From positions 186,001 through 250,000 of the forward strand of contig NZ_JACXWX010000006.1 in the NCBI RefSeq assembly GCF_014764505.1: a stretch of DNA of 64,000 nt, written 5' to 3'. Every line of letters begins with the position of its first letter. Within the stretch, counting starts at the first letter, position 1. Below, in pieces: positions 1 to 64,000 of the stretch. A program made the translations under genes and the position numbers. The notes below the pieces were generated by a model, which saw only the letters and a list, made by a program, of their open reading frames with translations, had not been told where the DNA came from and did not search any database. Source of the DNA: Phormidium tenue FACHB-886. GTDB taxonomy: Bacteria; Cyanobacteriota; Cyanobacteriia; Elainellales; Elainellaceae.

Positions 1-704
1 CCTGAGTTGAGCCAGTCTCCATTGGTATCGCCCTGCAAGGCAGCGCTGAGCTGCAGCGTTTGATAGAGCTGGGACAAAATTTCTTGTTCAGGCTGTTCTA
101 GCAAATAGCGATCGTAGGGATTGGCTGGATGCTGGAACAGAGCGCGAGTAAGCTGGACGCGTGCGTCACGAATGGCATCAACCTGCGAAGGGAATGCCAG
201 CATCAGCTCATCCCAATTGTGCGGTTGCAATGCGGTTGTCATCTGCTGCTGTGCCCAAGACTCCAGATCATCGGCGCCATCGATCAGCGTCGGGATGCCT
301 GCTGGGAAGCGCTCTGTACCCGCCAGCCGATCGGACAGCCAAGCTTGAGGGGAGGTGAGCAGCAGCCCGCGAAAGCCTTCCGGATAGCGATCGCCTGTCT
401 GAATTGCTTTTTGAACTGGTAGCCACTGGCGCAGGCGCGGAATTTCAACCATCAACAGGCGCTGCTGCACGGCTTCTGAAGCCACTAAAACCGCTGGCTC
501 TTGCCATAGCAACAGCGACATTAAATAGCTCAAGCGATAGCAGCCTTGATAGCCTGTTGGCGCACCCGCCTGAATTAAGGCGCTCCGACCTAAGCGCAGC
601 GCACGCGCCACCAGTCGCGCCATCGTTAGATGATGGTGCCAGTAGGGTTCTCCTTGCTCTCGTAGAAAGGCACGGAGTTGCTGATGGACTTCGACCTCAA
701 TCAC
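1..704 (-). CDS. DinG-like helicase family protein, N-terminal part (runs off the left edge)
   Basis: The frame is open from a GTG at 704 to the window edge, about 234 residues, beginning VIEVEVHQQLRAFLREQGEP. It resembles the N-terminal half of a cyanobacterial protein annotated as a DinG-type (XPD-like) helicase; that identification is from memory of the family. The usual helicase motifs look degenerate. The expected P-loop reads GAPTGYQG with no GK[ST], and the DEAH-like position reads LIDGADDLE. A GTG at 713 is an alternative start; an in-frame stop lies at 738-740, so the frame cannot begin much further upstream. It follows the small gene at 815-1162 on the same strand by about 110 bases and may share its transcript. 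The C-terminal helicase domain is outside the window. Confidence 0.6.
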   Translation of the reverse strand, partial: MIEVEVHQQLRAFLREQGEPYWHHHLTMARLVARALRLGRSALIQAGAPTGYQGCYRLSYLMSLLLWQEPAVLVASEAVQQRLLMVEIPRLRQWLPVQKAIQTGDRYPEGFRGLLLTSPQAWLSDRLAGTERFPAGIPTLIDGADDLESWAQQQMTTALQPHNWDELMLAFPSQVDAIRDARVQLTRALFQHPANPYDRYLLEQPEQEILSQLYQTLQLSAALQGDTNGDWLNS

Positions 705-814
705 GCGGCTCACTGTACTTGATTTACGGCATGCACTTCATTTTGACACAAAGCATAGAGGCTGCGGGGAAAGCGGCAGCCGGAATTGGAGATCAATTGC
801 TTAAGCCAAGGTAT

Positions 815-1162
815 TTAGCCAAACTGGTCTAAATACTGGTTGAGGTCTTCGGTGATGCGGGTCAACTCCGCTTCGGTAGTGAGGCGGATGCGGTCGTCTC
901 TCAAGGTAATCAAAACTTTGGCGGCAAAAGGACTTGACCAGATATTGGGGTTGCAGAAAACCTCCAGGAAGACCTCGCCTGTGTGCTGATATTCCATTGG
1001 CTGTTGCGGCTGGGGCTTGCCGCCTGCTGTGTTAGATGCAGTGGCTTTGAGACTATTCATCAGCGAGGCAATTGCAGCTTGCAGTTCTCGTGCTGCGTTG
1101 GGTGTAAAGCTAAAAGAAACTGATCCTTCGGAGAGATTGAGGCGCAGAGGAGCAGAGGACAT
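815..1162 (-). CDS. conserved cyanobacterial hypothetical protein, 115 aa
   Basis: This is a 115-residue soluble protein with no signal peptide or membrane segment. The first half is variable, with an A/Q/P-rich patch around residues 42-56. The second half (VFLEVFCNPNIWSSPFAAKV, then LITLRDDRIRLTTEAELTRI) has the look of a well-conserved domain that I recall only from cyanobacterial genomes; no function is known to me. It precedes the DinG-like gene on the same strand. A MITE-like repeat lies about 75-120 bases upstream of its start. Confidence 0.75.
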   Translation of the reverse strand: MSSAPLRLNLSEGSVSFSFTPNAARELQAAIASLMNSLKATASNTAGGKPQPQQPMEYQHTGEVFLEVFCNPNIWSSPFAAKVLITLRDDRIRLTTEAELTRITEDLNQYLDQFG

Positions 1163-1236
1163 AAAGTTGTGTGTGTAGCTACTGTCCGATCGTATCGGCT
1201 AAGGGGACGGCAGCATCGAGAGAAGCTGCATTTTAA

Positions 1237-1281
1237 ATTCTTTTTGTGTAAAAGGTTTGTCCTATACATATGTGCATAGCG
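1237..1281 (-). repeat. MITE-like repeat, copy R1 (half element)
   Basis: The reverse complement contains ccttttacacaaaaagaat, identical over 19 bases to 40020-40038. The flanking bases resemble the left arm of the element at 8735-8836 (GACAAACC and CGCTAnGCnCATAnGT-like blocks shared). It looks like one end of a small dispersed palindromic element. Confidence 0.5.
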
Positions 1282-1337
1282 TCATAACTTGCAGCGTCAT
1301 AAATGCAATGGTGGCAGCTATAGAGCTGAGAAAAACA

Positions 1338-1366
1338 AAAAAGGGTGAGCACCGCTCACCCTTTTT
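1338..1366 (-). terminator. Rho-independent terminator of the peroxiredoxin gene
   Basis: A 13-bp perfect stem (1338-1350 with 1354-1366) with a 3-base loop has A-rich and T-rich outer arms, so it can work in either direction. It sits 20 bases beyond the peroxiredoxin stop codon. Confidence 0.85.
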
Positions 1367-1385
1367 GCTTGAGGTATTTTAGCTC

Positions 1386-1988
1386 TTACACAGCCGCAAA
1401 GAATTCTTTCGACTTCACAGGGTCAGGGCTCATCGTGGCATCACCTGGCTTCCAGTTTGCAGGGCAAACTTCATCAGGGTGAGATTGCACATGCTGAATC
1501 GCTTGCAGCGTCCGCAGAGTTTCATCAACGCTCCGACCAAACGCCAAGTTGTTGATAGTGGAGTGCTGGATAACACCGTCTTTGTCAATCAAGAACAGAC
1601 CACGCAGCGCCACACCTGCTTCTGGATCGAGGACGTTGTAAGCGGTGCTGATTTCTTTCTTGATATCTGATACCAAGGGGTAGTTGAGATCGCCAACACC
1701 GCCTTGCTTGCGGTCGGTTTGCGTCCAAGCGAGGTGGGAGAATTCGCTATCCACCGATACACCCAATACTTCGGTGTTGATCGCCTTGAAATCTTCGTAG
1801 CGATCGCTGAATGCCGTGATTTCAGTCGGGCAAACGAAGGTAAAGTCCAGCGGATAGAAGAACAGGACAACGTACTTGCCGCGGTAGTCTGAAAGTTTGA
1901 TGGTCTTAAATTCCTGGTCGTACACAGCGGTTGCTGTGAAATCGGGGGCGGCTTGACCAACGCGGAGGCATCCTTCGTTGACGGTCAT
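1386..1988 (-). CDS. typical 2-Cys peroxiredoxin
   Basis: A 200-residue thiol peroxidase that reduces H2O2 and alkyl peroxides in the cytoplasm and is recycled by thioredoxin. The peroxidatic Cys53 lies in DFTFVCPTE and the resolving Cys175 in EVCPANW, the arrangement of BAS1/AhpC-type typical 2-Cys enzymes. The GGVG motif (about residues 96-99) and a C-terminal KEFF segment resemble the features that make such enzymes sensitive to overoxidation. Full length for the family. It is transcribed divergently from the cytochrome c6-like gene; the 270-bp spacer contains a dyad at 2088-2112 that could regulate it. A strong terminator follows. A thioredoxin gene (8323) lies in the same window but is not linked. 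Confidence 0.96.
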
Positions 1989-2087
1989 GAGTTATGCTCC
2001 TTCTGTATCTGGTTTACGAATCTACTTAAGTTGAAGAGGCGAAAACGCTCTGAGCCACTGCTCAGCAGTTAAGCGCTTTTACGAACT

Positions 2088-2112
2088 GTTACGACTATAT
2101 CATAGTCATAAC
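2088..2112. promoter_or_regulatory. candidate operator dyad between peroxiredoxin and cytochrome genes
   Basis: Arms GTTACGACTAT (2088-2098) and ATAGTCATAAC (2102-2112) pair at 10 of 11 positions around a 3-base centre. It lies in the divergent promoter region, about 100 bases upstream of the peroxiredoxin start. The size and AT-rich centre suit a dimeric repressor such as PerR or Fur, but it is not a textbook match to either box. Confidence 0.4.
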
Positions 2113-2260
2113 GATTTTGAGTAGTGTGCAAGATGACTCTCCATAAACCTACTCTTCATAAGGTCAGCTATCAGGGTTAAACGGCTTTCTCTTCTTTGCC
2201 ATCCCCTCTTTGCCAGAATAGAAAGAGAAAGACAACGCACAAAAGACAACACAACAACCC

Positions 2261-2593
2261 ATGAAACACCTGCTGAGCCTCGTTCTTCTCGTCTTCTTCG
2301 TTCTATTTACAGTTTCCCAGCCTGCCCTCGCTGCCAGTGCAGACACAGGCGCAAAAATCTTTGAAACTCACTGTGCCGGATGCCACATCAACGGTGGCAA
2401 CATTGTTCGACGTGGCAAAAATCTGAAGCTGAAGACGCTCCAACGGAACCAAATGGACTCCATCGAAGCGATCGCTAATATTGTCGCTAATGGCAAAAAC
2501 AACATGTCCGCCTACCAAGATCGCCTTACCGAGCAGCAGATCCAAGAGGTTTCCGCCTATGTGCTAGAGCAAGCACAACAAAACTGGCGATAG
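2261..2593 (+). CDS. cytochrome c6-like protein, probable c6C type
   Basis: A 110-residue class I c-type cytochrome. Residues 1-25 form a Sec signal peptide ending ALA-A, so the mature protein is lumenal or periplasmic. The heme motif is C38-A-G-C41-H42 and Met82 (KNNMSAY) is the expected sixth ligand. It aligns end to end with cytochrome c6, the soluble carrier between cytochrome b6f and photosystem I or oxidase. However, the Gln of the c6 motif QVTNGK is Ile74 here (NIVANGK). From memory, Ile at that position marks the low-potential c6C group, so it may not replace ordinary c6. Its stop codon is one base from the stop of the convergent small zinc-ribbon gene. Confidence 0.9.
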   Translation: MKHLLSLVLLVFFVLFTVSQPALAASADTGAKIFETHCAGCHINGGNIVRRGKNLKLKTLQRNQMDSIEAIANIVANGKNNMSAYQDRLTEQQIQEVSAYVLEQAQQNWR

Positions 2594-2594
2594 C

Positions 2595-2777
2595 TCACCG
2601 CTTCTTCTTCGCTTTCCAAGTGCCGCCGTAGGTATAGTGCGGGTTATTTTGGCTAACGGCGGGATAGCAGACATCGCAAACAAACGCCCAGCTTTCTGAG
2701 TCGTCAAACTTAACCCGATAGAGCACAGAGGCAAATTGCTGGCAGCGATCGCAACGCTTGGTGCGGAGTCTGGTCAT
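2595..2777 (-). CDS. small zinc-ribbon-like hypothetical protein, 60 aa
   Basis: A 60-residue basic protein with two CxxC pairs, CDRC near residue 9 and CDVC near residue 34, spaced like a zinc ribbon or zinc-finger knuckle. The tail is Lys-rich (WKAKKKR). No catalytic motif is visible; it may bind nucleic acid or stabilise a protein, but function is unknown. It begins 9 bases after the PIN/TRAM gene stop on the same strand, so the two are probably cotranscribed. Confidence 0.75.
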   Translation of the reverse strand: MTRLRTKRCDRCQQFASVLYRVKFDDSESWAFVCDVCYPAVSQNNPHYTYGGTWKAKKKR

Positions 2778-2786
2778 GATTCCTGC

Positions 2787-3866
2787 TTACGCCATGACAG
2801 ATGCTTCTGGACGCGCAAAAATCATCCGCCCCGCAGAAGTTTGCAGTGCACCTGTCACTACTACACAAACCTCATCTCCAATGTACTCACCGCCTTCTTC
2901 AACCACGACCATTGTGCCGTCATCGAGGTAGCCAACCCCTTGCGCAGGCTCTTTGCCCTGCTTGACGATCTTCAGATCCAGGTTGTCACCAGGTAGGTAG
3001 GCAGGTCGCATCGCCTGAGCTAGGTCGTTGACGTTGAGGACGGTCACACTCTGTAGGCTGGCAACTTTGTTCAAGTTATAGTCATTTGTCAGCAGTGCAC
3101 CGTTGATGTCTTGAGCAAGCCGCACTAGTTTGGCATCCACGGTTGCAACATCTTCGTAGTCCGCCCGATGGATCATTATTCGCCCGGGAAAGGCTTTCTG
3201 CATCTGCTTGAGAATATCTAAGCCGCGCCGCCCCCGGATTCGCTTCTGGTCGTTAGATGCATCTGCAATTCGCTGCAGCTCTTGCAGAACAAACTGCGGC
3301 ACAAGGATTTGTCCTTCCAAAAAGCCTGTATTCAGCAAGTCCTCAATTCGTCCGTCAATGATGCAGCTTGTATCTAAAATTTTGGTTGTAACGGGTTTCA
3401 GCGTTCCCTCTGCCATCAGCATCGTTTCTACGCTGTTGGGATTGATCAGGCGCAGCAAAGTTCGCCCATGTGTATCAGCCAGGTTAATGCCCGAAAAGGC
3501 AAATAAAATGCTACCCAATACCGCAGTTAGCGGCTTGATGAAGGCAAACTCACGTGGAATGGGCAGCAAAAACAAGGGAGCCAGCATCAAGTTTGCCACC
3601 AGCAGACCCAGCACTAAGCCCACCGATCGACTCAGCAGTACATCCACCGGCATCTGCCGCACCTGCCGCTCAATTCGCCGATAGCTCGTTTGCGCCAGCA
3701 GACCCACAATTAACCCAAATAGTGCTCCAAAACCGCCCGATACCACACTCAGCCCCTCAACGTTGTTGACTTGTTGCAGCGCGTCAGGCGGCAACAAATC
3801 CACGCCATAAAAGCCGATTCCTGCCCCTGCTAAGATGAACGAAAGAATGATAATTGCGTCAAGCAT
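2787..3866 (-). CDS. PIN and TRAM domain membrane protein (YacL family)
   Basis: A 359-residue protein. The N-terminal about 130 residues contain three to four hydrophobic segments. A PIN nuclease-like domain follows (about 160-285) with conserved acidic positions in KILDTSCIIDGR, VDAKLVRLA and LLTNDYNL. A C-terminal TRAM domain (about 290-350) has the pattern LKIVKQGKEPAQGVGYLDDGTM. This is the YacL-type architecture: a membrane-tethered PIN domain with a probable RNA-binding TRAM. The substrate is unknown; PIN domains are usually metal-dependent RNases. The small zinc-ribbon gene follows on the same transcript. Confidence 0.9.
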   Translation of the reverse strand: MLDAIIILSFILAGAGIGFYGVDLLPPDALQQVNNVEGLSVVSGGFGALFGLIVGLLAQTSYRRIERQVRQMPVDVLLSRSVGLVLGLLVANLMLAPLFLLPIPREFAFIKPLTAVLGSILFAFSGINLADTHGRTLLRLINPNSVETMLMAEGTLKPVTTKILDTSCIIDGRIEDLLNTGFLEGQILVPQFVLQELQRIADASNDQKRIRGRRGLDILKQMQKAFPGRIMIHRADYEDVATVDAKLVRLAQDINGALLTNDYNLNKVASLQSVTVLNVNDLAQAMRPAYLPGDNLDLKIVKQGKEPAQGVGYLDDGTMVVVEEGGEYIGDEVCVVVTGALQTSAGRMIFARPEASVMA

Positions 3867-4217
3867 GGTTCAATCCGTTGGTCTGGAAGTTGGTCTGAAT
3901 ATTGGGCAGATTGGGAATAGGCAAAACGGAAGCCGACAAACTGTTTCAACCTAAACTGTGTAATTAAAAGCCGATTGCTTAGGATAACTGGGCTTAGCAG
4001 GCAAAAAAATTAAGTTTAATAGCCAAGTTCACACAGAAACATTATATCCTTCAAGACTTTGATACGTTGTGTCGTAGTTTTTCGCGACGCAGCGTTCGGG
4101 TATCAGCAGGGGTTTCGATGAGTGGAGTAACGATCGGCTGTTTGCCTTACAACTTTCCGTCAACCGGTAGCCAGCCACAGATCAACGGCTCTCCTCACCT
4201 CAGAACTGTGATTCCCT
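3867..4217. other. gene-free divergent spacer
   Basis: 351 bases between the starts of the PIN/TRAM gene and hemW. It is AT-rich near 3960-4060 and should hold both promoters. I see no convincing sigma-70 hexamer pair, structured RNA or repeat. Confidence 0.5.
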
Positions 4218-5498
4218 ATGATCGATCGCCCCTTGCAAAACCCTTTGCCCAATTCCACGCTGCAAAAAGCTGGCTCTTCTCACACTGTTTATTACCCTGT
4301 TGCGGAAACCCTCCCTACTGCGGCATATATTCACATTCCTTTCTGTCGCCGTCGCTGTTTCTACTGCGACTTTCCGATTTCGATTGTTGGTGATCGTCCA
4401 CCGCTGTCTCGTCAACAGCCTGCTGCAAGCTTTGGCACGATCGCCGAATACGTTGAGGTTCTTTGCCAAGAAATTTTGGCAACCCCCAAGCCTAATCGTT
4501 CCCTGGAAACAGTCTTCTTGGGTGGGGGCACTCCCTCACTGCTGCTACCAGCTCAGCTAGGGCAGATTCTAGAAACACTCGATCGGCATTTTGGAATCGC
4601 TTCCACTGCCGAAATTTCGATGGAGATCGATCCAGACACGATTGAGCTAACGAAATTACAAGGCTACCGCCAGGCTGGGATCAATCGGGTTAGCCTGGGC
4701 GCACAAGCCTTTCAGCTTCAGGTCTTGCAAGCCTGCGGACGCACCCACACCCCTGACGATATTCGCACTGCTGTAGAACTGCTGCATCAGGTAAATCTAG
4801 AGAATTTTAGTTTGGATCTAATCTCTGGATTGCCGCATTTGACGTTGGAGCTGTGGCAAGAGTCGATAGAGGCAGCGATCGCCCTGTCGCCAACTCATCT
4901 ATCGGTGTACGACCTGACACTTGAACCTGGTACTGCTTTCGATCGGCGCTATAAAGCGGGCGTTTCACCCTTACCCACCGATGAACTCACGACGCAGATG
5001 TATCGCACAGCACAGCAACGCCTGATCGAAGCCGGCTTCTCCCACTACGAAATCTCAAACTATGCCAAAGCGGGCTTTCAGTGTCAGCACAATCGCGTCT
5101 ATTGGGAAAACCGCCCTTACTATGGCTTTGGCATGGCAGCTGCCAGCTACACCGATCGCCAACGATTTACCCGTCCCCGCAAACGACCTGATTACTACCA
5201 CTGGGTACAGGCTTATGCGGCGGTAGGAGGGAGGATTGACTGCGCCGCCACACCAGATTCTGAAGTGCTGCTTGATACGCTGATGCTAGGGCTGCGCCTC
5301 GCTGAAGGGCTAAGCTTAAATGACCTAGAGATCCGGTTTGGGGGGCGATCGGTGCAGCAGATTCTTAAGTGTCTGCAGCCCTATCAGCAGCAGGGCTGGA
5401 TCGAAGTTGGTGAGCGGTTACGGCTCACCGATCCGGAAGGATTCTTGTTCTCAAATGTGATTTTGAGCAAGTTGTTTGGCTTGCTCTCAGAGGACTGA
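4218..5498 (+). CDS. hemW: radical SAM heme chaperone HemW (coproporphyrinogen oxidase-like)
   Basis: A 426-residue radical SAM protein. The cluster motif is CRRRCFYC (CxxxCxxC) after AAYIHIPF, and the GGGTPSLL motif that contacts SAM follows. The sequence matches HemW rather than HemN, which points to heme insertion into target proteins rather than coproporphyrinogen oxidation. The C-terminal HemW domain (FGMAAASYTDRQRF onward) is complete. The N-terminus has about 35 residues before the motif; no Met lies closer, so this ATG is used although the upstream Shine-Dalgarno sequence is weak. Confidence 0.92.
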   Translation: MIDRPLQNPLPNSTLQKAGSSHTVYYPVAETLPTAAYIHIPFCRRRCFYCDFPISIVGDRPPLSRQQPAASFGTIAEYVEVLCQEILATPKPNRSLETVFLGGGTPSLLLPAQLGQILETLDRHFGIASTAEISMEIDPDTIELTKLQGYRQAGINRVSLGAQAFQLQVLQACGRTHTPDDIRTAVELLHQVNLENFSLDLISGLPHLTLELWQESIEAAIALSPTHLSVYDLTLEPGTAFDRRYKAGVSPLPTDELTTQMYRTAQQRLIEAGFSHYEISNYAKAGFQCQHNRVYWENRPYYGFGMAAASYTDRQRFTRPRKRPDYYHWVQAYAAVGGRIDCAATPDSEVLLDTLMLGLRLAEGLSLNDLEIRFGGRSVQQILKCLQPYQQQGWIEVGERLRLTDPEGFLFSNVILSKLFGLLSED

Positions 5499-5571
5499 CG
5501 GCTGTAGGGAATGTGGAGTTCAGTACCACTCTATCTAAACTTCCACACCAGGCAAGGCACAACAAACAAAA

Positions 5572-5594
5572 ACGGTAGCCAGACCGGCTACCGT
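5572..5594 (-). terminator. terminator hairpin between hemW and the hydrolase-like gene
   Basis: A 9-bp perfect stem, ACGGTAGCC (5572-5580) with GGCTACCGT (5586-5594). On the minus strand it is followed by a T-rich run, so it mainly ends the hydrolase-like gene. Confidence 0.75.
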
Positions 5595-5627
5595 AAAACT
5601 ATTTATTTAGTTTCCAGTGCAATTGTC

Positions 5628-6386
5628 TTAGCTGAACACCGGGATCAGTGGCTCCAACACCCAAGGAGTCCGGATGTAGAGCGGCAACGATCGCCAGAAA
5701 TGGAGCAGACTGTCGCCTGTTTTCTCTGGATAGAAATAGTGGAAGAAATAGCGACCACCCGGACAAACCCACAGACGAGAGCTAGCATCGCTAAAGTGCT
5801 GCTGCCAGTCGCGCAGCGCAGTTGATGGAACTACAACATCGTTAACGCTGCCGCAGACCATCAGCGGTACAGAAACTCGCATGGGTGGGAGGCTGGTTTG
5901 CCGGAATAGATTATGCGGTGAAAGCGACTGGTCTAAATCTTGCTCCAATAGATCTGCCACTGTTTTCGCTGTTGCCGTTGGGGCAGTTCCAAACAGTTCG
6001 CAGACCATTTGCTGCAAAATCTTTTGGCGGCTCCAGGTTAGGTTTAAGCGGTAGGAATAGTAGTGAGTTTGCCAATCGAGAGCAGGGTCAGCCCCTACCG
6101 AAAGCAATGTCAGTGATCGCACTGTTTCTGGATAGCGCTGAGCATAAAGCAACCCTAATAGCCCACTCCTGCCATGACCTACTAAGTGTAGTGGTCGACG
6201 TTGAGCCTGCATGTACTCATGCAGTAGTTTTACCGCATTTTCAAACGAACCCGCCCCGTCTAGCGGAGCTTGGTATTCCCATCGGGTTACTGGAATTTGT
6301 TCTGACAAGTAGTTGAGCAAGGGACGATCGAAGCACTTTAAGCTGTGGCTGACATTCAGCCACAGCACCTCTGATTCCTTAGCCAT
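5628..6386 (-). CDS. alpha/beta-hydrolase fold protein with an altered nucleophile elbow
   Basis: A 252-residue soluble protein with alpha/beta-hydrolase features: LHLVGHGRSGLLGLLYAQRYPETVRSL carries the elbow, CGSVNDVVVP the acid region, and GGRYFFHYFYP the late His region. The usual GHSxGG reads GHGRSG: the nucleophile position is Gly72, and a Ser appears two residues later (Ser74). The fold is probably kept and the standard Ser hydrolase chemistry probably lost, unless Ser74 takes over. Substrate and role are unknown. The upstream spacer contains an imperfect palindrome (6497-6577). Confidence 0.8.
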   Translation of the reverse strand: MAKESEVLWLNVSHSLKCFDRPLLNYLSEQIPVTRWEYQAPLDGAGSFENAVKLLHEYMQAQRRPLHLVGHGRSGLLGLLYAQRYPETVRSLTLLSVGADPALDWQTHYYSYRLNLTWSRQKILQQMVCELFGTAPTATAKTVADLLEQDLDQSLSPHNLFRQTSLPPMRVSVPLMVCGSVNDVVVPSTALRDWQQHFSDASSRLWVCPGGRYFFHYFYPEKTGDSLLHFWRSLPLYIRTPWVLEPLIPVFS

Positions 6387-6496
6387 ATTTTTTCAACCGA
6401 CGTTTAATAGGGGGTGCAGAATTCTGCGTCTCTCAAGCATCTAACAAAACTGAATCATCTGTAATGTTTTTTTCGAAAAACACATCGCGATAGCGT

Positions 6497-6577
6497 TTCA
6501 TACCAATTTTTTGTAAAGCTACGCAGCTCGGGGCATACCTCGAAGCTGCGCAGCTTGAAGACAAAAACGGTATCAAA
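6497..6577. repeat. imperfect palindrome of about 80 bp, MITE-like
   Basis: The outer arms (TTTCATACC and GGTATCAAA) and inner arms (AGCTACGCAGCT near 6518-6529 and AGCTGCGCAGCT near 6544-6555) fold into one long hairpin with small bulges around a GGGGCATACCT centre. It occupies the otherwise empty spacer between the hydrolase-like gene and guaB3. Confidence 0.5.
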
Positions 6578-6712
6578 TGATTCTTAAGAAACTTAAGACC
6601 GTATCGCGGAATACAGACAATTGTTTTTTGCTGGACAATTTAGTCTTCCCATTCAACACTCTGCTCTTCTAGATTTGGTAGGCTAACTTTTATGTTTTTA
6701 CAGGGGTTGGTT

Positions 6713-7876
6713 GTGGATATCCAAATTGGCAGGGGCAAAGCAGCCCGCAGAGCATATGGGATTGATGAGATCGCGTTGGTTCCTGGACAAAGAACCTTAG
6801 ATCCCACGTTGGCAGATACACGCTGGACGATCGGCAATTTTGAGCGCCAAATTCCTATCATTGCAAGCGCAATGGACGGCGTAGTAGACGTAAAGATGGC
6901 AGTGGCGCTGAGCAAACTAGGTGCACTGGGTGTCCTAAATTTGGAAGGAATTCAAACACGCTACGCCGACCCAGAGCCAATTCTCGATCGAATTGCTGCA
7001 GTTGATAAAACCGAGTTCGTACCGCTAATGCAGGAGCTGTATGCAGAACCCGTCAAACCAGAATTGATTGAACAACGCATTCAAGAGATTAAGCAGCAGG
7101 GTGGCATTGCGGCAGTTAGCGCTACGCCTGCCGGAGCTGCAAAATATGGAGCGGCGGTTGCCAAAGCCGGAGCCGACTTGTTCTTTATTCAAGCCACCGT
7201 TGTTTCAACGGCACACCTGTCTCCAGAGTCGATTAAGCCATTAGATTTGGCAGGGTTTTGTCAGGAAATGCCGATGCCGGTCATCTTGGGCAATTGCGTA
7301 ACCTACGAAGTAACGCTAAATCTGATGAAAGCTGGAGCGGCAGCCGTGCTGGTTGGCATTGGACCCGGAGCTGCCTGCACCTCACGGGGCGTCTTGGGCG
7401 TTGGCATTCCTCAAGCTACGGCAGTAGCAGACTGTGCCGCTGCCCGCGAAGACTTTTATCAAGAAACGGGTAAATATGTGCCGGTGATCGCAGATGGCGG
7501 TTTGATTACGGGTGGCGATATCTGCAAATGTATTGCCTGCGGTGCAGATGGCGTAATGATCGGCTCGCCGTTCGCTAGAGCACAAGAAGCCCCTGGACGC
7601 GGCTATCACTGGGGGATGGCAACTCCCAGCCCTGTGCTGCCCCGTGGCACTCGCATCCGAGTGGGGACTACAGGAACGCTAGAGCAAATTTTGCGGGGAC
7701 CTGCCCAGCTTGACGATGGAACCCACAATTTCCTGGGGGCGCTGCAGACCAGCATGGGCACGTTAGGCGCAAAGAACATCCGAGAGATGCAGCAGGTCGA
7801 AGTAGTGATTGCTCCATCGCTCCTAACTGAGGGCAAGGTCTATCAAAAGGCACAGCAGTTGGGAATGGGCAAATAA
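6713..7876 (+). CDS. guaB3: GuaB3 family IMP-dehydrogenase-related protein
   Basis: A 387-residue TIM-barrel protein of the IMPDH/GMP reductase superfamily. It starts VDIQIGRGKAARRAYGIDEI, the usual start of the family. The catalytic loop GIGPGAACTSR contains the Cys expected to attack the purine C2, and ADGGL and MIGSPFARAQE are phosphate-site motifs. There is no CBS (Bateman) insert, unlike canonical GuaB. It probably acts in guanine nucleotide synthesis as an IMP dehydrogenase. The GTG at 6713 is chosen because AGGGG lies 6 bases upstream and family members start here; an ATG at 6692 would add seven residues. Confidence 0.92.
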   Translation: MDIQIGRGKAARRAYGIDEIALVPGQRTLDPTLADTRWTIGNFERQIPIIASAMDGVVDVKMAVALSKLGALGVLNLEGIQTRYADPEPILDRIAAVDKTEFVPLMQELYAEPVKPELIEQRIQEIKQQGGIAAVSATPAGAAKYGAAVAKAGADLFFIQATVVSTAHLSPESIKPLDLAGFCQEMPMPVILGNCVTYEVTLNLMKAGAAAVLVGIGPGAACTSRGVLGVGIPQATAVADCAAAREDFYQETGKYVPVIADGGLITGGDICKCIACGADGVMIGSPFARAQEAPGRGYHWGMATPSPVLPRGTRIRVGTTGTLEQILRGPAQLDDGTHNFLGALQTSMGTLGAKNIREMQQVEVVIAPSLLTEGKVYQKAQQLGMGK

Positions 7877-8008
7877 GCCCTTGTCTGTCAAGCCACTTCA
7901 AATAAGTTTATTCGGGCTTGTTACAGAATCTACCCGAAATTCCATATCTGTCGCTTAAAATGAAGAGAGCGGAGACGCATGTTTCCGTTCACTCCTCACA
8001 CCACACTC

Positions 8009-8040
8009 CGCCTGGACTTTGTTCAGGCGGTTCCTCTTTT
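8009..8040 (+). terminator. Rho-independent terminator downstream of guaB3
   Basis: A stem CCGCCTGGA / TTCAGGCGG (8009-8017 with 8023-8031, one G-T pair) is followed by a T-rich stretch. It is 130 bases past the guaB3 stop, so it may end an extended 3' UTR or a small RNA. Confidence 0.7.
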
Positions 8041-8100
8041 TGTGTTCTTCTTGACGGTAAGAGACCAGCCTAATTTATTAAGTTTGACTTAAGCATATTG

Positions 8101-8128
8101 TTGACAAATGGTAGGCTTTCTCTACCTT
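8101..8128 (+). promoter_or_regulatory. candidate sigma-70-type promoter for thioredoxin
   Basis: TTGACA at 8101-8106 and TACCTT at 8123-8128 are separated by 16 bases. If used, the thioredoxin mRNA would have a 5' UTR of nearly 190 bases. The -10 element is only a partial match. Confidence 0.35.
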
Positions 8129-8322
8129 CATGAACATAGAATGTGTTGTAGGTTTCAGAAGAGCTAGCCAAGTCAAAAACTGTAGTTTATAGGAAGCTTT
8201 GCGAAGTCCAGCTTCTTGCAGCTATAAGTAATTGTGTCTGTTTGTGTCGGACATATAGCGGCAGTCCAGCGGTTTCGCTATGGTAAGATTTCAACAGAAA
8301 ACGTAGGCAAGGATTTCGAGGC

Positions 8323-8646
8323 ATGTCAGCAGCCGCACAAGTTACAGATTCCACATTTAAGCAAGAAGTACTTGAAAGCGATGTTCCCGTCCTGGTTGAT
8401 TTTTGGGCACCGTGGTGTGGTCCCTGCCGGATGGTTGCGCCCGTCGTTGATGAGATCGCTGAGCAATACGTGGGACAGGTCAAGGTGGTCAAGGTCAATA
8501 CCGACGATAACCCCAGCGTTGCTAGCCAGTACGGTATCCGCAGTATCCCAACCCTGATGATCTTCAAAGGGGGGCAGCGAGTTGACATGGTTGTAGGAGC
8601 AGTGCCCAAGACTACATTGGCAACGACTTTAGAAAAATACATTTAG
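8323..8646 (+). CDS. trxA: thioredoxin, m-type
   Basis: A 107-residue thioredoxin of standard length with the active site WCGPC in [12 protein letters not shown], the cis-Pro loop [10 protein letters not shown], and the buried Asp in VLVDFWAP. It reduces disulfides of target enzymes and peroxiredoxins in the cytoplasm using electrons from ferredoxin- or NADPH-thioredoxin reductase. The sequence resembles the abundant m-type thioredoxin of cyanobacteria and chloroplasts. It is monocistronic, with its own terminator at 8682-8710. Confidence 0.96.
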
Positions 8647-8681
8647 CATTTGCTTGTTTGTCAATCAATTGCACATTGGAG

Positions 8682-8710
8682 GAGGAGTAGCGGTGCTGCT
8701 CCTCTTTTTT
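8682..8710 (+). terminator. Rho-independent terminator of trxA
   Basis: A 10-bp stem (8682-8691 with 8695-8704, one G-T pair), a 3-base loop, then six T residues. Confidence 0.9.
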
Positions 8711-8734
8711 GTCTCTGAGCAGAGAAAGTTCTGT

Positions 8735-8836
8735 ATAGCGCTACGCGCATACGTCAGGACAAACCCTTTTGTATAAAAAACCCATGTAGCAGAGGTTTTA
8801 CACGAAAAATTCTAATCCAGGTGTGTAGCGCCGTAG
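8735..8836. repeat. MITE-like inverted repeat, copy R2
   Basis: The left arm begins TAGCGCTACGCGCATACG. The right arm, read on the other strand, begins CTACGGCGCTACACACC. Both run through an A/T-rich inner part (TTTTGTATAAAA and TTTTACACGAAAAAT). The left arm matches R1 and the right arm matches R3. With the downstream part, this fills the 487-base gene-free spacer 8647-9133, which also contains TTGGTATCATACCAA at 8993-9007. No transposase is present. Confidence 0.5.
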
Positions 8837-9133
8837 CAAGTAGCAAAATTGAGTTTACATGTCCTTTCCTACTTTCCGCTTGACTGCTGCTCACTAAACT
8901 ATGAAAATTATCCAACTGTAACCAAATGCTCTACTTCATCAATTCATACTAAATCGGATTGATCCTCCCCTCTTTTGTTTTCTGCCAGCGAGTTGGTATC
9001 ATACCAATTCTCTGGATTCAGCAGAAATTTAGAAACTGTGCTTTGTATGGCTTCTAAAAATAATCGTCTGCAAAATCGATTGGGATGGCTGTGGTAGGGT
9101 AACAGATTGTGTGGTGGTACAGCTATCTAGCAA

Positions 9134-10471
9134 ATGGCTATATTGCGATTTGTGTGGGGAGCGATCGACAGTTCAGGTATGGGTAATTATTGGTGGGCAT
9201 CAAGCAACTTGATGCAGTGGGTGAGGAGGAGACAGTTGAATACATCTTTTGAACGCTGGCTAAAATGCTGGAAGCGGCGGTTACGCTCGGCTTCGCTGAT
9301 AGGATTGGGGCTGGCAATTGTTTTAATGGCACATTTTCCAACGGCAGCGATCGCCCAATCGGCGGCATCACGACCGGCGGCAGCTCAGCTAAGTACGCCA
9401 AATACAGAAATTCGCGGCGTTTGGCTAACCAATGTAGACAGTCAGGTATTATTTTCCCGCGACAACCTGCGGGAGGCGATTCGGCGTCTCGATCGGCTTA
9501 ATTTCAATACTGTGTATCCCACCATTTGGAATGGTGGCTATACGCTCTTTCCCAGTAAGGTTGCAGAACAAATTACGGGACATAAGATCGAGCCGATTCC
9601 GGAGTTTGAAGAGCGTGACCTGCTAGAAGAGGCAGTTGAGCTTGCTCACGATCGAGATATGGCGATTATTCCCTGGCTAGAAGCTGGATTAATGGTTCCG
9701 GCAGAGTCTGAGCTAGTTCGCCGCCATCCCGACTGGGTTAGCACTAGGCAAGACGGCAGCAAGATCTTTAACGTCCACGGGGAAGACCGATCGGTGTGGC
9801 TGTCGCCCGCTCATCCGGGCGTGCAGCAGTTCCTAACCGATTTGGTTGAGGAAGTGGTCACAAAGTATGACATTGAAGGCATTCAGTTTGATGACCACTT
9901 AGGGATGCCCGTAGAAGTTGGCTATGATGCCTACACCGTATCGCTCTATAAAAAAGAACACCAAGGCAAAAGCCCACCGACCAATTCTCGCGATGCAGCT
10001 TGGATGCGCTGGAGAGCTAACAAACTCTCCGATTTGATGGTAAGGCTCTACTCTGCCGTCAAAACTAACAAGCCAGACTGCATCATTTCGCTGTCGCCTA
10101 ATCCTAAAGCCTACGCATATCAGACGTATCTGCAAGACTGGTTTGCCTGGCAGCGTCTCGGCTTTGTGGATGAGCTAATTGTGCAGGTTTACCGCAACGA
10201 TATGAACCGGTATAGATCTGAGCTAGACCAACCAGAATTGCAGACGGTGCGCCGAAAAATTCCGGTTGGTATTGGCATCTTGACAGGGCTGAGCGTGATC
10301 AACGTTGATACCGGGCAGATTCAGCGACAGGTGCAGATCGCCCGCGATCGCCGCTTTTCTGGCATCTCGTTCTTCTTCTACGAAACGCTTAATAACCGGG
10401 ATGCAGCGATCGAGTCGCTGTTTCCGCATCCAGCGACTCGTCCAGATTTTCGGAACTACGCAGGAATTTAA
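9134..10471 (+). CDS. secreted glycoside hydrolase-like protein (GHL10 / DUF187 family)
   Basis: A 445-residue protein. A basic N-terminal stretch is followed by a hydrophobic segment ending TAAIAQS, a clear signal peptide at about residues 50-75. From residue 92 (EIRGVWLTNVDSQVLF) to about 415 it is a YddW-type GHL10 domain, a TIM-barrel related to glycosidases, with the acidic motif IEGIQFDDHLG in the expected catalytic strand. Family members are thought to act on peptidoglycan or other glycans, but the substrate here is unknown. The start is uncertain: ATG at 9179 would remove 15 residues and leave a more usual signal peptide. Confidence 0.88.
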   Translation: MAILRFVWGAIDSSGMGNYWWASSNLMQWVRRRQLNTSFERWLKCWKRRLRSASLIGLGLAIVLMAHFPTAAIAQSAASRPAAAQLSTPNTEIRGVWLTNVDSQVLFSRDNLREAIRRLDRLNFNTVYPTIWNGGYTLFPSKVAEQITGHKIEPIPEFEERDLLEEAVELAHDRDMAIIPWLEAGLMVPAESELVRRHPDWVSTRQDGSKIFNVHGEDRSVWLSPAHPGVQQFLTDLVEEVVTKYDIEGIQFDDHLGMPVEVGYDAYTVSLYKKEHQGKSPPTNSRDAAWMRWRANKLSDLMVRLYSAVKTNKPDCIISLSPNPKAYAYQTYLQDWFAWQRLGFVDELIVQVYRNDMNRYRSELDQPELQTVRRKIPVGIGILTGLSVINVDTGQIQRQVQIARDRRFSGISFFFYETLNNRDAAIESLFPHPATRPDFRNYAGI

Positions 10472-10477
10472 AACGTG

Positions 10478-10505
10478 AAAAGGGACTGACAAGTCCCCTT
10501 TTGAG
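10478..10505 (+). terminator. terminator of the GHL10 gene
   Basis: AAAAGGGACT (10478-10487) pairs with AGTCCCCTTTT (10492-10502) with one bulged C, and the 3' arm ends in T residues. A second hairpin, GAGCCATT/AATGGCTC (10517-10524 with 10531-10538), lies just beyond and faces the convergent WGxxGxxG gene. Confidence 0.75.
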
Positions 10506-10581
10506 TTCTGTACGTAGAGCCATTGTTTTAAATGGCTCAAGTTCCAGACAGGTTAATTGGATGAGTGGAGTTAAAGGCAAA

Positions 10582-10938
10582 CTACTCCCGGTAGTCTGTG
10601 CGGGTTGTAACGTTAGGATCACGATAGCCTGTACGCGCCACGTTCGGGTCTTGGTACTGAGCCGGGCGCTCGTCGCGCTTTTTGCCTGCCAACCCAGCTA
10701 GACCAGCCAAGCCGATCAATCCGAGCCAGCCCCAGTCAAAGCCGTCGTCTGTGTCAGTCTCAACCACATCGCCTGTGCCAGACGTACCTGTGGTAGGAGC
10801 AGACAGTGTATCAGTGGGGCTAGTCTCAGTGCCAGCAGGGCTCTGAGTTTGAGCAGAGACGCGCATCGACGGCGCCATGATTAGGCTTGCAGTCAACACA
10901 CCTGCACCAACTAGCTTGGTCAAATTGGAAATTTTCAT
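10582..10938 (-). CDS. WGxxGxxG-type membrane-anchored small protein
   Basis: A 118-residue protein with a signal peptide (residues 1-29, ending VSAQ), then a Thr/Ser/Asp-rich low-complexity stretch. A short Trp/Gly/Leu helix, DWGWLGLIGLAGLAGLAGKK, matches the WGxxGxxG family signature and resembles protein-sorting tails such as PEP-CTERM. The C-terminus is hydrophilic, with two near-repeats of YxDPNV. It is probably membrane-attached and cell-surface facing; function is unknown. It lies downstream of gltA on the same strand with a 250-base gap, so it is probably transcribed separately. Confidence 0.8.
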   Translation of the reverse strand: MKISNLTKLVGAGVLTASLIMAPSMRVSAQTQSPAGTETSPTDTLSAPTTGTSGTGDVVETDTDDGFDWGWLGLIGLAGLAGLAGKKRDERPAQYQDPNVARTGYRDPNVTTRTDYRE

Positions 10939-11191
10939 GATTCTCCTCCCGATTTTAGGGTTCTTGTTAGCAGCGGCTGCTTTTCCAAGCTTTTACCCGT
11001 AGTTTTATTGGATAACTACGTAAATCATGTGGTGCCGCTATATCTATTAAGAATACGGAGTCAGAACAAATCTTGAATCAGCCCATAGCTGGAACCTCAA
11101 AGCAGGCTCGCTCTCACTCAAGGGGGAGAAGATAGGCAGAAGCAGTGGGGCAGAGCATGGCTGGAGTTTTTCCTGCCGCCACTGCATTGTT

Positions 11192-12370
11192 CTAGTGTGT
11201 TACTAGCTCCAATGGAGCTGCATTGCTCATTGACTGCCGCTTCTCGATCGGCACATAAGGTGCGTTTCGCTGACCCATGTAGATCTGGGTGGGACGGAAG
11301 ATGCGGTTGGCGTTGAGCTGCTCTTTCCAGTGAGCAAGCCAACCGGCAGTGCGAGCGATCGCAAACACAGGCGTAAACAAATCCGTAGGAATGCCCAGCT
11401 TGCGGTAGACCAGCCCAGAATAGAAGTCCACATTGGGGTAAATTCCTTTGTGCCCCAGGCGATCGGCAACGGCTTGCTCTAAAGCGATCGCCAAATCGTA
11501 GTACTCATCCCGCCCAAACTTCTCAAACAGCTGCTCTGCCAGGTTTTGCAGAATAGTGGCACGAGGGTCTTTAACCTTGTAGACTCGGTGCCCAAAGCCC
11601 ATAATTTTGGATTTGCGCTGAATGCAGTCATCTAGGTAGGGCTCAACGTTTTCGATCGAGCCAATCTCTTCCAACATCCAAATCACTTCTTCGTTTGCAC
11701 CACCATGGAGCGGGCCTGCCAGCGTCCCCACTGCAGAGGCGATCACACCATAGGGATCAGTTAGTGTGGAAGCCGTCACCATCGCTGAGAAAGTGGAGGC
11801 GTTGATGGTATGTTCGGCATGAAGGGTGAGGCAGACATCAAAAATATGGGCAGCGAGCGGGTCGGGTTCCTGCTCGTTCAGCATGTAGAGGAAGTTAGCA
11901 GCGTAGTTGAGGTCGTCACGGGGCTGCACCGGGTCGTTGCCTTTCCGCATCAGCTGGAAGGCTGCGACCATTGTGGGGATTTTGGCTAACAGCCGCACAA
12001 CCGCCGCCCGGATGTAGGCGGGGTCATCCAGTGCCCGCCGAGAATAGAACAGACCCAGCGCAGCGGCGCAGGCTTGCAGCGCGTCCATGGGGTGTCCGCT
12101 TTCGGGGAAGCACTTCATCATGTCGCGGATCCGGTACTTGAGCCGTCTGTGGTAGCGAATTTCATGCTCAAAGTCTTCTAGCTCTGTTTGGGTAGGCAGT
12201 GACCCCCAAATCAGCAAGTAGGAAGTTTCTAGGAACGTGCTGTGTTTAGCTAGCTCTTCGATATTAATGCCGCAATACTCCAAAATGCCGTTTTGACCAT
12301 CCACAAAACTAATGCTGGACTGAGTTGCAGGAATTCCTTCCAGACCGGGTCTATATTCGCAAGCTGTCAT
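11192..12370 (-). CDS. gltA: citrate synthase
   Basis: A 392-residue enzyme condensing oxaloacetate and acetyl-CoA, the entry step of the TCA branch that supplies 2-oxoglutarate for nitrogen assimilation. The catalytic residues are visible: His in LHAEHTINAST, His in GPLHGGANEEV and Asp in NVDFYSGLVY; the FGHRVYKVKDPRA motif is intact. The length fits the short type II-like citrate synthases of Gram-positive bacteria and cyanobacteria. The start MTACEYRPGLEGIPATQSSI is typical. The upstream 436 bases are gene-free. Confidence 0.96.
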   Translation of the reverse strand: MTACEYRPGLEGIPATQSSISFVDGQNGILEYCGINIEELAKHSTFLETSYLLIWGSLPTQTELEDFEHEIRYHRRLKYRIRDMMKCFPESGHPMDALQACAAALGLFYSRRALDDPAYIRAAVVRLLAKIPTMVAAFQLMRKGNDPVQPRDDLNYAANFLYMLNEQEPDPLAAHIFDVCLTLHAEHTINASTFSAMVTASTLTDPYGVIASAVGTLAGPLHGGANEEVIWMLEEIGSIENVEPYLDDCIQRKSKIMGFGHRVYKVKDPRATILQNLAEQLFEKFGRDEYYDLAIALEQAVADRLGHKGIYPNVDFYSGLVYRKLGIPTDLFTPVFAIARTAGWLAHWKEQLNANRIFRPTQIYMGQRNAPYVPIEKRQSMSNAAPLELVTH

Positions 12371-12806
12371 AGTGTCACCGTGCGCCCAAATAGTTTGAAC
12401 TGAAAAACTGGTTCTGAGTGCTAAGAGCCTAACGCCTTCATAGTTTGTTCGTTAGGGCAAACCCCTTCAGGACAGAACTAACGCGCAGCTCGAAAGCCTA
12501 TTAATGGAATTACCATTGCGGTAGCTCTTTCGGATAGGCTGATTGCAAAGCTTATCTAGCTTGACATAGCCTTTTGCTGTCGTTTTGTCTGTCTTGAACT
12601 AGTCTCGGGAATTTCTCGGTTTCAAGAGGCGCAGGCAAAAGGGCTGACTGCCTCCCGCTTTCTGTCGTTCCTCCTGCCATGAGATGTCCAGAGGGGTGAG
12701 GTTAACCGATTAATCCCCTATCATTTCTATTCAACGATCGTTTGTACTGCACTCTCCAGAAGTCGCAGGATGTTTTAATTTTGACAGAAAGGGTTTAGTT
12801 TAGGTT
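12371..12806. other. gene-free spacer upstream of gltA with inverted repeats
   Basis: CCTAACG (12428-12434) can pair with CGTTAGG (12450-12456), and AAGCCTA (12494-12500) with TAGGCT (12535-12540), enclosing a smaller AATGG/CCATT hairpin. On the minus strand these would lie in a long gltA leader. No known riboswitch or RNA family is recognised. Confidence 0.4.
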
Positions 12807-15536
12807 TTATAACAGAGGAAAATGTGTTTTGAGATACATTTCGGCCTCTTGTCGATCGCCCACTGCTCCGTCTAAAGTAGCAGTTCGCAGTGCCTCCAAA
12901 ATCACCTTAAATTGCTTGCCGGGCTTATATCCTAGTGCCCGCAGGTCATTGCCATCGAGCGGCGGCTTCACAGTTGACCAGCGGGTAAAATAACGCCAGA
13001 TTTGACGGCGAACTGACCGAGATGAAGTTGCGCCCAGCAGGATTAGCGTCGGGTGATCGTAGGGGCTCAGCAACTGAACGACCTGACTAGGACGATCGCT
13101 CAGCGGCAGCGCTTGTTCCACCTGCGTCTGGATCGCTTGGAGCTGGTCTAATCGCTCGCCGCTATCTGCCGGAAGCTGCAGCGTTTGGGCAACTGTGAGC
13201 CGATCGGCAGGCTGCAGAGCAACCAACAGCACTTCCAGCAGCGTTTGCCAGTGGGTTAGGGTCTCTTGTGGATCGAAGCGTTTCAGCCAGCGATCAACTA
13301 AGCGCATTTGCCACCAAAGGCAAGGGGACAGGTGCAAGTCAGGATGAATGCAGACAAGCGCATCGAGGTCTGCCAGCAACCGCAACGCGGCTTGCCAGTA
13401 TGGGGCTTGCAGGATGTATTTCAGCTCTTGCTTGAGGCGAGTTTGCAGGGCAGGCGCTCGGTCGGGGAGCTGAGTGCGATCGTAAACGCCACTGGCGATC
13501 GCATAGCGGATGTAGCCCTCGGTCTGCGGCTCAATCTGGAAGCCCAATCGTACGGCAAAGCGAACTGCCCGATAGATTCGAGTGGGGTCTTCGATGAAGC
13601 TATTCGGATGCAGGACGCGGATTTGCTTGGCTTCTAGATCCAGCACTCCACCAAAGAAATCAAGCAGCTCTCCGGCACGCGGCGAAGTCAGCCGGACGGC
13701 GAGGGCATTGATCGTAAAGTCACGGCGATACAGGTCTTGCCGGATAGAGCTTGCCTCCACTTCAGGGTTGGCAGCTGGATAGGGATAGAACTCTGTGCGG
13801 GCGGTGGCAATGTCGATCCACAGCGAATCTAACACCGGATCGTTGTGCCACAGCAGCGCTGCCGTTTGAAACTGCCCGTGAATTTGTAAGCGCGTTTTCG
13901 GATATTGGGTCTGTAGAGCTTTGGCTAACTCGACCCCTGCCGCTTGATCTGCCGATCGATGAAACCCGTCCACCACCAAATCGATATCCTGAATCAGCAG
14001 GGGTTGATCGGGCTGGGCAAGCAGCAGATCACGGACTGCGCCGCCCACCACGTAGAGCTGCCATCCCCGTGCCTCGGCAAGCTGGGCGAGTATTTGCAAA
14101 AGCTGCCAAAGCGCCGGAATCAAGCGATCGCGGAGTGCCTGCTGCATCACATTCGGCAGTACACAGAACTGCCGGAGGCGGGGTAACGATGAGTGCTTCC
14201 CCTCATCCCTGCCGACCTGCCATCCCTCCTCTCTGCCTTGATGCAACTGCCGTAATACATCGGTGCGGGTGACGATACCAACCAGTTCGTCTTGGGAGAG
14301 AACAGGCAGACGACCGATATCGTAAGTCACCATCAGCGCTTCAATTTCGGGAAGGGGTGTGTCAGGCGCGATCGTCTTCAGATTCGTAGTCATGTAACCT
14401 TTAACAGGTGCATGAGCGAAGCCATGGTGCAGGGCAATGTCTAGATCACGGCGGGAGATTACTCCGACTAGGCGATCGTCTGTATCCACCACCGACAGAC
14501 CAGAGTGACCGTAGCGCAAGAGAATTCGCTGGGCATCAGCAATTGTTGTCTCTGGTCGAATGGTGCGGACGGGGGACGACATCAGCTCTCGGGCAATCGG
14601 CGGGTGCGGAATTTGCTGGCGTAGCTGCACCAAGAGCTGCTGCAACAGCTCAAGCACATTTCCTCCCCGCAGCGTCAGAGCTGCAGCTTTGGCATGTCCC
14701 CCGCCTCCAAAGGGCTGAAAAAGGGTAGCTAGATTAACTTCGGCAAGGCTGCTCGATCGTCCAATTAAAGTCAGGCGGGTTTCTTCGCCCACGGGATACT
14801 GCACCGCCAGCAGCAGCACATCTGCTTCGGTCAAGCTCATCAGCCGTGAAGCAAGTTGGGAAAGACCCGGCAAATGTTCTGCTACTGCCAGTACCACCCA
14901 TGCCAACGTGCAGCCATGCAGCGTTTCGGTTTCCAGCTTTTCGAGTGCGGTTGCCAGAAGGTCTTGGATCGGCGGAGAAAGACCCGGCTCGACATATTCA
15001 GCGATCGTTCTTAAGTTTGCGCCTTGCTGCATTAACCACGTCAGCGCTGCCGCATCTCGCGCTGTGGCATGGTCAAAGGTCAGCGATCCGGTGTCTACAT
15101 GAATTCCCAGCGCCATCACCGTCGCTTCTGCCACCGTCAGGGCAATTTGCTGCGCCTGTAACCGCTCGACAATGAGTGTGGTTGCGGCTCCCACAGCTTC
15201 GATCTGCTGCTCTGCTGCTGAGATGTCGCCTGCTATCTCGGTGTGATGGTCGTAGAGGCGAATCTCCACCTCCGGCAAATCCAGCCACTCTGCCGCCTTG
15301 CCCAATCGATCGTGCCACTGGGTATCTACGACGGTAATCGAGCGGATTTGCTCTGGCGTAACGGATCGCCGCTCGATTAAGGCGTATTCATCGCGGTGCA
15401 GCGCCAAAAAGTCTTTGACCGTAGGATGAGAGCCGCCTGTCAGCACGATTCGGGCACCGGGCAGCAAACGAGATAAACCAACTGCGCCGCCTAGCGTATC
15501 GAAGTCAGCAGTGGTGTGGCAAAGAATTAAATCCAT
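12807..15536 (-). CDS. DHH-DHHA1-CBS-nucleotidyltransferase fusion (tRNA CCA/A-adding type)
   Basis: A 909-residue multidomain protein. Residues 1-200 are a DHH phosphoesterase domain ([19 protein letters not shown]), and about 210-310 is DHHA1 with [11 protein letters not shown]. Two CBS domains follow (about 315-435). A class II polynucleotide nucleotidyltransferase domain (about 480-640) has [11 protein letters not shown], the metal pair in [19 protein letters not shown] and [12 protein letters not shown]; an RNA-binding C-terminal part follows. This architecture is known in cyanobacteria and some thermophiles, where such enzymes add A or CC to tRNA 3' ends. Whether it adds A, CC or all of CCA cannot be told from the sequence by eye. 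The CBS pair suggests adenine-nucleotide sensing. Confidence 0.92.
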
Positions 15537-15717
15537 ACGGTTTTAGCGACAGGTCAAGGCTGTGTCGATCTTCCCTGTAATCGCTTCCAGTCTATCGCTT
15601 CTAGTACGTTCCACTAAGGTAGGTCTGCGCTGAGCTCGTCTATCGCTTCTACCATACCTTCGGAGTAGAGTTCTAGAACTGTCAGGAATTTTGTTTGGCG
15701 AAGCCGATCGCCATTCG

Positions 15718-16605
15718 TTACAGCCGTTGCCCATCCGCTGCCCGGTCTGCCGCCTGCCGCAGATATCCCAAGAGCGCTGCCCAAATCGGCTGCAGGCTCT
15801 TATAAACCTGCGTCTCGGTAGGCATCTGCCATAGGGCTGCTGCCAAATCTTCTGCATTGTTGCCTTCCGCCACCACAGCGCTTAATGCGTGTCGGTAAGT
15901 CCGAACGGTGAATAAAATGCCGTGAGTCAGACGGCGCAACGTCTGCCGTTCAACACGGAGCCACAGCCGATCGCTTACATTCTCTGCTGTGATTGAAGGA
16001 TCGATCGGCGTACTATCGGGCAAAAACAATTCTGGTGTATCTACCAGACTCCAGTTAAAACGGTAACCAGGGCGATCGGGTCGCAGCCGATCGAATAGTC
16101 GATCGACCGGATGCGCCAGCTTCTCGGCATAGCCCGGCACAGGCTGATGAATTTGGGCAACAGGCTGACCCAGCTTTTCGTGCAGGCTCCAGCGCGACGG
16201 AAAACACAGCGATGCTGCCGACAACACATAGCCTTCGGCAGCAGGCAGCAGCAGACACAGATCTTCTTGCACCAAACGACCCGCAAGGTCGAGCGGTGTG
16301 GCTGCAAAATCGGAAATCTGCCATCTCTCAGCGGTGGCTTGGTTCCAGAGACAATCGCCCTCCTGCCTGTACTGCGGAAAGTGTTGCAGCAGATGAGCGA
16401 TCAGCAAGTCTAAAACTTCTTGCTGTGCCGCTTCACTGCCCGGAAGATAAGCGAAAACATCAGTAAGACGATCGGCAAAAAGCTGCCGCTTGCGCTGGAG
16501 CTGTTCCTCATAGTCTGCGCCGATCTCGATCCAATCTTGCAGTCGCAAAGGCTGAAGACCCATCGCCAAGCGCCACTGCCCGCCGCTAAAAGGAAGATAA
16601 GGCAT
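15718..16605 (-). CDS. heme-dependent oxidative N-demethylase family protein (DUF3445)
   Basis: About 295 residues from MPYLPFSGGQWRLAMGL. It matches the DUF3445 family, some members of which are heme enzymes that oxidatively demethylate secondary amines. Family-like segments include PSRWSLHEKLGQPVAQIHQP and RVERQTLRRL. The longer frame starting at 16674 is rejected because its first codons lie inside the terminator of the upstream response regulator (16625-16663). The ATG at 16605 also gives the family's usual N-terminus. The natural substrate is unknown. Confidence 0.82.
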   Translation of the reverse strand: MPYLPFSGGQWRLAMGLQPLRLQDWIEIGADYEEQLQRKRQLFADRLTDVFAYLPGSEAAQQEVLDLLIAHLLQHFPQYRQEGDCLWNQATAERWQISDFAATPLDLAGRLVQEDLCLLLPAAEGYVLSAASLCFPSRWSLHEKLGQPVAQIHQPVPGYAEKLAHPVDRLFDRLRPDRPGYRFNWSLVDTPELFLPDSTPIDPSITAENVSDRLWLRVERQTLRRLTHGILFTVRTYRHALSAVVAEGNNAEDLAAALWQMPTETQVYKSLQPIWAALLGYLRQAADRAADGQRL

Positions 16606-16624
16606 AGGTAGATACGGCAATTCC

Positions 16625-16663
16625 AAAAGCAAAAGGGAGGTAGGCACAGTCTGCCCACCTCCC
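16625..16663 (-). terminator. Rho-independent terminator of the response regulator gene
   Basis: A 12-bp stem (16635-16646 with 16652-16663, one G-T pair) with a 5-base loop is followed on the minus strand by TTTTGCTTTT. It lies 24 bases past the regulator's stop. Confidence 0.85.
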
Positions 16664-16686
16664 AACCGTATCATTTGCGCAATTAC

Positions 16687-17220
16687 TTACTTTAGCTTCT
16701 GGCGGATAAAGGTTAGGAGCTGTGCCATTTGCTTCTTCAGCAGATCGATCTCAGCTTGCATCTTCTCGACTTTTTGATTTAGCGCTGCCACCTCGGTTGA
16801 GCTATTGCCTGCTGAAGCCGGGGCACTAGCCCGTTGGCGAGGCAGACGGGCTTTTGCCATCGCCGATTTAATGGCTTCAATTAGTTCTTTTTGCTCAAAA
16901 GGTTTTTCGATAAACTCGAAGTATTCAAACGGCTCTGTGATTTTTTCCGTCACTTCCTCGCGCCGACCCGACATCAGCACGAGCGGAATCGACTGCAGCT
17001 CAGTGTGATTTTGGATTTGCTGAAAGACTTCCCAACCGCTCATCCGGGGCAAGAGAAAGTCTAGCATGATTAAATTAGGACGCTCCTGACGAATACAGTC
17101 GAGTCCTTCAACGCCATCTTTTGCTTCGAGAACCTGGAAATTTCCTTTCGGCAGCATGTCCCGGACCATGTTGCGAATGACTCTGCTGTCGTCAATAACC
17201 AGGATTTTGTGACTTGCCAC
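16687..17220 (-). CDS. CheY-like response regulator with C-terminal coiled coil
   Basis: A 177-residue protein. Residues 4-120 are a receiver domain with the acidic pocket DD in ILVIDDSR, the phosphoacceptor Asp in LIMLDFLLPRMSGWEV, and Lys in FIEKPFEQKEL. After a Pro/Ser/Ala linker (about 125-145), residues 145-175 form a heptad-like coiled coil (VAALNQKVEKMQAEIDLLKK). There is no DNA-binding domain, so output is probably by protein interaction. No partner kinase is adjacent. Confidence 0.9.
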   Translation of the reverse strand: MASHKILVIDDSRVIRNMVRDMLPKGNFQVLEAKDGVEGLDCIRQERPNLIMLDFLLPRMSGWEVFQQIQNHTELQSIPLVLMSGRREEVTEKITEPFEYFEFIEKPFEQKELIEAIKSAMAKARLPRQRASAPASAGNSSTEVAALNQKVEKMQAEIDLLKKQMAQLLTFIRQKLK

Positions 17221-17428
17221 GGCGAACTCCTGAGGAGAGGATTCAGTATCAGTAGATGGGTGTAGCGCTTGCGAATAAAACTATTTTCATCCGTCCAACG
17301 CTACTATTCCCTAAACGCCCCTCATCTTATCGCTCTCTTTAAAGAGTTGGGTTACGCCGAATCGCTTTTTTTGATAGGAGGGAGGTAGATATATCCTACA
17401 ATTTGTGGCTCAATCTGGCAGATTTGTG

Positions 17429-18298
17429 ATGGCTTCCTCTTCATTTCGGCGATCGTTTGCTGCCGATCCAACCCTGAGCGCGCAGCTTTTTCCTTTGCTT
17501 GAGGCTGTCTTCGGCATCGACGAAACAATATCGGCAGCAAAGGCGATTGGTGCATCGTGGGAAGCGGCTTCAACGCCGTTTATTCGATTTGCAGACGAAC
17601 GAGCGGTGACGCACGTGGGTGTATTGGAACTCCCGTTGTGGTTGATGGGAGCGCCAGTTACAGTCGGTGGAATTCACGCCGTTTGCACCCATCCCCACTA
17701 CCGCCGACGCGGCTATTACCGGGAAGTGATGGCAGAAGTGATGGATTATTGTGGCGATCGCTATGACACGTTAATCCTAACGACAGCACAGCCAGAACTC
17801 TATGAGCCGTTTGGGTTTCGCCAAGTCACTGAACATCGTTTTACAGTCCGCTGTTCTACGATCAGTGAAGCAAATAAACTCCGCCTGCTCAATTTCTCGC
17901 AGCCTGAAGATGTTCAGCTGCTCCACCAGCATCTAGAAGATCGTCAACCTGTTTCACGAATTCTAGGGGTGATTCGGGAGAGGAGCGTATTTTGTTTTAA
18001 CGAGATTAATCAACCACTTTACTATGCGAAAGATTTAGATCTAATTGTGGTAATGCAGATTGAAGAAACAAAGCTAAAACTATTTGATTTAGTAGGCACT
18101 CAAATCTGCGAACTCGATCAGCTGCTTGCGGCAATTCCGCAGCGAATTGAACAGGTTGAAATTTACTTCAGTCCAGATCGGCTCAACGTTGCGGCAGCAG
18201 CCACCCCACACGTTCTAGGTGGAGCGGGGCTGATGGTGCGGGGAAATTTTGCGGCTGAGGGCGAGCAGTTTATGCTACCCCACTCAGCCCGATGTTGA
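17429..18298 (+). CDS. GNAT family N-acetyltransferase
   Basis: About 289 residues. The N-terminal half is a GNAT domain: VGGIHAVCTHPHYRRRGYYREVM is the acetyl-CoA-binding motif A (R/Q-x-x-G-x-G/A variant RRRGYY), and YEPFGFRQV is the typical motif B. The C-terminal half (residues 150-289) is less familiar, resembling the two-lobed Eis-like acetyltransferases. The substrate is unknown. A GTG at 17405 would add eight residues. A purine-rich stretch (AGGAGGGAGG, about 17376-17385) lies too far upstream to decide the start. Confidence 0.78.
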   Translation: MASSSFRRSFAADPTLSAQLFPLLEAVFGIDETISAAKAIGASWEAASTPFIRFADERAVTHVGVLELPLWLMGAPVTVGGIHAVCTHPHYRRRGYYREVMAEVMDYCGDRYDTLILTTAQPELYEPFGFRQVTEHRFTVRCSTISEANKLRLLNFSQPEDVQLLHQHLEDRQPVSRILGVIRERSVFCFNEINQPLYYAKDLDLIVVMQIEETKLKLFDLVGTQICELDQLLAAIPQRIEQVEIYFSPDRLNVAAAATPHVLGGAGLMVRGNFAAEGEQFMLPHSARC

Positions 18299-18308
18299 TG
18301 CAATACTC

Positions 18309-19997
18309 TTAACCCATATCCTTCTTACCCATCAGCAGGTAGGCTTTCATCTCGCCACGCCCTTTCAATGAAATGACCCCCCGCTCTTCCAGCCAGTAGC
18401 GATCTTGAATCTGCTGATAGGTCGTTTCAGTAACTTGAATACTTCCTGCTAGCCCGTGCGTTTGCATCCGGCTGGCAACATTCACCGTATCACCCCAGAG
18501 GTCGTAAGAGAATTTTTTAGTGCCGATTACACCTGCCACTACTGCTCCTGTATTAATACCAATAGATAGCTTTAGGGAATCGCCTTGTGGCGTTTTGAAT
18601 TGCTGAATCACTTCCTGCATCTCCAACGCCATGTTGGCAACCGCTGTGGCATGATCAGGGCGGGAAATTGGCACACCGCCGACAACCAAGTAAGCATCTC
18701 CGATCGTTTTAATCTTCTCTAAGCCGTATTTTTCCGTCAGGCGGTCGAAGGCAGAGAAAATCCTGTTTAGTAATGAAACTAGCTTGTCGGGTGGCATCTG
18801 GCTGGCTAGCAGTGCGAAATTCGCCAGATCGGCAAACAGAATCGTTGCTTCCGCAAAACTATCGGCAATAATTGGATCTCCTAGCTTTAAGCGGGCTGCC
18901 ACAGGTTCTGGTAACACATTAAGCAATAATTCCTCCGTTTGGCCTTGCTGATAGCGCAATGCCTCATCAATCGTTCTGCGCTCGGTGCTGTCGTGCAAAA
19001 AGACCGACAGCCCCTCATAGGACGGAAATGTTCGAATTTCGATCCAGCGTCCTAGCGAATTGGAAAATTGCTCAAAGCTGATGCTAATCTGCCGATCAAC
19101 TGCGGTGTGATATTCCTGTTCAAATCGCGGACCCAGAACTTCATCCAGTGTTTCCCAGATCACCCTACCCAGCAGGGTTTCTGCTGATTGCTGCAAAATT
19201 TGAGTGGCTTTGGGATTGACGAACGTGCAGCGCCCCTGTCGATCGAGTGCAAAAAAACCATCGCTGATTCCTTCTAATAAATCGACCACTTGCTGATCAG
19301 AAGATCGCAGTTTGGCTTCTGTTTGCTGATAGCGAAGAATCTGCCGTTCTAGCTTGGTAGCGGTGAGCCTGAGTTCCATTTGAGCGATCGCTTGTCGGCT
19401 GAGCGCCCGCAAAGCTTGTTGCTGCTCTAGTGTGAGCTGGCGAGGTGTTTGGTCAAGTACACAAAGGGTGCCTAAAGGGTAGCCATCGGGTGTCACCAGT
19501 GGTGCACCTGCATAGAATCGGATGTTTGGCTGAGCCGTGACGAGCGGATTTGTGGCGAATCGCTCATCTTGTAGCGCATCGGGCACGATCATTAGATCGC
19601 TGGGATTCTGGATGGCATGGCTGCAGAAGGACAGCTCTCGGGGAACTTCGCGCACCGCCAAGCCTACCGTTGACTTGAACCACTGACGGCTGGCATCGGT
19701 GAGGCTGAGCAGAGACATGGGGCTACCGCAAATATAAGCAGCTAGCGCGGTCAGGTCATCAAATTCACCTTCGGGAGCAGTATCGAGGAGGTTGTACTGC
19801 TGCAGGACTCTCAGCCGATCGGCTTCGGTATGGGTTAGGTGGGAGCGGTTGAGCTGAACTGCGGCGTTAGGAGGTGCGATTGGCTTCGATCGGTGTTGCT
19901 GTCGACGCTCAGCAGCTTGATGATGCGAGTGAACGAATTGAGCAAGCCGTTTCACTCGCCCCATCACTCCCTGGATAACAGGATGTTGATCGTGCAT
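18309..19997 (-). CDS. GAF-PAS class III adenylate cyclase
   Basis: A 562-residue soluble signalling enzyme. Order: basic N-terminus; GAF domain (about 65-215, RLRVLQQYNLLDTAPEGEFD and CSHAIQ, of the type found in GAF-GGDEF proteins); PAS domain (about 235-345, DGFFALDRQGRCTFVNPKAT); class III cyclase (about 375-555). The cyclase has the metal Asp in TILFADLANF, the substrate Lys in EKIKTIGDAYLVVGG and Asp in LWGDTVNVASRM. That Lys/Asp pair favours ATP over GTP, so the product should be cAMP. The ligands of the GAF and PAS domains are unknown. Confidence 0.92.
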   Translation of the reverse strand: MHDQHPVIQGVMGRVKRLAQFVHSHHQAAERRQQHRSKPIAPPNAAVQLNRSHLTHTEADRLRVLQQYNLLDTAPEGEFDDLTALAAYICGSPMSLLSLTDASRQWFKSTVGLAVREVPRELSFCSHAIQNPSDLMIVPDALQDERFATNPLVTAQPNIRFYAGAPLVTPDGYPLGTLCVLDQTPRQLTLEQQQALRALSRQAIAQMELRLTATKLERQILRYQQTEAKLRSSDQQVVDLLEGISDGFFALDRQGRCTFVNPKATQILQQSAETLLGRVIWETLDEVLGPRFEQEYHTAVDRQISISFEQFSNSLGRWIEIRTFPSYEGLSVFLHDSTERRTIDEALRYQQGQTEELLLNVLPEPVAARLKLGDPIIADSFAEATILFADLANFALLASQMPPDKLVSLLNRIFSAFDRLTEKYGLEKIKTIGDAYLVVGGVPISRPDHATAVANMALEMQEVIQQFKTPQGDSLKLSIGINTGAVVAGVIGTKKFSYDLWGDTVNVASRMQTHGLAGSIQVTETTYQQIQDRYWLEERGVISLKGRGEMKAYLLMGKKDMG

Positions 19998-20145
19998 CTG
20001 TGGCTCATCGGAGGGGTAGAACTACAGCACCGCTACAGAGCTTGCATTGATTCAGCCTGCATTGATCTAGGTGGCTAGTGCTATTTCTTCTAGAGTGCCC
20101 ATCTATTGGACGACATTACCTAATATTTCGATCGTCTGTTTGGGT

Positions 20146-23100
20146 TCAAAATCTTGTTTCAAACTCTAGCACCGCACGGCTTTCTCCTTCCAGATTGGTA
20201 GAGCCGCGCAGCAGTAGTTCTTCGTTGATGCGGTAGCGAACACTGAATCGGGTCGGCTCGTCAGCAGTGAGAATCTGCAGCACGGAGACAGAGAGAGTAT
20301 TGGTAACATCTGCACCGAGTTCTGCTGCTAGCCCCAAAGTAGATGATCGGGCGTTATCTGAGGAAATGGGTGTAGTAAAGAGGCGAAAATCAGTTAGCCC
20401 AGTCGCGTCGCTAATCAGATTTTGCAATTGCGTTAGCAGCGTGGAGCCAGCAACGCTGGCAAGGGCAAGGGTAGGGTTGTCAGTGGCTTGCCCAATGCCG
20501 TTGATAAAGTTACCGCCGATCAGCGCTACGATTTCAGTTTCGGTACGGCTAGGGCTACTAGTTAGCTCCAGGTTGTTAGAGATTTGGCTGGCGGGTCCTG
20601 TAACGCTGGCTTGAACGCGAATCGTTTGGATCGCGCCAAATTCGGTTGAAGGAGATGCAGTAGTGTCTGCCAGCTCGGCAACGCCAAACTGAGAGGAGGT
20701 GTTTGCTACAGGCGCTCTCACGACTTCGGGAACTGAGGTGAGGAGCCGGACATCCACAAAGGGATCGAGCCCTCGGGTGGGTGAGAATTCAGCGCGGTTG
20801 TCGTAATCACGCACCAGATTAAACTGGGTGGCAAATAGGTTGACTTGTCCGCGTCTGAGGAAAACTGTGCCGCTCAAGCTTAGATCGTCCAGGGTTTCAT
20901 TGACGAGTAGATCGCCATCAGCAACAAAATCAAGAATTGGATCATTGGTAATTCGGACGTTTTTGCCCAACCGAATTCGCAGGTTATCAAATCGGGGTGG
21001 ATTGACAAAACCAGGAGTGGCTGGAGCGCTGGCCGTTGCAACCGGAACGCTCTCTTCTTGGTTGGGGATAATGACCCGTCCATTGCTCAGCCGAATTTCA
21101 CCACCAACCAGCGGCGTTAGGGCGCTTCCTGTTAGCAGTACCGTGCCGTTTACATCGCCTTCATAGCGATTCTCTAGCTCAATTGCAATATTATCCAGTG
21201 AGACAGTCAGCGGAGTAGCAGCATCAGGGTCATTTTCAAAGAGCGGCGTTAGAATCGGCAAGACTCCTTGAGCCAGCACTTGACCGTTGCTAAACTGTCC
21301 CTGAACTGATTGCACCTGGATTCGATCGTTATTAAATAAAATTTCTCCGTTTACGTTTGTAATATTTTCTGGTAGTGCTTGCGCTGAAAATATAGCATTG
21401 GTAAATCTAGCGTTCCCAGAAGCATTCAACTGTAGGGGCGATTGCAATTCCGGATCTAGCGTTCCTCGCACTTGCAGATTGACTTCTCCCTCGCCGCCTT
21501 GCCAACCCACCTGATCGGTGAACAAGCTTACCAAGGCAATGCCGTTGTTGCGGATATTGACATCCAACGATAGCTCGTTGCTATCTGGCGCAACCGACAT
21601 GAACGGAAACGCATAGGGAATGCTGCCATTGAGCTGAAAGGTATTTACCTCATCGCCGATAACTCTGCCGTCAAAATCTAGGCGGGCGTTGCTGTAGCCG
21701 AACAGACTGCGGATCGGCGGTGCGTTTTGGTTGTTGATGGTGGCATCTACTAGCGTCAGTTCGCCCAGCACTTGGGGATTGCCAACGCCGCCGGATAGGG
21801 TGGCATTCGCATTGAGAACACCGCTTTGGATATCGATCGGCAGGTTAAACAGATCGCGCAGCGCCTCTACTGGGATATTTGCGGCGCGGAGCTGCCCCGA
21901 CTGATTCTCGCCGCCCAACTGCCCTGAGAAAGTAAGCAAAGACTGGTCAGACTCCAAGCGAATGGGCAGCAGCGTCAAAACGCCATTCTCGAAGTTGCCT
22001 GATGCCACAACTTGATCCACTTCGTAATCGCCCCAAATCCAATCTTGTCCGTTTAGATCGAATCCGACCGCAACTCCGCTTTGGCTGGAATAACCTAGAT
22101 TAATGTCCCCTGTGAACGGTCCTTGCAGCTCCGACAAATCGGGCAGGAAAGTAGACTGTTCTCGTTGAGCGATCGCCTGATTTCGCAGGGCAATGATCTC
22201 TGAATAGCGCCGCAGCTGATTTAGCAGACTCAGGTTTGTTGTGCTGACGGGGGCAGGCACGACATCAATCGCTGTTCCAAACGTGGGCGCACCCAGCCCT
22301 CTGCCAAAATCACTAAGCTCAAAGACCTGCAGAGCTGTCAGGATATCTTCGACTCTGCCTTGCTCGGCTGTGATTTTGCCTTGGAACTGCTGATCCGCAC
22401 TGGGGCTATAGCTGCCGCTGAGCAAATAGCGGCTATTGCGCTGGCGCAATTCGCCTTGCTCCAAAACGCCAATGCCATCGATGTAGCGAAATCTGCCTGT
22501 AAACGAATCGGCCTTGATGTAGCCCAAGGCAGGATTGGCGATCGCCACTTCGCCCACCACGTCTGGATTGGCTAGATCTGCAATGTTGAGGTTAAAGTTG
22601 CCGTTAACTCTGCCCGTGACCTGTCCCAGCCCATAAGCGGCGGCAGGCTGCAGGTTGAGAATGGCGATCGGGAAGTTTTGCAGCTCTGCGGTGAGCCGGT
22701 CGCCATTTCCTCTGCCCCTGGCGATCGCCTCACCCTGCTGCACATAAAACGACACCGGACGGTTACGGCTATCAAGCTGCAGGGCAACTCGATCTTGAGT
22801 GCCAGAGACATCGAGATTGAGCGAGCGATTTGTGACATAGCGGAAGTCGCCGTTCAGCCTGGGCTCGAAGGCAGTTTGATTCACCGTTAGTCCGTTGACT
22901 CCAAGCCGACCCGCCACAACGGGCGCTTCAGGAACGCCCGAAACACGCCCGCTAAAATCGGTTGTGCCTGCTAGCTGAACTTGCTGGGGGATGGGAATCG
23001 GCAACTCAGCGATGTTGTAGCCGCGCAGATTCACGTTCAAATCTAGATTGGTGATAGCTGGCGTTCCCTCTAGCTGGGCAAAGACAAAACCGTTGGCATC

Positions 23101-25032
23101 AAAACCAGGAGCAGTTGCCTGCTGAATTTGGAGCCGATCACCCAGCCAGCGCACCGAGGCATTGAGCGGCTGCGTAATTAACGAGATCCCCTCCGAGAGG
23201 CGCACCTGCCCTTGCGCTTGAATCGCTGCCAAACTGAAATTGTCTAAACTGCCGCCCAGATTAAAGTTGCCGCTTAGCAAGCCGCGCAGGTCTGGATTAA
23301 ACTGGTTCAGCCGAATTCCAGAGGTGTTGACGGTTGCCTGCCAGCGGTTTTGGCTGACTTCACCTTGCCCCCGCACCAGCCCACCCGCCACCAGCAGCAG
23401 CGTATCGCGGAACCGGATGTTGCCATCTGCGATCGCCACCGTACCTCGCCCCGGATAGGTTGCCTGCGGAGCCTGCCACCGCACAAGCGTCTGAACATTA
23501 TCAAAGTTGCCAAACACCTGAGCATCGGCGCTGACCGTCCCAACCGTAAAGTTATCCAGGTTGGCACCATAAGTGCGGGCAATTGCATCTCCAGACAAGC
23601 CTTGTGCACGAACATCAAACACCAAGCCGCTGCGATCGCCAAATGTTACTTCGCCTCTACCGCTCAAAAGCCCGCCTTGAGCTGGCACCGCCCGAAAGTT
23701 GCTGAACTGCACTGCCTGGTTTGTGGCAGTGAACTGCGATCGAGCTGAGCTAAACGCGACCCGATCGACCTGCACCGCCTGTGTATTTTCAATTATGCCG
23801 GTGACTACAGGACGATCGTTGCTGCCTCTGACCCGCGCTTGAGCACGGAAACTACCGGAGAGGTCGATCGGCAGGGTAGCTGGATCGACTTCAGCCGTTG
23901 CTAAAAGATCTTCAACGCTAGCCGGTAAGACTCGCACGGTCAGGTCATAGCCGGTTTGGGTGTTCAAACTGCCGCCCGCCTGCGCGTTCAACTCGCCATA
24001 GCGACCCCGTAGCCCCTGAAAGCCGATCTGCTGCCCCTGAAAGCGCAAGCTGCCATAGAGATTTGTGATCGGCTTGGGAACGTTCTCGTTGGTTGCTGTC
24101 ACGTTTTGCAGCTGCACCGAGCCATTAAACGCCAGAGGCTCATTGTTGGGCGGCAACTCAACCTTGAGATCAGCATCCAACAAGCCTGCTCTTAGCTGCA
24201 ATGGCAATGGGACCACCAGGTTCACATCTGCCGCCAGCAGGTCACTGCCTTGGACATTAAGCGTGGTGCGAGTTTGGTCTTGAATGCGCTGATCGGTCGT
24301 GCCGCTCACCCCGAAGCTTCCGCCCGTCTCTGGTTTTGCTACCACCTCATAGCCGATCAGCTTGTTGTCTTCGCGGAAGGTGGCGCTGCCGTTGACCTCC
24401 TGCATGACAATAATGGGCTGGATACGGCGCCCGCCTGTGGGCGAGGTGGGCGACGGCGGGGTAGGTTCACCTTCTTCTGCAACGACTTCTGAGTCTTCTA
24501 CATTGCCGTACGGAGCCAGCCGCAGCGTCCCGTTCCGCGATCGCAGCGTATCCATTTCAATCTTGATTAGTTCATCCTGCTGGTCTTGCTCTTTGATTTG
24601 AGTGGTGATCCATTGCCCTTCTGCGTCCTGGTCGATGTATGCCACCGGGTTTACCAGCGTCACCTCTAGACTCAACGTGCGATCCCACAGCACTTCTAGC
24701 GGATTGAAATCGACCTCGATCGCCTCTACCTGAATCTCATCAGCGTCGGTTGCCGTTTTAGGCATTGCCGATGCCCCAAAGCGCAGCCCCGTTAGCGAAA
24801 CCTGCTCCAATTCCCCAATATTCACAGGACGATTAAACAGGTCGCTGACCTGCCTTGATACCAGCGGTGCCAAATCATTCTGCACGAACCGCCAGGTCCA
24901 CCAGCCGCCTACCGCTGCGCCCACCAGCAGCACACCGCCTACTGCTGACCCCGCCCATAGCCAACGACGCCTGCGTCTGCGCGGTTCAGGCTGATTCTCT
25001 GGTTGATTCTCCGAATTTGGATTCGTCATCAC
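20146..25032 (-). CDS. tamB: TamB/DUF490-type translocation and assembly protein
   Basis: A 1628-residue protein. After a charged N-terminus (PEPRRRRRRW) there is a single membrane anchor (about residues 25-47). A very long run of beta-rich, Asn/Gly/Gln-rich AsmA-like segments follows, and the C-terminal TamB domain occupies about 1150-1628, ending in the beta-barrel-like motif LRGSTNLEGESRAVLEFETRF. TamB-like proteins span the periplasm from the inner membrane to Omp85 partners and carry phospholipids or help insert outer-membrane proteins; no Omp85/TamA gene is adjacent. Length and ends are intact. Confidence 0.93.
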   Translation of the reverse strand: MMTNPNSENQPENQPEPRRRRRRWLWAGSAVGGVLLVGAAVGGWWTWRFVQNDLAPLVSRQVSDLFNRPVNIGELEQVSLTGLRFGASAMPKTATDADEIQVEAIEVDFNPLEVLWDRTLSLEVTLVNPVAYIDQDAEGQWITTQIKEQDQQDELIKIEMDTLRSRNGTLRLAPYGNVEDSEVVAEEGEPTPPSPTSPTGGRRIQPIIVMQEVNGSATFREDNKLIGYEVVAKPETGGSFGVSGTTDQRIQDQTRTTLNVQGSDLLAADVNLVVPLPLQLRAGLLDADLKVELPPNNEPLAFNGSVQLQNVTATNENVPKPITNLYGSLRFQGQQIGFQGLRGRYGELNAQAGGSLNTQTGYDLTVRVLPASVEDLLATAEVDPATLPIDLSGSFRAQARVRGSNDRPVVTGIIENTQAVQVDRVAFSSARSQFTATNQAVQFSNFRAVPAQGGLLSGRGEVTFGDRSGLVFDVRAQGLSGDAIARTYGANLDNFTVGTVSADAQVFGNFDNVQTLVRWQAPQATYPGRGTVAIADGNIRFRDTLLLVAGGLVRGQGEVSQNRWQATVNTSGIRLNQFNPDLRGLLSGNFNLGGSLDNFSLAAIQAQGQVRLSEGISLITQPLNASVRWLGDRLQIQQATAPGFDANGFVFAQLEGTPAITNLDLNVNLRGYNIAELPIPIPQQVQLAGTTDFSGRVSGVPEAPVVAGRLGVNGLTVNQTAFEPRLNGDFRYVTNRSLNLDVSGTQDRVALQLDSRNRPVSFYVQQGEAIARGRGNGDRLTAELQNFPIAILNLQPAAAYGLGQVTGRVNGNFNLNIADLANPDVVGEVAIANPALGYIKADSFTGRFRYIDGIGVLEQGELRQRNSRYLLSGSYSPSADQQFQGKITAEQGRVEDILTALQVFELSDFGRGLGAPTFGTAIDVVPAPVSTTNLSLLNQLRRYSEIIALRNQAIAQREQSTFLPDLSELQGPFTGDINLGYSSQSGVAVGFDLNGQDWIWGDYEVDQVVASGNFENGVLTLLPIRLESDQSLLTFSGQLGGENQSGQLRAANIPVEALRDLFNLPIDIQSGVLNANATLSGGVGNPQVLGELTLVDATINNQNAPPIRSLFGYSNARLDFDGRVIGDEVNTFQLNGSIPYAFPFMSVAPDSNELSLDVNIRNNGIALVSLFTDQVGWQGGEGEVNLQVRGTLDPELQSPLQLNASGNARFTNAIFSAQALPENITNVNGEILFNNDRIQVQSVQGQFSNGQVLAQGVLPILTPLFENDPDAATPLTVSLDNIAIELENRYEGDVNGTVLLTGSALTPLVGGEIRLSNGRVIIPNQEESVPVATASAPATPGFVNPPRFDNLRIRLGKNVRITNDPILDFVADGDLLVNETLDDLSLSGTVFLRRGQVNLFATQFNLVRDYDNRAEFSPTRGLDPFVDVRLLTSVPEVVRAPVANTSSQFGVAELADTTASPSTEFGAIQTIRVQASVTGPASQISNNLELTSSPSRTETEIVALIGGNFINGIGQATDNPTLALASVAGSTLLTQLQNLISDATGLTDFRLFTTPISSDNARSSTLGLAAELGADVTNTLSVSVLQILTADEPTRFSVRYRINEELLLRGSTNLEGESRAVLEFETRF

Positions 25033-25082
25033 TCACACCCCACCCGACAAACCACCGATCGCTAGCTCGTGTTACCCGCTCA

Positions 25083-25102
25083 ATTGTGTTGAACAACACA
25101 AT
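25083..25102. promoter_or_regulatory. candidate operator dyad between tamB and the DUF3110 gene
   Basis: ATTGTGTTGAACAACACAAT is a dyad with 9-base arms around a central AA. It lies about 50 bases upstream of the tamB start and 245 bases upstream of the DUF3110 start, suggesting a binding site for a dimeric regulator. The rest of the 313-base spacer (25033-25345) shows nothing else. Confidence 0.4.
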
Positions 25103-25345
25103 AAATTTCTAAAATGCCTGTTCGGTATGACGCAGAGCCTCCCTAATAAGATTCCAGCTCCAAACATCCCTACAGAATACTACTGCAATAACAGGAGCTA
25201 TCCACTCCTAAAGGTAGAGGGAAGTGGTGACGAAAAAGACTTCTTTGAGCTAAGCAGCGCCAATTGCTGCCTTTCCTTGTCTAATCTGCAGTTGTGTTTC
25301 CTCGCTTCCAGTACGATATACAAAGCCGTCATTTTCTCTCCTCCC

Positions 25346-25726
25346 ATGCAAGTGTATGTTTTGCTCTTTAACGCCCGCACTGAGAATGAGGGAATTCACA
25401 CGCTAAAGGTTGGCGATCAGAATGTCGTCTTGATGTTTGAATCTGAAGACGACGCGACTCGCTATGGGGTAATGCTGGAAGCGCAGGATTTCGCTAGCCC
25501 TGCTGTAGAAGGATTTGATTCAGAAGAGATCGAAGCCTTCTGCACAGAGGCAGGCTATGAGTGCAGGCTAGTCCCTGAAGGAATGCTTGCCGTTCCACCT
25601 GAAACTAATGTAGAGCAGCCGGATTGGAACCCGGAGGGAGAACCCAGTGAAGCCGACCCATCCCCTTCGGGCTTTTCCAACACCGAGCTAGACCAAATCC
25701 GCAAACGCCTAGAAGGACTGCTGTAA
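25346..25726 (+). CDS. DUF3110 domain protein
   Basis: A 126-residue protein starting MQVYVLLFNARTENEGIHTL. DUF3110 (residues 1-85) is a small domain found in cyanobacteria and plant plastids; the tail is acidic and Pro-rich. Function is unknown. A longer frame begins at 25127, but its extra 73 residues look unlike a protein of this family, so the internal ATG is used. The stop is five bases before the murQ start, indicating cotranscription. Confidence 0.85.
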   Translation: MQVYVLLFNARTENEGIHTLKVGDQNVVLMFESEDDATRYGVMLEAQDFASPAVEGFDSEEIEAFCTEAGYECRLVPEGMLAVPPETNVEQPDWNPEGEPSEADPSPSGFSNTELDQIRKRLEGLL

Positions 25727-25731
25727 CTCTT

Positions 25732-26661
25732 ATGAAAAACCTGGTTGAACGAGGGCATTTACTCACCGAGCAAGAAAATCCCAACAGCCGTACGCTTGAT
25801 CAAATGACCGCACTGGAGATCGTTGATCTCTTCAACCAGGAAGATGCCAAAACGATTGCCGCCATCGCCCAGTCCAGAGAAGCCTTGGCTGAAGCAATCG
25901 ATCGCACTGCGACCGCGCTCCGTCAGGGGGGGCGGCTCTTCTATATTGGGGCAGGTACCAGCGGCAGATTGGGCGTTTTGGATGCGGCAGAATGCCCGCC
26001 CACCTTTTGTACGCCCCCAGAGTTGGTTCAGGGCATTATTGCAGGCGGCGCAGGCGCACTGGTGCGCAGCTCGGAGGATCTAGAAGATCGAGCTGAAGAT
26101 GGTGTCCAAGCGATCGCCCACCGCCACATCACTCATTTGGATGTGGTGGTGGGTATTACGGCAGGTGGGACTACGCCCTATGTCCACGGGGCGCTGCACG
26201 CAGCACGGCAGCGGGGTGCCACCACCGTTCTGATCGCCTGTGTGCCCACTGAGCAAGTCAGCCTGGAAGTAGTTGATATCGATATCCGTCTGCTGGTGGG
26301 CGCAGAAGTGCTGGCTGGCTCCACACGCCTTAAAGCAGGCACAGTTACTAAGCTGGCGCTCAATATCCTCTCAACGGGTGTCATGGTGAAACTGGGCAAA
26401 GTGTACGGTAACCGCATGGTGGATGTGGCAGTAACCAACAGCAAGCTGCACGATCGTGCCCTGCGTATCCTGCAAGACCTGACTAATTTAGACCGGGAAG
26501 CCGCTGCCCGTCTGCTAGAGCAGAGCGATCGCCAAGTCAAACTGGCGCTGCTGCTGCACTGGTCAGGACTCGATCGCGAAGCAGGCAAGCAGCTTTTGGC
26601 TGCACATCAGGGCAATTTGCGACAGGCAGTACTGAGCGCCAATGCTAATCAAATCAGTTGA
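25732..26661 (+). CDS. murQ: N-acetylmuramic acid 6-phosphate etherase
   Basis: A 309-residue SIS-domain enzyme that cleaves the lactyl ether of MurNAc-6-phosphate to GlcNAc-6-phosphate in cell-wall recycling. Motifs: FYIGAGTSGRLGVLDAAECPPTF (sugar-phosphate binding), SSEDLEDR with the probable catalytic Glu, and GITAGGTTPYV. The C-terminal UBA-like region (DREAAARLLEQSDRQVKLAL) is present. Full length. No MurNAc kinase (AnmK) or transporter is linked in this window. Confidence 0.95.
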   Translation: MKNLVERGHLLTEQENPNSRTLDQMTALEIVDLFNQEDAKTIAAIAQSREALAEAIDRTATALRQGGRLFYIGAGTSGRLGVLDAAECPPTFCTPPELVQGIIAGGAGALVRSSEDLEDRAEDGVQAIAHRHITHLDVVVGITAGGTTPYVHGALHAARQRGATTVLIACVPTEQVSLEVVDIDIRLLVGAEVLAGSTRLKAGTVTKLALNILSTGVMVKLGKVYGNRMVDVAVTNSKLHDRALRILQDLTNLDREAAARLLEQSDRQVKLALLLHWSGLDREAGKQLLAAHQGNLRQAVLSANANQIS

Positions 26662-26753
26662 CGTTATAAAGAACTGCTGACAAATCAAGTGAGAGACCTT
26701 TGAACTCTCTTGTTATTCTTTAAAATCATCGCAAAAGGTACGAAAAGCGTCAG

Positions 26754-28247
26754 ATGATAACGGTTTTGATTCTGCTGATCGCATTAGGTGTGCTGGGCTG
26801 GGGGTTCTACCGCGCTCTCCCTTTGGGCAAGCTAGGCATCCTAGCTTGGCTGCAATCAGTAGTGCTGATGCTGCCTTGGCTGCTGTTTTTTGGGTTGTCC
26901 ACAGCCGGAATATTTTTGAACTTGGTCAGCGTTCTCTTTTTGTTTGTGGGCTCCACGCTGGTTTACATTGCCTTGGGCAGGCGGATCCGCACGCTGGCGG
27001 GCGATGAAAAACTAATTCAGTCGCTCTCAGTCAAAACGGCAGCCTCTGAAGCAGCACCTACTGATGCCTCTGAAGCAGCGCCCAGCGAGCCTGTAGCGGC
27101 TGCCAAACCAGAACCAAGCCAGCCAACTGTAGAACCCACCCTGCCTGCCGAAGACCTGCAAGCCATTCGAGGCATTTTTGGGATCGATACTTTCTTTGCC
27201 ACCGAAGTCATCCCCTACCAGAACGGAGCGATCTTCAAAGGCAATCTGCGTGGCGAACCAGAGCCCAGCTACGATCGCCTCTCCACTGCACTTAGAGAAC
27301 GGCTAGACGATCGCTACCGCCTGTTTCTAGTCGAAGGAGTTGAGCAAAAGCCAGTTGTGGTGGTGTTGCCCAGCAGTAGCGATCCCAAACCTGTCACCCT
27401 GCTGCAGATCCTTCTGTCGGTGATTTTGGGCGGCGTGACAATCGCCACCTGTCTGGAAACTTCTGGAATTCTGCTGGGCTTCGACTGGTTCACGGCTCCC
27501 GATCGGTTCAGGGAAGTGCTGCCGATCGGCGGTGGGCTAATCGGCGTTCTGCTGGCTCACGAATTGGCGCACTGGGTTTTGGCGAAGCGCTACCAAATCC
27601 GGCTTAGTCCTCCCTTTTTCTTGCCTGTGCTGCAGATCGGCTCCTTTGGTGCGATCACGCGCTTTGCCTCGCTATTGCCCAACCGCACAGTGCTATTCGA
27701 TATTGCTTTTGCCGGAACTGCGGTAGGCGGTGCAGTGGCGCTGATGCTGCTGCTTGCCGGACTGCTGCTCTCTAATACGGGCAGCTTTCTCCAAATTCCC
27801 TCTGAGTTCTTCCAGGGTTCGATTTTGGTAGGTACTCTTGCCAAAGTTCTGCTGGGAACGGCGCTGCAGCAGCCGCTCATTAACATTCATCCTTTAGTGA
27901 TTGTGGGCTGGTTGGGGCTGGTGATTACTGCCATTAATGTGCTGCCCGCCGGACAGCTAGATGGCGGTCGCATGATGCAGGCGGTCTATGGGCGGCGAGT
28001 GGCTGCCCGCACCACGATCGGCACCCTGATCCTATTGGGGCTGGCAGCGTTGGTGAATCCCTTGGCGCTGTACTGGGCGATCGTCATTTTGTTTGTGCAG
28101 CGAGACCTAGAACGTCCTGCTTTGAACGAGTTAACCGAGCCGAATGACACCCGAGCAGCGCTCTATCTACTCATCTTGTTCCTGATGGCAGCCACGCTGT
28201 TGCCCCTGACACCGAGTTTGGCAGGTCGCTTGGGAATCGGAGGTTAA
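26754..28247 (+). CDS. site-2 protease family intramembrane metalloprotease (EGY-like)
   Basis: A 497-residue polytopic membrane protein. Two N-terminal hydrophobic segments are followed by an Ala/Pro/Glu-rich linker (about 95-130), then a soluble part with the GNLR motif (GNLRGEPEPSYDR) that marks the plastid EGY proteases. The M50 core follows: zinc motif H269-E-L-A-H273 and the third ligand in NVLPAGQLDGGR, with about eight membrane helices. S2P enzymes release membrane-tethered regulators; the substrate here is unknown. There is no PDZ domain. Confidence 0.92.
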   Translation: MITVLILLIALGVLGWGFYRALPLGKLGILAWLQSVVLMLPWLLFFGLSTAGIFLNLVSVLFLFVGSTLVYIALGRRIRTLAGDEKLIQSLSVKTAASEAAPTDASEAAPSEPVAAAKPEPSQPTVEPTLPAEDLQAIRGIFGIDTFFATEVIPYQNGAIFKGNLRGEPEPSYDRLSTALRERLDDRYRLFLVEGVEQKPVVVVLPSSSDPKPVTLLQILLSVILGGVTIATCLETSGILLGFDWFTAPDRFREVLPIGGGLIGVLLAHELAHWVLAKRYQIRLSPPFFLPVLQIGSFGAITRFASLLPNRTVLFDIAFAGTAVGGAVALMLLLAGLLLSNTGSFLQIPSEFFQGSILVGTLAKVLLGTALQQPLINIHPLVIVGWLGLVITAINVLPAGQLDGGRMMQAVYGRRVAARTTIGTLILLGLAALVNPLALYWAIVILFVQRDLERPALNELTEPNDTRAALYLLILFLMAATLLPLTPSLAGRLGIGG

Positions 28248-28266
28248 ATTTTCAGAGGTAAAATCC

Positions 28267-29064
28267 ATGGTTGCTGTCCCACCCGTTATTTTGGTTTTTG
28301 ATATCAGCGCTTTATCCGTTGCTTCGCCAAGCGAATGGCGTGAGTTTTCACGGGTGGGAAGCTGCTATGTGCCGCAGGTAGTCTACGAAGAGATGAAGCT
28401 GATGTTCGACCGCTCTCCTGATCCTGACTTAGAGCGTATCGTCAAAGCCTTCAACCGCTTTTATGCCTCTAGCGGCTGGCAAATCACCGAAATCAGCGCT
28501 CACCATCCGTCGCTGAAGGTCGGTTCAGGGCAAGCACTAACGCGACGATCGCGCGTGTCGCTGGCTGTTGGTCGTTGTGCCTACGGGCTGTCGCAGAACT
28601 TCTCTAATAGTCTGGTGATTCTGGTTTCTAAAGATCGATCGCTGCTGCAACGCCTCTACGAAATTCCGGCCGTTAATCTCTGTGGCATCACGGGTGAATC
28701 ACTGCTGCAATGGAGCCGTACAGGTCAGCGTCCGGTTGCTGTCAGCCAAAAGTTTCAGCAATTCCGCGCTGCCTATAATCTGGCGCCTAACACCAATGTC
28801 GTTAATTCAACCCAACCCCGCACTTCTCCCACTCGGATTACGCCCCCTGCCAAGCCCGTACAGGTACGAAGTGCAGCCTCCCTGCCGGATTGGTTGCCTG
28901 ATCTACTGTCTTTGCTTCTGGCAGCAGCAGGGCTGGCGGTTGCAGGGTTTCTCATTTGGTTCTTGCTCAACAATCCCGACCTGAAAAAATCTTTGCCTCA
29001 GACCTCGATCCCCAATAATTTTTCAGCATCTGTTGACAGAAGTTATCCTCATTCGTTAACCTAG
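28267..29064 (+). CDS. PIN domain protein with C-terminal membrane anchor
   Basis: A 265-residue protein. Residues 6-150 form a PIN-like domain starting ILVFDISALSVAS and ending VILVSKDRSLLQRL; the usual acidic residues are partly conserved. A Pro/Thr-rich linker and one membrane segment (about 215-240, LLSLLLAAAGLAVAGFLIWF) follow. The gene starts 19 bases after the site-2 protease stop, so the two are probably cotranscribed. Whether the domain is a nuclease is unclear. The 3' end overlaps the probable promoter of the downstream tRNA gene. Confidence 0.82.
   Translation: MVAVPPVILVFDISALSVASPSEWREFSRVGSCYVPQVVYEEMKLMFDRSPDPDLERIVKAFNRFYASSGWQITEISAHHPSLKVGSGQALTRRSRVSLAVGRCAYGLSQNFSNSLVILVSKDRSLLQRLYEIPAVNLCGITGESLLQWSRTGQRPVAVSQKFQQFRAAYNLAPNTNVVNSTQPRTSPTRITPPAKPVQVRSAASLPDWLPDLLSLLLAAAGLAVAGFLIWFLLNNPDLKKSLPQTSIPNNFSASVDRSYPHSLT
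29033..29062 (+). promoter_or_regulatory. candidate promoter of tRNA-Glu
   Basis: TTGACA at 29033-29038 and TAACCT at 29057-29062 are separated by 18 bases and end 20 bases before the mature tRNA. The whole promoter lies within the last codons of the PIN-domain gene. Confidence 0.4.
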
Positions 29065-29082
29065 TTTAGGTGAAAGGCACAC

Positions 29083-29155
29083 GCCCCCATCGTCTAGAGG
29101 CCTAGGACACCTCCCTTTCACGGAGGCGACGGGGATTCGAATTCCCCTGGGGGTA
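29083..29155 (+). tRNA. trnE: tRNA-Glu (anticodon UUC)
   Basis: A 73-nt cloverleaf. The acceptor stem GCCCCCA pairs with TGGGGGT, including the G1-U72 pair typical of cyanobacterial and plastid tRNA-Glu. The anticodon stem is CCTCC/GGAGG around CTTTCAC (anticodon TTC), the T arm contains GGATTCGAATTCC, and the discriminator is A. CCA is not encoded. Besides translation, this tRNA supplies glutamyl-tRNA for 5-aminolevulinate synthesis. Confidence 0.97.
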
Positions 29156-30112
29156 TGCTGAACACACTTTAACTTTTAATACAGTGCGGCAAGTGCTTAG
29201 GGACTTGCCGCACTGTTGCTTTAAATCCTTATTCAGGAAATTTTTGCTGAGCGGGGGCACGCTCTTAATACTGGAGCGGAAACGGTATTCAAGTGGGGAA
29301 TTCAATTTTTGGAGTGCTAGGACGCACTTAATAACGGCAAAGCAGTGGCTTTTCCAAAGCTAGGCTCTTGGACGCTTCCTAGAAAGGTCTTGCAATCGGC
29401 TGAATCTCGCTGATGGAACTGAAGCATCCCGTCCTATCTAAAAGACTCCGTCTAAAGGTTTTTTAGAGGATGGAAAATGTGGAATTTGCACAGAGAATGT
29501 AAATTTGCACCATATTTGCACATCTTTGGATCATGTGATAGTATTTTGGCATCACAATAAAATACGCACCTTTGTTACTAGGGTTCTTAACTGTAGAGTC
29601 GGGGCGCATCTATCCGTTATCGTCTTGCTGTTGTTGGCAAGTCGTGTGCCCCTGCTAAGTGATGGCTCGGTTACGTATGATTGTCTAAACTTTGCTTTAT
29701 CCTCTTTGAAGAGGAGAACAGGTAGCAAGATTAGGGAAGTTCTATTCTTTGTCTTGCTACCAAAAGAATTTTTACCCTCGATTCGAATGTTCGTGCAGCT
29801 GTTTTTATCCAGTGGGATTAACAGTACGCGTTTTTTCTTCTGCTACGCTTCAGCCACTCATCCTTTCAAATCTGTGGTGGCTTTAGCTCAAACCAGCAGC
29901 TAGCAATGTCAGGACGTTTCAAATGTCCTCTTGAACACCCTAATGGATGAACCTATAGAGAGAGGTTCCTTTTGGCATGTCTGTAGAAACTGGATAGAGT
30001 CCCTTTCCGATCGCCAAGGACAGCGTTGTGCTCCTGTGTCGCTTGAATCAAGCGATTTGACCTGGAAATGCATCCCGACGCAAGAATCCTTCACATATCA
30101 GGAGATGAAGCA
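29156..30112. other. 957-base gene-free region with several hairpins, upstream of the rtcB operon
   Basis: No convincing coding frame is present. ATTTGCAC occurs three times in 38 bases (29484-29491, 29503-29510, 29514-29521). Hairpins include CCTCTT-TG-AAGAGG (29701-29714), GGTAGCAAGA/TCTTGCTACC (29721-29730 with 29752-29761), AGGACGTTT/AAATGTCCT (29910-29928) and TCGCTTGA/TCAAGCGA (30038-30054). It could hold the rtcB leader and one or more small RNAs. Confidence 0.5.
29182..29220 (+). terminator. strong terminator after tRNA-Glu
   Basis: A 13-bp perfect stem (29182-29194 with 29203-29215) and an 8-base loop, followed by TTGCTTT. It is 27 bases beyond the tRNA. Confidence 0.85.
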
Positions 30113-31573
30113 ATGGCTCCCATCGATGTTTTAAAGCAAATTTCTGATGTCATTTGGGAGATTCCAGTGTCCTACAAAGAAGGGATGCGGGTGCCTGCTC
30201 GGATCTATGGCACTGAGAAATTAGTCCGGGAACTGGATGATGCGGTATATGACCAGATCACGAATGTTGCCACCCTGCCCGGTATCACAAAATATGCTCT
30301 ATGTATGCCTGATGGTCACTTTGGCTATGGCTTTCCGATCGGCGGGGTGGCGGCGATGGATGTCGATCAGGGTGGGGTGATTTCTCCGGGTGGCATTGGG
30401 TTTGATATTAACTGCGGCATGCGTCTGGTGACGACGAATCTGGACTATAAAGAGGTCAAGCCTTATATCAAACAGCTCGTAGATAAGCTGTACGAACGCG
30501 TACCAGCGGGGGTGGGCAGCGCTGGATTTGTGAAGCTATCTCGGAATGAGTTCCGCAAGGTGGTGGAGCAGGGAGCGCAATGGTGTGTTCGCAATGGCTA
30601 CGGCTGGGAAGAAGACCTGGAACTGATGGAAGAGCAGGGCTGCCTGCAGGGAGCCGATGCTGCCAAGATCAGTGAGAAAGCAATCGATCGAGGCGTTCAT
30701 CAGATTGGCACGTTGGGGTCGGGCAACCATTATCTGGAGATTCAGGTTGCCAAGCGAGAGAATCTGTTTGATAAGAACCTGGCAAAGGTGATGGGAATTA
30801 CCAAGCCTGACCAGGTTGTGGTGATGTTTCACTGCGGCAGTCGGGGGTTTGGGCATCAGGTTGCTACTGACTATCTACAAAGCTTTCTGAAAGTGATGGA
30901 AAGCAAGTATGGCATCAAGATTCTCGATCGCGAGCTGGCTTGTGCGCCTTTTCATTCCCCGGAAGGGCAGGCATACTTTTCGGCGATGAAATGCGGTATC
31001 AATATGTCGTTTGTGAATCGGCAGGTGATTCTGCATCGGATTCGAGAGGTATTCTCCCAGGTATTTGGGCGATCGGCAGAAGACCTGGGGATGCACATGG
31101 TTTACGATGTGGCTCACAATACCGCCAAGCTAGAGCAGCATCAAGTGGATGGTGAAGAGCGATCGCTGCTTGTTCATCGCAAAGGGGCAACCCGCGCCTT
31201 TGGACCTGGAATGACTGACCTGCCCTTCCGTTATCAAGAGATCGGTCAGCCCGTGATTATTGGTGGCAGTATGGAAACGGGATCGTACCTGCTAACAGGT
31301 GTGGCGACAGGCGATCAAACTTTCTTCAGTACGGCTCACGGTAGCGGACGCACAATGAGCCGCACAAAAGCCCGCAAAACCTGGCAGGGACAAAAGCTTC
31401 AAAAAGAAATGCAGCAAAAGGGCATCTATGTTCGCAGTACCTCCTATGCCGGGCTCGCAGAGGAAGCCGGAGGCGCCTACAAAGACGTGGATGAAGTGAT
31501 CGAAGCGGCAGAGCTAGCGGGCATCAGCCGGCGGGTCGTGAGGCTAACGCCGATCGGCAATGTGAAGGGGTAG
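30113..31573 (+). CDS. rtcB: RtcB RNA ligase
   Basis: A 486-residue GTP- and Mn2+-dependent ligase that joins 2',3'-cyclic phosphate (or 3'-phosphate) and 5'-OH RNA ends, used in tRNA splicing or repair. Key residues: metal ligands D98 and C101 in GGIGFDINCGMR, His in GSGNHYLE, and the guanylylated His409 in STAHGSGRTMSR. The ATG at 30113 is chosen because GGAG lies 8 bases upstream and family members start near MAPIDVLKQI; a start at 30068 would add 15 residues. It is the first gene of an operon with a CobW GTPase, archease and RtcA. Confidence 0.95.
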   Translation: MAPIDVLKQISDVIWEIPVSYKEGMRVPARIYGTEKLVRELDDAVYDQITNVATLPGITKYALCMPDGHFGYGFPIGGVAAMDVDQGGVISPGGIGFDINCGMRLVTTNLDYKEVKPYIKQLVDKLYERVPAGVGSAGFVKLSRNEFRKVVEQGAQWCVRNGYGWEEDLELMEEQGCLQGADAAKISEKAIDRGVHQIGTLGSGNHYLEIQVAKRENLFDKNLAKVMGITKPDQVVVMFHCGSRGFGHQVATDYLQSFLKVMESKYGIKILDRELACAPFHSPEGQAYFSAMKCGINMSFVNRQVILHRIREVFSQVFGRSAEDLGMHMVYDVAHNTAKLEQHQVDGEERSLLVHRKGATRAFGPGMTDLPFRYQEIGQPVIIGGSMETGSYLLTGVATGDQTFFSTAHGSGRTMSRTKARKTWQGQKLQKEMQQKGIYVRSTSYAGLAEEAGGAYKDVDEVIEAAELAGISRRVVRLTPIGNVKG

Positions 31574-31577
31574 GGGT

Positions 31578-32459
31578 ATGGCAGTACGCACTCCACTGAC
31601 CGTGCTTACAGGACCGTTGGGAAGCGGTAAGACTACACTGCTGCGGCACATTCTGGCGGCAGTTCCGCGCAAGATCGCCATTTTGATGAATGAGTTTGGT
31701 GAAATTGCGATCGATGCCAAAATTCTGCAGGGCAAAAATGTGGAAATGGCAGACTTGGGCGGTGGCTGTGTCTGCTGTTCTCTGCTGGGTGAGTTTGAAG
31801 CTGCCGTGGATGAGATTATCACAACGGTGAATCCAGACTACATTGTGGTGGAAACGACAGGCGTGGCAGAGCCAGATGCTTTAGCGTTTGATATTCAGGA
31901 GAGTTTGCCACAGGTACGGCTAGATGGCGTTGTAACCGTGATTGATGCTGATGGCATCGTGAAATATCCGCAGATTGGACATACCTTGCGGATACAGATT
32001 GAATCAGCAGATATTTTGCTGCTAAACAAAGTGGATCTCGTCTCTGAAAGTGAACTGGCAACGGTTACCAGCAAACTCTATTCCCTCAATCCTATTGCTT
32101 CTATCATTCGAACGATCCGCTGCCAGATCGATCCAGATTTACTGTTTGGTATCGGTCGTGAACGGTTGCAATCGCCGCCGCATCATAAGCATCAGCTAGA
32201 GTTTGAGTCCTTTAGCTTTACCTCGCAGGCAGTTTTCGATCGCGATTGTTTCACAGAATTTGTAGAATCTTTGAGTCCTCAGGTCTATCGCGCCAAAGGC
32301 TTTGTGCAGTTTCCAGAAGGGACTCATCTATTTAACTATGTTGCCGATCGCTGGGATTTTGAGCCGTTTGATTTTGCTGCGACAGAACTGGTGTTTATTG
32401 GCAAACAAATCACGTTGCATCAATCTGCAATTTGCGATCGCCTGCAATCCTGCGAATAA
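31578..32459 (+). CDS. CobW/COG0523-type G3E GTPase (probable metallochaperone)
   Basis: A 293-residue P-loop GTPase: Walker A GPLGSGKTTLLRH, the metal-binding GGGCVCCSL (CxCC) motif, switch region VVETTGVAEP and NKVDL for guanine specificity. A CobW C-terminal domain is present (RAKGFVQFPEGTHLFNYVAD). COG0523 proteins deliver Zn, Co or other metals to client enzymes. It begins four bases after the rtcB stop and lies within the RNA-repair operon, which suggests RtcB as a possible client; that is inference. The reading frame overlaps no neighbour. Confidence 0.93.
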   Translation: MAVRTPLTVLTGPLGSGKTTLLRHILAAVPRKIAILMNEFGEIAIDAKILQGKNVEMADLGGGCVCCSLLGEFEAAVDEIITTVNPDYIVVETTGVAEPDALAFDIQESLPQVRLDGVVTVIDADGIVKYPQIGHTLRIQIESADILLLNKVDLVSESELATVTSKLYSLNPIASIIRTIRCQIDPDLLFGIGRERLQSPPHHKHQLEFESFSFTSQAVFDRDCFTEFVESLSPQVYRAKGFVQFPEGTHLFNYVADRWDFEPFDFAATELVFIGKQITLHQSAICDRLQSCE

Positions 32460-32470
32460 AAATAAACATC

Positions 32471-32902
32471 ATGCCCTACGAATTTCTCGAAGAGATCGCC
32501 ACTGCCGATATAGCCTTCCATGCCTGGGGAGGCGATTTGGAGGAAGTTTTCAAAGCCGCAGGGGACGCCGTGATCAACACGATGATCGATAATCTGGAGG
32601 CGATTGAGCTGATAGAAACGCGTTCCTTTGAGCTAGAGGATGATGCACTCGATCTGCTGCTGTTTAACTTTCTGCAGGAGTTTGTTTATTACAAAGACAG
32701 TGAACTGCTGCTGCTACGGGCGCAACAGGTTCAGATTACCGAAAAAGAATCTGTCTATTCCCTAACGGCAGTTACCCAAGGAGAACGCTTGGACCGCGAT
32801 CGCCATCACCAGCGAGTGGATGTCAAAGCGGTGACGCTGCATCTGTTTCAATTACAAAAAACGGATGCAGGCTGGACAGCTCAGGTGATTCTAGATATTT
32901 AG
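32471..32902 (+). CDS. archease, RtcB activator
   Basis: A 143-residue archease. The family signature ATADIAFHAWGGDLEEVFKAAGDAV is at the N-terminus, and the C-terminal segment (HHQRVDVKAVTLHLFQL) matches the usual EIKAVTYH region. Archease promotes guanylylation of RtcB and multiple turnover. It starts at MPYEFLEEIA, 11 bases after the CobW gene stop; a longer frame from 32432 overlaps the CobW gene and is rejected. Confidence 0.93.
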   Translation: MPYEFLEEIATADIAFHAWGGDLEEVFKAAGDAVINTMIDNLEAIELIETRSFELEDDALDLLLFNFLQEFVYYKDSELLLLRAQQVQITEKESVYSLTAVTQGERLDRDRHHQRVDVKAVTLHLFQLQKTDAGWTAQVILDI

Positions 32903-32918
32903 ATACTGGATATTGAAA

Positions 32919-33986
32919 ATGCTGCAGATTGATGGCGCCTACGGAGAAGGCGGGGGACAAATCCTCCGAACCAGCTTAAGTTTAGCGGCAATTACAGGGC
33001 AACCGATCCGCATCGATCGCATCCGGGCGAAGCGGGAAAAACCTGGATTGGCAATTCAGCACTTAACCGGGGTGCGGGCCGCCGCCGCGCTCTGTCAGGC
33101 GAAGGTGGCAGGCGATCGGGTGGGGTCAACCCAGCTGGAATTTATCCCCAGTCAGCCCGTCCAAGCGGGGCAGTATACCTTTGATGTCGCTCAGACTGTA
33201 GGAACTGGCTCAGCCGGAGCAGTCACCTTAATCCTCCAAACCATTCTGCTTCCCCTGGCGCTAGCAGCGGGTGAGTCGATCGTCACCTTGAGGGGCGGCA
33301 CTTTTGTTGCCTGGAGTCCGCCTGCGCCTTACATCGAGCAGGTGTATTTACCTTTCCTGCGGGAAATGGGAGTGCAGGCAACGGCAAAACTCTCTGCCTG
33401 GGGTTGGTATCCCCGGGGCGGCGGGGAACTGCAGCTAGAAGTTAGCGGGAATGGGGGTGGCGTGGGTTCGTTAAGCGGGATTGATTTACTGGAGCGGGGA
33501 GCCTTGCAGCAGGTTAAGGGGTTGGCGATCGTCACGGAACTGCCGTCTCATATCCCGCAGCGGATGGCAAGTCGGGCAGAGAATCTGTTGACGCAGGCGC
33601 AGCTAAAAGCCCAGGTGCAACCACGACGAGAACGGGGTGTAGGTCCGGGAGCGGGCATTTTTTTGGCAGCAGAGTATGAGCATGCGCGAACGGGCTTTGG
33701 GGCAGTCGGAAAAATTGGATTGCCTGCCGAAGAGGTTGCTGCGATCGCCACGCAAGAGCTTGTAAATTTCCACGCCAACGGCGCACCTGTTGACGTTCAT
33801 TTAGCCGATCAGCTGCTCCTGCCAGCGGCGTTAGCCTCCGAGCCGAGCCAGTATCGAGCTGCTGAAATCAGTCTTCACCTGACTACGAATGCCTGGGTGA
33901 TTGAGCAGTTTGGACTGGCGAAGACAGCGATCGACGCAGAAACTCAAACTGTGACCGTTACGCCTATAGATTTAAAGCCAATCTAG
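32919..33986 (+). CDS. rtcA: RNA 3'-terminal phosphate cyclase RtcA
   Basis: A 355-residue enzyme that uses ATP to convert RNA 3'-phosphate ends to 2',3'-cyclic phosphates, making substrates for RtcB. It begins MLQIDGAYGEGGGQILRTSL, the typical family start. The nucleophilic His is in the conserved SLHLTTNAWVIEQF segment near the C-terminus, following VHLADQLLLPAAL. An in-frame TTG at 32913 would add two residues. It is the last gene of the operon, 16 bases after archease, and is convergent with the APH-like gene. Confidence 0.95.
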   Translation: MLQIDGAYGEGGGQILRTSLSLAAITGQPIRIDRIRAKREKPGLAIQHLTGVRAAAALCQAKVAGDRVGSTQLEFIPSQPVQAGQYTFDVAQTVGTGSAGAVTLILQTILLPLALAAGESIVTLRGGTFVAWSPPAPYIEQVYLPFLREMGVQATAKLSAWGWYPRGGGELQLEVSGNGGGVGSLSGIDLLERGALQQVKGLAIVTELPSHIPQRMASRAENLLTQAQLKAQVQPRRERGVGPGAGIFLAAEYEHARTGFGAVGKIGLPAEEVAAIATQELVNFHANGAPVDVHLADQLLLPAALASEPSQYRAAEISLHLTTNAWVIEQFGLAKTAIDAETQTVTVTPIDLKPI

Positions 33987-34006
33987 CTTTGGCTAACCTG
34001 GTGACA

Positions 34007-34984
34007 CTAGAGCAAATCGGCTGCCAACGCTAGACTTTTCTGCTTGAAATACAACGCCCTTTGGGGATCCTGCCTTCGCCAAACGGCGATCGGCATATAC
34101 TTTTGCAGCTCGTACAGCAGGTAGAACCGCTGCCGAATCTGAGCAGCGTTCGACTGGTCTCGCGCTTGACCATACCCCTGCCAGAAAGCAGGCTCGCTAA
34201 TTCCACAATAGTCCAGCACAGCAAACTCGATTTCAGGATCGCCCCAAAGAGCACGATCGAAGTCTACTAATCCGGTTGCATTTCCGGCTATATCGACCAA
34301 AATGTTTTGCGACCAAACATCCATATGGAGCAGACGAGGGGAATCTGTGTAGTTAAAGTGAGTGATATGCTGCTCCAAAAGATTGGATATAAGTTGGCGA
34401 TCGTCTGGGGTATAGCATCTGCTGGCAACCACATCATCCAGCAGCAGATTCCACATAACGCGAAACGCTTCTGCCCAGATGGGTTGGGGCTCCATGGGGT
34501 GATGTGAACCGATGTAGCCATAAGTTGAAATTCCGAGGCAATCAGGAGCCGTCAGCTCATGCAATTGTCGCAGGTAAGAGCCCACTTGCTGCAGAGTTTG
34601 CTCCCGCTGAGGAGCGCTGAGGGCAGCATCGCTTAGCGGAATGCCTTGCAAAGCGCTCATTAATAGATAATCTCGATCGAGGTGAACGCGAGTGAAATCA
34701 GCGGTAATGATTTCAGCCACAGGAATGGCTGTGCGTGAGCGGATGAGTTCGTGCAGCGATGGCTCTTGGCGCATCATCTGGCGTTCGTAAAACAGCAGCC
34801 CAGTTGAATCAGGTGGAGCCACCCGCAAAACCCAGCGATTTTGTCCAGCAACTACCCAAAATGAGGAATTGTGTTTGCCTGTGACGATCGGCACTAGCTG
34901 AAACTCTCTTAGCTCACGAGCAAGGTGGCTGCCGATTAGCGCAACCGGTTTCTCTGTATTGAGCGCTGCAAATCGTAAATCCAT
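34007..34984 (-). CDS. aminoglycoside phosphotransferase-fold kinase
   Basis: A 325-residue protein kinase-like enzyme. The catalytic loop is LLHMDVWSQNILVD (HxDxxxxN) and the metal-binding segment is GLVDFDRALWGDP. This is the APH/choline-kinase superfamily, which phosphorylates small-molecule hydroxyls; it also resembles fructosamine kinases, and the substrate is unknown. The start MDLRFAALNTEKPV is preferred: a frame from 35065 would overlap the divergent hydrolase gene by 22 bases. The two starts are 59 bases apart, so they share a compact divergent promoter. Confidence 0.82.
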   Translation of the reverse strand: MDLRFAALNTEKPVALIGSHLARELREFQLVPIVTGKHNSSFWVVAGQNRWVLRVAPPDSTGLLFYERQMMRQEPSLHELIRSRTAIPVAEIITADFTRVHLDRDYLLMSALQGIPLSDAALSAPQREQTLQQVGSYLRQLHELTAPDCLGISTYGYIGSHHPMEPQPIWAEAFRVMWNLLLDDVVASRCYTPDDRQLISNLLEQHITHFNYTDSPRLLHMDVWSQNILVDIAGNATGLVDFDRALWGDPEIEFAVLDYCGISEPAFWQGYGQARDQSNAAQIRQRFYLLYELQKYMPIAVWRRQDPQRALYFKQKSLALAADLL

Positions 34985-35043
34985 CTTCTGATCGGTCTCT
35001 TTGCCATTTTCCAATGCTAGCGTCGAACAAAGAGGAAAAGGTG

Positions 35044-35763
35044 ATGGCTCCGGTTCGATCGACACGACGACGATTTATGCAAGCCATTGGCGGGGCAAGC
35101 GTCCTGACGATCTTGGGCTGCAACCAGCGGGAACAAACAATGCTGACGCTATACACATTTGGTGACTCAATTTTAGACTGTGGGCGATACAACGAATTCG
35201 GCGTTCATCCAGGGCAACTCCTCGTCCAAAACGACGATCGCCTGTTTCCCGACTTTCAGGGGCAAGACCTTGTTTCCCACAGACCTGCCCGTCTCGAACA
35301 TCGGGCTCGCGATGGGGCAACGGTAGATGGGCTACCTGCTCAAGCGCAAGGATTGCGAACTGACGAACAAGCCATTGCATTAATCACAGTTGGTGGCAAC
35401 GATCTGCTGCGTGGATTGATTCAGGATACCGGGGCAGGCATGGCGGCTTTTGCCAACGCGCTAGACGCATTCGTGCAGGCGCTGCCGATTCGCCCGGTGC
35501 TGCTGGGCAGCGTGTATGATCCCACCTTGGGAGATGACCAGCGAAATTTCTCAGGCGTTGACCCCGCGATCGCCCGCAAAAACCTCCAGCGAATGAACAA
35601 GACAATTGAAGAAATCGCCAGTCGTTCTGGGCAGTTCGTCGATCTTCATGCTCACTTTTTGACGGGCGATCCCTCCTGGTTTACTGCAACGATCGAGCCG
35701 AGCCTGCGGGGTGCCTCGGAAGTGCGACAGGCTTTCCTGCCTTATGTGATGGAAAAAATCTAA
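35044..35763 (+). CDS. SGNH/GDSL hydrolase-like protein with Tat-type lipoprotein signal
   Basis: A 239-residue protein starting MAPVRSTRRRFMQAIGG, where RRRFMQ resembles a twin-arginine motif and LTILGC a lipobox, so it is probably an exported lipoprotein. The SGNH block I (TFGDSILDCGRY) with the nucleophile Ser and block III (VGGNDLLRG) are intact. The late block normally reading DxxHPxxxG appears as ATIEPSLRGASEVRQAF, so the catalytic His may be replaced by Glu. The start is chosen for AGAGG 8 bases upstream. Substrate unknown; an esterase-like role is likely if active. Confidence 0.8.
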   Translation: MAPVRSTRRRFMQAIGGASVLTILGCNQREQTMLTLYTFGDSILDCGRYNEFGVHPGQLLVQNDDRLFPDFQGQDLVSHRPARLEHRARDGATVDGLPAQAQGLRTDEQAIALITVGGNDLLRGLIQDTGAGMAAFANALDAFVQALPIRPVLLGSVYDPTLGDDQRNFSGVDPAIARKNLQRMNKTIEEIASRSGQFVDLHAHFLTGDPSWFTATIEPSLRGASEVRQAFLPYVMEKI

Positions 35764-35892
35764 CCTGCGGCAAACTGTTAATTTTCTTTTGATACGCTGC
35801 AATGATCAGAGTTAGCCAGAACGTCTAGTCTGCGGGTAGAAGAAACGCCTTTTGCATGCTTCCGCTCCAGAAAATTTGTAGCGAGGAATTTT

Positions 35893-37335
35893 ATGGCGAT
35901 CGCCAATTACCAGCTTGGCTTCTCAGCCGCTAATCAGGAAGGTGAAATGAATGCGCTGCCGATCCAAGGCAGTTTGCCTGAGTGGCTGAAAGGGAGCCTG
36001 ATCCGCACTGGGCCCGGAACCTTTGAGGTGGGCAAACAATCCTACCATCACTGGTTTGATGGACTTGCCATGCTCCGCAAATTCTCATTCGCCGATGGAC
36101 AGGTTTCTTTCACCAACCGCTTTCTCGAAAGTCAGGCTTACCAGGAAGCACAGTCCAAAGGCAAAATCAGCAGAAGTGAATTTGGCACCACCGCTCGCCA
36201 CTCGCTTCTAGAGCGGCTCCGCGATCCACTGCCCCGCCTGACGGATAATGCCACGGTGAATATTACCCTGCAGGGCGATCGCTTCATTTCTGTGACCGAA
36301 TCTCCCATGCCGATTGTCTTTGATCCAGCCACCCTCAGCACGATCGAGCGATTCGACTATCAGGATCAGGTTCCAGGGCAAATTACCACCGCCCATCCTC
36401 ACTTCGATTTTCGGGAAAATGCTGTCTACAGCTATCTGGTTAACCTCGTTCCCCAATGCAGCTACAGCATTTACCGCATGGATGCCCACACAAACAAGCG
36501 GGAGCTAGTTGGCTCTGTGCCTGTGAAGCAACCCGCTTACATGCACACCTTCGGCATGACGGAACACTACATCATCATCGCAGAATTTCCGCTGGTTCTC
36601 AATCGCCTCAGTCTTTTGTTGAGCGGCAAGCCGATCATTGAGAACTACCGTTGGAAACCGGAGCAGGGAACTCGCTTTTTGGTAATCAGCAAGAAGGATG
36701 GCAGCGTTGTACATTCCTGCCAGAGCGAGTCATTTTTTGCCTTTCATCATGTAAATGCCTTTGAGCAGAATGACGAAATCATGGTGGATCTGGTGGCCTA
36801 TCCCGATTCTTCCGTGATTCAATCTTTGTATCTGGAGCCGCTGCTGCATCATCCCGATCGGGTAATCGCAGCGGGAGAACTGCGTCGCTATCGGATTCCT
36901 TTAAACGAAGCGATCGCTAGCTATGAAGTGCTATCTCAGGAACCCATTGAGCTAACCCGAATCAACTACCAGCGATGCAATACGCACCCCTATCAATTTG
37001 TTTACGGAGTGGGCAACTCGCAGCCAGGTAACTTTATTGATCAGCTTGTTAAAGCCGATGTTCAAAATAGAACGGCTCGGATTTGGCGATCGCCCAACTG
37101 TTATCCCGGTGAACCCGTCTTTGTGGCAGCGCCCGGTGCCTCGATGGAGGATGAAGGAGTAATTCTAGCGGTTGTATTGGATGCGCAAGCAGAGAATTCA
37201 TTCTTGCTGGTACTAGATGCTCAGTCGTTCAGCGAACTTGCTAGAGCGGAGTTACCTTACCATCTTCCCTTCGATTTTCACGGTCAGTATTTCGACGCAA
37301 TTGATTCCACCCAGCATGTCCATCTCCATCGCTAG
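35893..37335 (+). CDS. carotenoid cleavage oxygenase family protein
   Basis: A 480-residue non-heme Fe(II) dioxygenase of the RPE65/CCD family. The four iron-ligand His positions are visible: TAHPHFD (about 168), YMHTFGMT (218), FAFHHVNAF (285/286) and PFDFHGQY (463). Members cleave double bonds of carotenoids or apocarotenoids to aldehydes such as retinal. The sequence is of the cyanobacterial apocarotenoid oxygenase type, but substrate and cleavage site cannot be assigned. AGCGAGGAA precedes the ATG. The next gene starts directly after its stop codon. Confidence 0.92.
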   Translation: MAIANYQLGFSAANQEGEMNALPIQGSLPEWLKGSLIRTGPGTFEVGKQSYHHWFDGLAMLRKFSFADGQVSFTNRFLESQAYQEAQSKGKISRSEFGTTARHSLLERLRDPLPRLTDNATVNITLQGDRFISVTESPMPIVFDPATLSTIERFDYQDQVPGQITTAHPHFDFRENAVYSYLVNLVPQCSYSIYRMDAHTNKRELVGSVPVKQPAYMHTFGMTEHYIIIAEFPLVLNRLSLLLSGKPIIENYRWKPEQGTRFLVISKKDGSVVHSCQSESFFAFHHVNAFEQNDEIMVDLVAYPDSSVIQSLYLEPLLHHPDRVIAAGELRRYRIPLNEAIASYEVLSQEPIELTRINYQRCNTHPYQFVYGVGNSQPGNFIDQLVKADVQNRTARIWRSPNCYPGEPVFVAAPGASMEDEGVILAVVLDAQAENSFLLVLDAQSFSELARAELPYHLPFDFHGQYFDAIDSTQHVHLHR

Positions 37336-38115
37336 ATGAGATATGCTCAAGGAAAATTGATGGATAAAGCGATGAACCTACTGGTGATTCAAAATGATCG
37401 GCTTGATCCCCTCTCTGTTTTGGGTGAGTGCCTTGTCGAGCGAAACGTGCAGGCAAAAGTTCTGCTGCCCGTTGAAGGGGACTCGCTACCTGCACAGATA
37501 CACTCCTTTGACGGTCTGATCATTCTGGGTGGACCGATGCATGCCGCGGATGATCAGCAGTATCCCTACCTGCGAGAAGTTATTCGGCTGGTGCATTCGT
37601 TTTATGAGGTACACAAGCCTGTCTTAGGTGTCTGTTTAGGAGCGCAACTGGTTGCCAGAGCCTTTGGAGGACGGGTTTACCCTCATGATGTTATGGAGCT
37701 TGGATTTACGCAGCTCCACCCGGTTCAAGCTGCGATCGCCAATGATCCTGTTCTGAAGCACTGCCCTGAATCTATCCACCTGATGCAGTGGCATTTTGAC
37801 ACCTTTGATCTACCAAATGATGCAACGCTGCTGATGACTGGGCAGGCTTGTCAGAATCAGGTTTATCGAATTCATGACAATATTTATGGCTTCCAATGCC
37901 ATCTTGAAGTAGATGAGGTCATCTTGCAGGGGTGGCTCAATTACGCAAAGGACTATCTTCAGCAAAATTATCCTGATTTTCCAACACAGCTGTCGCAACA
38001 GGTAAAAGCTTATTTGGCTGAATCAAAAGCCTTTTGTCGAAATGTGTGCCATGCTTGGCTAGATTTGGTAGAGCTTCGCAATCCGCTGCAGTTGGAAACC
38101 CAAATTTCGCAATAG
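37336..38115 (+). CDS. class I glutamine amidotransferase-like protein
   Basis: Up to 259 residues. The triad of class I GATases is present: Cys in GVCLGAQLVA, His and Glu in FQCHLEVDE; the oxyanion segment ILGGPMHA is also intact. It resembles stand-alone GMP-synthase-like amidotransferases (YfeJ/GuaA N-domain type) with no attached synthetase domain, so the amine acceptor is unknown. The first ATG abuts the stop of the carotenoid oxygenase gene, giving probable translational coupling; ATGs at 37360 and 37372 (MNLLVIQNDRLDP) are equally plausible starts and the latter fits the family better. Confidence 0.85.
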   Translation: MRYAQGKLMDKAMNLLVIQNDRLDPLSVLGECLVERNVQAKVLLPVEGDSLPAQIHSFDGLIILGGPMHAADDQQYPYLREVIRLVHSFYEVHKPVLGVCLGAQLVARAFGGRVYPHDVMELGFTQLHPVQAAIANDPVLKHCPESIHLMQWHFDTFDLPNDATLLMTGQACQNQVYRIHDNIYGFQCHLEVDEVILQGWLNYAKDYLQQNYPDFPTQLSQQVKAYLAESKAFCRNVCHAWLDLVELRNPLQLETQISQ

Positions 38116-38191
38116 ACACAGCCAGGTTTTGGGCTACCCTGATGAACGGTTTGAAATAGATATCGGTTGCATTCGAAAAGGAATTCAAACT

Positions 38192-38503
38192 ATGGCTAGT
38201 ATTGATCCAAAAAGTGGAAGAACTCTAAAGATTGAAGAGTCTATCAATGCGAACTGTCCTTGGTCAGGAGAGCCGATCGATCCAGATTCACTTACCCTGT
38301 ATGAAGGTAATGTAGTTGGGTTTTGTAATACAGGCTGTCGAGATTTTTTTGCAAAGGCGATCGATCTCCTGGAGAAAGAGTTTCCGCAGAAGAAGCCATC
38401 CGAGCTAGCTGCAGCAATCTTGTTTTTTGAGGATCTACGGAACAAACAACACCTAGCTGAGCCAAAAGCATATAGCGAGACTTCAGGTTCTGTGCGGGCA
38501 TGA
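38192..38503 (+). CDS. small TRASH/YHS-like metal-site protein
   Basis: A 103-residue protein. Its core is NCPWSGEPIDPDSLTLYEGN followed by GFCNTGCRDFF, a Cys arrangement like the YHS and TRASH domains that bind metals such as copper or zinc. The C-terminal half is helical and uncharacterised. The ATG at 38192 has AAGGA about 11 bases upstream; a frame from 38129 would add 21 residues. It lies upstream of the Met/His-rich DUF305 lipoprotein, which suggests a copper connection, but that is inference. Confidence 0.72.
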   Translation: MASIDPKSGRTLKIEESINANCPWSGEPIDPDSLTLYEGNVVGFCNTGCRDFFAKAIDLLEKEFPQKKPSELAAAILFFEDLRNKQHLAEPKAYSETSGSVRA

Positions 38504-38664
38504 GAGAACCAGGCAACTAGGCTAACTGTACTGGTGCTTAAGCTTCGGAAATCTCTTTTCAGCCAGATTTGCATGACAGAAGCTGGGCAAAGCAGTTAGA
38601 TTTTATCTGATTTCATCATTGCCTGCCATGCTGAAATAGATACCCCCGTAAACAATGCAAGATT

Positions 38665-39390
38665 ATGAAACTGAGAACTCCCTTATTGGCTGTTGTTCTT
38701 GCCGGAGTGCTGCCGCTCACTGCCTGCAACACGTCTACTAATCCAGCTGCTGGTGAACAAGCTCCACAAGAGACAGCCCAAAACCCGATGCCGGGCATGG
38801 ATCACAGCACCATGGATCACGGCAATATGGATCACGGCAATATGGATCACAGCACCATGCCCGGGATGAATCACGGCTCCATGAGCATGGATTTGGGACC
38901 CAAAGATGCAACGTTTGATCTGCGTTTTATCGATGGCATGGTTCCACACCATCAGGGAGCCGTTGTCATGGCGCAGGAAGCGCTCGAAAAATCTCAGCGC
39001 CCGGAAATTAAGCAGCTTGCTCAAGCGATCATCGATGCCCAAGAAAAAGAAATTTCAGAGCTGCAAACTTGGCGAAAATCCTGGTATGCCAACGCCAGCG
39101 CTGATTCTGTGATGTATGACGCGCAGAAAAAGACGGACGTGCCCATGACCGAGCAGATGCGCTCTAGCATGATGATGGAGGGCGATCTAGGTGCGGCTGA
39201 CGCAGAGTTCGATTTGCGCTTCATCAACGCAATGATTCCACACCATCAGGGCGCGCTCGATATGGCAAAACAGGCGCAAGAAAAGAGCGATCGCCCGGAG
39301 ATCAAGCAGCTAGCACAAGAGATTATCACCAGCCAGCAGCAGGAGATCGAACAAATGGAGCAATGGCGAAAACAGTGGTACAACCAATAG
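38665..39390 (+). CDS. DUF305 lipoprotein with two domains and Met/His-rich repeats
   Basis: A 241-residue exported lipoprotein (lipobox LTAC, Cys21). Residues 40-75 contain repeats of the MDHGNM/MDHSTM kind, ending MPGMNHGSM; such Met/His motifs usually bind copper. Two DUF305 halves follow, each with HHQGA (MVPHHQGAVVMA near 92 and MIPHHQGALDMA near 191) and a matching EKSxRPEIKQLAQxII helix, so the gene carries an internal duplication. A likely role is periplasmic copper or silver binding. An ArsR regulator gene lies downstream. Confidence 0.9.
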   Translation: MKLRTPLLAVVLAGVLPLTACNTSTNPAAGEQAPQETAQNPMPGMDHSTMDHGNMDHGNMDHSTMPGMNHGSMSMDLGPKDATFDLRFIDGMVPHHQGAVVMAQEALEKSQRPEIKQLAQAIIDAQEKEISELQTWRKSWYANASADSVMYDAQKKTDVPMTEQMRSSMMMEGDLGAADAEFDLRFINAMIPHHQGALDMAKQAQEKSDRPEIKQLAQEIITSQQQEIEQMEQWRKQWYNQ

Positions 39391-39452
39391 ACTGACCACT
39401 CTAGAGTGGAACTTCAAAGCTCCGCTCTCTTAGTCTTAACATTTTTGTGGGC

Positions 39453-39492
39453 GCCGATTTAATGCAATAGCTAGCTATTGCATTAAATCGGC
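39453..39492. promoter_or_regulatory. 40-bp perfect palindrome upstream of the arsR-type gene
   Basis: Each 20-base arm reads GCCGATTTAATGCAATAGCT on its strand. It is followed by TTGACA (39495-39500) and by the 12-bp palindrome AGTTAATTAACT (39527-39538). It could be a terminator for the DUF305 gene, an operator, or both; no T-run directly follows, which favours an operator or recombination site. Confidence 0.5.
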
Positions 39493-39554
39493 ACTTGACA
39501 TTTTTAAATGGTATATTTAGCCTAATAGTTAATTAACTGCGCGGTTAAGTTCAA

Positions 39555-39905
39555 ATGTCTTCTGATCAACTGAGCGTCACCTTTGCCGCCCTTGCTGATC
39601 CCACACGGCGTGCCATCCTGGCTCATCTTGCCAAGGGTGAGGCATCGGTTACTGAATTAGCTAAGCCCTTCGACATGAGCCTTCCTGCCATTTCCAAGCA
39701 TCTCAAGGTGCTGGAGCGTGCTCGGCTGATTACGCGAGGTCGAGAGGCTCAGTGGCGACCCTGCCAGCTCAATACGGAACCGCTTAAAGATGTTGATGGC
39801 TGGCTCAAACAGTATCGCCAATCCTGGGAGGAAAGCCTCGATCGGCTAGAGGATTACCTGCAAGAGTTACAGACCCAGGAAAAACAAGACGACGCGCAAC
39901 ACTGA
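39555..39905 (+). CDS. ArsR-family winged-helix regulator
   Basis: A 116-residue DNA-binding protein. The winged helix begins FAALADPTRRAILAHLAKGE and the recognition helix is MSLPAISKHLKVLERARLI. The Cys-rich metal sites of ArsR/SmtB sensors are absent (one Cys, in WRPCQL), so it is more like the SdpR/YvbA subgroup that often pairs with SRPBCC proteins. Two palindromes upstream (39453-39492, 39527-39538) are candidate autoregulatory operators. Confidence 0.9.
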   Translation: MSSDQLSVTFAALADPTRRAILAHLAKGEASVTELAKPFDMSLPAISKHLKVLERARLITRGREAQWRPCQLNTEPLKDVDGWLKQYRQSWEESLDRLEDYLQELQTQEKQDDAQH

Positions 39906-39978
39906 GTCCACTGAAGCCGATGGAGATGTACTGTGCACGCGACCCACAGCAAAAATCGTTCTTCATATGAGCGATATG

Positions 39979-40009
39979 AGCGCGAAGCGATATTATATTG
40001 CTTCGCGCT
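39979..40009. repeat. hairpin next to the MITE-like repeat R3
   Basis: AGCGCGAAGC (39979-39988) and GCTTCGCGCT (40000-40009) form a 10-bp stem around GATATTATATT. It lies 74 bases past the arsR stop and 11 bases before R3, and may be part of the same element or a terminator. Confidence 0.5.
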
Positions 40010-40019
40010 TAGATTAAAT

Positions 40020-40065
40020 CCTTTTACACAAAAAGAATGTTCCGAATCTGTGTACGTAGCGCTAT
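40020..40065 (+). repeat. MITE-like repeat, copy R3
   Basis: It starts with ccttttacacaaaaagaat, shared exactly with R1, and continues to GTGTACGTAGCGCTATA, which resembles the right end of R2 (GTGTGTAGCGCCGTAG). It lies in the spacer between the arsR-type gene and the TPR gene. Confidence 0.5.
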
Positions 40066-40202
40066 ATAAGCCTGAGATTGATTGAAGTCCCGTAGTTTTA
40101 GAATTTTGGGGCTGGAGCGTGCTTCGCGTGTTCTGCCTCAAGAAATCTTAGATTGCTGGGTTAATATGCTCATAGATCAGTAATGTTACAGAGGGAAACA
40201 AG

Positions 40203-41030
40203 ATGGTTCTGCGCTATGGCACGATCGCCCTCCTGGGAATGAATATTTTGATAGGTACTGCCCTGCCCGCTCCAGCTCAGCCCGCTCTAGCTCAGCTCGC
40301 TCAGTATTTGCCAAGTGAAAGGGTAGCAAGCAGACGTACCGATTCAGCCGAAGCGTTGCTCAACCACGGTCGTGAACTAGCGCAGCAAGGGAAATATCAG
40401 GACGCAATCCGGAGCTACACGGAAGCAATTCAAGCCGATCCCACTTCTGAACAAGCTTTTCTCCATCGTGGTATTGCCTATCACGACCTGAATGAGATTA
40501 CTCAGGCGATCGCCGATTTTCAACAGGCAGCAAAACTGGCTCCAGATAATGCCGAAACCCACTTCAATCTGGGAGAGGCTCAAACCCATTTAGATAATCC
40601 CTCGGTGGCACTCACTAGCCTAAATCGGGCGATCGAGCTAGATCCAAACTATGCGGCTGCCTACAATAGTCGGGGTGTCGTTTATGCGGTTCAGGGCAAT
40701 TTGGAGCAGGCGATCCGCGATTTTGATCGTGCTATCGCTGTCGCGCCCGACAATGCCGATGCCTACTATAACCGGGGAAAAGCCCGAACTGAGCAAGCCG
40801 ACGCAGCAGGGGCGATCGAAGACTACAGCGAAGCAATTCGGCTTAACCCCGAGCTAGCAGGGGCATACGGCAATCGGGGGTTGCTCTATGCTGAAACGGG
40901 CGATCGAGCAGCGGCAGTTGCAGATCTCCGCAAAGCCGCTCAGCTATTTGGTCAGCAGGGCGATCAGGCGAGCTATCAGCAGACGCTGATGTTTTTGCGG
41001 CAGCTCCAGCCCTCAGTTTGGCAGCGTTAG
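40203..41030 (+). CDS. secreted TPR protein
   Basis: A 275-residue protein with a signal peptide (about 1-25, ending APAQ) and five to six tetratricopeptide repeats from about residue 48, for example ALLNHGRELAQQGKYQDAIR, AAYNSRGVVYAVQGNLEQAI and ADAYYNRGKARTEQADAAGA. TPR arrays are protein-binding scaffolds; periplasmic or lumenal location is predicted. The specific partner is unknown. A weak terminator follows at 41069-41092. Confidence 0.88.
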   Translation: MVLRYGTIALLGMNILIGTALPAPAQPALAQLAQYLPSERVASRRTDSAEALLNHGRELAQQGKYQDAIRSYTEAIQADPTSEQAFLHRGIAYHDLNEITQAIADFQQAAKLAPDNAETHFNLGEAQTHLDNPSVALTSLNRAIELDPNYAAAYNSRGVVYAVQGNLEQAIRDFDRAIAVAPDNADAYYNRGKARTEQADAAGAIEDYSEAIRLNPELAGAYGNRGLLYAETGDRAAAVADLRKAAQLFGQQGDQASYQQTLMFLRQLQPSVWQR

Positions 41031-41068
41031 ATGATTTGTCTGGGGCTGCCTCACTTGAAATCTGTGAG

Positions 41069-41092
41069 AGACTCGCGTAGCAAGTCTTTTTT
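41069..41092 (+). terminator. weak terminator after the TPR gene
   Basis: AGACT (41069-41073) pairs with AGTCT (41083-41087), followed by a run of five T. The stem is short. Confidence 0.4.
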
Positions 41093-41112
41093 ATAGACTG
41101 GGTGGCTCTGGG

Positions 41113-42579
41113 TTATCTCACAGCTTTCAGCGCCTCATAGAGGGTTTCAAACTGGGCAAACCGCTTGGCGTAGACTGGATTGGAATTCGGCTGGATCGAC
41201 TTTGCAGTATCCGGTAGAAGCTTGAGACCCTGATCGACTTTTGGATACACACCAGCTCCAACCATTGCTAGCAGAGCAGCCCCGTAAGCTGCACCTTCTT
41301 CAGCTTGCGGCGTTACGAGTGTCATCTCTAGAACATCAGCTAAGATTTCTAGCCAAACGGCTGATTTTGCTCCGCCTCCCGTGGCGATTAAAGTATCTAG
41401 CGAGGAGAGGGGAGCCATTACCTTTTGCACCAGCTTCAGGCTAAACGCTACGCCTTCTAAGAGCGATCGCACCAGATCGGCTTGGCTATGCGCGAGGGCC
41501 AAATTGACCCAGGCTCCCCGGGCTTCCGGATCGAGGTAGGGTGTCCGCTCTCCCGCTAGATGCGGCGAAAACAAAACGCCCTGCGAACCGGCAGGCGACT
41601 GCGCAGCCAAGTTCATTAATTCGCTGTAGGTGGAGCTTGGCGCAAAAGTATCGTGATACCAGCGCAGCGATCCACCTGCTGCCAGGGTGACACCCAGCAG
41701 GTGATAGCCACCGTCTACATGGCAAAACAGGTGCACCCGTCCTTCAGGGTCAGGAATAGGCTGCTCTACGGGAGCAAAAATCACGCCAGATGTGCCCAAG
41801 CTGATGCTGCCTTGCTGCAGATGTGCCGATGAAATGCCAACGCCGATCGCCGCTGCCGCATTATCTCCGCCTCCAGCTACAACAGGTAAGCCTGCCGGAA
41901 AGCCAATCCGCGCGGCAATTTCAGGCTTGAGCTGTCCGGCAATCGCTGTAGACTCTATTACCTGCGGAAACAGGGCTGGATCGAGATCGACTGCCTGCAG
42001 AATTTCGGTATCCCACTGGCGTGTGCTGAGCTGCAAACAGCCCGTCCCCGATGCATCCGAAGGTTCCGTGACCCGATTGCCCGTCAGCACGTAGCCCAAA
42101 TAATCTTTTGGCAGCAGCACAGTGCGAGTTTGGGCAAAAGCCTGAGGTTCTTCTCGCCGTAGCCAAATCAGTTTCGGCAGCTGAAAGCCCGTTACGGCTC
42201 GATTGCCTGTCCGTTGGATGAGAGTGGGGCGGGGCACGATCGTCTCAATTTCAACGACAGCACGTTCAGTCCGCTGATCATTCCAAAGAATTGCCGGTCT
42301 AACAACGGTTCCGTCAGCAGACAGCGCTACCATGCCGTGCATCTGACCCGACAGCCCCAAAGCGATCGGCGTGTAGCCTGCTAGCTGTTGCGCCACTTCG
42401 CTTAGCGCAGCAAAACTCGCTTCCACCCAAGCTGCAGGATCTTGCTCTGTCCATCCGGGCTGAGGGCTCAGCAGCGGGTAGCTACGAGTCGCCTGCACCA
42501 CAACCTTTCCCTGCAGATTCACAGCGATGACTCGAACGCCACTTGTGCCTAGATCTAAACCGATCGCTACTTCATTCAT
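41113..42579 (-). CDS. xylB: xylulokinase (FGGY family)
   Basis: A 488-residue sugar kinase. It has the ATPase phosphate loop [14 protein letters not shown], the FGGY contact WNDQRTE, the catalytic Asp in [11 protein letters not shown] and the adenosine motif SISLGTSG. Length and order match XylB, which converts D-xylulose to xylulose-5-phosphate for the pentose phosphate pathway. The start [14 protein letters not shown] is preferred over an upstream ATG at 42618 that would add 13 unrelated residues. It is the last gene of the leftward polyol operon, after the SorC regulator. Confidence 0.93.
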
Positions 42580-42620
42580 CGTATTATTTCTTAGAATATG
42601 TTTTCTGCTATAGCACAAGT

Positions 42621-42639
42621 ATTGAAATGTTCATTCAAT
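42621..42639. promoter_or_regulatory. candidate SorC-type operator upstream of xylB
   Basis: ATTGAA-N7-TTCAAT overlaps the regulator's stop codon, 42 bases before the xylB start. It resembles the two dyads at 44654-44690 and the operator style of DeoR/SorC-family regulators. Confidence 0.45.
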
Positions 42640-43594
42640 CGTTGGATTTTGAAAGAATCGCTTGGGCTACCGTTTGATCGGTAATCAATCCGTTAATCAA
42701 CTTACCCTGCAGCGCTGCGTGAATTGAGTCTGCTTTTTGCAGCCCGCCCGCCACAGCAATCACCAACCGCTGGGCAGGCTGCTCCAGCGGGACGCTGGCA
42801 ACTCGGCTATTGGTTCCTCCTGCAATCAGCGTTCCGTGCGAATCATACGCCCAGCCTGCAATTTCTCCGACTGCGCCTAGTTCGATCAATTCTGCCACTT
42901 CCTGATCGTTGATAAATCCTTCTTGATGCAGCGGACCATTCCAGGCGACCTGCCCAATCCCTACAAAAGTTGCCTTTGCTTGCTCTGCTAGCGTTTTAAC
43001 GGCAATGAACGATCGCTGCGTTTGCAATAGCTGCCGTTCTTCTACGCTGGTGGCAACTACGGGCGTTGGTACGGGATAGGCCTGAGAGCCCACCCGATCG
43101 GATAGCCGCATGATCACCTCATGCCGACCTGCCAGCCCGTAGTGCGACAGGTTGCCCAAGATGGAGACAATTTTGTGGTGCGGCTGGTTCATCAACGGAA
43201 CTTGATCGACCATAGTTCGCAAAGTCTGTCCTGAAGAGAGCGCCAGTACAACCGGGGTGCGTGCGGTGAGATAGGTTTCCAGATAGGTTGCCGCGCAAAT
43301 ACCAATCCCGTTGAGCGTGTCGCCTGCATCGGGCACGACCTCGCACAAGGCTAGCTCCCAGCGATCGCGCAATGCCTCCGCCAATTCAATACATCCACTC
43401 AGCGGATAATCGAGGCGAAATTTAATCAGCTTTTCGTTTACCGCTAGCGCGACCAGTCGCTGGGCAGCCTGCCGCGACACCTGCAGCTTGACGGCAATTT
43501 CGTCTTGCGTGTTGCCCGCAATATAGTAAAGCCAGGCTGCATGAGCTGCCAGATCTAGCTTGCGATCGCGACGGTCTGAGGAGAAGTTAGTCAT
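42635..43594 (-). CDS. SorC-family sugar-binding transcriptional regulator
   Basis: A 319-residue regulator. The N-terminal helix-turn-helix (LAAHAAWLYYIAGNTQDEIA then VKLQVSRQAAQRLVALA) is followed by a sugar-phosphate-isomerase-like effector domain (about 60-315) with ALSSGQTLRTMVDQV and VGIGQVAW. The family (DeoR B. subtilis, SorC, CggR) binds phosphorylated or free sugars. It lies between the dehydrogenase and xylB in the polyol locus and presumably controls both divergent operons through the TTGA-N8-TCAA dyads. Confidence 0.92.
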   Translation of the reverse strand: MTNFSSDRRDRKLDLAAHAAWLYYIAGNTQDEIAVKLQVSRQAAQRLVALAVNEKLIKFRLDYPLSGCIELAEALRDRWELALCEVVPDAGDTLNGIGICAATYLETYLTARTPVVLALSSGQTLRTMVDQVPLMNQPHHKIVSILGNLSHYGLAGRHEVIMRLSDRVGSQAYPVPTPVVATSVEERQLLQTQRSFIAVKTLAEQAKATFVGIGQVAWNGPLHQEGFINDQEVAELIELGAVGEIAGWAYDSHGTLIAGGTNSRVASVPLEQPAQRLVIAVAGGLQKADSIHAALQGKLINGLITDQTVAQAILSKSND

Positions 43595-43648
43595 GGCTCA
43601 GGTCTGCTCATAAGGGTGAGGGGTGTAAGGTTTATAGCACCTGAAAAA

Positions 43649-43693
43649 CCATTTTGAAAATGGGCAGCTATCAAATGAGCATCTATCAGAAGA
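43649..43693. promoter_or_regulatory. palindrome and tandem repeat upstream of the SorC-family gene
   Basis: CCATTTTGAAAATGG (43649-43663, 7-base arms) is followed by two 15-base near-repeats, GCAGCTATCAAATGA (43664-43678) and GCATCTATCAGAAGA (43679-43693; 12 of 15 identical). They lie 55-100 bases upstream of the regulator's start and could be autoregulatory sites. Confidence 0.35.
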
Positions 43694-43736
43694 GCGATTA
43701 ATTGCCCAAATTATATTACAGTTAGCAACGGCGATC

Positions 43737-44558
43737 TCACGATATTCCGCCCGTCACCTCAAGGTTGAATCCTGTGATGTAGCTAGCTTCCTCACTCATT
43801 AAAAATGCGACGCCGCTAGCAACCTCTGCCAAGCTTCCTAAACGGCGCATGGGCACGGAGTTAATCATCTGCTGCTCTACGACTTTTGGATCGGGGTCGA
43901 AGTACTGTGAGTTCGTGGCTGCCTGCAATTCGGTCTGCCGAGTCCACATATAACCCGGGCCGATTAAAGCAGGCGAAAGGGCATTCACCCTGATTTTAAA
44001 CGGAGCTAAATCTTTAGCTGCGGTCTCCGTCATGCCAATTACGGCAAATTTGGATGCTGCATAAGCCAACATATTTGGCGGACCAACGACGCCTGCATGG
44101 CTAGCCATATTGACAATCGCCCCGCCGCCCGCATCTCGCAAATGGGTGGCCGCGGCTTGCAGCACGTGGTAGACCCCAACGACGTTAATGCTGATTACCT
44201 TTTGAAAATCTTCAGCCGGATAGTCCTCGGTTTTGGCAAAAACACCTTGATAACCAGCATTATTGAACACATAGTCAATGCGTCCGATCTGGCTGACAGC
44301 GCGATCGAAGGCTTTAGTGACTTCATCTGGATCGGTAACATTGCAGCGAAAGGTAGCAAGTGGAACCTGATGCAGTTCCAGTGCAGCAGCAGCTTCTGAG
44401 AGTTTGGCTTCGTTTAGATCCAATAGCACAATCGCTGCGCCATAGCTGGCAAATCGCTGAGCAGTAGCCTGTCCAATATCTCCCGCACCTCCTGTAATTA
44501 GAATCGTTTTGCCTGCAAAGTCGTAGGTTGCTTTAGCTGTGCCTGTTTGAGCTGTCAT
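43737..44558 (-). CDS. short-chain dehydrogenase, probable polyol dehydrogenase
   Basis: A 273-residue classical SDR. The dinucleotide motif TGGAGDIG (22-29) and Asp47 after the second strand indicate NAD(H) preference. The catalytic residues are Ser153, Tyr166 and Lys170 (YAASK), with NNAG at 99-102. In this locus it probably oxidises sorbitol, xylitol or arabitol to a ketose, like SmoS of Rhodobacter; the exact substrate is inferred from context. It is the first gene of the leftward operon and faces the transporter operon across a 167-bp promoter region. Confidence 0.9.
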   Translation of the reverse strand: MTAQTGTAKATYDFAGKTILITGGAGDIGQATAQRFASYGAAIVLLDLNEAKLSEAAAALELHQVPLATFRCNVTDPDEVTKAFDRAVSQIGRIDYVFNNAGYQGVFAKTEDYPAEDFQKVISINVVGVYHVLQAAATHLRDAGGGAIVNMASHAGVVGPPNMLAYAASKFAVIGMTETAAKDLAPFKIRVNALSPALIGPGYMWTRQTELQAATNSQYFDPDPKVVEQQMINSVPMRRLGSLAEVASGVAFLMSEEASYITGFNLEVTGGIS

Positions 44559-44653
44559 TTCTGCGATTCCTTTTGCCGCTGTTGGTAAATAAATATTGCA
44601 AATATCCTGCTGCTTTTCAGAATTTTCATCGAGATCGATATATTCTTAGATTA

Positions 44654-44669
44654 TTGAGCATTTGTTCAA
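44654..44669. promoter_or_regulatory. candidate operator 1 of the polyol locus
   Basis: TTGAGCATTTGTTCAA is a near-perfect dyad (one mismatched pair). It lies 57-72 bases upstream of the binding-protein start and 96 bases upstream of the dehydrogenase start. Confidence 0.55.
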
Positions 44670-44670
44670 G

Positions 44671-44690
44671 GTTTGAGTATTTAATCAAAC
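44671..44690. promoter_or_regulatory. candidate operator 2 of the polyol locus
   Basis: GTTTGAGTATTTAATCAAAC is a 20-bp dyad with the same TTGA-N8-TCAA core as operator 1. The two cores are offset by 19 bases, close to two helical turns, suggesting cooperative binding of a dimer or tetramer. Confidence 0.55.
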
Positions 44691-44725
44691 TTAACAACAT
44701 TCTTCTTAAAGAAAGGAGTGATGCG

Positions 44726-46072
44726 ATGCGTATACCCCGCTTCGCAAGGTTTTTTATTGCACTTTGCGTTGGTTTTTTTCTAGTTCAGCTGCATGCCTGT
44801 TCGGGCAATAGAACGACACAAGCTGACGGAAAAACCACATTGACGATCGCCACGGTTAACAACGCCGATATGGTGGTGATGCAAAAGTTATCTGACGAAT
44901 TTGAAAAAGCTAATCCCAATATTGGTCTTAACTGGGTGGTGCTGGAAGAGAATGTGCTGCGTCAGCGTGTGACAAACGATATTGCCAACAAAGGCGGACA
45001 GTTCGATGTGCTGACGATCGGCACCTACGAAGCGCCGATCTGGGGCAAACGCGGCTGGTTGAAATCGTTTGATCAGTTCTCTGCCAACTATGACGCGAAT
45101 GACATTCTCAAACCCGTCCGCGAAGGGCTGTCTTATGAAGGCAAGCTCTATGCGCTGCCCTTCTATGGCGAGAGTTCCATGCTGTACTACCGCAAGGATC
45201 TATTTCAGCAAGCGGGCATTACGGTTCCAGAACAGCCTACCTACAGACAAATCAGCGAGTGGGCAGGTAGAATCCACAATCCGAACGAGGGTGTATACGG
45301 GATGTGCCTGCGTGGGAAACCCGGTTGGGGAGAGAATACGGCATTCGTCAGCACCATGGTGAATACCTACGGCGGACAGTGGTTTGACGCCAACTGGAAC
45401 CCGCAACTCACCAGCCCTCAATGGCGTAGCGCCGTTAGTGACTACGTTAACCTATTGAAACAATATGGTCCGCCTGGAGCTAGCTCTAACGGCTTTAATG
45501 AGAACCTGGCTTTGTTCTCAACGGGCAAGTGTGGCATGTGGGTGGATGCCACCGTTGCAGCGGGTCTGCTGTCTAATCCTCAAGAGTCACAGGTGGCTGA
45601 TAAAGTTGGCTTTGCCCGTGCACCTGTGCAAACGACGCCGAATGGCTCTAACTGGCTGTGGGCATGGTCACTTGCCATTCCGAGTACGTCTAAATCGCCT
45701 GATGCTGCCCAAAAATTTGTGGAGTGGGCAACGTCTAAAGACTATATCCAGCTTGTAGCTCAGCAAAACGGTTGGATTGCTGTACCACCAGGTACACGTG
45801 CCTCGACCTATGCGAATCCGGAGTACAAAAAGGCAGCTCCCTTCGCTGATATCGTGCGGAAGTCGATCGAATCTGCAACTCCTGGTCAAACCCCGACCAA
45901 ACCCTATGTAGGCATTCAATTTGTCGGTATTCCAGAGTTCCAGGCGATCGGTACACAGGTGGGTCAAACGCTGGCATCGGCGTTGACGGGTCAGGTCTCT
46001 GTAGACCAAGCCTTACAGCAAGCTCAAGCTGCGACCACAAACACCATGAAAAGTGCTGGCTACATTAAGTAA
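44726..46072 (+). CDS. polyol/sugar ABC transporter substrate-binding lipoprotein
   Basis: A 448-residue exported binding protein of the MalE/SmoE cluster B type. The signal peptide ends in a lipobox (VQLHAC). Family motifs include FDVLTIGTYEAPIWGKRGWL and YALPFYGESSMLYYRKDLF. The sequence resembles sorbitol/mannitol-binding SmoE proteins. The ATG at 44726 is chosen because AAAGGAG lies just upstream and the signal peptide then starts directly; a longer frame from 44573 would run through the operators. It is the first gene of the rightward transporter operon. Confidence 0.92.
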   Translation: MRIPRFARFFIALCVGFFLVQLHACSGNRTTQADGKTTLTIATVNNADMVVMQKLSDEFEKANPNIGLNWVVLEENVLRQRVTNDIANKGGQFDVLTIGTYEAPIWGKRGWLKSFDQFSANYDANDILKPVREGLSYEGKLYALPFYGESSMLYYRKDLFQQAGITVPEQPTYRQISEWAGRIHNPNEGVYGMCLRGKPGWGENTAFVSTMVNTYGGQWFDANWNPQLTSPQWRSAVSDYVNLLKQYGPPGASSNGFNENLALFSTGKCGMWVDATVAAGLLSNPQESQVADKVGFARAPVQTTPNGSNWLWAWSLAIPSTSKSPDAAQKFVEWATSKDYIQLVAQQNGWIAVPPGTRASTYANPEYKKAAPFADIVRKSIESATPGQTPTKPYVGIQFVGIPEFQAIGTQVGQTLASALTGQVSVDQALQQAQAATTNTMKSAGYIK

Positions 46073-46146
46073 ACCTTAGGCAATTCATGCGTCGTGCTTC
46101 ATACGGCGTATGAATTGCTTGGATCTCAGTCTTCTAATCTTCTGCC

Positions 46147-47064
46147 ATGTCTTCTTCAGCCGTTTTACAAGATCCGAAAACGCCGCGCACCTCGCGCAGA
46201 TCTAGGCGGCAGGCAAGTACCTTGCCGCTGGTCGCACCTTCGGTGATCGCACTTTTGCTGTGGATGATTGTGCCGCTCGCGATGACCGTCTGGTTTTCGT
46301 TTCAGCGGTACAATCTCATCAATCCTGACCTCCAAGGATTTGCTGGTTTTGATAACTTTACCCGTCTTCTCAGCGATGGCTCGCTGTGGACTTCGATCGG
46401 TATCACGCTGGTTTTAGTAGGCTCTGTTTTAGCAATCACCATTGGGCTAGGGACTCTCCTAGCCGTTTTATTTAATCAAGAATTTTGGGGACGCAGCATC
46501 GCTCGTGTCTTAGCGATCTCCCCTTTCTTTGTGATGCCGACGGTCAGCGCCTTGATTTGGAAGAACCTGTTGATGCATCCCGTCAACGGCTTTTTTGCGT
46601 TCATCACCCGTTCGCTGGGTTTGGGAGCAATCGACTGGTTCGCCCAATATCCTTTGTTCTCAGTCATTCTGATTGTGTCCTGGGAATGGTTGCCGTTTGC
46701 GCTGCTAATCTTGCTGACTGCCATTCAATCACTGGATGACGAGCAGGTCGAAGCGGCACGGATGGATGGAGCCAAAGCGATCTCCATCTTCCGATTCATT
46801 ACGCTACCGCATCTGGGTCGGGCAATTGCGGTCGTGGCGATGATTGAGACGATCTTCTTCTTGACTATCTTTGCCGAAATTTTTGTAACGACGGCAGGAG
46901 GGCCGGGGTTGGCAACCACAAATCTGGCTTATCTGATCTATATGCGGGCGCTACTGGAGTTTGATGTCGGTGGTGCTTCAGCAGGTGGATTGATTGCCGT
47001 TGTGCTGGCAAACATTGTGGCGATTTTCCTGATGCGTTCAGTCGCTCGTAATTTGGATACCTAA
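46147..47064 (+). CDS. polyol/sugar ABC transporter permease (MalF-like)
   Basis: A 305-residue permease with six predicted membrane helices starting near residue 27 (LVAPSVIALLLWMIVPLAMT). The cytoplasmic EAA loop EAARMDGAKAISIFRFITLP contacts the ATPase. It lies 75 bases after the binding-protein gene and one base before the second permease. It corresponds to SmoF in the Rhodobacter system. Confidence 0.93.
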   Translation: MSSSAVLQDPKTPRTSRRSRRQASTLPLVAPSVIALLLWMIVPLAMTVWFSFQRYNLINPDLQGFAGFDNFTRLLSDGSLWTSIGITLVLVGSVLAITIGLGTLLAVLFNQEFWGRSIARVLAISPFFVMPTVSALIWKNLLMHPVNGFFAFITRSLGLGAIDWFAQYPLFSVILIVSWEWLPFALLILLTAIQSLDDEQVEAARMDGAKAISIFRFITLPHLGRAIAVVAMIETIFFLTIFAEIFVTTAGGPGLATTNLAYLIYMRALLEFDVGGASAGGLIAVVLANIVAIFLMRSVARNLDT

Positions 47065-47065
47065 G

Positions 47066-47887
47066 ATGGCACGTAAACCTTACCAAAAGCTCTTAATCTC
47101 GCTGCTGGGCTGGGCAGTTGCGCTGATTCTGTTCTTCCCCATTCTGTGGATGTTTCTCACCAGTTTTAAAACCGAAGTGGCTGCCGTTGCGTCAATTCCG
47201 CAGTTCTTCTTTCAGCCCACGCTAGAGAACTATACCACCATCCAAGAGCGCGCCAATTATTTCAGGTTTGCCGAAAATAGCATCATTATTTCCGTGGGTT
47301 CAACGCTGCTGGTGCTGCTGCTGGCGATTCCTGCTGCTTATGCGATGGCGTTCTTTCCCACCAAGCGAACAAAAAGCACGCTACTGTGGATGCTCTCAAC
47401 CAAAATGTTGCCGTCTGTGGGTGTTCTGGTTCCTATCTATATTTTGTTCCGCGACTCCAGCTTGTTAGATACCCGTATCGGGTTAATCTTGATCTACACC
47501 TTGATTAATCTGCCGATCGCCGTTTGGATGATCTATACCTTCTTCAAAGATGTACCCAAAGATATTCTAGAAGCGGGTCGCATGGATGGTGCAAAAACCA
47601 GGCAAGAACTGCTCTATGTGCTGTTGCCGCTGGCGCTTCCGGGTATTGCCTCAACCGCGCTACTTTCCATCATCCTGGCGTGGAACGAAGCGTTCTGGAG
47701 CTTGAATCTAACCACGACAAACGCGACTCCATTAACGGCGTTTATCGCTTCGTTCTCCAGTCCCCAGGGGCTATTCTGGGCGAAGCTTTCTGCCGCTTCT
47801 TCCCTGGCGATCGCCCCCATTTTGATCTTTGGCTGGATAAGCCAACGGCAGCTGGTGCGCGGTCTCACCTTCGGCGCTGTGAAGTAG
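47066..47887 (+). CDS. polyol/sugar ABC transporter permease (MalG-like)
   Basis: A 273-residue permease with six predicted helices (first at about 10-32) and the EAA loop EAGRMDGAKTRQELLYVLLP. It forms the heterodimeric channel with the upstream permease and corresponds to SmoG. A 144-base gap follows, containing three close GAACTT repeats (47951-47973), before the ATPase gene. Confidence 0.93.
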   Translation: MARKPYQKLLISLLGWAVALILFFPILWMFLTSFKTEVAAVASIPQFFFQPTLENYTTIQERANYFRFAENSIIISVGSTLLVLLLAIPAAYAMAFFPTKRTKSTLLWMLSTKMLPSVGVLVPIYILFRDSSLLDTRIGLILIYTLINLPIAVWMIYTFFKDVPKDILEAGRMDGAKTRQELLYVLLPLALPGIASTALLSIILAWNEAFWSLNLTTTNATPLTAFIASFSSPQGLFWAKLSAASSLAIAPILIFGWISQRQLVRGLTFGAVK

Positions 47888-48031
47888 GTGGAATTGAGTG
47901 CTGAGTTACACAGGCAGCCTGCCTGACTGTAGCCATCATATCCACGCGACGAACTTTGAACTTTTTTGAACTTTAAAGACTTTACTCCACCTATTCGCTG
48001 AAGTTTACATCACCCTTTAAAAGGAGCATTT

Positions 48032-49150
48032 ATGGCAACTGTGACCTTGAGAGATATTCGCAAGCGATATGCGGAGACTGAGGTACTCAAAGGCATTGAC
48101 TTGGATATCAAAGATCATGAGTTTGTTGTGTTTGTGGGCCCGTCTGGCTGTGGCAAATCAACGTTGCTGCGCATGATTGCTGGACTAGAGGAAATTACCG
48201 CTGGCGATCTGCTGATTGATAACGCTCGCTCCAATGATATTCCGGCGTCCGATCGCGGTTTAGCAATGGTGTTTCAGACCTACGCGCTGTATCCACATAT
48301 GACGGTTGCCGAGAATATGGCGTTTAGTTTGCGGCTGGCTGGCATTTCCAAAGCGCAGCGGCTCCAAAAAGCGCAGGAGGTTGCCAGAATTTTGCAGCTA
48401 GAGCACCTGCTAGAACGCAAGCCCAGAGAGCTATCGGGCGGACAGCGGCAGCGAGTGGCGATCGGGCGGGCGCTCGTCCGCAATCCCAAAGTGTTTTTGT
48501 TTGATGAGCCGCTATCTAACCTGGATGCGGCGCTACGGGTGCAGATGCGAATTGAGCTAGCGCGGCTGCACGATAGCCTGCAAGCCACCATGATCTACGT
48601 AACTCACGATCAGGTCGAAGCCATGACGCTGGCAGATAAGATCGTCGTGCTTCAGGGCGGATTAATTGAGCAAGTCGGTTCCCCGCTGGATCTGTACCAC
48701 CACCCCCGCAACCTGTTTGTGGCAGGGTTCATTGGCTCGCCCAAGATGAACTTCTTGCCGGCAACGGTAACAGGCATCAATGCATTTGAGGGCACGACTG
48801 TGCAGTTGGCAAATCGGGCAACGGTTACTGTGCCTGTGCAGCCCGGCTCTCTCTCTATTGGCGATGCCGTAACGCTAGGTGTTCGTCCGGAACATCTGCG
48901 GCTCACTCATCATGGTGGCACTGTGCAGGGCGAGATTTTGGTGGCTGAGCGCTTGGGTGGCGAAACCTATCTCCATCTCCAATCAGAGGGCGGTGACAGC
49001 CTGATAGTGCAAGCAGAGGGTAACAATACCAATCAGCTGCACGATCGCGTTTCTGTACAAGTTGATGGCGAGGTCTGCCACCTGTTCAATCTGCAGGGAG
49101 AAGCAATTGCCAAAACTCATTATTCTTCGGTTCCAGAAGCAGTGCAATGA
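48032..49150 (+). CDS. polyol/sugar ABC transporter ATP-binding protein (UgpC/MsmK/SmoK type)
   Basis: A 372-residue ATPase. It has Walker A GPSGCGKSTLLRM, the Q-loop VFQTYALYPHM, the signature LSGGQRQRVAIGRAL, Walker B VFLFDEPLSNLDA and the His switch THDQ. The C-terminal 130 residues are an MalK-type OB/TOBE regulatory domain. AAAAGGAG precedes the ATG. The stop overlaps the start of the mannitol-dehydrogenase gene by four bases (ATGA), indicating translational coupling. Confidence 0.95.
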   Translation: MATVTLRDIRKRYAETEVLKGIDLDIKDHEFVVFVGPSGCGKSTLLRMIAGLEEITAGDLLIDNARSNDIPASDRGLAMVFQTYALYPHMTVAENMAFSLRLAGISKAQRLQKAQEVARILQLEHLLERKPRELSGGQRQRVAIGRALVRNPKVFLFDEPLSNLDAALRVQMRIELARLHDSLQATMIYVTHDQVEAMTLADKIVVLQGGLIEQVGSPLDLYHHPRNLFVAGFIGSPKMNFLPATVTGINAFEGTTVQLANRATVTVPVQPGSLSIGDAVTLGVRPEHLRLTHHGGTVQGEILVAERLGGETYLHLQSEGGDSLIVQAEGNNTNQLHDRVSVQVDGEVCHLFNLQGEAIAKTHYSSVPEAVQ

Positions 49151-50628
49151 TCAACAGTAAACATTCTCTCAGACTGACAGAATCGGTTCTGTCTCAGTTA
49201 TCTAACGTTCGGGTGCCGCAGTACGATCGCCACACTGTCACGAATGGGATTGTGCATATAGGCGTGGGTGGGTTTCATCGCGCGCATCAGGCTGTTTATC
49301 TAGACGATTATTTTCATCAGAGTTCTGATAGACAGTGGGGAATTTGCGGGGTTGGGCTGCTGGAATGGGATCAAAAAATGCGCGATGCCCTGCAGTCGCA
49401 GGACTGCTTGTATACCCTGGTAGAACGATCGGCAGCAGGCGATCGGGCGAGAGTGATTGGCTCAATTCAGAAGTATCTGTACGCTCCTGACGATCGGCAG
49501 GCTGTGATTAATGCTCTTGCTGCACCGGAGTGCCGCATCGTCACGCTTACCATTACCGAAGGCGGCTACTACTACATCGAAGGCAGCGGTGAATTTGATG
49601 CAAATCACCCGACGATTCAGCATGATTTGCAGCACCCCGACCAGCCGATCGGCACCTATGGCTTTTTGGCAGCAGCCCTCGATCGGCGCCGCCAGCAGGG
49701 ACTCGCGCCCTTCACGATCCTGTCGTGCGATAACCTGCAGGGCAATGGCAATATTGCCCGCAAGATGGTGACGGCATTTGCTGAGCTGCGCGATCCAGCT
49801 TTAGCGAACTGGATTAGGGAAAACGTTGCGTTTCCTAACTGCATGGTGGATCGAATTACGCCAGCAACCACTAACGCCGATCGCGCTATGGTGACTGACC
49901 AGTTTGGCATTGAGGATGGCTTTCCGGTTGTCACGGAGCCGTTCATCCAGTGGGTGATTGAAGACCAATTCTGTGCGGGAAGACCTGCCTGGGAAGAAGT
50001 TGGCGTGCAGTTCACAGATAACGTGCATGCCTATGAGCTGATCAAGATTCGCCTGTTGAATGCTAGCCACCTGCTGATCGGCTATCTCGGCGAATTAGCA
50101 GGCTATCACTATGTGCATGAAGTGATGGGCGATCCGCTGTTTCGGGGAGCGATCGCCAACCTGATGGAAGAAGTCACCTCCACGCTGCAGCCCGTACCGG
50201 GAATGGATTTGACGGAGTATAAGCAAACTCTGATTGAACGGTTTGCGAACCCGAAAATCCAAGACCAGCTGCCTCGCCTCTGCCTGAATGGTGCGGCAAA
50301 GATGCCTAAATTCGTGTTGGGCTCGGTGCGCGATCGCCTTCAGCAGGGCAAATCTGTGCAATATCTCGGCTTAGTGGTTGCGGCCTGGTTCCGCTATCTT
50401 GCAGGTGTGGACGATCAAGGCCAGACGATCGGCATTGACGATCCAATGGCAGATATCCTGAGGCAGCGAGCAGGGACTTCAGACCCTAGCGCCTTACTCA
50501 GTCTCACCGAGATTTTTGGGGAGGATTTGCCACAGTCCAAATCGTTTGTGGAGTCGATTACGGTGGCGCTCCAGAGCTTGTTCGATCGCGGCACTAAGGC
50601 AACGCTGGCGCAATTATTGCATCACTAG
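49147..50628 (+). CDS. mtlK: mannitol dehydrogenase family polyol dehydrogenase
   Basis: A 493-residue long-chain zinc-independent polyol dehydrogenase. It has the N-terminal NAD-binding region GIVHIGVGGFHRAHQAVYLDD and the C-terminal catalytic motif KIRLLNASHLLIGYLG containing the Lys, Asn and His of the family. Such enzymes oxidise D-mannitol, D-arabitol or D-sorbitol to D-fructose or D-xylulose. It is translationally coupled to the ABC ATPase gene, so uptake and oxidation are expressed together. Together with XylB, D-arabitol is an attractive substrate, but mannitol or sorbitol are possible. Confidence 0.93.
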   Translation: MINSKHSLRLTESVLSQLSNVRVPQYDRHTVTNGIVHIGVGGFHRAHQAVYLDDYFHQSSDRQWGICGVGLLEWDQKMRDALQSQDCLYTLVERSAAGDRARVIGSIQKYLYAPDDRQAVINALAAPECRIVTLTITEGGYYYIEGSGEFDANHPTIQHDLQHPDQPIGTYGFLAAALDRRRQQGLAPFTILSCDNLQGNGNIARKMVTAFAELRDPALANWIRENVAFPNCMVDRITPATTNADRAMVTDQFGIEDGFPVVTEPFIQWVIEDQFCAGRPAWEEVGVQFTDNVHAYELIKIRLLNASHLLIGYLGELAGYHYVHEVMGDPLFRGAIANLMEEVTSTLQPVPGMDLTEYKQTLIERFANPKIQDQLPRLCLNGAAKMPKFVLGSVRDRLQQGKSVQYLGLVVAAWFRYLAGVDDQGQTIGIDDPMADILRQRAGTSDPSALLSLTEIFGEDLPQSKSFVESITVALQSLFDRGTKATLAQLLHH

Positions 50629-50640
50629 CTGGATTTACTC

Positions 50641-50675
50641 ATCCCCGCTGGCACTTGATTTGAGCCAGCAGGGAT
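50641..50675 (+). terminator. hairpin at the end of the transporter-mtlK operon
   Basis: ATCCC and GCTGGC (50641-50652) pair with GCCAGC and GGGAT (50664-50675) with one mismatch. There is no clear T-run after it, so it may be a transcript-stabilising hairpin rather than an intrinsic terminator. Confidence 0.5.
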
Positions 50676-50768
50676 GAACCTCTATCTAAAGTACGAGGTG
50701 ACCGCCTTAGCGATGAGGAAAAATAGGCAAGGCAATTACTGTCGATCTCGTTCTTTATTTTTCTTCCC

Positions 50769-51158
50769 GTGTGTGCCTCCCCAGCTTTCCGTATTCTTGT
50801 AGTAGACGATCTCAGCGATAACCTATTTCTGCTGCAAACTGTCTTGGAAGCAGAAGGATACGAGGTTGATACAGCAGATAGCGGTAGTTCAGCCTTGGAG
50901 AAAGTGAGAGATTTACCGCCCGACTTGATTCTGCTGGATGTGATGATGCCAGATATGAACGGATACGAAGTGACCCAGCAGATCCGGCAGAATCAGAGCA
51001 TCCCGTTTATACCGATTTTGCTGGTGACAGCTCATGAGGATGCTAACGCCATACAGGGATTAGCACTGGGTGCTAATGACTTTATTCGAAAACCGATCGA
51101 GCTTGATCATCTGCTGGAAAGAATCAAAACCTTTTTACAGTTCAGGCAAAATTCCTAA
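50769..51158 (+). CDS. single-domain response regulator
   Basis: A 129-residue receiver domain, with a GTG start. It has DD in ILVVDDLSD, the phosphoacceptor Asp in LILLDVMMPDMNGYEV, Thr/Ser in LLVTAHED and Lys in FIRKPIEL. There is no output domain. It lies 279 bases upstream of the hybrid kinase gene on the same strand, so the two may form one signalling pathway. Confidence 0.88.
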   Translation: MCASPAFRILVVDDLSDNLFLLQTVLEAEGYEVDTADSGSSALEKVRDLPPDLILLDVMMPDMNGYEVTQQIRQNQSIPFIPILLVTAHEDANAIQGLALGANDFIRKPIELDHLLERIKTFLQFRQNS

Positions 51159-51437
51159 TAGGAGCTAGCCCATTGCAAGATCGATCGAGACCAAAGCTGC
51201 AGCAAAGATCGTACAGCTACCACCAGAGCAGCGAGGACGAGGATATTTTTGTGGGGACTCTGCGTCTATGAAAATATTCTGTGCTTAATGGCAATAGCTA
51301 TGGCTCTGCCTCAGCACTTTTGTTCGATTTATATAACTGCATATATTTGTGTAATTGCTCTAGGTGAAGCTGATTTAGTGGGCTTGCGAGTAAAAATAAT
51401 TACAGAATTAGGTAAGACCCTTGGCTCCTGATGGCAG
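51159..51437. other. spacer between response regulator and hybrid kinase
   Basis: 279 bases with no gene, hairpin or repeat that I can support. A 60-codon frame from 51249 has no recognisable features and is probably chance. Confidence 0.4.
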
Positions 51438-54068
51438 ATGATGATAGGCATTAATCGAAATAACCTTAGCTTTGGTGCAGCAGTGTTTGGTGTTGCACTC
51501 ATACTGCTGTTGGTCTTTCCAGAGTGGTGGAACTCTCTGTTAACGGTTAACGGGTTTATTCCCCATGGGCACTGCTATCTGTGGAAGCCGGGGCTGGTAT
51601 GGCTGCATGTCACCACAGATTTACTCATTGCCCTTGCCTACGTTGTTATCTCAGCAACTCTGGCTTACCTGGTCTACAAAACCCGCCAGCAAATCCCATT
51701 CCACTGGATGTTCTTGGCGTTTGGCACTTTCATTGTCGCCTGTGGCACCACCCACTTCATGGAGGTGTGGACGCTATGGCATCCGACTTATTGGCTGTCT
51801 GGAGCTTTAAAAGTAGTAACAGCGATCGCTTCTGTCACCACAGCCGCGATTCTGCCGCTACTCATTCCGCAGGCTTTAGCCTTGGTTGCCTCTGCCAAAC
51901 TTTCAGAAGAGCGACGGCTGCATTTAGAAACTGCTAACCATCAACTAGAGGCGCTGAATAGCCAGCTTAAGGAAGTTGATCAACTAAAGACTCAGTTCTT
52001 TGCAAATGTCAGTCATGAACTCCGAACCCCGCTTGCCCTTATTTTGGGACCGATTGAAAAGCTGCTTAAACAGGGAGCGCTGAATCAAGACGATCGTCGT
52101 GATCTAGAAATTGTCGATCGCAACGCTCGCCTATTGCTCAAGCAAGTCAACGATCTCCTCAATGTTTCCAAGCTGGAAGCGGGAAGGATGACGCCAAACT
52201 ACACGCTGGTTGACTTGGCTCAGCTCGTGCGCCTCACCGCTGCCAACTTCGATGGCTTGGCACAGGAAAAACACCTTGCCTTCACCATCGCTGCCCCAGA
52301 GTCTTTGCCCGCTCAAGTGGATGGAGCAAAGCTGCAACGAGTCCTTCTCAATTTGCTTTCCAACGCGTTCAAATTTACCCCCAATGGCGGCACAGTTCAC
52401 TGCAGCTTGAGCATCCGACAAACTGAGATTGCTTCAACTGGGGTTGCTTCAACTGATGCCTCTTTAACTGCTGCACAAGGTAGAGTAATTCTTTCAGTGC
52501 AGGATAGCGGTTTGGGTGTTCCTGTTGAGCTACGGGAAACCATCTTTGAGCGGTTTAGCCAAGGGGAAGGCGGCAGTACGCGTCGCTTTGGTGGTACGGG
52601 ATTGGGCTTGGCGATCGCCAAAGAATTTGTCGAACTACAAGGCGGCACGATTAAGGTGGCTGATGCACCAGAAGGTGGCGCTCAATTCACCGTTGAGCTA
52701 CCGCTAATGGCACCCGCTGGAGTGAATGTCACGAGTGACGCTGCCTCCACTGTTGAGTTAGGGGAGAGTGAGGACGTTGCAAGTCTGGTAGTCGAAGAAC
52801 TCCGCACGGTTGCACAAAGAAGCAATTCCACTCAGCAAGATGCAACTTCGAAACCCCTTGTGTTGGTGGTGGAGGACAACCCAGAGATGAATCAATTCAT
52901 CACAACTACGCTGGCAGCAGAGTATCGCACGATCACGGCTGCCAATGGGCAAGAGGGCTTGGAACGGGCAATCGCGCTCCACCCCGATCTGATTCTGAGC
53001 GATGTGATGATGCCGCACCTCAGCGGGGGGCAGCTCGTTCAGCAGATCCGAACTCATTCAGAATTAGATACCACTCCCGTTGTCATGCTAACGGCTAAAG
53101 CAGATGATGAGCTGCGCGTGCAGCTGTTGCGCCAAGGCGCGCAGGACTATCTAATGAAGCCCTTTTCTGTGGAGGAACTACAGGCAAGAGTCGGTAATTT
53201 GATTGCGATTAAGCGAGTCAGAGACTTGTTGCAACAGGAACTAGCCAGCCAGAATCACGATCTAGAAGCTCTAGTTGAGGAAGTGAGCCTGCGGCGACGA
53301 GAGCTAGAAATTGTTGTGAGTACCATCCAGCGGCAGGCAGAAGAGTTAGAGCAAGCCAACCGTTTGAAAGACGAGTTTTTGTCGATCGTCTCCCATGAGC
53401 TTCGCACGCCCCTCAATTCCATCTTGGGTTGGGCAGAGGCGTTGCGAACTCGCAAATTTGATGAATCCATTACCGCTCGTGCCTTAGAGACGATCGAGCG
53501 CAACGCCCGGCTACAGACTCAACTGATTGAGAACCTGCTAGAAATTTCCAGCCTCCTGCGCGGCGAACTACAGTTGAATAAGCATCCCGTTGACCTGCGA
53601 TCGGTAGTTGAAGCCGCGATTGAAGCCGTGCAGCCAGAAGCAACGGCTAAGTCTATTCGGCTAGGCTCTTACTTAAGCGATACAGTGGAACGAGTTTTTG
53701 GAGATAACGATCGGCTGCGGCAAATCGTGGGGAATCTGCTCTCGAATGCCGTTAAATTCACTCCGGAAGGGGGGCAGATTGAGATCCGACTGGAGCAGCA
53801 AAATGATGCGGCAAAGATTCAAGTCAGCGACACGGGACAAGGTATCCGGGCAGAAGATCTTCCCTACATCTTTGACTATTTCCGGCAGGCAGATAGTTCA
53901 AATACGCGCAAATATGGAGGATTAGGTTTGGGGTTGGCAATTGCACGCCAATTGGTCGAATTGCATGGCGGGGAGATTCAGGTCGAGAGCCAAGGGGAAG
54001 GACAGGGAGCTACTTTCATTGTGCTTCTGCCGCTAAGCGCACCCTCAACGCCTGTGTATGTACGCTAA
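51438..54068 (+). CDS. hybrid histidine kinase with ethylene-receptor-type sensor and two kinase cores
   Basis: An 876-residue membrane kinase. Helices at about 11-30, 52-80, 88-108 and 118-146 form an ethylene-binding-like domain: Asp61 in TTDLLIALAY, and Cys102 and His106 in ACGTTHFMEVWT match the copper ligands Cys65 and His69 of plant ETR1. A first HisKA/HATPase core (phospho-His193, FFANVSHELRTP; G box FGGTGLGLAI) is followed by a receiver (phosphoacceptor Asp522, LILSDVMMP). A coiled coil then leads to a second HisKA/HATPase core (His653, FLSIVSHELRTP; YGGLGLGLAI). Ethylene or light sensing is plausible, as for cyanobacterial Etr1, but not shown. The dual-kinase order is less usual. Confidence 0.93.
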   Translation: MMIGINRNNLSFGAAVFGVALILLLVFPEWWNSLLTVNGFIPHGHCYLWKPGLVWLHVTTDLLIALAYVVISATLAYLVYKTRQQIPFHWMFLAFGTFIVACGTTHFMEVWTLWHPTYWLSGALKVVTAIASVTTAAILPLLIPQALALVASAKLSEERRLHLETANHQLEALNSQLKEVDQLKTQFFANVSHELRTPLALILGPIEKLLKQGALNQDDRRDLEIVDRNARLLLKQVNDLLNVSKLEAGRMTPNYTLVDLAQLVRLTAANFDGLAQEKHLAFTIAAPESLPAQVDGAKLQRVLLNLLSNAFKFTPNGGTVHCSLSIRQTEIASTGVASTDASLTAAQGRVILSVQDSGLGVPVELRETIFERFSQGEGGSTRRFGGTGLGLAIAKEFVELQGGTIKVADAPEGGAQFTVELPLMAPAGVNVTSDAASTVELGESEDVASLVVEELRTVAQRSNSTQQDATSKPLVLVVEDNPEMNQFITTTLAAEYRTITAANGQEGLERAIALHPDLILSDVMMPHLSGGQLVQQIRTHSELDTTPVVMLTAKADDELRVQLLRQGAQDYLMKPFSVEELQARVGNLIAIKRVRDLLQQELASQNHDLEALVEEVSLRRRELEIVVSTIQRQAEELEQANRLKDEFLSIVSHELRTPLNSILGWAEALRTRKFDESITARALETIERNARLQTQLIENLLEISSLLRGELQLNKHPVDLRSVVEAAIEAVQPEATAKSIRLGSYLSDTVERVFGDNDRLRQIVGNLLSNAVKFTPEGGQIEIRLEQQNDAAKIQVSDTGQGIRAEDLPYIFDYFRQADSSNTRKYGGLGLGLAIARQLVELHGGEIQVESQGEGQGATFIVLLPLSAPSTPVYVR

Positions 54069-54102
54069 TCTATACCGCTAATCTATGTACGCCCCATATA
54101 CA

Positions 54103-54975
54103 CTAACTTGTTCTGTAGGCTCTTGGTGTCACGCCTGTGAGCTGTCGGAACTGCTTACTCAAATGACTGTGGCTGTTGAATCCACATAGGAAAGCAATAT
54201 CCATAATCGATCGATCGGTTTGTTTCAATAGATGCTTTGCCCGTTCTATTCGTTGCTGCAGTAAGTATTGGTAAGGCGCGATGCCGATCGATTGCTTGAA
54301 TAGATGGCTGAAATGAAACTGGCTCATTCCCAAGAGTTGAGCGAGATCAGCAAGTTTGATGTCTTGATCCAGGTGCTCGTTGATATATTCCAGGACTTGT
54401 GCAAGCTGAATTTGGGGTAATCCGCCTTCGTAAACGCAAAGATTAGGTTTGGCAGCTGCATATTGTCTGAGTAGATGCACTGCCAGGACATTGGTGAGTG
54501 AAGCAATGTAAAGCTTTCCGCCTAAATTCTCTTGTTTTAGCTCGGTCAGCAGCATCATGCCGATCGACTCGATCTGCGGATCGCGAGTTCGAAATTCGGG
54601 GATTAATTCCAGCCGATCTGCATCCAGCGAAAGTGCTTCTTGGGCAACCTGCTGGATAAAACGAGATGCGATCCGAATTTGCAAGTAGTGGTCATCTCCA
54701 TCCCAGCGGGCATAAAACGGCATCTTGGCGGGCGTGATAGCAATATCACCTTTCCCATACGGGCTAAAGTGAGTTTTGCCTCCCTTAATCTGCAGAAAGC
54801 GCACGGGACGGGAAGCCAGCGACAGACAGATCGCGTGTTCATCGGTGTAGTGAGTCTTTCCCTCACCGGATGAGTGCTGAAATTGCTCGACCAGAATGTT
54901 TTCCCAACCTCGGTTTTGGCTAGACAAGAGCGGCAAGCAGCCCGTTTCAGTCTGGTTGGTGGTTAGAGTGCCCAT
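54103..54975 (-). CDS. AraC-family transcriptional regulator
   Basis: A 290-residue regulator. The N-terminal about 185 residues are a cupin-like effector domain. The C-terminal 100 residues are the double helix-turn-helix: IKLADLAQLLGMSQFHFSHLFK, then RSIMDIAFLCGFNSHSHLSKQF, ending RQLTGVTPRAYR. No inducer can be inferred. It is convergent with the hybrid kinase and divergent from the reductase gene at 55138, which it might control across a 162-base spacer. Confidence 0.92.
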   Translation of the reverse strand: MGTLTTNQTETGCLPLLSSQNRGWENILVEQFQHSSGEGKTHYTDEHAICLSLASRPVRFLQIKGGKTHFSPYGKGDIAITPAKMPFYARWDGDDHYLQIRIASRFIQQVAQEALSLDADRLELIPEFRTRDPQIESIGMMLLTELKQENLGGKLYIASLTNVLAVHLLRQYAAAKPNLCVYEGGLPQIQLAQVLEYINEHLDQDIKLADLAQLLGMSQFHFSHLFKQSIGIAPYQYLLQQRIERAKHLLKQTDRSIMDIAFLCGFNSHSHLSKQFRQLTGVTPRAYRTS

Positions 54976-55137
54976 GAGGTAAACTCAGCGCGTCTAGTTC
55001 TGATTCTATTTGCTTTAGGACATCTCCTGCCGAAAAGCTGGAAAACTGACCGCAAGGGGCAAATCGAATTTAGGCGAAGCCTTATTACCTTCAGCTAAAG
55101 TTGCCAGTGTAGTCCTATTGCCGGGAGTGCCTCTTCA

Positions 55138-56358
55138 ATGTCTGATCGTTCCTATGATGTCGTCCTCTATGGCGCTAGTGGTTTTGTTGGCAAACAAACT
55201 GTGCAATACTTTGCCCGCCACACTTCCCCCGAACAGCTACGCTGGGCGATCGCCGGACGAAACCGTCAAAAGCTAGAAGCTATGAGAGCAGAAATTGGGA
55301 TAGCAGTAGATGTACTGGTTGCCGACAGCCAAGACCAGCAGGCGATCGATGCTATCGTCTCTCAGACGCGAGTGCTGCTCACCACAGCCGGACCTTTTGC
55401 TCTGTATGGCAATGCCCTTGTCGATGCCTGCGTCCGCTTTAAAACTCATTACGTGGATATCACTGGAGAAACGCCCTGGGTCAGAACGCTGATCGATCGC
55501 TACCACGCTCAGGCGGCAGCCGATGGCACTCGCATTATTCCCTGCTGTGGCTTTGATTCGGTTCCGTCTGATCTAGGTACTTATTTGGTTGTCCGTCGCC
55601 TGCAGCAGGAATGGGGAGTGCCTTGCCAGCAGGTGAATGCCTATTTTCAGATGTTTGGAGGCTTAAATGGAGGCACTCTGGCATCTGCTTTTAATCTGTA
55701 TGATTCCGCAAGCACAGGCCCGTTGGCCGATCCTTTTCTATTGAATCCGCCTGAATACCACAGTCAGCCCGCAATCGACCGCAACCGTGACCCCCTATTG
55801 CCGTCTTTTGATCCAGACCTCAATACCTGGGTTGCTCCTTTCTTTATGGGACCTGTGAACACGCGCATTGTGCGCCGCAGTAGTGCCCTCTACGACGGCT
55901 GGCAAGAACCCTATGGAGCCGACTTTAGCTATCAGGAGTATTTCAGGTTTGATGAACCGCTGGCTTGGCTGCAGGCAACGGGTATGACAGCAGGACTTGC
56001 GCTGTTTATGGGGGTTTTGCAACAGCCGCAGGTGCGATCGTTCCTGCAACCGCTGTTGCCCCAGCCTGGGAGCGGACCTTCAGAGCAGACAATGAACGAG
56101 GGCTGGTTTTCCTGTCAACTGGTGGGCACTGCGGCTGATGGACGCAAGATGCGAGGATTAATCCGGGATCAGGGAGACCCTGGCAACCGAGCGACGGTTA
56201 AGTTTGTTTGTGAATCAGCGTTGAGTTTGGCGCTGCAAACCGATGAATTGCCGGGTGGTACGGTGAGAGGAGGCATTTTAACTCCAGCGACTGGGCTGGG
56301 TGATGTACTGGCGGAACGATTGCGTGGGGCTGGAATGACTGTGAATGTGAATCCGTAA
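55138..56358 (+). CDS. saccharopine dehydrogenase-like / trans-acting enoyl reductase family protein
   Basis: A 406-residue protein. An N-terminal Rossmann fold (DVVLYGASGFVGKQTVQYFA) binds NAD(P), and GPFALYGNALVDACVRFKTHYVDITGE is typical of the saccharopine-dehydrogenase-like family. The later half resembles the trans-acting enoyl reductases of mycobacteria that act on lipid or polyketide chains. The substrate in cyanobacteria is unknown; lysine metabolism is unlikely. It is divergent from the AraC regulator. Confidence 0.85.
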   Translation: MSDRSYDVVLYGASGFVGKQTVQYFARHTSPEQLRWAIAGRNRQKLEAMRAEIGIAVDVLVADSQDQQAIDAIVSQTRVLLTTAGPFALYGNALVDACVRFKTHYVDITGETPWVRTLIDRYHAQAAADGTRIIPCCGFDSVPSDLGTYLVVRRLQQEWGVPCQQVNAYFQMFGGLNGGTLASAFNLYDSASTGPLADPFLLNPPEYHSQPAIDRNRDPLLPSFDPDLNTWVAPFFMGPVNTRIVRRSSALYDGWQEPYGADFSYQEYFRFDEPLAWLQATGMTAGLALFMGVLQQPQVRSFLQPLLPQPGSGPSEQTMNEGWFSCQLVGTAADGRKMRGLIRDQGDPGNRATVKFVCESALSLALQTDELPGGTVRGGILTPATGLGDVLAERLRGAGMTVNVNP

Positions 56359-56522
56359 GGGTGCGCTGGAGGATGTTTGGAAAGCTGTAATTTTTCTAGA
56401 CAAGGGACCACTGCCAACTTTTTGGGCTTGCCAGAACATTTAATGCTTTTCAAGCATCCTCTTGAGCGCTAAGAATTTTAGAGCGCTAAGAATTGCCCAA
56501 TTTGGCTCGCCGTTCGGCGGCC

Positions 56523-57449
56523 TCAACTATCCGTTCCCAATGCCCCCGGCGCACCTGTCAGCGATCGCTTCGGCGAACAGGTAAAAATCATAATCACCAG
56601 CGTCAGCACATAAGGCGCTGCATTAAACAGGTAATAGCCCTCCTTAATGCCGACCGACTGCAGCGCCGGACCTAATGCCTGTGCCCCGCCGAACAGCAGC
56701 GAAGCCCAAAGGCACTGAATCGGATTCCAGCGGGCAAAGATCACCAGCGCCACCGCCATCAAGCCCTGCCCGCTAGAGATCCGCTCTGTCCACAGTCCCG
56801 GATAGTAGAGCGACAGCGACGCCCCACCGATACCCGCTAAAAAGCTACCCGCCATCACGCTCAGCATCCGCACCTTGAACAGCGAAACTCCCATTGCCCG
56901 CGCCGCATCTGGGCTATCGCCCACCGCCCGGATAAACAAGCCCCAGCGCGTAGACTTAAAAAACCAGTGCATCAGCGGTGCGATCGCCACTCCCAGCAAA
57001 AACAACGGACTAATCTGCAATGCTGCCTGCAGCGCCGGGACGCTACTCCAACCGCCCAGGTCGATCGTCGGTAGCTGCAGCGCTTTCGGCTGGATAAAGG
57101 GCTTGCCAAAAAAGAACGCTACGCCGCTGCCAAAAATAATCATTGCGATGCCTACTGCCACATCGTTGACTCGCGGCTGCTGCGACAGCCAGCCGTGAAT
57201 TGCGCCCAGCACTGCCCCCGCCAGTCCCGCTCCCAAAACGCCAAGCCAAGGGGAGCCAGTGAGGTAAGACAGCCCATAGGCAGTCATTGCGCCTGTCAGC
57301 AGCGTTCCTTCCAGACCCAGGTTAATCTTGCCGCTCTTTTCAGTCAGACACTCACCCAAGCTCACAAACAAAAAAGGGGTACCGCCCCGCATCGTACCGG
57401 CTGCGATCGCCAGCGGCACACCCCACCAACCCACTGCTTCTGTTGCCAT
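56523..57449 (-). CDS. BMP-type ABC transporter permease (NupQ/YufQ-like)
   Basis: A 308-residue permease with eight to nine hydrophobic helices. It has the branched-chain/nucleoside transporter-like pattern GGTPFLFVSLGECLTEKSGKINLGLEGTLLTGA near the N-terminus. It pairs with the upstream permease to form the channel of a BMP-family importer, probably for nucleosides or related purines. It is the last gene of the three-gene cluster; no ATPase gene follows before the convergent reductase gene. Confidence 0.88.
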   Translation of the reverse strand: MATEAVGWWGVPLAIAAGTMRGGTPFLFVSLGECLTEKSGKINLGLEGTLLTGAMTAYGLSYLTGSPWLGVLGAGLAGAVLGAIHGWLSQQPRVNDVAVGIAMIIFGSGVAFFFGKPFIQPKALQLPTIDLGGWSSVPALQAALQISPLFLLGVAIAPLMHWFFKSTRWGLFIRAVGDSPDAARAMGVSLFKVRMLSVMAGSFLAGIGGASLSLYYPGLWTERISSGQGLMAVALVIFARWNPIQCLWASLLFGGAQALGPALQSVGIKEGYYLFNAAPYVLTLVIMIFTCSPKRSLTGAPGALGTDS

Positions 57450-57541
57450 ATCTATAAATTAGGGCTCTAAACTAAATCAGGACTTTAAACTGCTTGTGAA
57501 AAGGTTTGGAGAACCAGAGCATCTCCGGAACCACCCTAGAC

Positions 57542-58711
57542 TCAGCTAATGACTACGGGCTCCTGTTCGGGGCTGGCAGGCGGTGTAGGAGGGGATGCCG
57601 TCAGAGGTTTCTCCTTGAAGAAGGGAATCTTGCCGTACAGCGAATCGCTATACAGCACCACTAGGAAGACTAAGCCCTGGAACACCAGAACCGTGGCATC
57701 GGGCAGCCCGTGCGATCGCTGCAAAATGCCACCGCTCGCCAAAATGCCGCCGACTAATAGCGAAATCAAAATTGCTGCTAAGCCATTGTGCCGCGCTGCA
57801 AACGCTACCAGAATGCCGCCATAGCCATAGCCCACGTTTAGCGATTCGTTGGCGGCGCCCTGCACGGCTGCCACTTCCACCATGCCCGCCAATCCAGCGC
57901 AGCTGCCCGCCAAAAAACAAACCGCCAGCGTAAGCTTGCCCACGGGCAAGCCGGCGATCCTTGCTGCCCGAATATTGCCGCCTGCCGTTCGCGCTGCAAA
58001 GCCAAAGGTGGTGCGCTGCATTAGAAAATAGGCAATCACACAGGCGATCAGCCCGTATAGCAAGCCCCAATGCACCCGCGTTCCCGGAATATTGCCCAGC
58101 ATGAGTGCCTCTGGCAGCGGATACGTTGAAGGCTTGTTGAGCGAACTGGGGTCGCGCATCGGACCGCCCACTAGATGATTCAGCAGGGCGATCGCAATAT
58201 AGTTCAGCAGCAGACTGCTAATGGTTTCATTTACCGCACGGTAGTGCTTCAGCGCTCCCGCCGTCATGATCCACAGCCCCCCTGCCACCATCCCTGCGAT
58301 CGCCATTGCTACCTGTGCCAGCACAGGCGGCAGCGCCGTGCCGATCGCTAAACCAAAGGCAACGGCTGCCACTCCGCCTACTACCAGCGCCCCTTCATTG
58401 CCAATAATTACCAGCCCCAGCCGCGCCGGTAGCGCCGTACACAAGGCAGTCAGCATCAGCGGAGCCGCCCGAATTAGCGTGTTCTGGAACGTGCGCCAGT
58501 TGCCAAATGCTGCTTTCCAGATCGAGCCATAAACTGCGAGCGGGTTCTGCCCTACCGCTGCACAAAATACACCAAACAGCAGCAACCCCAGCAGGATTGC
58601 CCCAAAGGAAAGACAAATAGATTCGAGGGTTCTGCGCCAGCTACTCACTTTTTCATTCCTATTAAAAAGTTTGCCTGGAAATGAAGGAAATGAAATGGAT
58701 GCCTGGTACAC
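57542..58711 (-). CDS. BMP-type ABC transporter permease (NupP/YufP-like)
   Basis: A 389-residue permease. About nine helices are predicted, with the family segments GNEGALVVGGVAAVAFGLA and NETISSLLLNYIAIALLNHLVGGPM. The C-terminus has a Pro-rich tail. It begins 16 bases after the BMP binding-protein gene and ends 92 bases before the second permease gene. A start further in (after VSSWRRTLES) cannot be excluded. Confidence 0.88.
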   Translation of the reverse strand: MYQASISFPSFPGKLFNRNEKVSSWRRTLESICLSFGAILLGLLLFGVFCAAVGQNPLAVYGSIWKAAFGNWRTFQNTLIRAAPLMLTALCTALPARLGLVIIGNEGALVVGGVAAVAFGLAIGTALPPVLAQVAMAIAGMVAGGLWIMTAGALKHYRAVNETISSLLLNYIAIALLNHLVGGPMRDPSSLNKPSTYPLPEALMLGNIPGTRVHWGLLYGLIACVIAYFLMQRTTFGFAARTAGGNIRAARIAGLPVGKLTLAVCFLAGSCAGLAGMVEVAAVQGAANESLNVGYGYGGILVAFAARHNGLAAILISLLVGGILASGGILQRSHGLPDATVLVFQGLVFLVVLYSDSLYGKIPFFKEKPLTASPPTPPASPEQEPVVIS

Positions 58712-58727
58712 CCATTTCCAGCTTGAA

Positions 58728-59930
58728 TTAGCTAGCGATCGACCCGATCACGCCCTCAACTAGATAATCCATTTGCTCTAGCTTTGGATCGTTTTGCTTG
58801 AGTCCGGCTCCAGCAGAAATGACTTCTTTGCCAGTGTTGTCTTTCAAACCGCCGGTGTAAATAATGAAATTGCCTGCCATCAGCTGGTCTTTGGCAGCAT
58901 CTCCAGCTGTTTTGGCGTCGGCAGTGACGGCAGGTCCATAAGCCGAGAGTTTACAGAATCCTTCTTTTAAGCCGCCGCGCAGGATGTGCTGAATGCCGCC
59001 ATCCGAGAGCTTTTTGCCGGCATGGACTTCTTCTGCCAGCTTGGAGTAGATGTTTGTCCAGTCCCACTCGGCGCCAGTCAGGTAGCCTTTGGGGGCAAGG
59101 GCAGACTGGTTCGCGTGATAGCCAACGGTGTACATACCGCGCTTTTCGGCGGTTTCCATTACCACTTTGGGGCTGTCTACGTGGCAGGTGACGACATCGA
59201 TCCCCTGGTCTGCCATGCTGTTGGTGGCTTCGGCTTCTTTGATGGGCTCTGCCCAATTGCCCGTAAACACAACTTGAGTGGTGATATCCGGCCTGACGCT
59301 GCGAGCGCCCAACGTGAAGGCATTGATGTTGCGAAGTACCTGGGGAATGGGCTTGGCACCCACAAAGCCCAGCTTGCCGGATTTGCTCATTGACCCAGCA
59401 ACCACGCCCGCTACATACTGTGCTTCATCGATGTAGCCAAAATAGCTGCCCACGTTCTTGGGCGTTTTGCCTTCCTGGTAAAGCCCGCCTGCATGGAAGA
59501 ACTGCACGTCGGGATATTCGGCTGCCAGCTTGATAATGTGTGGATCGAAGTAGCCGAAAGACGTCGGGAAAAGGGCAACTGCGCCGTCGATGTCGATCAT
59601 GCTCCGCATAGTTTCGGCGACGGCGGTGGTTTCTGGAACGTTTGCTTCTTCAACCAGCTTCATCCAGGAGAACTTTTTGGCGGCTCCAGCGGCCCCCTCA
59701 GCGTGGGCTTGGTTGTAGCCGTAGTCATCTTTGGGACCGACGTAGATGAAGCCGATCGTGGTTTGTTCACCACCTGCGGCTGAACTACCTTCTGCGGCTG
59801 GGTTTGCCCCTGATGTGGCGGTGGAGGCGCAGCCGGTGCCATATTTTGCCGTTAGCCCAAAGGCGGTTGTAGCGAGTAGCCCCCGGATCACCTGACGACG
59901 AGACAAGCGGATTAACCTTTTGTGATTCAC
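58728..59930 (-). CDS. BMP-family ABC transporter substrate-binding protein
   Basis: A 400-residue exported lipoprotein-like protein. From GTG at 59930 the N-terminus is VNHKRLIRLSRRQVIRGLLA; SRRQVIRG resembles a twin-arginine signal, and a Cys lies in GTGCAST (lipobox-like). The BMP/PnrA domain runs from ETTIGFIYVGPKDDYGYNQA to the end, with the ligand-site pattern PTSFGYFDPH. Ligands of the family include purine nucleosides; some members use other compounds. AGGAGA 6 bases upstream supports this GTG; a frame from 60077 would add 49 unlikely residues. An ATP-binding subunit is not encoded nearby. Confidence 0.87.
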   Translation of the reverse strand: MNHKRLIRLSRRQVIRGLLATTAFGLTAKYGTGCASTATSGANPAAEGSSAAGGEQTTIGFIYVGPKDDYGYNQAHAEGAAGAAKKFSWMKLVEEANVPETTAVAETMRSMIDIDGAVALFPTSFGYFDPHIIKLAAEYPDVQFFHAGGLYQEGKTPKNVGSYFGYIDEAQYVAGVVAGSMSKSGKLGFVGAKPIPQVLRNINAFTLGARSVRPDITTQVVFTGNWAEPIKEAEATNSMADQGIDVVTCHVDSPKVVMETAEKRGMYTVGYHANQSALAPKGYLTGAEWDWTNIYSKLAEEVHAGKKLSDGGIQHILRGGLKEGFCKLSAYGPAVTADAKTAGDAAKDQLMAGNFIIYTGGLKDNTGKEVISAGAGLKQNDPKLEQMDYLVEGVIGSIAS

Positions 59931-60210
59931 TGCAACTCTCCTGCAAACTATGTGAACTGGCTCTTGGCTGATGTGAGAAACATCACAGCCCCGCATTGTA
60001 CTGAACCATTTGATACATTTACCGTTCATGGCAGACAATCTGCTTTTAGACAGATGCCATTTTTCTAAACTTTTCATAAGCGAAAAATATTCTGATTAAA
60101 AAGAATTGCTGATGTCATCCAAAAGTCTTGCTGATGTGATCCTCGAAACCATTTAGAGTGAGAGGATATACCAATTACCCCTTTAAAAACTCACGAGGTA
60201 TCTACCCTGT

Positions 60211-62115
60211 ATGCATCTGAGTGAATTAACCCATCCCAATGAGCTGCACGGTTTGTCGGTGAGCCAGCTAAAGCAAATCGCCCTGCAAATTCGTGAAAAG
60301 CACCTGGAGACCGTCGCAACCTATGGGGGGCACTTAGGTCCTGGCTTAGGCGTAGTGGAGCTGACGCTGGGACTGTACCAGACCTTGGATCTCGATCGCG
60401 ACAAAGTAATTTGGGATGTAGGACATCAAGCCTATCCCCACAAGCTAATTACTGGGCGCTACAACGAGTTTCATACGCTTCGTCAGAAAGACGGCATCGC
60501 TGGATACCTGAAGCGCTGCGAAAGTAAATTTGATCACTTCGGCGCAGGTCATGCCTCGACCAGCATTTCGGCAGCTCTAGGCATGGCGCTAGCCCGCGAT
60601 CTCAAAGATGAAACTTACAAGGTCGCTGCTGTAATTGGTGATGGAGCGCTGACAGGCGGCATGGCGCTAGAGGCAATTAACCATGCCGGACACCTGCCTA
60701 AAACGAATCTGCTGGTGGTTCTGAACGACAACGAAATGTCGATCTCGCCCAACGTTGGCGCGATTCCCCGCTATCTCAACAAAATGCGCCTCAGTCCGCC
60801 GGTGCAGTTCCTTACCGACAACCTAGAAGAGCAGGTGAAGCATCTGCCGTTCATGGGCGGAACGCTGCCACCAGAGCTAACTCGCCTCAAAGAAGGTATG
60901 AAGCGCCTAGCAGTACCCAAAGTGGGAGCCGTGTTTGAAGAGCTGGGCTTTACCTACATGGGGCCGATCGACGGTCACAATCTGGAAGAGCTAATCGCCA
61001 CGTTCCAGCAGGCGCACAAAATCCCAGGTCCGGTGCTGGTGCATGTTTCCACCATGAAAGGCAAAGGCTATGCGATCGCAGAAGCCGATCAGGTCGGCTA
61101 TCATGCCCAAACGCCGTTTAATTTGGCAACCGGCAAGCCGCTGCCCTCTAGTAAGCCCAAGCCGCCCAGCTATGCCAAGGTTTTTGCCCATACGCTGACT
61201 AAGCTGGCAGAAAACAACCCCAAGATCGTCGGCATCACAGCCGCTATGGCAACCGGAACCGGGCTGGACAAACTCCAGCAAAAGCTGCCCAAGCAATACA
61301 TTGACGTGGGCATCGCCGAACAACACGCCGTAACGCTGGCCGCGGGTCTTGCCTGCGAAGGCATGCGTCCCGTCTGTGCCATCTATTCCACCTTCCTGCA
61401 GCGCGCCTTCGACCAAATCGTCCATGATGTGTGCATCCAAAAGCTGCCTGTATTCTTCTGCCTCGATCGCGCTGGCATTGTCGGTACCGATGGACCTACC
61501 CATCAAGGCATGTATGACATCGCTTATTTGCGCTGCATCCCCAACATGGTGCTGATGGCTCCTAAAGACGAAGCGGAACTCCAGCGGATGATCGTTACAG
61601 GCGTTGAGTACACCGATGGGGCGATCGCTCTTCGCTATCCGCGCGGCAACGGCCACGGCGTGCCGCTGATGGAAGAAGGCTGGGAGCCGCTGCCGATCGG
61701 CAAAGCCGAGATTCTTCGGCAGGGCGACGATCTGCTGATGCTGGGCTATGGGGCAATGGTGTATCCCACGATGCAAGCCGCCGAAATCCTCAGCGAACAC
61801 GGCATTGAAGCAACTGTGATTAACGCTCGCTTTGCCAAGCCGCTCGACACCGAGCTAATCGTGCCGATCGCCCAGAAGGTGAAGCGCGTTGTCACGCTGG
61901 AGGAAGGCTGCTTGATGGGTGGCTTTGGCTCTGCCGTCGCAGAATCTCTGTTAGATCATGAGGTGATGGTTCCACTGACGCGCTTGGGCATTCCAGATGA
62001 GCTGGTGGATCATGCCACGCCAGAACAGTCGCTCGCTACGCTAGGTTTAACACCGCCGCAGATTGCCGAGCGGATTTTGAAGATCTTCAACCGTCAGGCT
62101 GTAGTAGTGGGCTGA
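60211..62115 (+). CDS. dxs: 1-deoxy-D-xylulose-5-phosphate synthase
   Basis: A 634-residue thiamine-diphosphate enzyme, the first step of the MEP isoprenoid pathway (pyruvate plus glyceraldehyde-3-phosphate to DXP). Motifs: [16 protein letters not shown], the ThDP/Mg motif beginning GDGALTGG and ending [22 protein letters not shown] with the catalytic Glu, and [15 protein letters not shown]. Full length. It feeds carotenoid, phytol and quinone synthesis. A strong terminator follows at 62136-62169. Confidence 0.97.
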
Positions 62116-62135
62116 GTCAGGGCGATCAATAGAGA

Positions 62136-62169
62136 AGAGAGCGCAGAATTTGATCTGCGCTCTCTTTTT
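62136..62169 (+). terminator. Rho-independent terminator of dxs
   Basis: A 12-bp perfect stem (62136-62147 with 62154-62165) and a 6-base loop, with T residues continuing to 62169. Confidence 0.92.
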
Positions 62170-62183
62170 AAATAGGATCTTCC

Positions 62184-62219
62184 CCTAAAAAACTAAGGGC
62201 ACCGATCGCTCGATGCCCT
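62184..62219 (-). terminator. terminator of ndhB
   Basis: AGGGCA (62196-62201) pairs with TGCCCT (62214-62219), with an inner CGA/TCG pair. On the minus strand it is followed by TTAGTTTTTTAG. It lies 27 bases beyond the ndhB stop. Confidence 0.65.
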
Positions 62220-62245
62220 CATAAACTCAGCTCAAGTTCAACCCG

Positions 62246-63811
62246 CTATAGCTTCGGGGCTTCCTCGATCGCCGCTTGACTTTGCACCACCGCAGGCTGA
62301 ACCTTGGGCGATTGCAGCAGCGCCGTTCCCGTCACCGAGCCGTTTGCCAAATTAAACAGTGGATTCGACAAAATACCTGCCAGCGAGGTGCCGATCAAGC
62401 ACAGGATGAGGCTGACCTGCAAAGGACGCAGCCCCGGCAGATTCCAGCGGATAGGTGGATAGTTTTTCACCGCATCAGACATTTCTTCTGGCTCCTTCAC
62501 CACCATCATCTTGACGACACGAATGTAGTAGTAGATCGAGACGACGCTAGTAACCAAGCCAATCAGCACCAGCCCATAAGCGCCCGACTGCCAGCCCGCC
62601 CAGAAGAGGTACAGCTTGCCAAAGAAGCCTGCCAGCGGCGGAATGCCACCCAGCGACAGGAGGCTAAGGCTAAGGCAGAGCGTCAGCAGTGGGTCTTTCT
62701 GATATAAACCGCTATATTCGGTGATTTCATCGGTTCCGGTTCGCAGCGTAAACAGAATGACGCAGGCAAAGCCACCCAAGTTCATAAACAGATAGATCAG
62801 CAGGTAAAACACCATGCTGGAATAACCTGCTTCTGTATTCAGAATCAAACCAATCATCACAAAGCCAGCTTGGGCGATCGACGAATAAGCCAGCATCCGC
62901 TTCATGCTGGTTTGCGCCAGCGCCACCACGTTTCCCAATACCATACTGAGGATTGCCAGTGCCGTTAGCACAAAATGCCACTGTTCCGACACCGTCGGGA
63001 AGGCATTGACCAATAGCCGAATTGCCAGCGCAAACCCTGCCGCCTTCGAACCTACCGACAGAAACGCCACAACTGGGGTGGGAGACCCCTCATAAACATC
63101 AGGTGTCCACTGGTGGAACGGCACTGCCGCAATTTTGAAGGCAATTCCAGCAATTACAAACACCAGCGCAATCACTACGCCCAAGGAAGGATCGCTAGTT
63201 TGCGCGATCGCATTCGCCGCGATCGCTGCCAGCCGCGTTTCACCCCCAGAAAGCCCATACAGCAGCGATACCCCATAAAGGAAAATCGCTGAGCTTGCCG
63301 CCCCAATCAGCAGATATTTAAGGGCTGCCTCATTCGAGCGAGGATCGCGTTTCATGTAGCCCGTCAGCAGGTAAGACGAGATACTCAGCGTTTCCAGAGA
63401 CACAAAGATCATCACTAGCTCATCTGAGCCCGAGAGGAACATGCCGCCCAAGGTAGCCGTAAGCAGAATCACAATAAATTCGGCGAGCGATGTGCCTGAC
63501 TGTTCGACATACCGAATCGAGACCAGAATTGTAATCGCTGCTGCCGATGCCACAATGCCCCGGAAAACAACACTGAGGTTGTCCCCGTTAAATCCGCCCA
63601 AGAACGAAACAGGCGTTGGGTTATCCCATTGAAAATAGAGCGCCCCGATTGCAGCAAGCAGCCCAGCGATCGCCAGATAAGGGGCTATTCGGGAAAACGA
63701 TCGCCCAGCGATAAGATCTCCGACGAGAACCACCAGCAGGGCAACAATAATAATTCCCTCCGGCAAGATCGTTCCCACATTCAACTGGGCTGCAAGATTG
63801 GCTAAGTCCAT
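62246..63811 (-). CDS. ndhB: NAD(P)H-quinone oxidoreductase subunit 2 (NDH-1)
   Basis: A 521-residue antiporter-like subunit of the thylakoid NDH-1 complex, used in cyclic electron flow, respiration and CO2 uptake. Fourteen or so membrane helices are predicted. Signature segments: [81 protein letters not shown] and [15 protein letters not shown], with the Lys and Glu residues of the proton path. Full length; start [18 protein letters not shown] is typical. Confidence 0.97.
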
Positions 63812-63825
63812 AGGTATCCAGCGTT

Positions 63826-63859
63826 TAGAGCAGAGTTACTACTAGAGCAGAGTTACTAC
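63826..63859. repeat. 17-bp tandem duplication upstream of ndhB
   Basis: TAGAGCAGAGTTACTAC occurs twice in direct tandem (63826-63842, 63843-63859), starting 15 bases upstream of the ndhB start codon, so it lies in the leader or promoter. Confidence 0.7.
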
Positions 63860-63920
63860 TAGGGTAGCAGGGATAGGGGATGAGGAATAATCAATGCGAT
63901 CTGTGAGATCGCTTGAGATT

Positions 63921-63958
63921 TATTAGGTCTATCTTGATCTATTCGGTCTATCTTGATC
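63921..63958. repeat. 19-bp tandem duplication
   Basis: TATTAGGTCTATCTTGATC (63921-63939) is followed directly by TATTCGGTCTATCTTGATC (63940-63958; one difference), then a partial third copy TATAAGGT. It lies about 110 bases upstream of the ndhB start. Confidence 0.7.
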
Positions 63959-64000
63959 TATAAGGTGTGAAATCGCCTAACGTGTTGAATTGCATAGGAG

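Follow-up and report, generated by a model that had tools for sequence, protein, structure and literature searches.

Organization of the locus

The 64,000-nucleotide stretch of Phormidium tenue FACHB-886 DNA analysed here (the window) carries four closely packed genes preceded by a short conserved element:

29942..30017, + strand: short conserved element containing a small hairpin with T residues after it, 78–82% identical to the corresponding site at the related loci L036, L037 and L038
30113..31573, + strand: rtcB, 3'-phosphate RNA ligase, 486 aa; PF01139, 566 bits
31578..32459, + strand: COG0523/G3E GTPase of an RtcB-linked subfamily, 293 aa; PF02492, 161 bits, and PF07683, 54.7 bits
32471..32902, + strand: archease, RtcB activator, 143 aa; PF01951, 132.6 bits
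32919..33986, + strand: rtcA, a lineage-specific addition, 355 aa; TIGR03399, 401 bits

The tight packing described in the first-pass annotation, with gaps of 4 to 16 bases, is borne out: all four genes lie on one strand, separated by 4, 11 and 16 bases. An in-frame ATG at 30068 is an alternative rtcB start, and for rtcA a TTG lies in frame at 32913. No terminator-like match falls within the operon gaps, and the four found across the whole stretch are no excess over the shuffle mean of 5.3. The encoded proteins score far above the Pfam cut-offs, namely RtcB at 566 bits (cut-off 27), the GTPase at 161 for cobW (20.7) and 54.7 for CobW_C (22), archease at 132.6 (25), and RtcA at 260 for RTC (27) and 81 for RTC_insert (23); RtcA also exceeds the TIGR03399 equivalog cut-off (401.4 vs 250.05 bits).

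The conserved element sits about 96–171 bases 5' of rtcB and is not common to three more aligned relatives; it is possibly a leader, a terminator or a regulatory element. No Zur-like palindrome was found upstream of the operon in this window, allowing up to 3 mismatches to a Zur consensus, and by the same measure the rest of the 64 kb holds two matches against a chance mean of 1.97. The sole Rfam element between 20000 and 45000 is a tRNA. This upstream tRNA is no recurrent neighbour: ARAGORN, run on 42 of the 80 related loci, found a tRNA of any kind in three.

RtcB and archease of the operon

Residues 7–486 of the window RtcB align to Pyrococcus horikoshii RtcB (1uc2, E = 1.7e-162), and C101, H206, H240, H335 and H409 (window numbering) are invariant in all 43 COG0523-linked rows of the RtcB tree. 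Its PF01139 match and its metal/GMP residues identify the protein as RtcB. Whether or not a row has the GTPase, the RtcB active site carries the same residues; the residues that track GTPase presence are a few scattered substitutions, no catalytic Cys or His among them. The window archease aligns to P. horikoshii archease (4n2p, E = 1.5e-20), and D13, E70, D76, D117 and D142 are retained in all of the 75–76 relatives aligned at each site, and the PF01951 match and the conserved carboxylates together identify the protein as an archease.

A probable dedicated subfamily of COG0523 GTPases

Across 64 aligned GTPases, the residues G12, G15, G17, K18, T19 and T20 of the Walker A motif GxxGxGKT, the Walker B-region Glu (E92) and N150, K151 and D153 of the NKxD motif are invariant, and the GCxCC metal motif is present in every sequence. 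With these motifs and its CobW_C domain the window protein classifies as a COG0523/G3E GTPase, with putative GTP hydrolysis and metal binding. Its dN/dS against three relatives is 0.07–0.08. None of the 64 RtcB-linked GTPases has a long His stretch (6 His in 20), and 20 positions near-fixed among them are rare among 28 paralogs.

The protein does not qualify under any of the named models. It scores 131.4 bits against the CobW equivalog TIGR02475 (cut-off 332.1; the best E among 63 relatives is 6.4e-43), 118.2 against the ZigA model NF038288 (cut-off 600) and 108.1 against the YjiA model NF008578 (cut-off 361). Membership in known cobalamin or zinc families, an alternative considered in the first-pass annotation, is therefore rejected as far as the CobW and ZigA cut-offs are concerned. 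In a tree that includes YjiA and YeiR, from which true CobW and ZigA are absent, the RtcB-linked GTPases form one clade (SH-aLRT 98) separate from the cyanobacterial paralogs, YjiA and YeiR. YjiA is the closest solved relative by sequence as well as the closest PDB fold to the structure model (TM about 0.5). The model, with a mean pLDDT of 74, says little on the metal site, because residues 39–71, the CxCC stretch, fall below 50. We judge these GTPases to be a dedicated COG0523 subfamily; no name for it was found in the searchable literature, and priority is uncertain.

A few other origins were considered. PADLOC matched none of RtcB, archease and RtcA and gave only weak P-loop matches to the GTPase, and membership in a defence system was rejected. 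COG0523 proteins in phage records are distant (18 records, all below 60%, and 27–35% among the 10 listed), as are those of the 188 plasmid records with matches (all below 60%, and 31–38% among the 30 listed), and viral contigs hold no relative of the GTPase; a phage or other mobile origin was rejected.

The rtcB-GTPase-archease neighbourhood is widespread

A scan seeded with the GTPase sequence alone gave 215 loci, the best 80 of which were analysed. They span cyanobacteria (35 of the 80), at least seven other bacterial phyla and archaea, mostly DPANN (15 of the 80). Within the fetched stretches archease is present in 76 and rtcB in 68, and the next commonest neighbour family, antisense shadow frames excluded, in 10. 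rtcB lies at most 250 bp upstream of the GTPase in 58 loci and archease at most 450 bp downstream in 69. Of the eight loci without rtcB in the stretch, six genomes were tested, and five of them have RtcB elsewhere. In several archaea extra genes intervene among the three, rtcB is on the opposite strand in L115 and archease in L090, and no GTPase-archease fusion occurs among the 80 loci. Among other G3E/COG0523 genes, taken as a control, none of 30 loci has rtcB, archease or rtcA in flanks of up to about 1.5 kb.

Nearer to the window, five of 36 genomes of its order, its own included, have a GTPase that is at least 72% identical, and all five have rtcB and archease around it. These genomes and the 80 related loci exclude a strain-specific insertion, and the neighbourhood survey that the first-pass annotation had called for finds the association to be widespread. 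The same annotation had spoken of an RNA-repair operon with an embedded CobW; the operon is real, but by the equivalog cut-off the GTPase is not a CobW (131 vs 332 bits), and the core is rtcB-COG0523-archease, with rtcA as a lineage-specific addition whose family is present in 7 of the 80 loci, cyanobacteria exclusively. In a DPANN phylum sample the GTPase profile matches 11 of 148 genomes. In only three of these do both rtcB and archease lie within 1.5 kb of flank, and the high-scoring matches G644 and G611 have neither in their flanks.

The GTPase is inherited with one clade of RtcB

In a sample anchored on archease, the GTPase is present at 14 of 20 loci whose RtcB is at least 64% identical, leaving six close-RtcB loci without it, and is found in the flank at none of 54 loci whose RtcB is below 55%. 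Extension of nine close or archaeal RtcB loci revealed no GTPase nearby, while rtcB-archease adjacency persisted. On an RtcB tree of 77 rows the GTPase trait needs three changes, which we read as one apparent gain and two apparent losses. Among 386 cyanobacterial genomes, the same five have the GTPase, its archease and an intact RtcB of at least 83% identity. In another genome (G193) a broken RtcB adjoins a GTPase fragment and an archease remnant lies on a separate contig, remnants which indicate that the set decays jointly. Pairwise distances of RtcB, GTPase and archease over 58 loci and the window correlate at 0.90–0.93, as simple vertical inheritance would equally predict.

Discussion

The neighbourhood, the match to one RtcB clade and the pattern of one gain and two losses give strong genomic support to the functional link between a G3E GTPase and RtcB/archease suggested by the first-pass annotation. 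The occurrence of the same three genes together in distant bacteria and some archaea suggests that the GTPase probably serves the RNA ligase. We consider it probable that it is a dedicated helper of one RtcB clade, made together with RtcB and archease, that handles metal at the RtcB two-metal site before guanylylation by archease. The operon, the subfamily, the co-inheritance and the intact motifs are the established part of this model; RtcB is the most likely client, and metal insertion or correction at its two-metal site would be the best mechanism. Judging from the gaps and their conservation, rtcB, GTPase and archease would be co-expressed from one operon. If it resembles CobW, YeiR and YjiA, the GTPase in its GTP-bound state might use the invariant GCxCC motif to carry Zn or Co, a thiophilic metal, and might dock onto apo or wrongly metallated RtcB, perhaps via its conserved C-terminal domain. 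GTP hydrolysis would then power metal transfer into RtcB, as by an insertase, or out of it, as a correction, after which archease would bind and guanylylate RtcB, as is known for archease of other organisms.

RtcB uses two metals, and the Cys in its active site is metal-sensitive (PMC12263435). For human RTCB, Mn is the best metal and Zn and Co are inhibitory (PMC10944509), and two COG0523 proteins, YeiR and YjiA, show hardly any binding of Mn (PMC7895991), a combination that does not fit simple loading of the usual metal. Loading of metal into RtcB, as the first-pass annotation suggested, is thus a hypothesis, and the GTPase more likely inserts or removes Zn/Co than loads Mn, because its relatives hardly bind the metal that serves RtcB best in vitro. 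Tentatively, and with rather low confidence, one might picture the GTPase as a GTP-driven metal editor: where RtcB has taken up Zn or Co, which inhibit it, the GTPase would remove them, so that Mn enters before archease acts. This picture leans on the GTP forms of relatives, which bind Zn and Co tightly and Mn hardly at all; if true, it would explain why a metallochaperone with a thiol site acts on an enzyme that uses Mn. To our knowledge, no metal-proofreading factor is known for any RNA repair enzyme.

Perhaps, instead of carrying metal, the GTPase is a nucleotide-dependent protector or timer of apo-RtcB, which occludes the active site, much as PYROXD1 does in human RTCB, and frees RtcB for archease upon GTP hydrolysis. 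We regard this as unlikely. Cyanobacteria, 35 of the 80 carriers, suit such a role, but the 15 archaeal loci are mostly of DPANN, many of them probably anaerobic. The RtcB clade of the window has several conserved Cys absent from P. horikoshii RtcB; these Cys, however, persist in RtcB rows without the GTPase and some are also common in distant RtcB, and the invariant GCxCC points to metal. PYROXD1, a component of the tRNA ligase complex in humans, sets a precedent: bound to apo-RTCB, it keeps archease out and shields the Cys of the active site from oxidation (PMC12263435). The proposed helper role on apo-RtcB before archease is common to both, but PYROXD1 is a flavoprotein of unrelated fold in a metazoan complex (PMC12263435).

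The GTPase might also be a general zinc-stress factor with a client other than RtcB, its operon placement raising RNA repair along with metal stress. Many COG0523 genes, some cyanobacterial, have predicted Zur sites (PMC2770081), and COG0523 proteins belong to the Anabaena Zur regulon (PMC10957091). Against this stand the operon upstream region, where no Zur-like palindrome matches the consensus in this window, the ZigA score of 118 vs 600 bits, and the recurrent neighbours, which are RtcB and archease; we find the idea quite improbable. Doubtful still is a role towards archease or the RtcB-archease-GTP complex, in which the GTPase would supply the archease-held third metal or act in guanylylation. 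Archease accompanies the GTPase most consistently (76 vs 68 loci for rtcB), and human archease adds a third metal site of unclear metal origin (PMC10944509). The metal ligands of archease, however, are carboxylates (PMC3973293), which would suit Mn or Mg better than a metal bound through thiols, and no such GTPase flanks archease at the 54 loci where RtcB is distant. That the GTPase is a neutral passenger retained through chance operon linkage, as the two apparent losses with rtcB-archease retained might suggest, is very improbable given a gene order that holds across bacteria and in many DPANN archaea, the strong purifying selection, the invariant motifs, and the absence of rtcB, archease or rtcA beside all 30 paralogs.

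Returning to the proposed dedicated helper of RtcB, we note how it compares with known systems. The window GTPase has the Walker A, Walker B Glu, NKxD, GCxCC and CobW_C features of YjiA, CobW, YeiR and ZigA, but its subfamily differs from them in its own clade (relative to paralogs, YjiA and YeiR), its 20 near-fixed positions, the lack of a long His stretch and the rtcB/archease operon. An archaeal-type RtcB active site beside archease is common to the window and the P. horikoshii rtcB-archease operon (PMC3973293), the window differing by the GTPase gene between the two. P. horikoshii RtcB and archease ligate in vitro, with no such GTPase named in the main text of the report, from which the word 'GTPase' is absent (Desai et al., 2014, PMC3973293); this, like the six close-RtcB loci that lack the GTPase, counts against the helper reading. 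Nha3, UreG, HypB and MeaB are G3E GTPases each tied to one metalloenzyme (PMC2770081, PMC9164220); unlike these one-client maturases, the window GTPase neighbours an RNA ligase, its putative client.

Many COG0523 proteins are without a known client (PMC9164220). A subfamily tied to one enzyme by operon, phylogeny and joint decay makes the client testable, and since sequenced culture-collection cyanobacteria such as Fischerella thermalis PCC 7521 and Chlorogloeopsis fritschii PCC 6912 carry the GTPase locus, the proteins should be easily obtained. The finding bears on a question open in the RtcB literature, that of the in vivo metals of RtcB (PMC10944509, PMC10630183).

Results

The four genes occupy 30113-33986 of the window, and their tight packing, described in the first-pass annotation with gaps of 4 to 16 bases, is borne out by intergenic gaps of 4, 11 and 16 bases:

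30113-31573, + strand, rtcB
31578-32459, + strand, COG0523 (G3E) GTPase
32471-32902, + strand, archease
32919-33986, + strand, rtcA

All four proteins score well above the Pfam cut-offs. The genome (8.9 Mb, 255 contigs), cyanobacterial to judge by its nearest named relatives, encodes five PF02492 proteins, the operon GTPase included, and one full RtcB; a 49-residue frame elsewhere in it (G000:C46:104881-105003, fetched as L122), matching the RtcB profile over its final 43 positions, is possibly the remnant of a second rtcB. A short element with a hairpin and a T-run, similar in three relatives, lies 5' of rtcB (29942-30017), and a tRNA-Glu(TTC) gene (29083-29155) stands ~950 bases 5' of rtcB across DNA apparently poor in genes; 39 of the 42 related loci scanned contained no tRNA of any kind.

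Five of the 36 genomes sampled from the order, this one included, carry the GTPase at ≥72% identity, all the rest reaching at most 43%, and in each of the five rtcB precedes and archease follows it. A wide scan of 84,980 species, one genome per species, seeded with the alignment of these five GTPases, returned 215 relatives, the best 80 of which were analysed further. Going by record title, cyanobacteria supply 35 of these best 80, Verrucomicrobia 15 and archaea another 15 (Aenigmatarchaeota, Micrarchaeota, Woesearchaeota, Nanoarchaeota, plus one archaeon without a group name); the rest are five Acidobacteria, three Gemmatimonadota, two Latescibacterota and one each of Deltaproteobacteria, Desulfobacteraceae, Nitrospirae, Nitrospinota and Kerfeldbacteria. 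An association limited to a single strain, which the first-pass annotation had considered, is contradicted by the five genomes of the order and the 80 loci across bacteria and archaea. Within these loci rtcB lies ≤250 bp upstream of the GTPase in 58, elsewhere in the fetched stretch in 10, at a contig edge in four and is absent from eight; for archease, with a limit of 450 bp on the downstream side, the corresponding counts are 69, seven, three and one. Whole-genome searches covering 20 of the 80 loci found RtcB in 19, and placed it elsewhere in the genome for five of six tested loci lacking rtcB in the stretch.

When gene families were counted over 1660 ORFs of ≥100 residues from the 80 loci, the most frequent were COG0523 (80 loci), archease (76) and RtcB (68), with other real families at 10 or fewer; a cluster in 54 loci consists of antisense shadows, all overlying rtcB or the GTPase. 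Since rtcA occurs in only 7 of the 80, we take the conserved unit to be rtcB-COG0523-archease; of the four-gene RNA-repair operon described earlier, these three genes form the unit, with rtcA as a lineage-specific extra. In two near-identical Scytonema loci (L043:6449-6970, L044:6448-6969) rtcB and the GTPase are separated by an inserted cyclic phosphodiesterase gene (PF07823, 40 bits), an insertion that fits RNA end processing. In the Woesearchaeota loci L095 (~4124-6966) and L113 (~3717-6701), rtcB matches fall in far-apart pieces inside long frames, a pattern that would be expected from an intein at the active-site region. The Kerfeldbacteria contig L094 is probably misbinned, because it is short and its GTPase nests among Aenigmatarchaeota.

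Archease was then used as anchor, in cyanobacteria (present in 14 of 386 genomes) and in the phyla of four records: Verrucomicrobiales L080 (10 of 145), Woesearchaeota L095 (139 of 148), Gemmatimonadota L108 (21 of 64) and Acidobacteria L081 (50 of 119). Among the 107 loci examined (the best 30 from each of the Woesearchaeota and Acidobacteria samples), the GTPase was present in 14 of 20 where the neighbouring RtcB was ≥64% identical to the window's, in one of six at 55-64% and in none of 54 below 55%, identity being the best local match, often from a partial RtcB in the flank. Loci without rtcB in the 1.5-kb flank had the GTPase in two of 27, and the order archease-rtcB was found in 51 of the 54 loci below 55%. 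In the cyanobacterial sample of 386, one and the same set of five genomes has intact RtcB (≥83%), the GTPase and the archease that belongs to it; the sixth match to the GTPase, G346 at 38% identity, lacks both rtcB and archease in its 1.5-kb flank and groups with paralogs in the tree. In the Woesearchaeota-phylum sample, 11 of 148 genomes matched the GTPase profile at E 1e-50 or better, five of them at 4e-95 or better; rtcB and archease flank three of the 11, and therefore some good relatives stand away from both genes.

In a tree of 56 linked GTPases (64 less eight near-copies) and 31 outsiders (28 paralogs from cyanobacteria, YjiA and YeiR of E. coli, and one Thermus protein), a single branch divides the two sets with an SH-aLRT of 98, by a quick method and with several long outsider branches; the separation is partly by construction, because linked rows were chosen by similarity to the window's GTPase. 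The RtcB tree (77 rows: 43 with the GTPase after dropping 18 near-copies, eight close and 26 distant without it; rows covering <420 residues or containing stops left out) requires three changes in GTPase presence, most simply one gain after two archaeal RtcBs had branched off, and two losses; rows that lost the GTPase still have rtcB beside archease. Pairwise protein distances correlate at 0.90-0.93 (58 loci plus the window; maximum of 500 permutations, 0.40), although vertical inheritance alone would give such correlations too. The cyanobacterium G193 retains a broken RtcB (75-77%) with a piece of the GTPase (78% over 76 residues) directly after it, and an archease remnant on a different contig, which together indicate joint decay:

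L304:6678-7874 and L145:4891-5013, decayed rtcB, GTPase and archease remnants of G193

In another genome (G360) archease is split over two frames and no RtcB was found at E 1e-30.

The G3E and COG0523 motifs are kept in all 64 aligned GTPases (frameshifted L107 excluded); long His stretches occur in none of the 64, and HxH or HH around residue 200 in 48. Twenty positions are nearly fixed in linked sequences and rare among the 28 paralogs. A dN/dS of 0.07-0.08 against three relatives, with dS above 1 and near saturation, points to strong purifying selection. Catalytic Cys and His are intact in RtcB, and so are the carboxylates of archease. Six further RtcB cysteines (64, 158, 177, 241, 277, 294) are conserved in the window's clade and missing from aligned P. 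horikoshii RtcB; they persist where the GTPase is missing, with a single exception at 177, and Cys 241 and 277 are common among distant RtcBs too. One of the six adjoins the metal ligand His240.

Discussion

We consider RtcB the likely client of the GTPase, and rather favour a role in handling metal at RtcB, in whichever direction. Passages of one study describe RtcB as a two-metal enzyme to which archease adds a third metal site, with Mn best in vitro and human RTCB inhibited by Zn and Co (PMC10944509); in parts of a review, a contrary structure study has human RtcB active with Co and less so with Zn, and one of two Mn in archaeal RtcB is replaceable by Zn (PMC10630183). According to sections of PMC7895991, the metal taken up in the GTP form is Co for CobW and Zn for YeiR and YjiA, the latter two hardly binding Mn. 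These RtcB metal data and GTPase preferences suggest three readings: RtcBs of the window's clade would, in vivo, use Zn or Co in one of their sites; alternatively, the GTPase would strip a wrong metal from RtcB; or it would guard apo RtcB, as PYROXD1, a helper of human RTCB, does according to passages of PMC12263435.

The first-pass view that a CobW-type protein is not a described partner of these genes agrees with our full-text search of a paper library, which found no paper naming RtcB together with COG0523, or RtcB and archease together with CobW, but an earlier description is possible. The matches listed for COG0523 with 'tRNA ligase' and those for RtcB with metallochaperone were unrelated by title; the main text of Haas et al. 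2009 (PMC2770081) has no rtcB, archease, UPF0027 or RNA ligase, and passages of PMC9600594 name no GTPase.

We judge the GTPase to be a dedicated subfamily of the known COG0523 family, set apart in a tree of paralogs, YjiA and YeiR, without true CobW, ZigA or Nha3. Its association with rtcB and archease is real and broad, and probably old.
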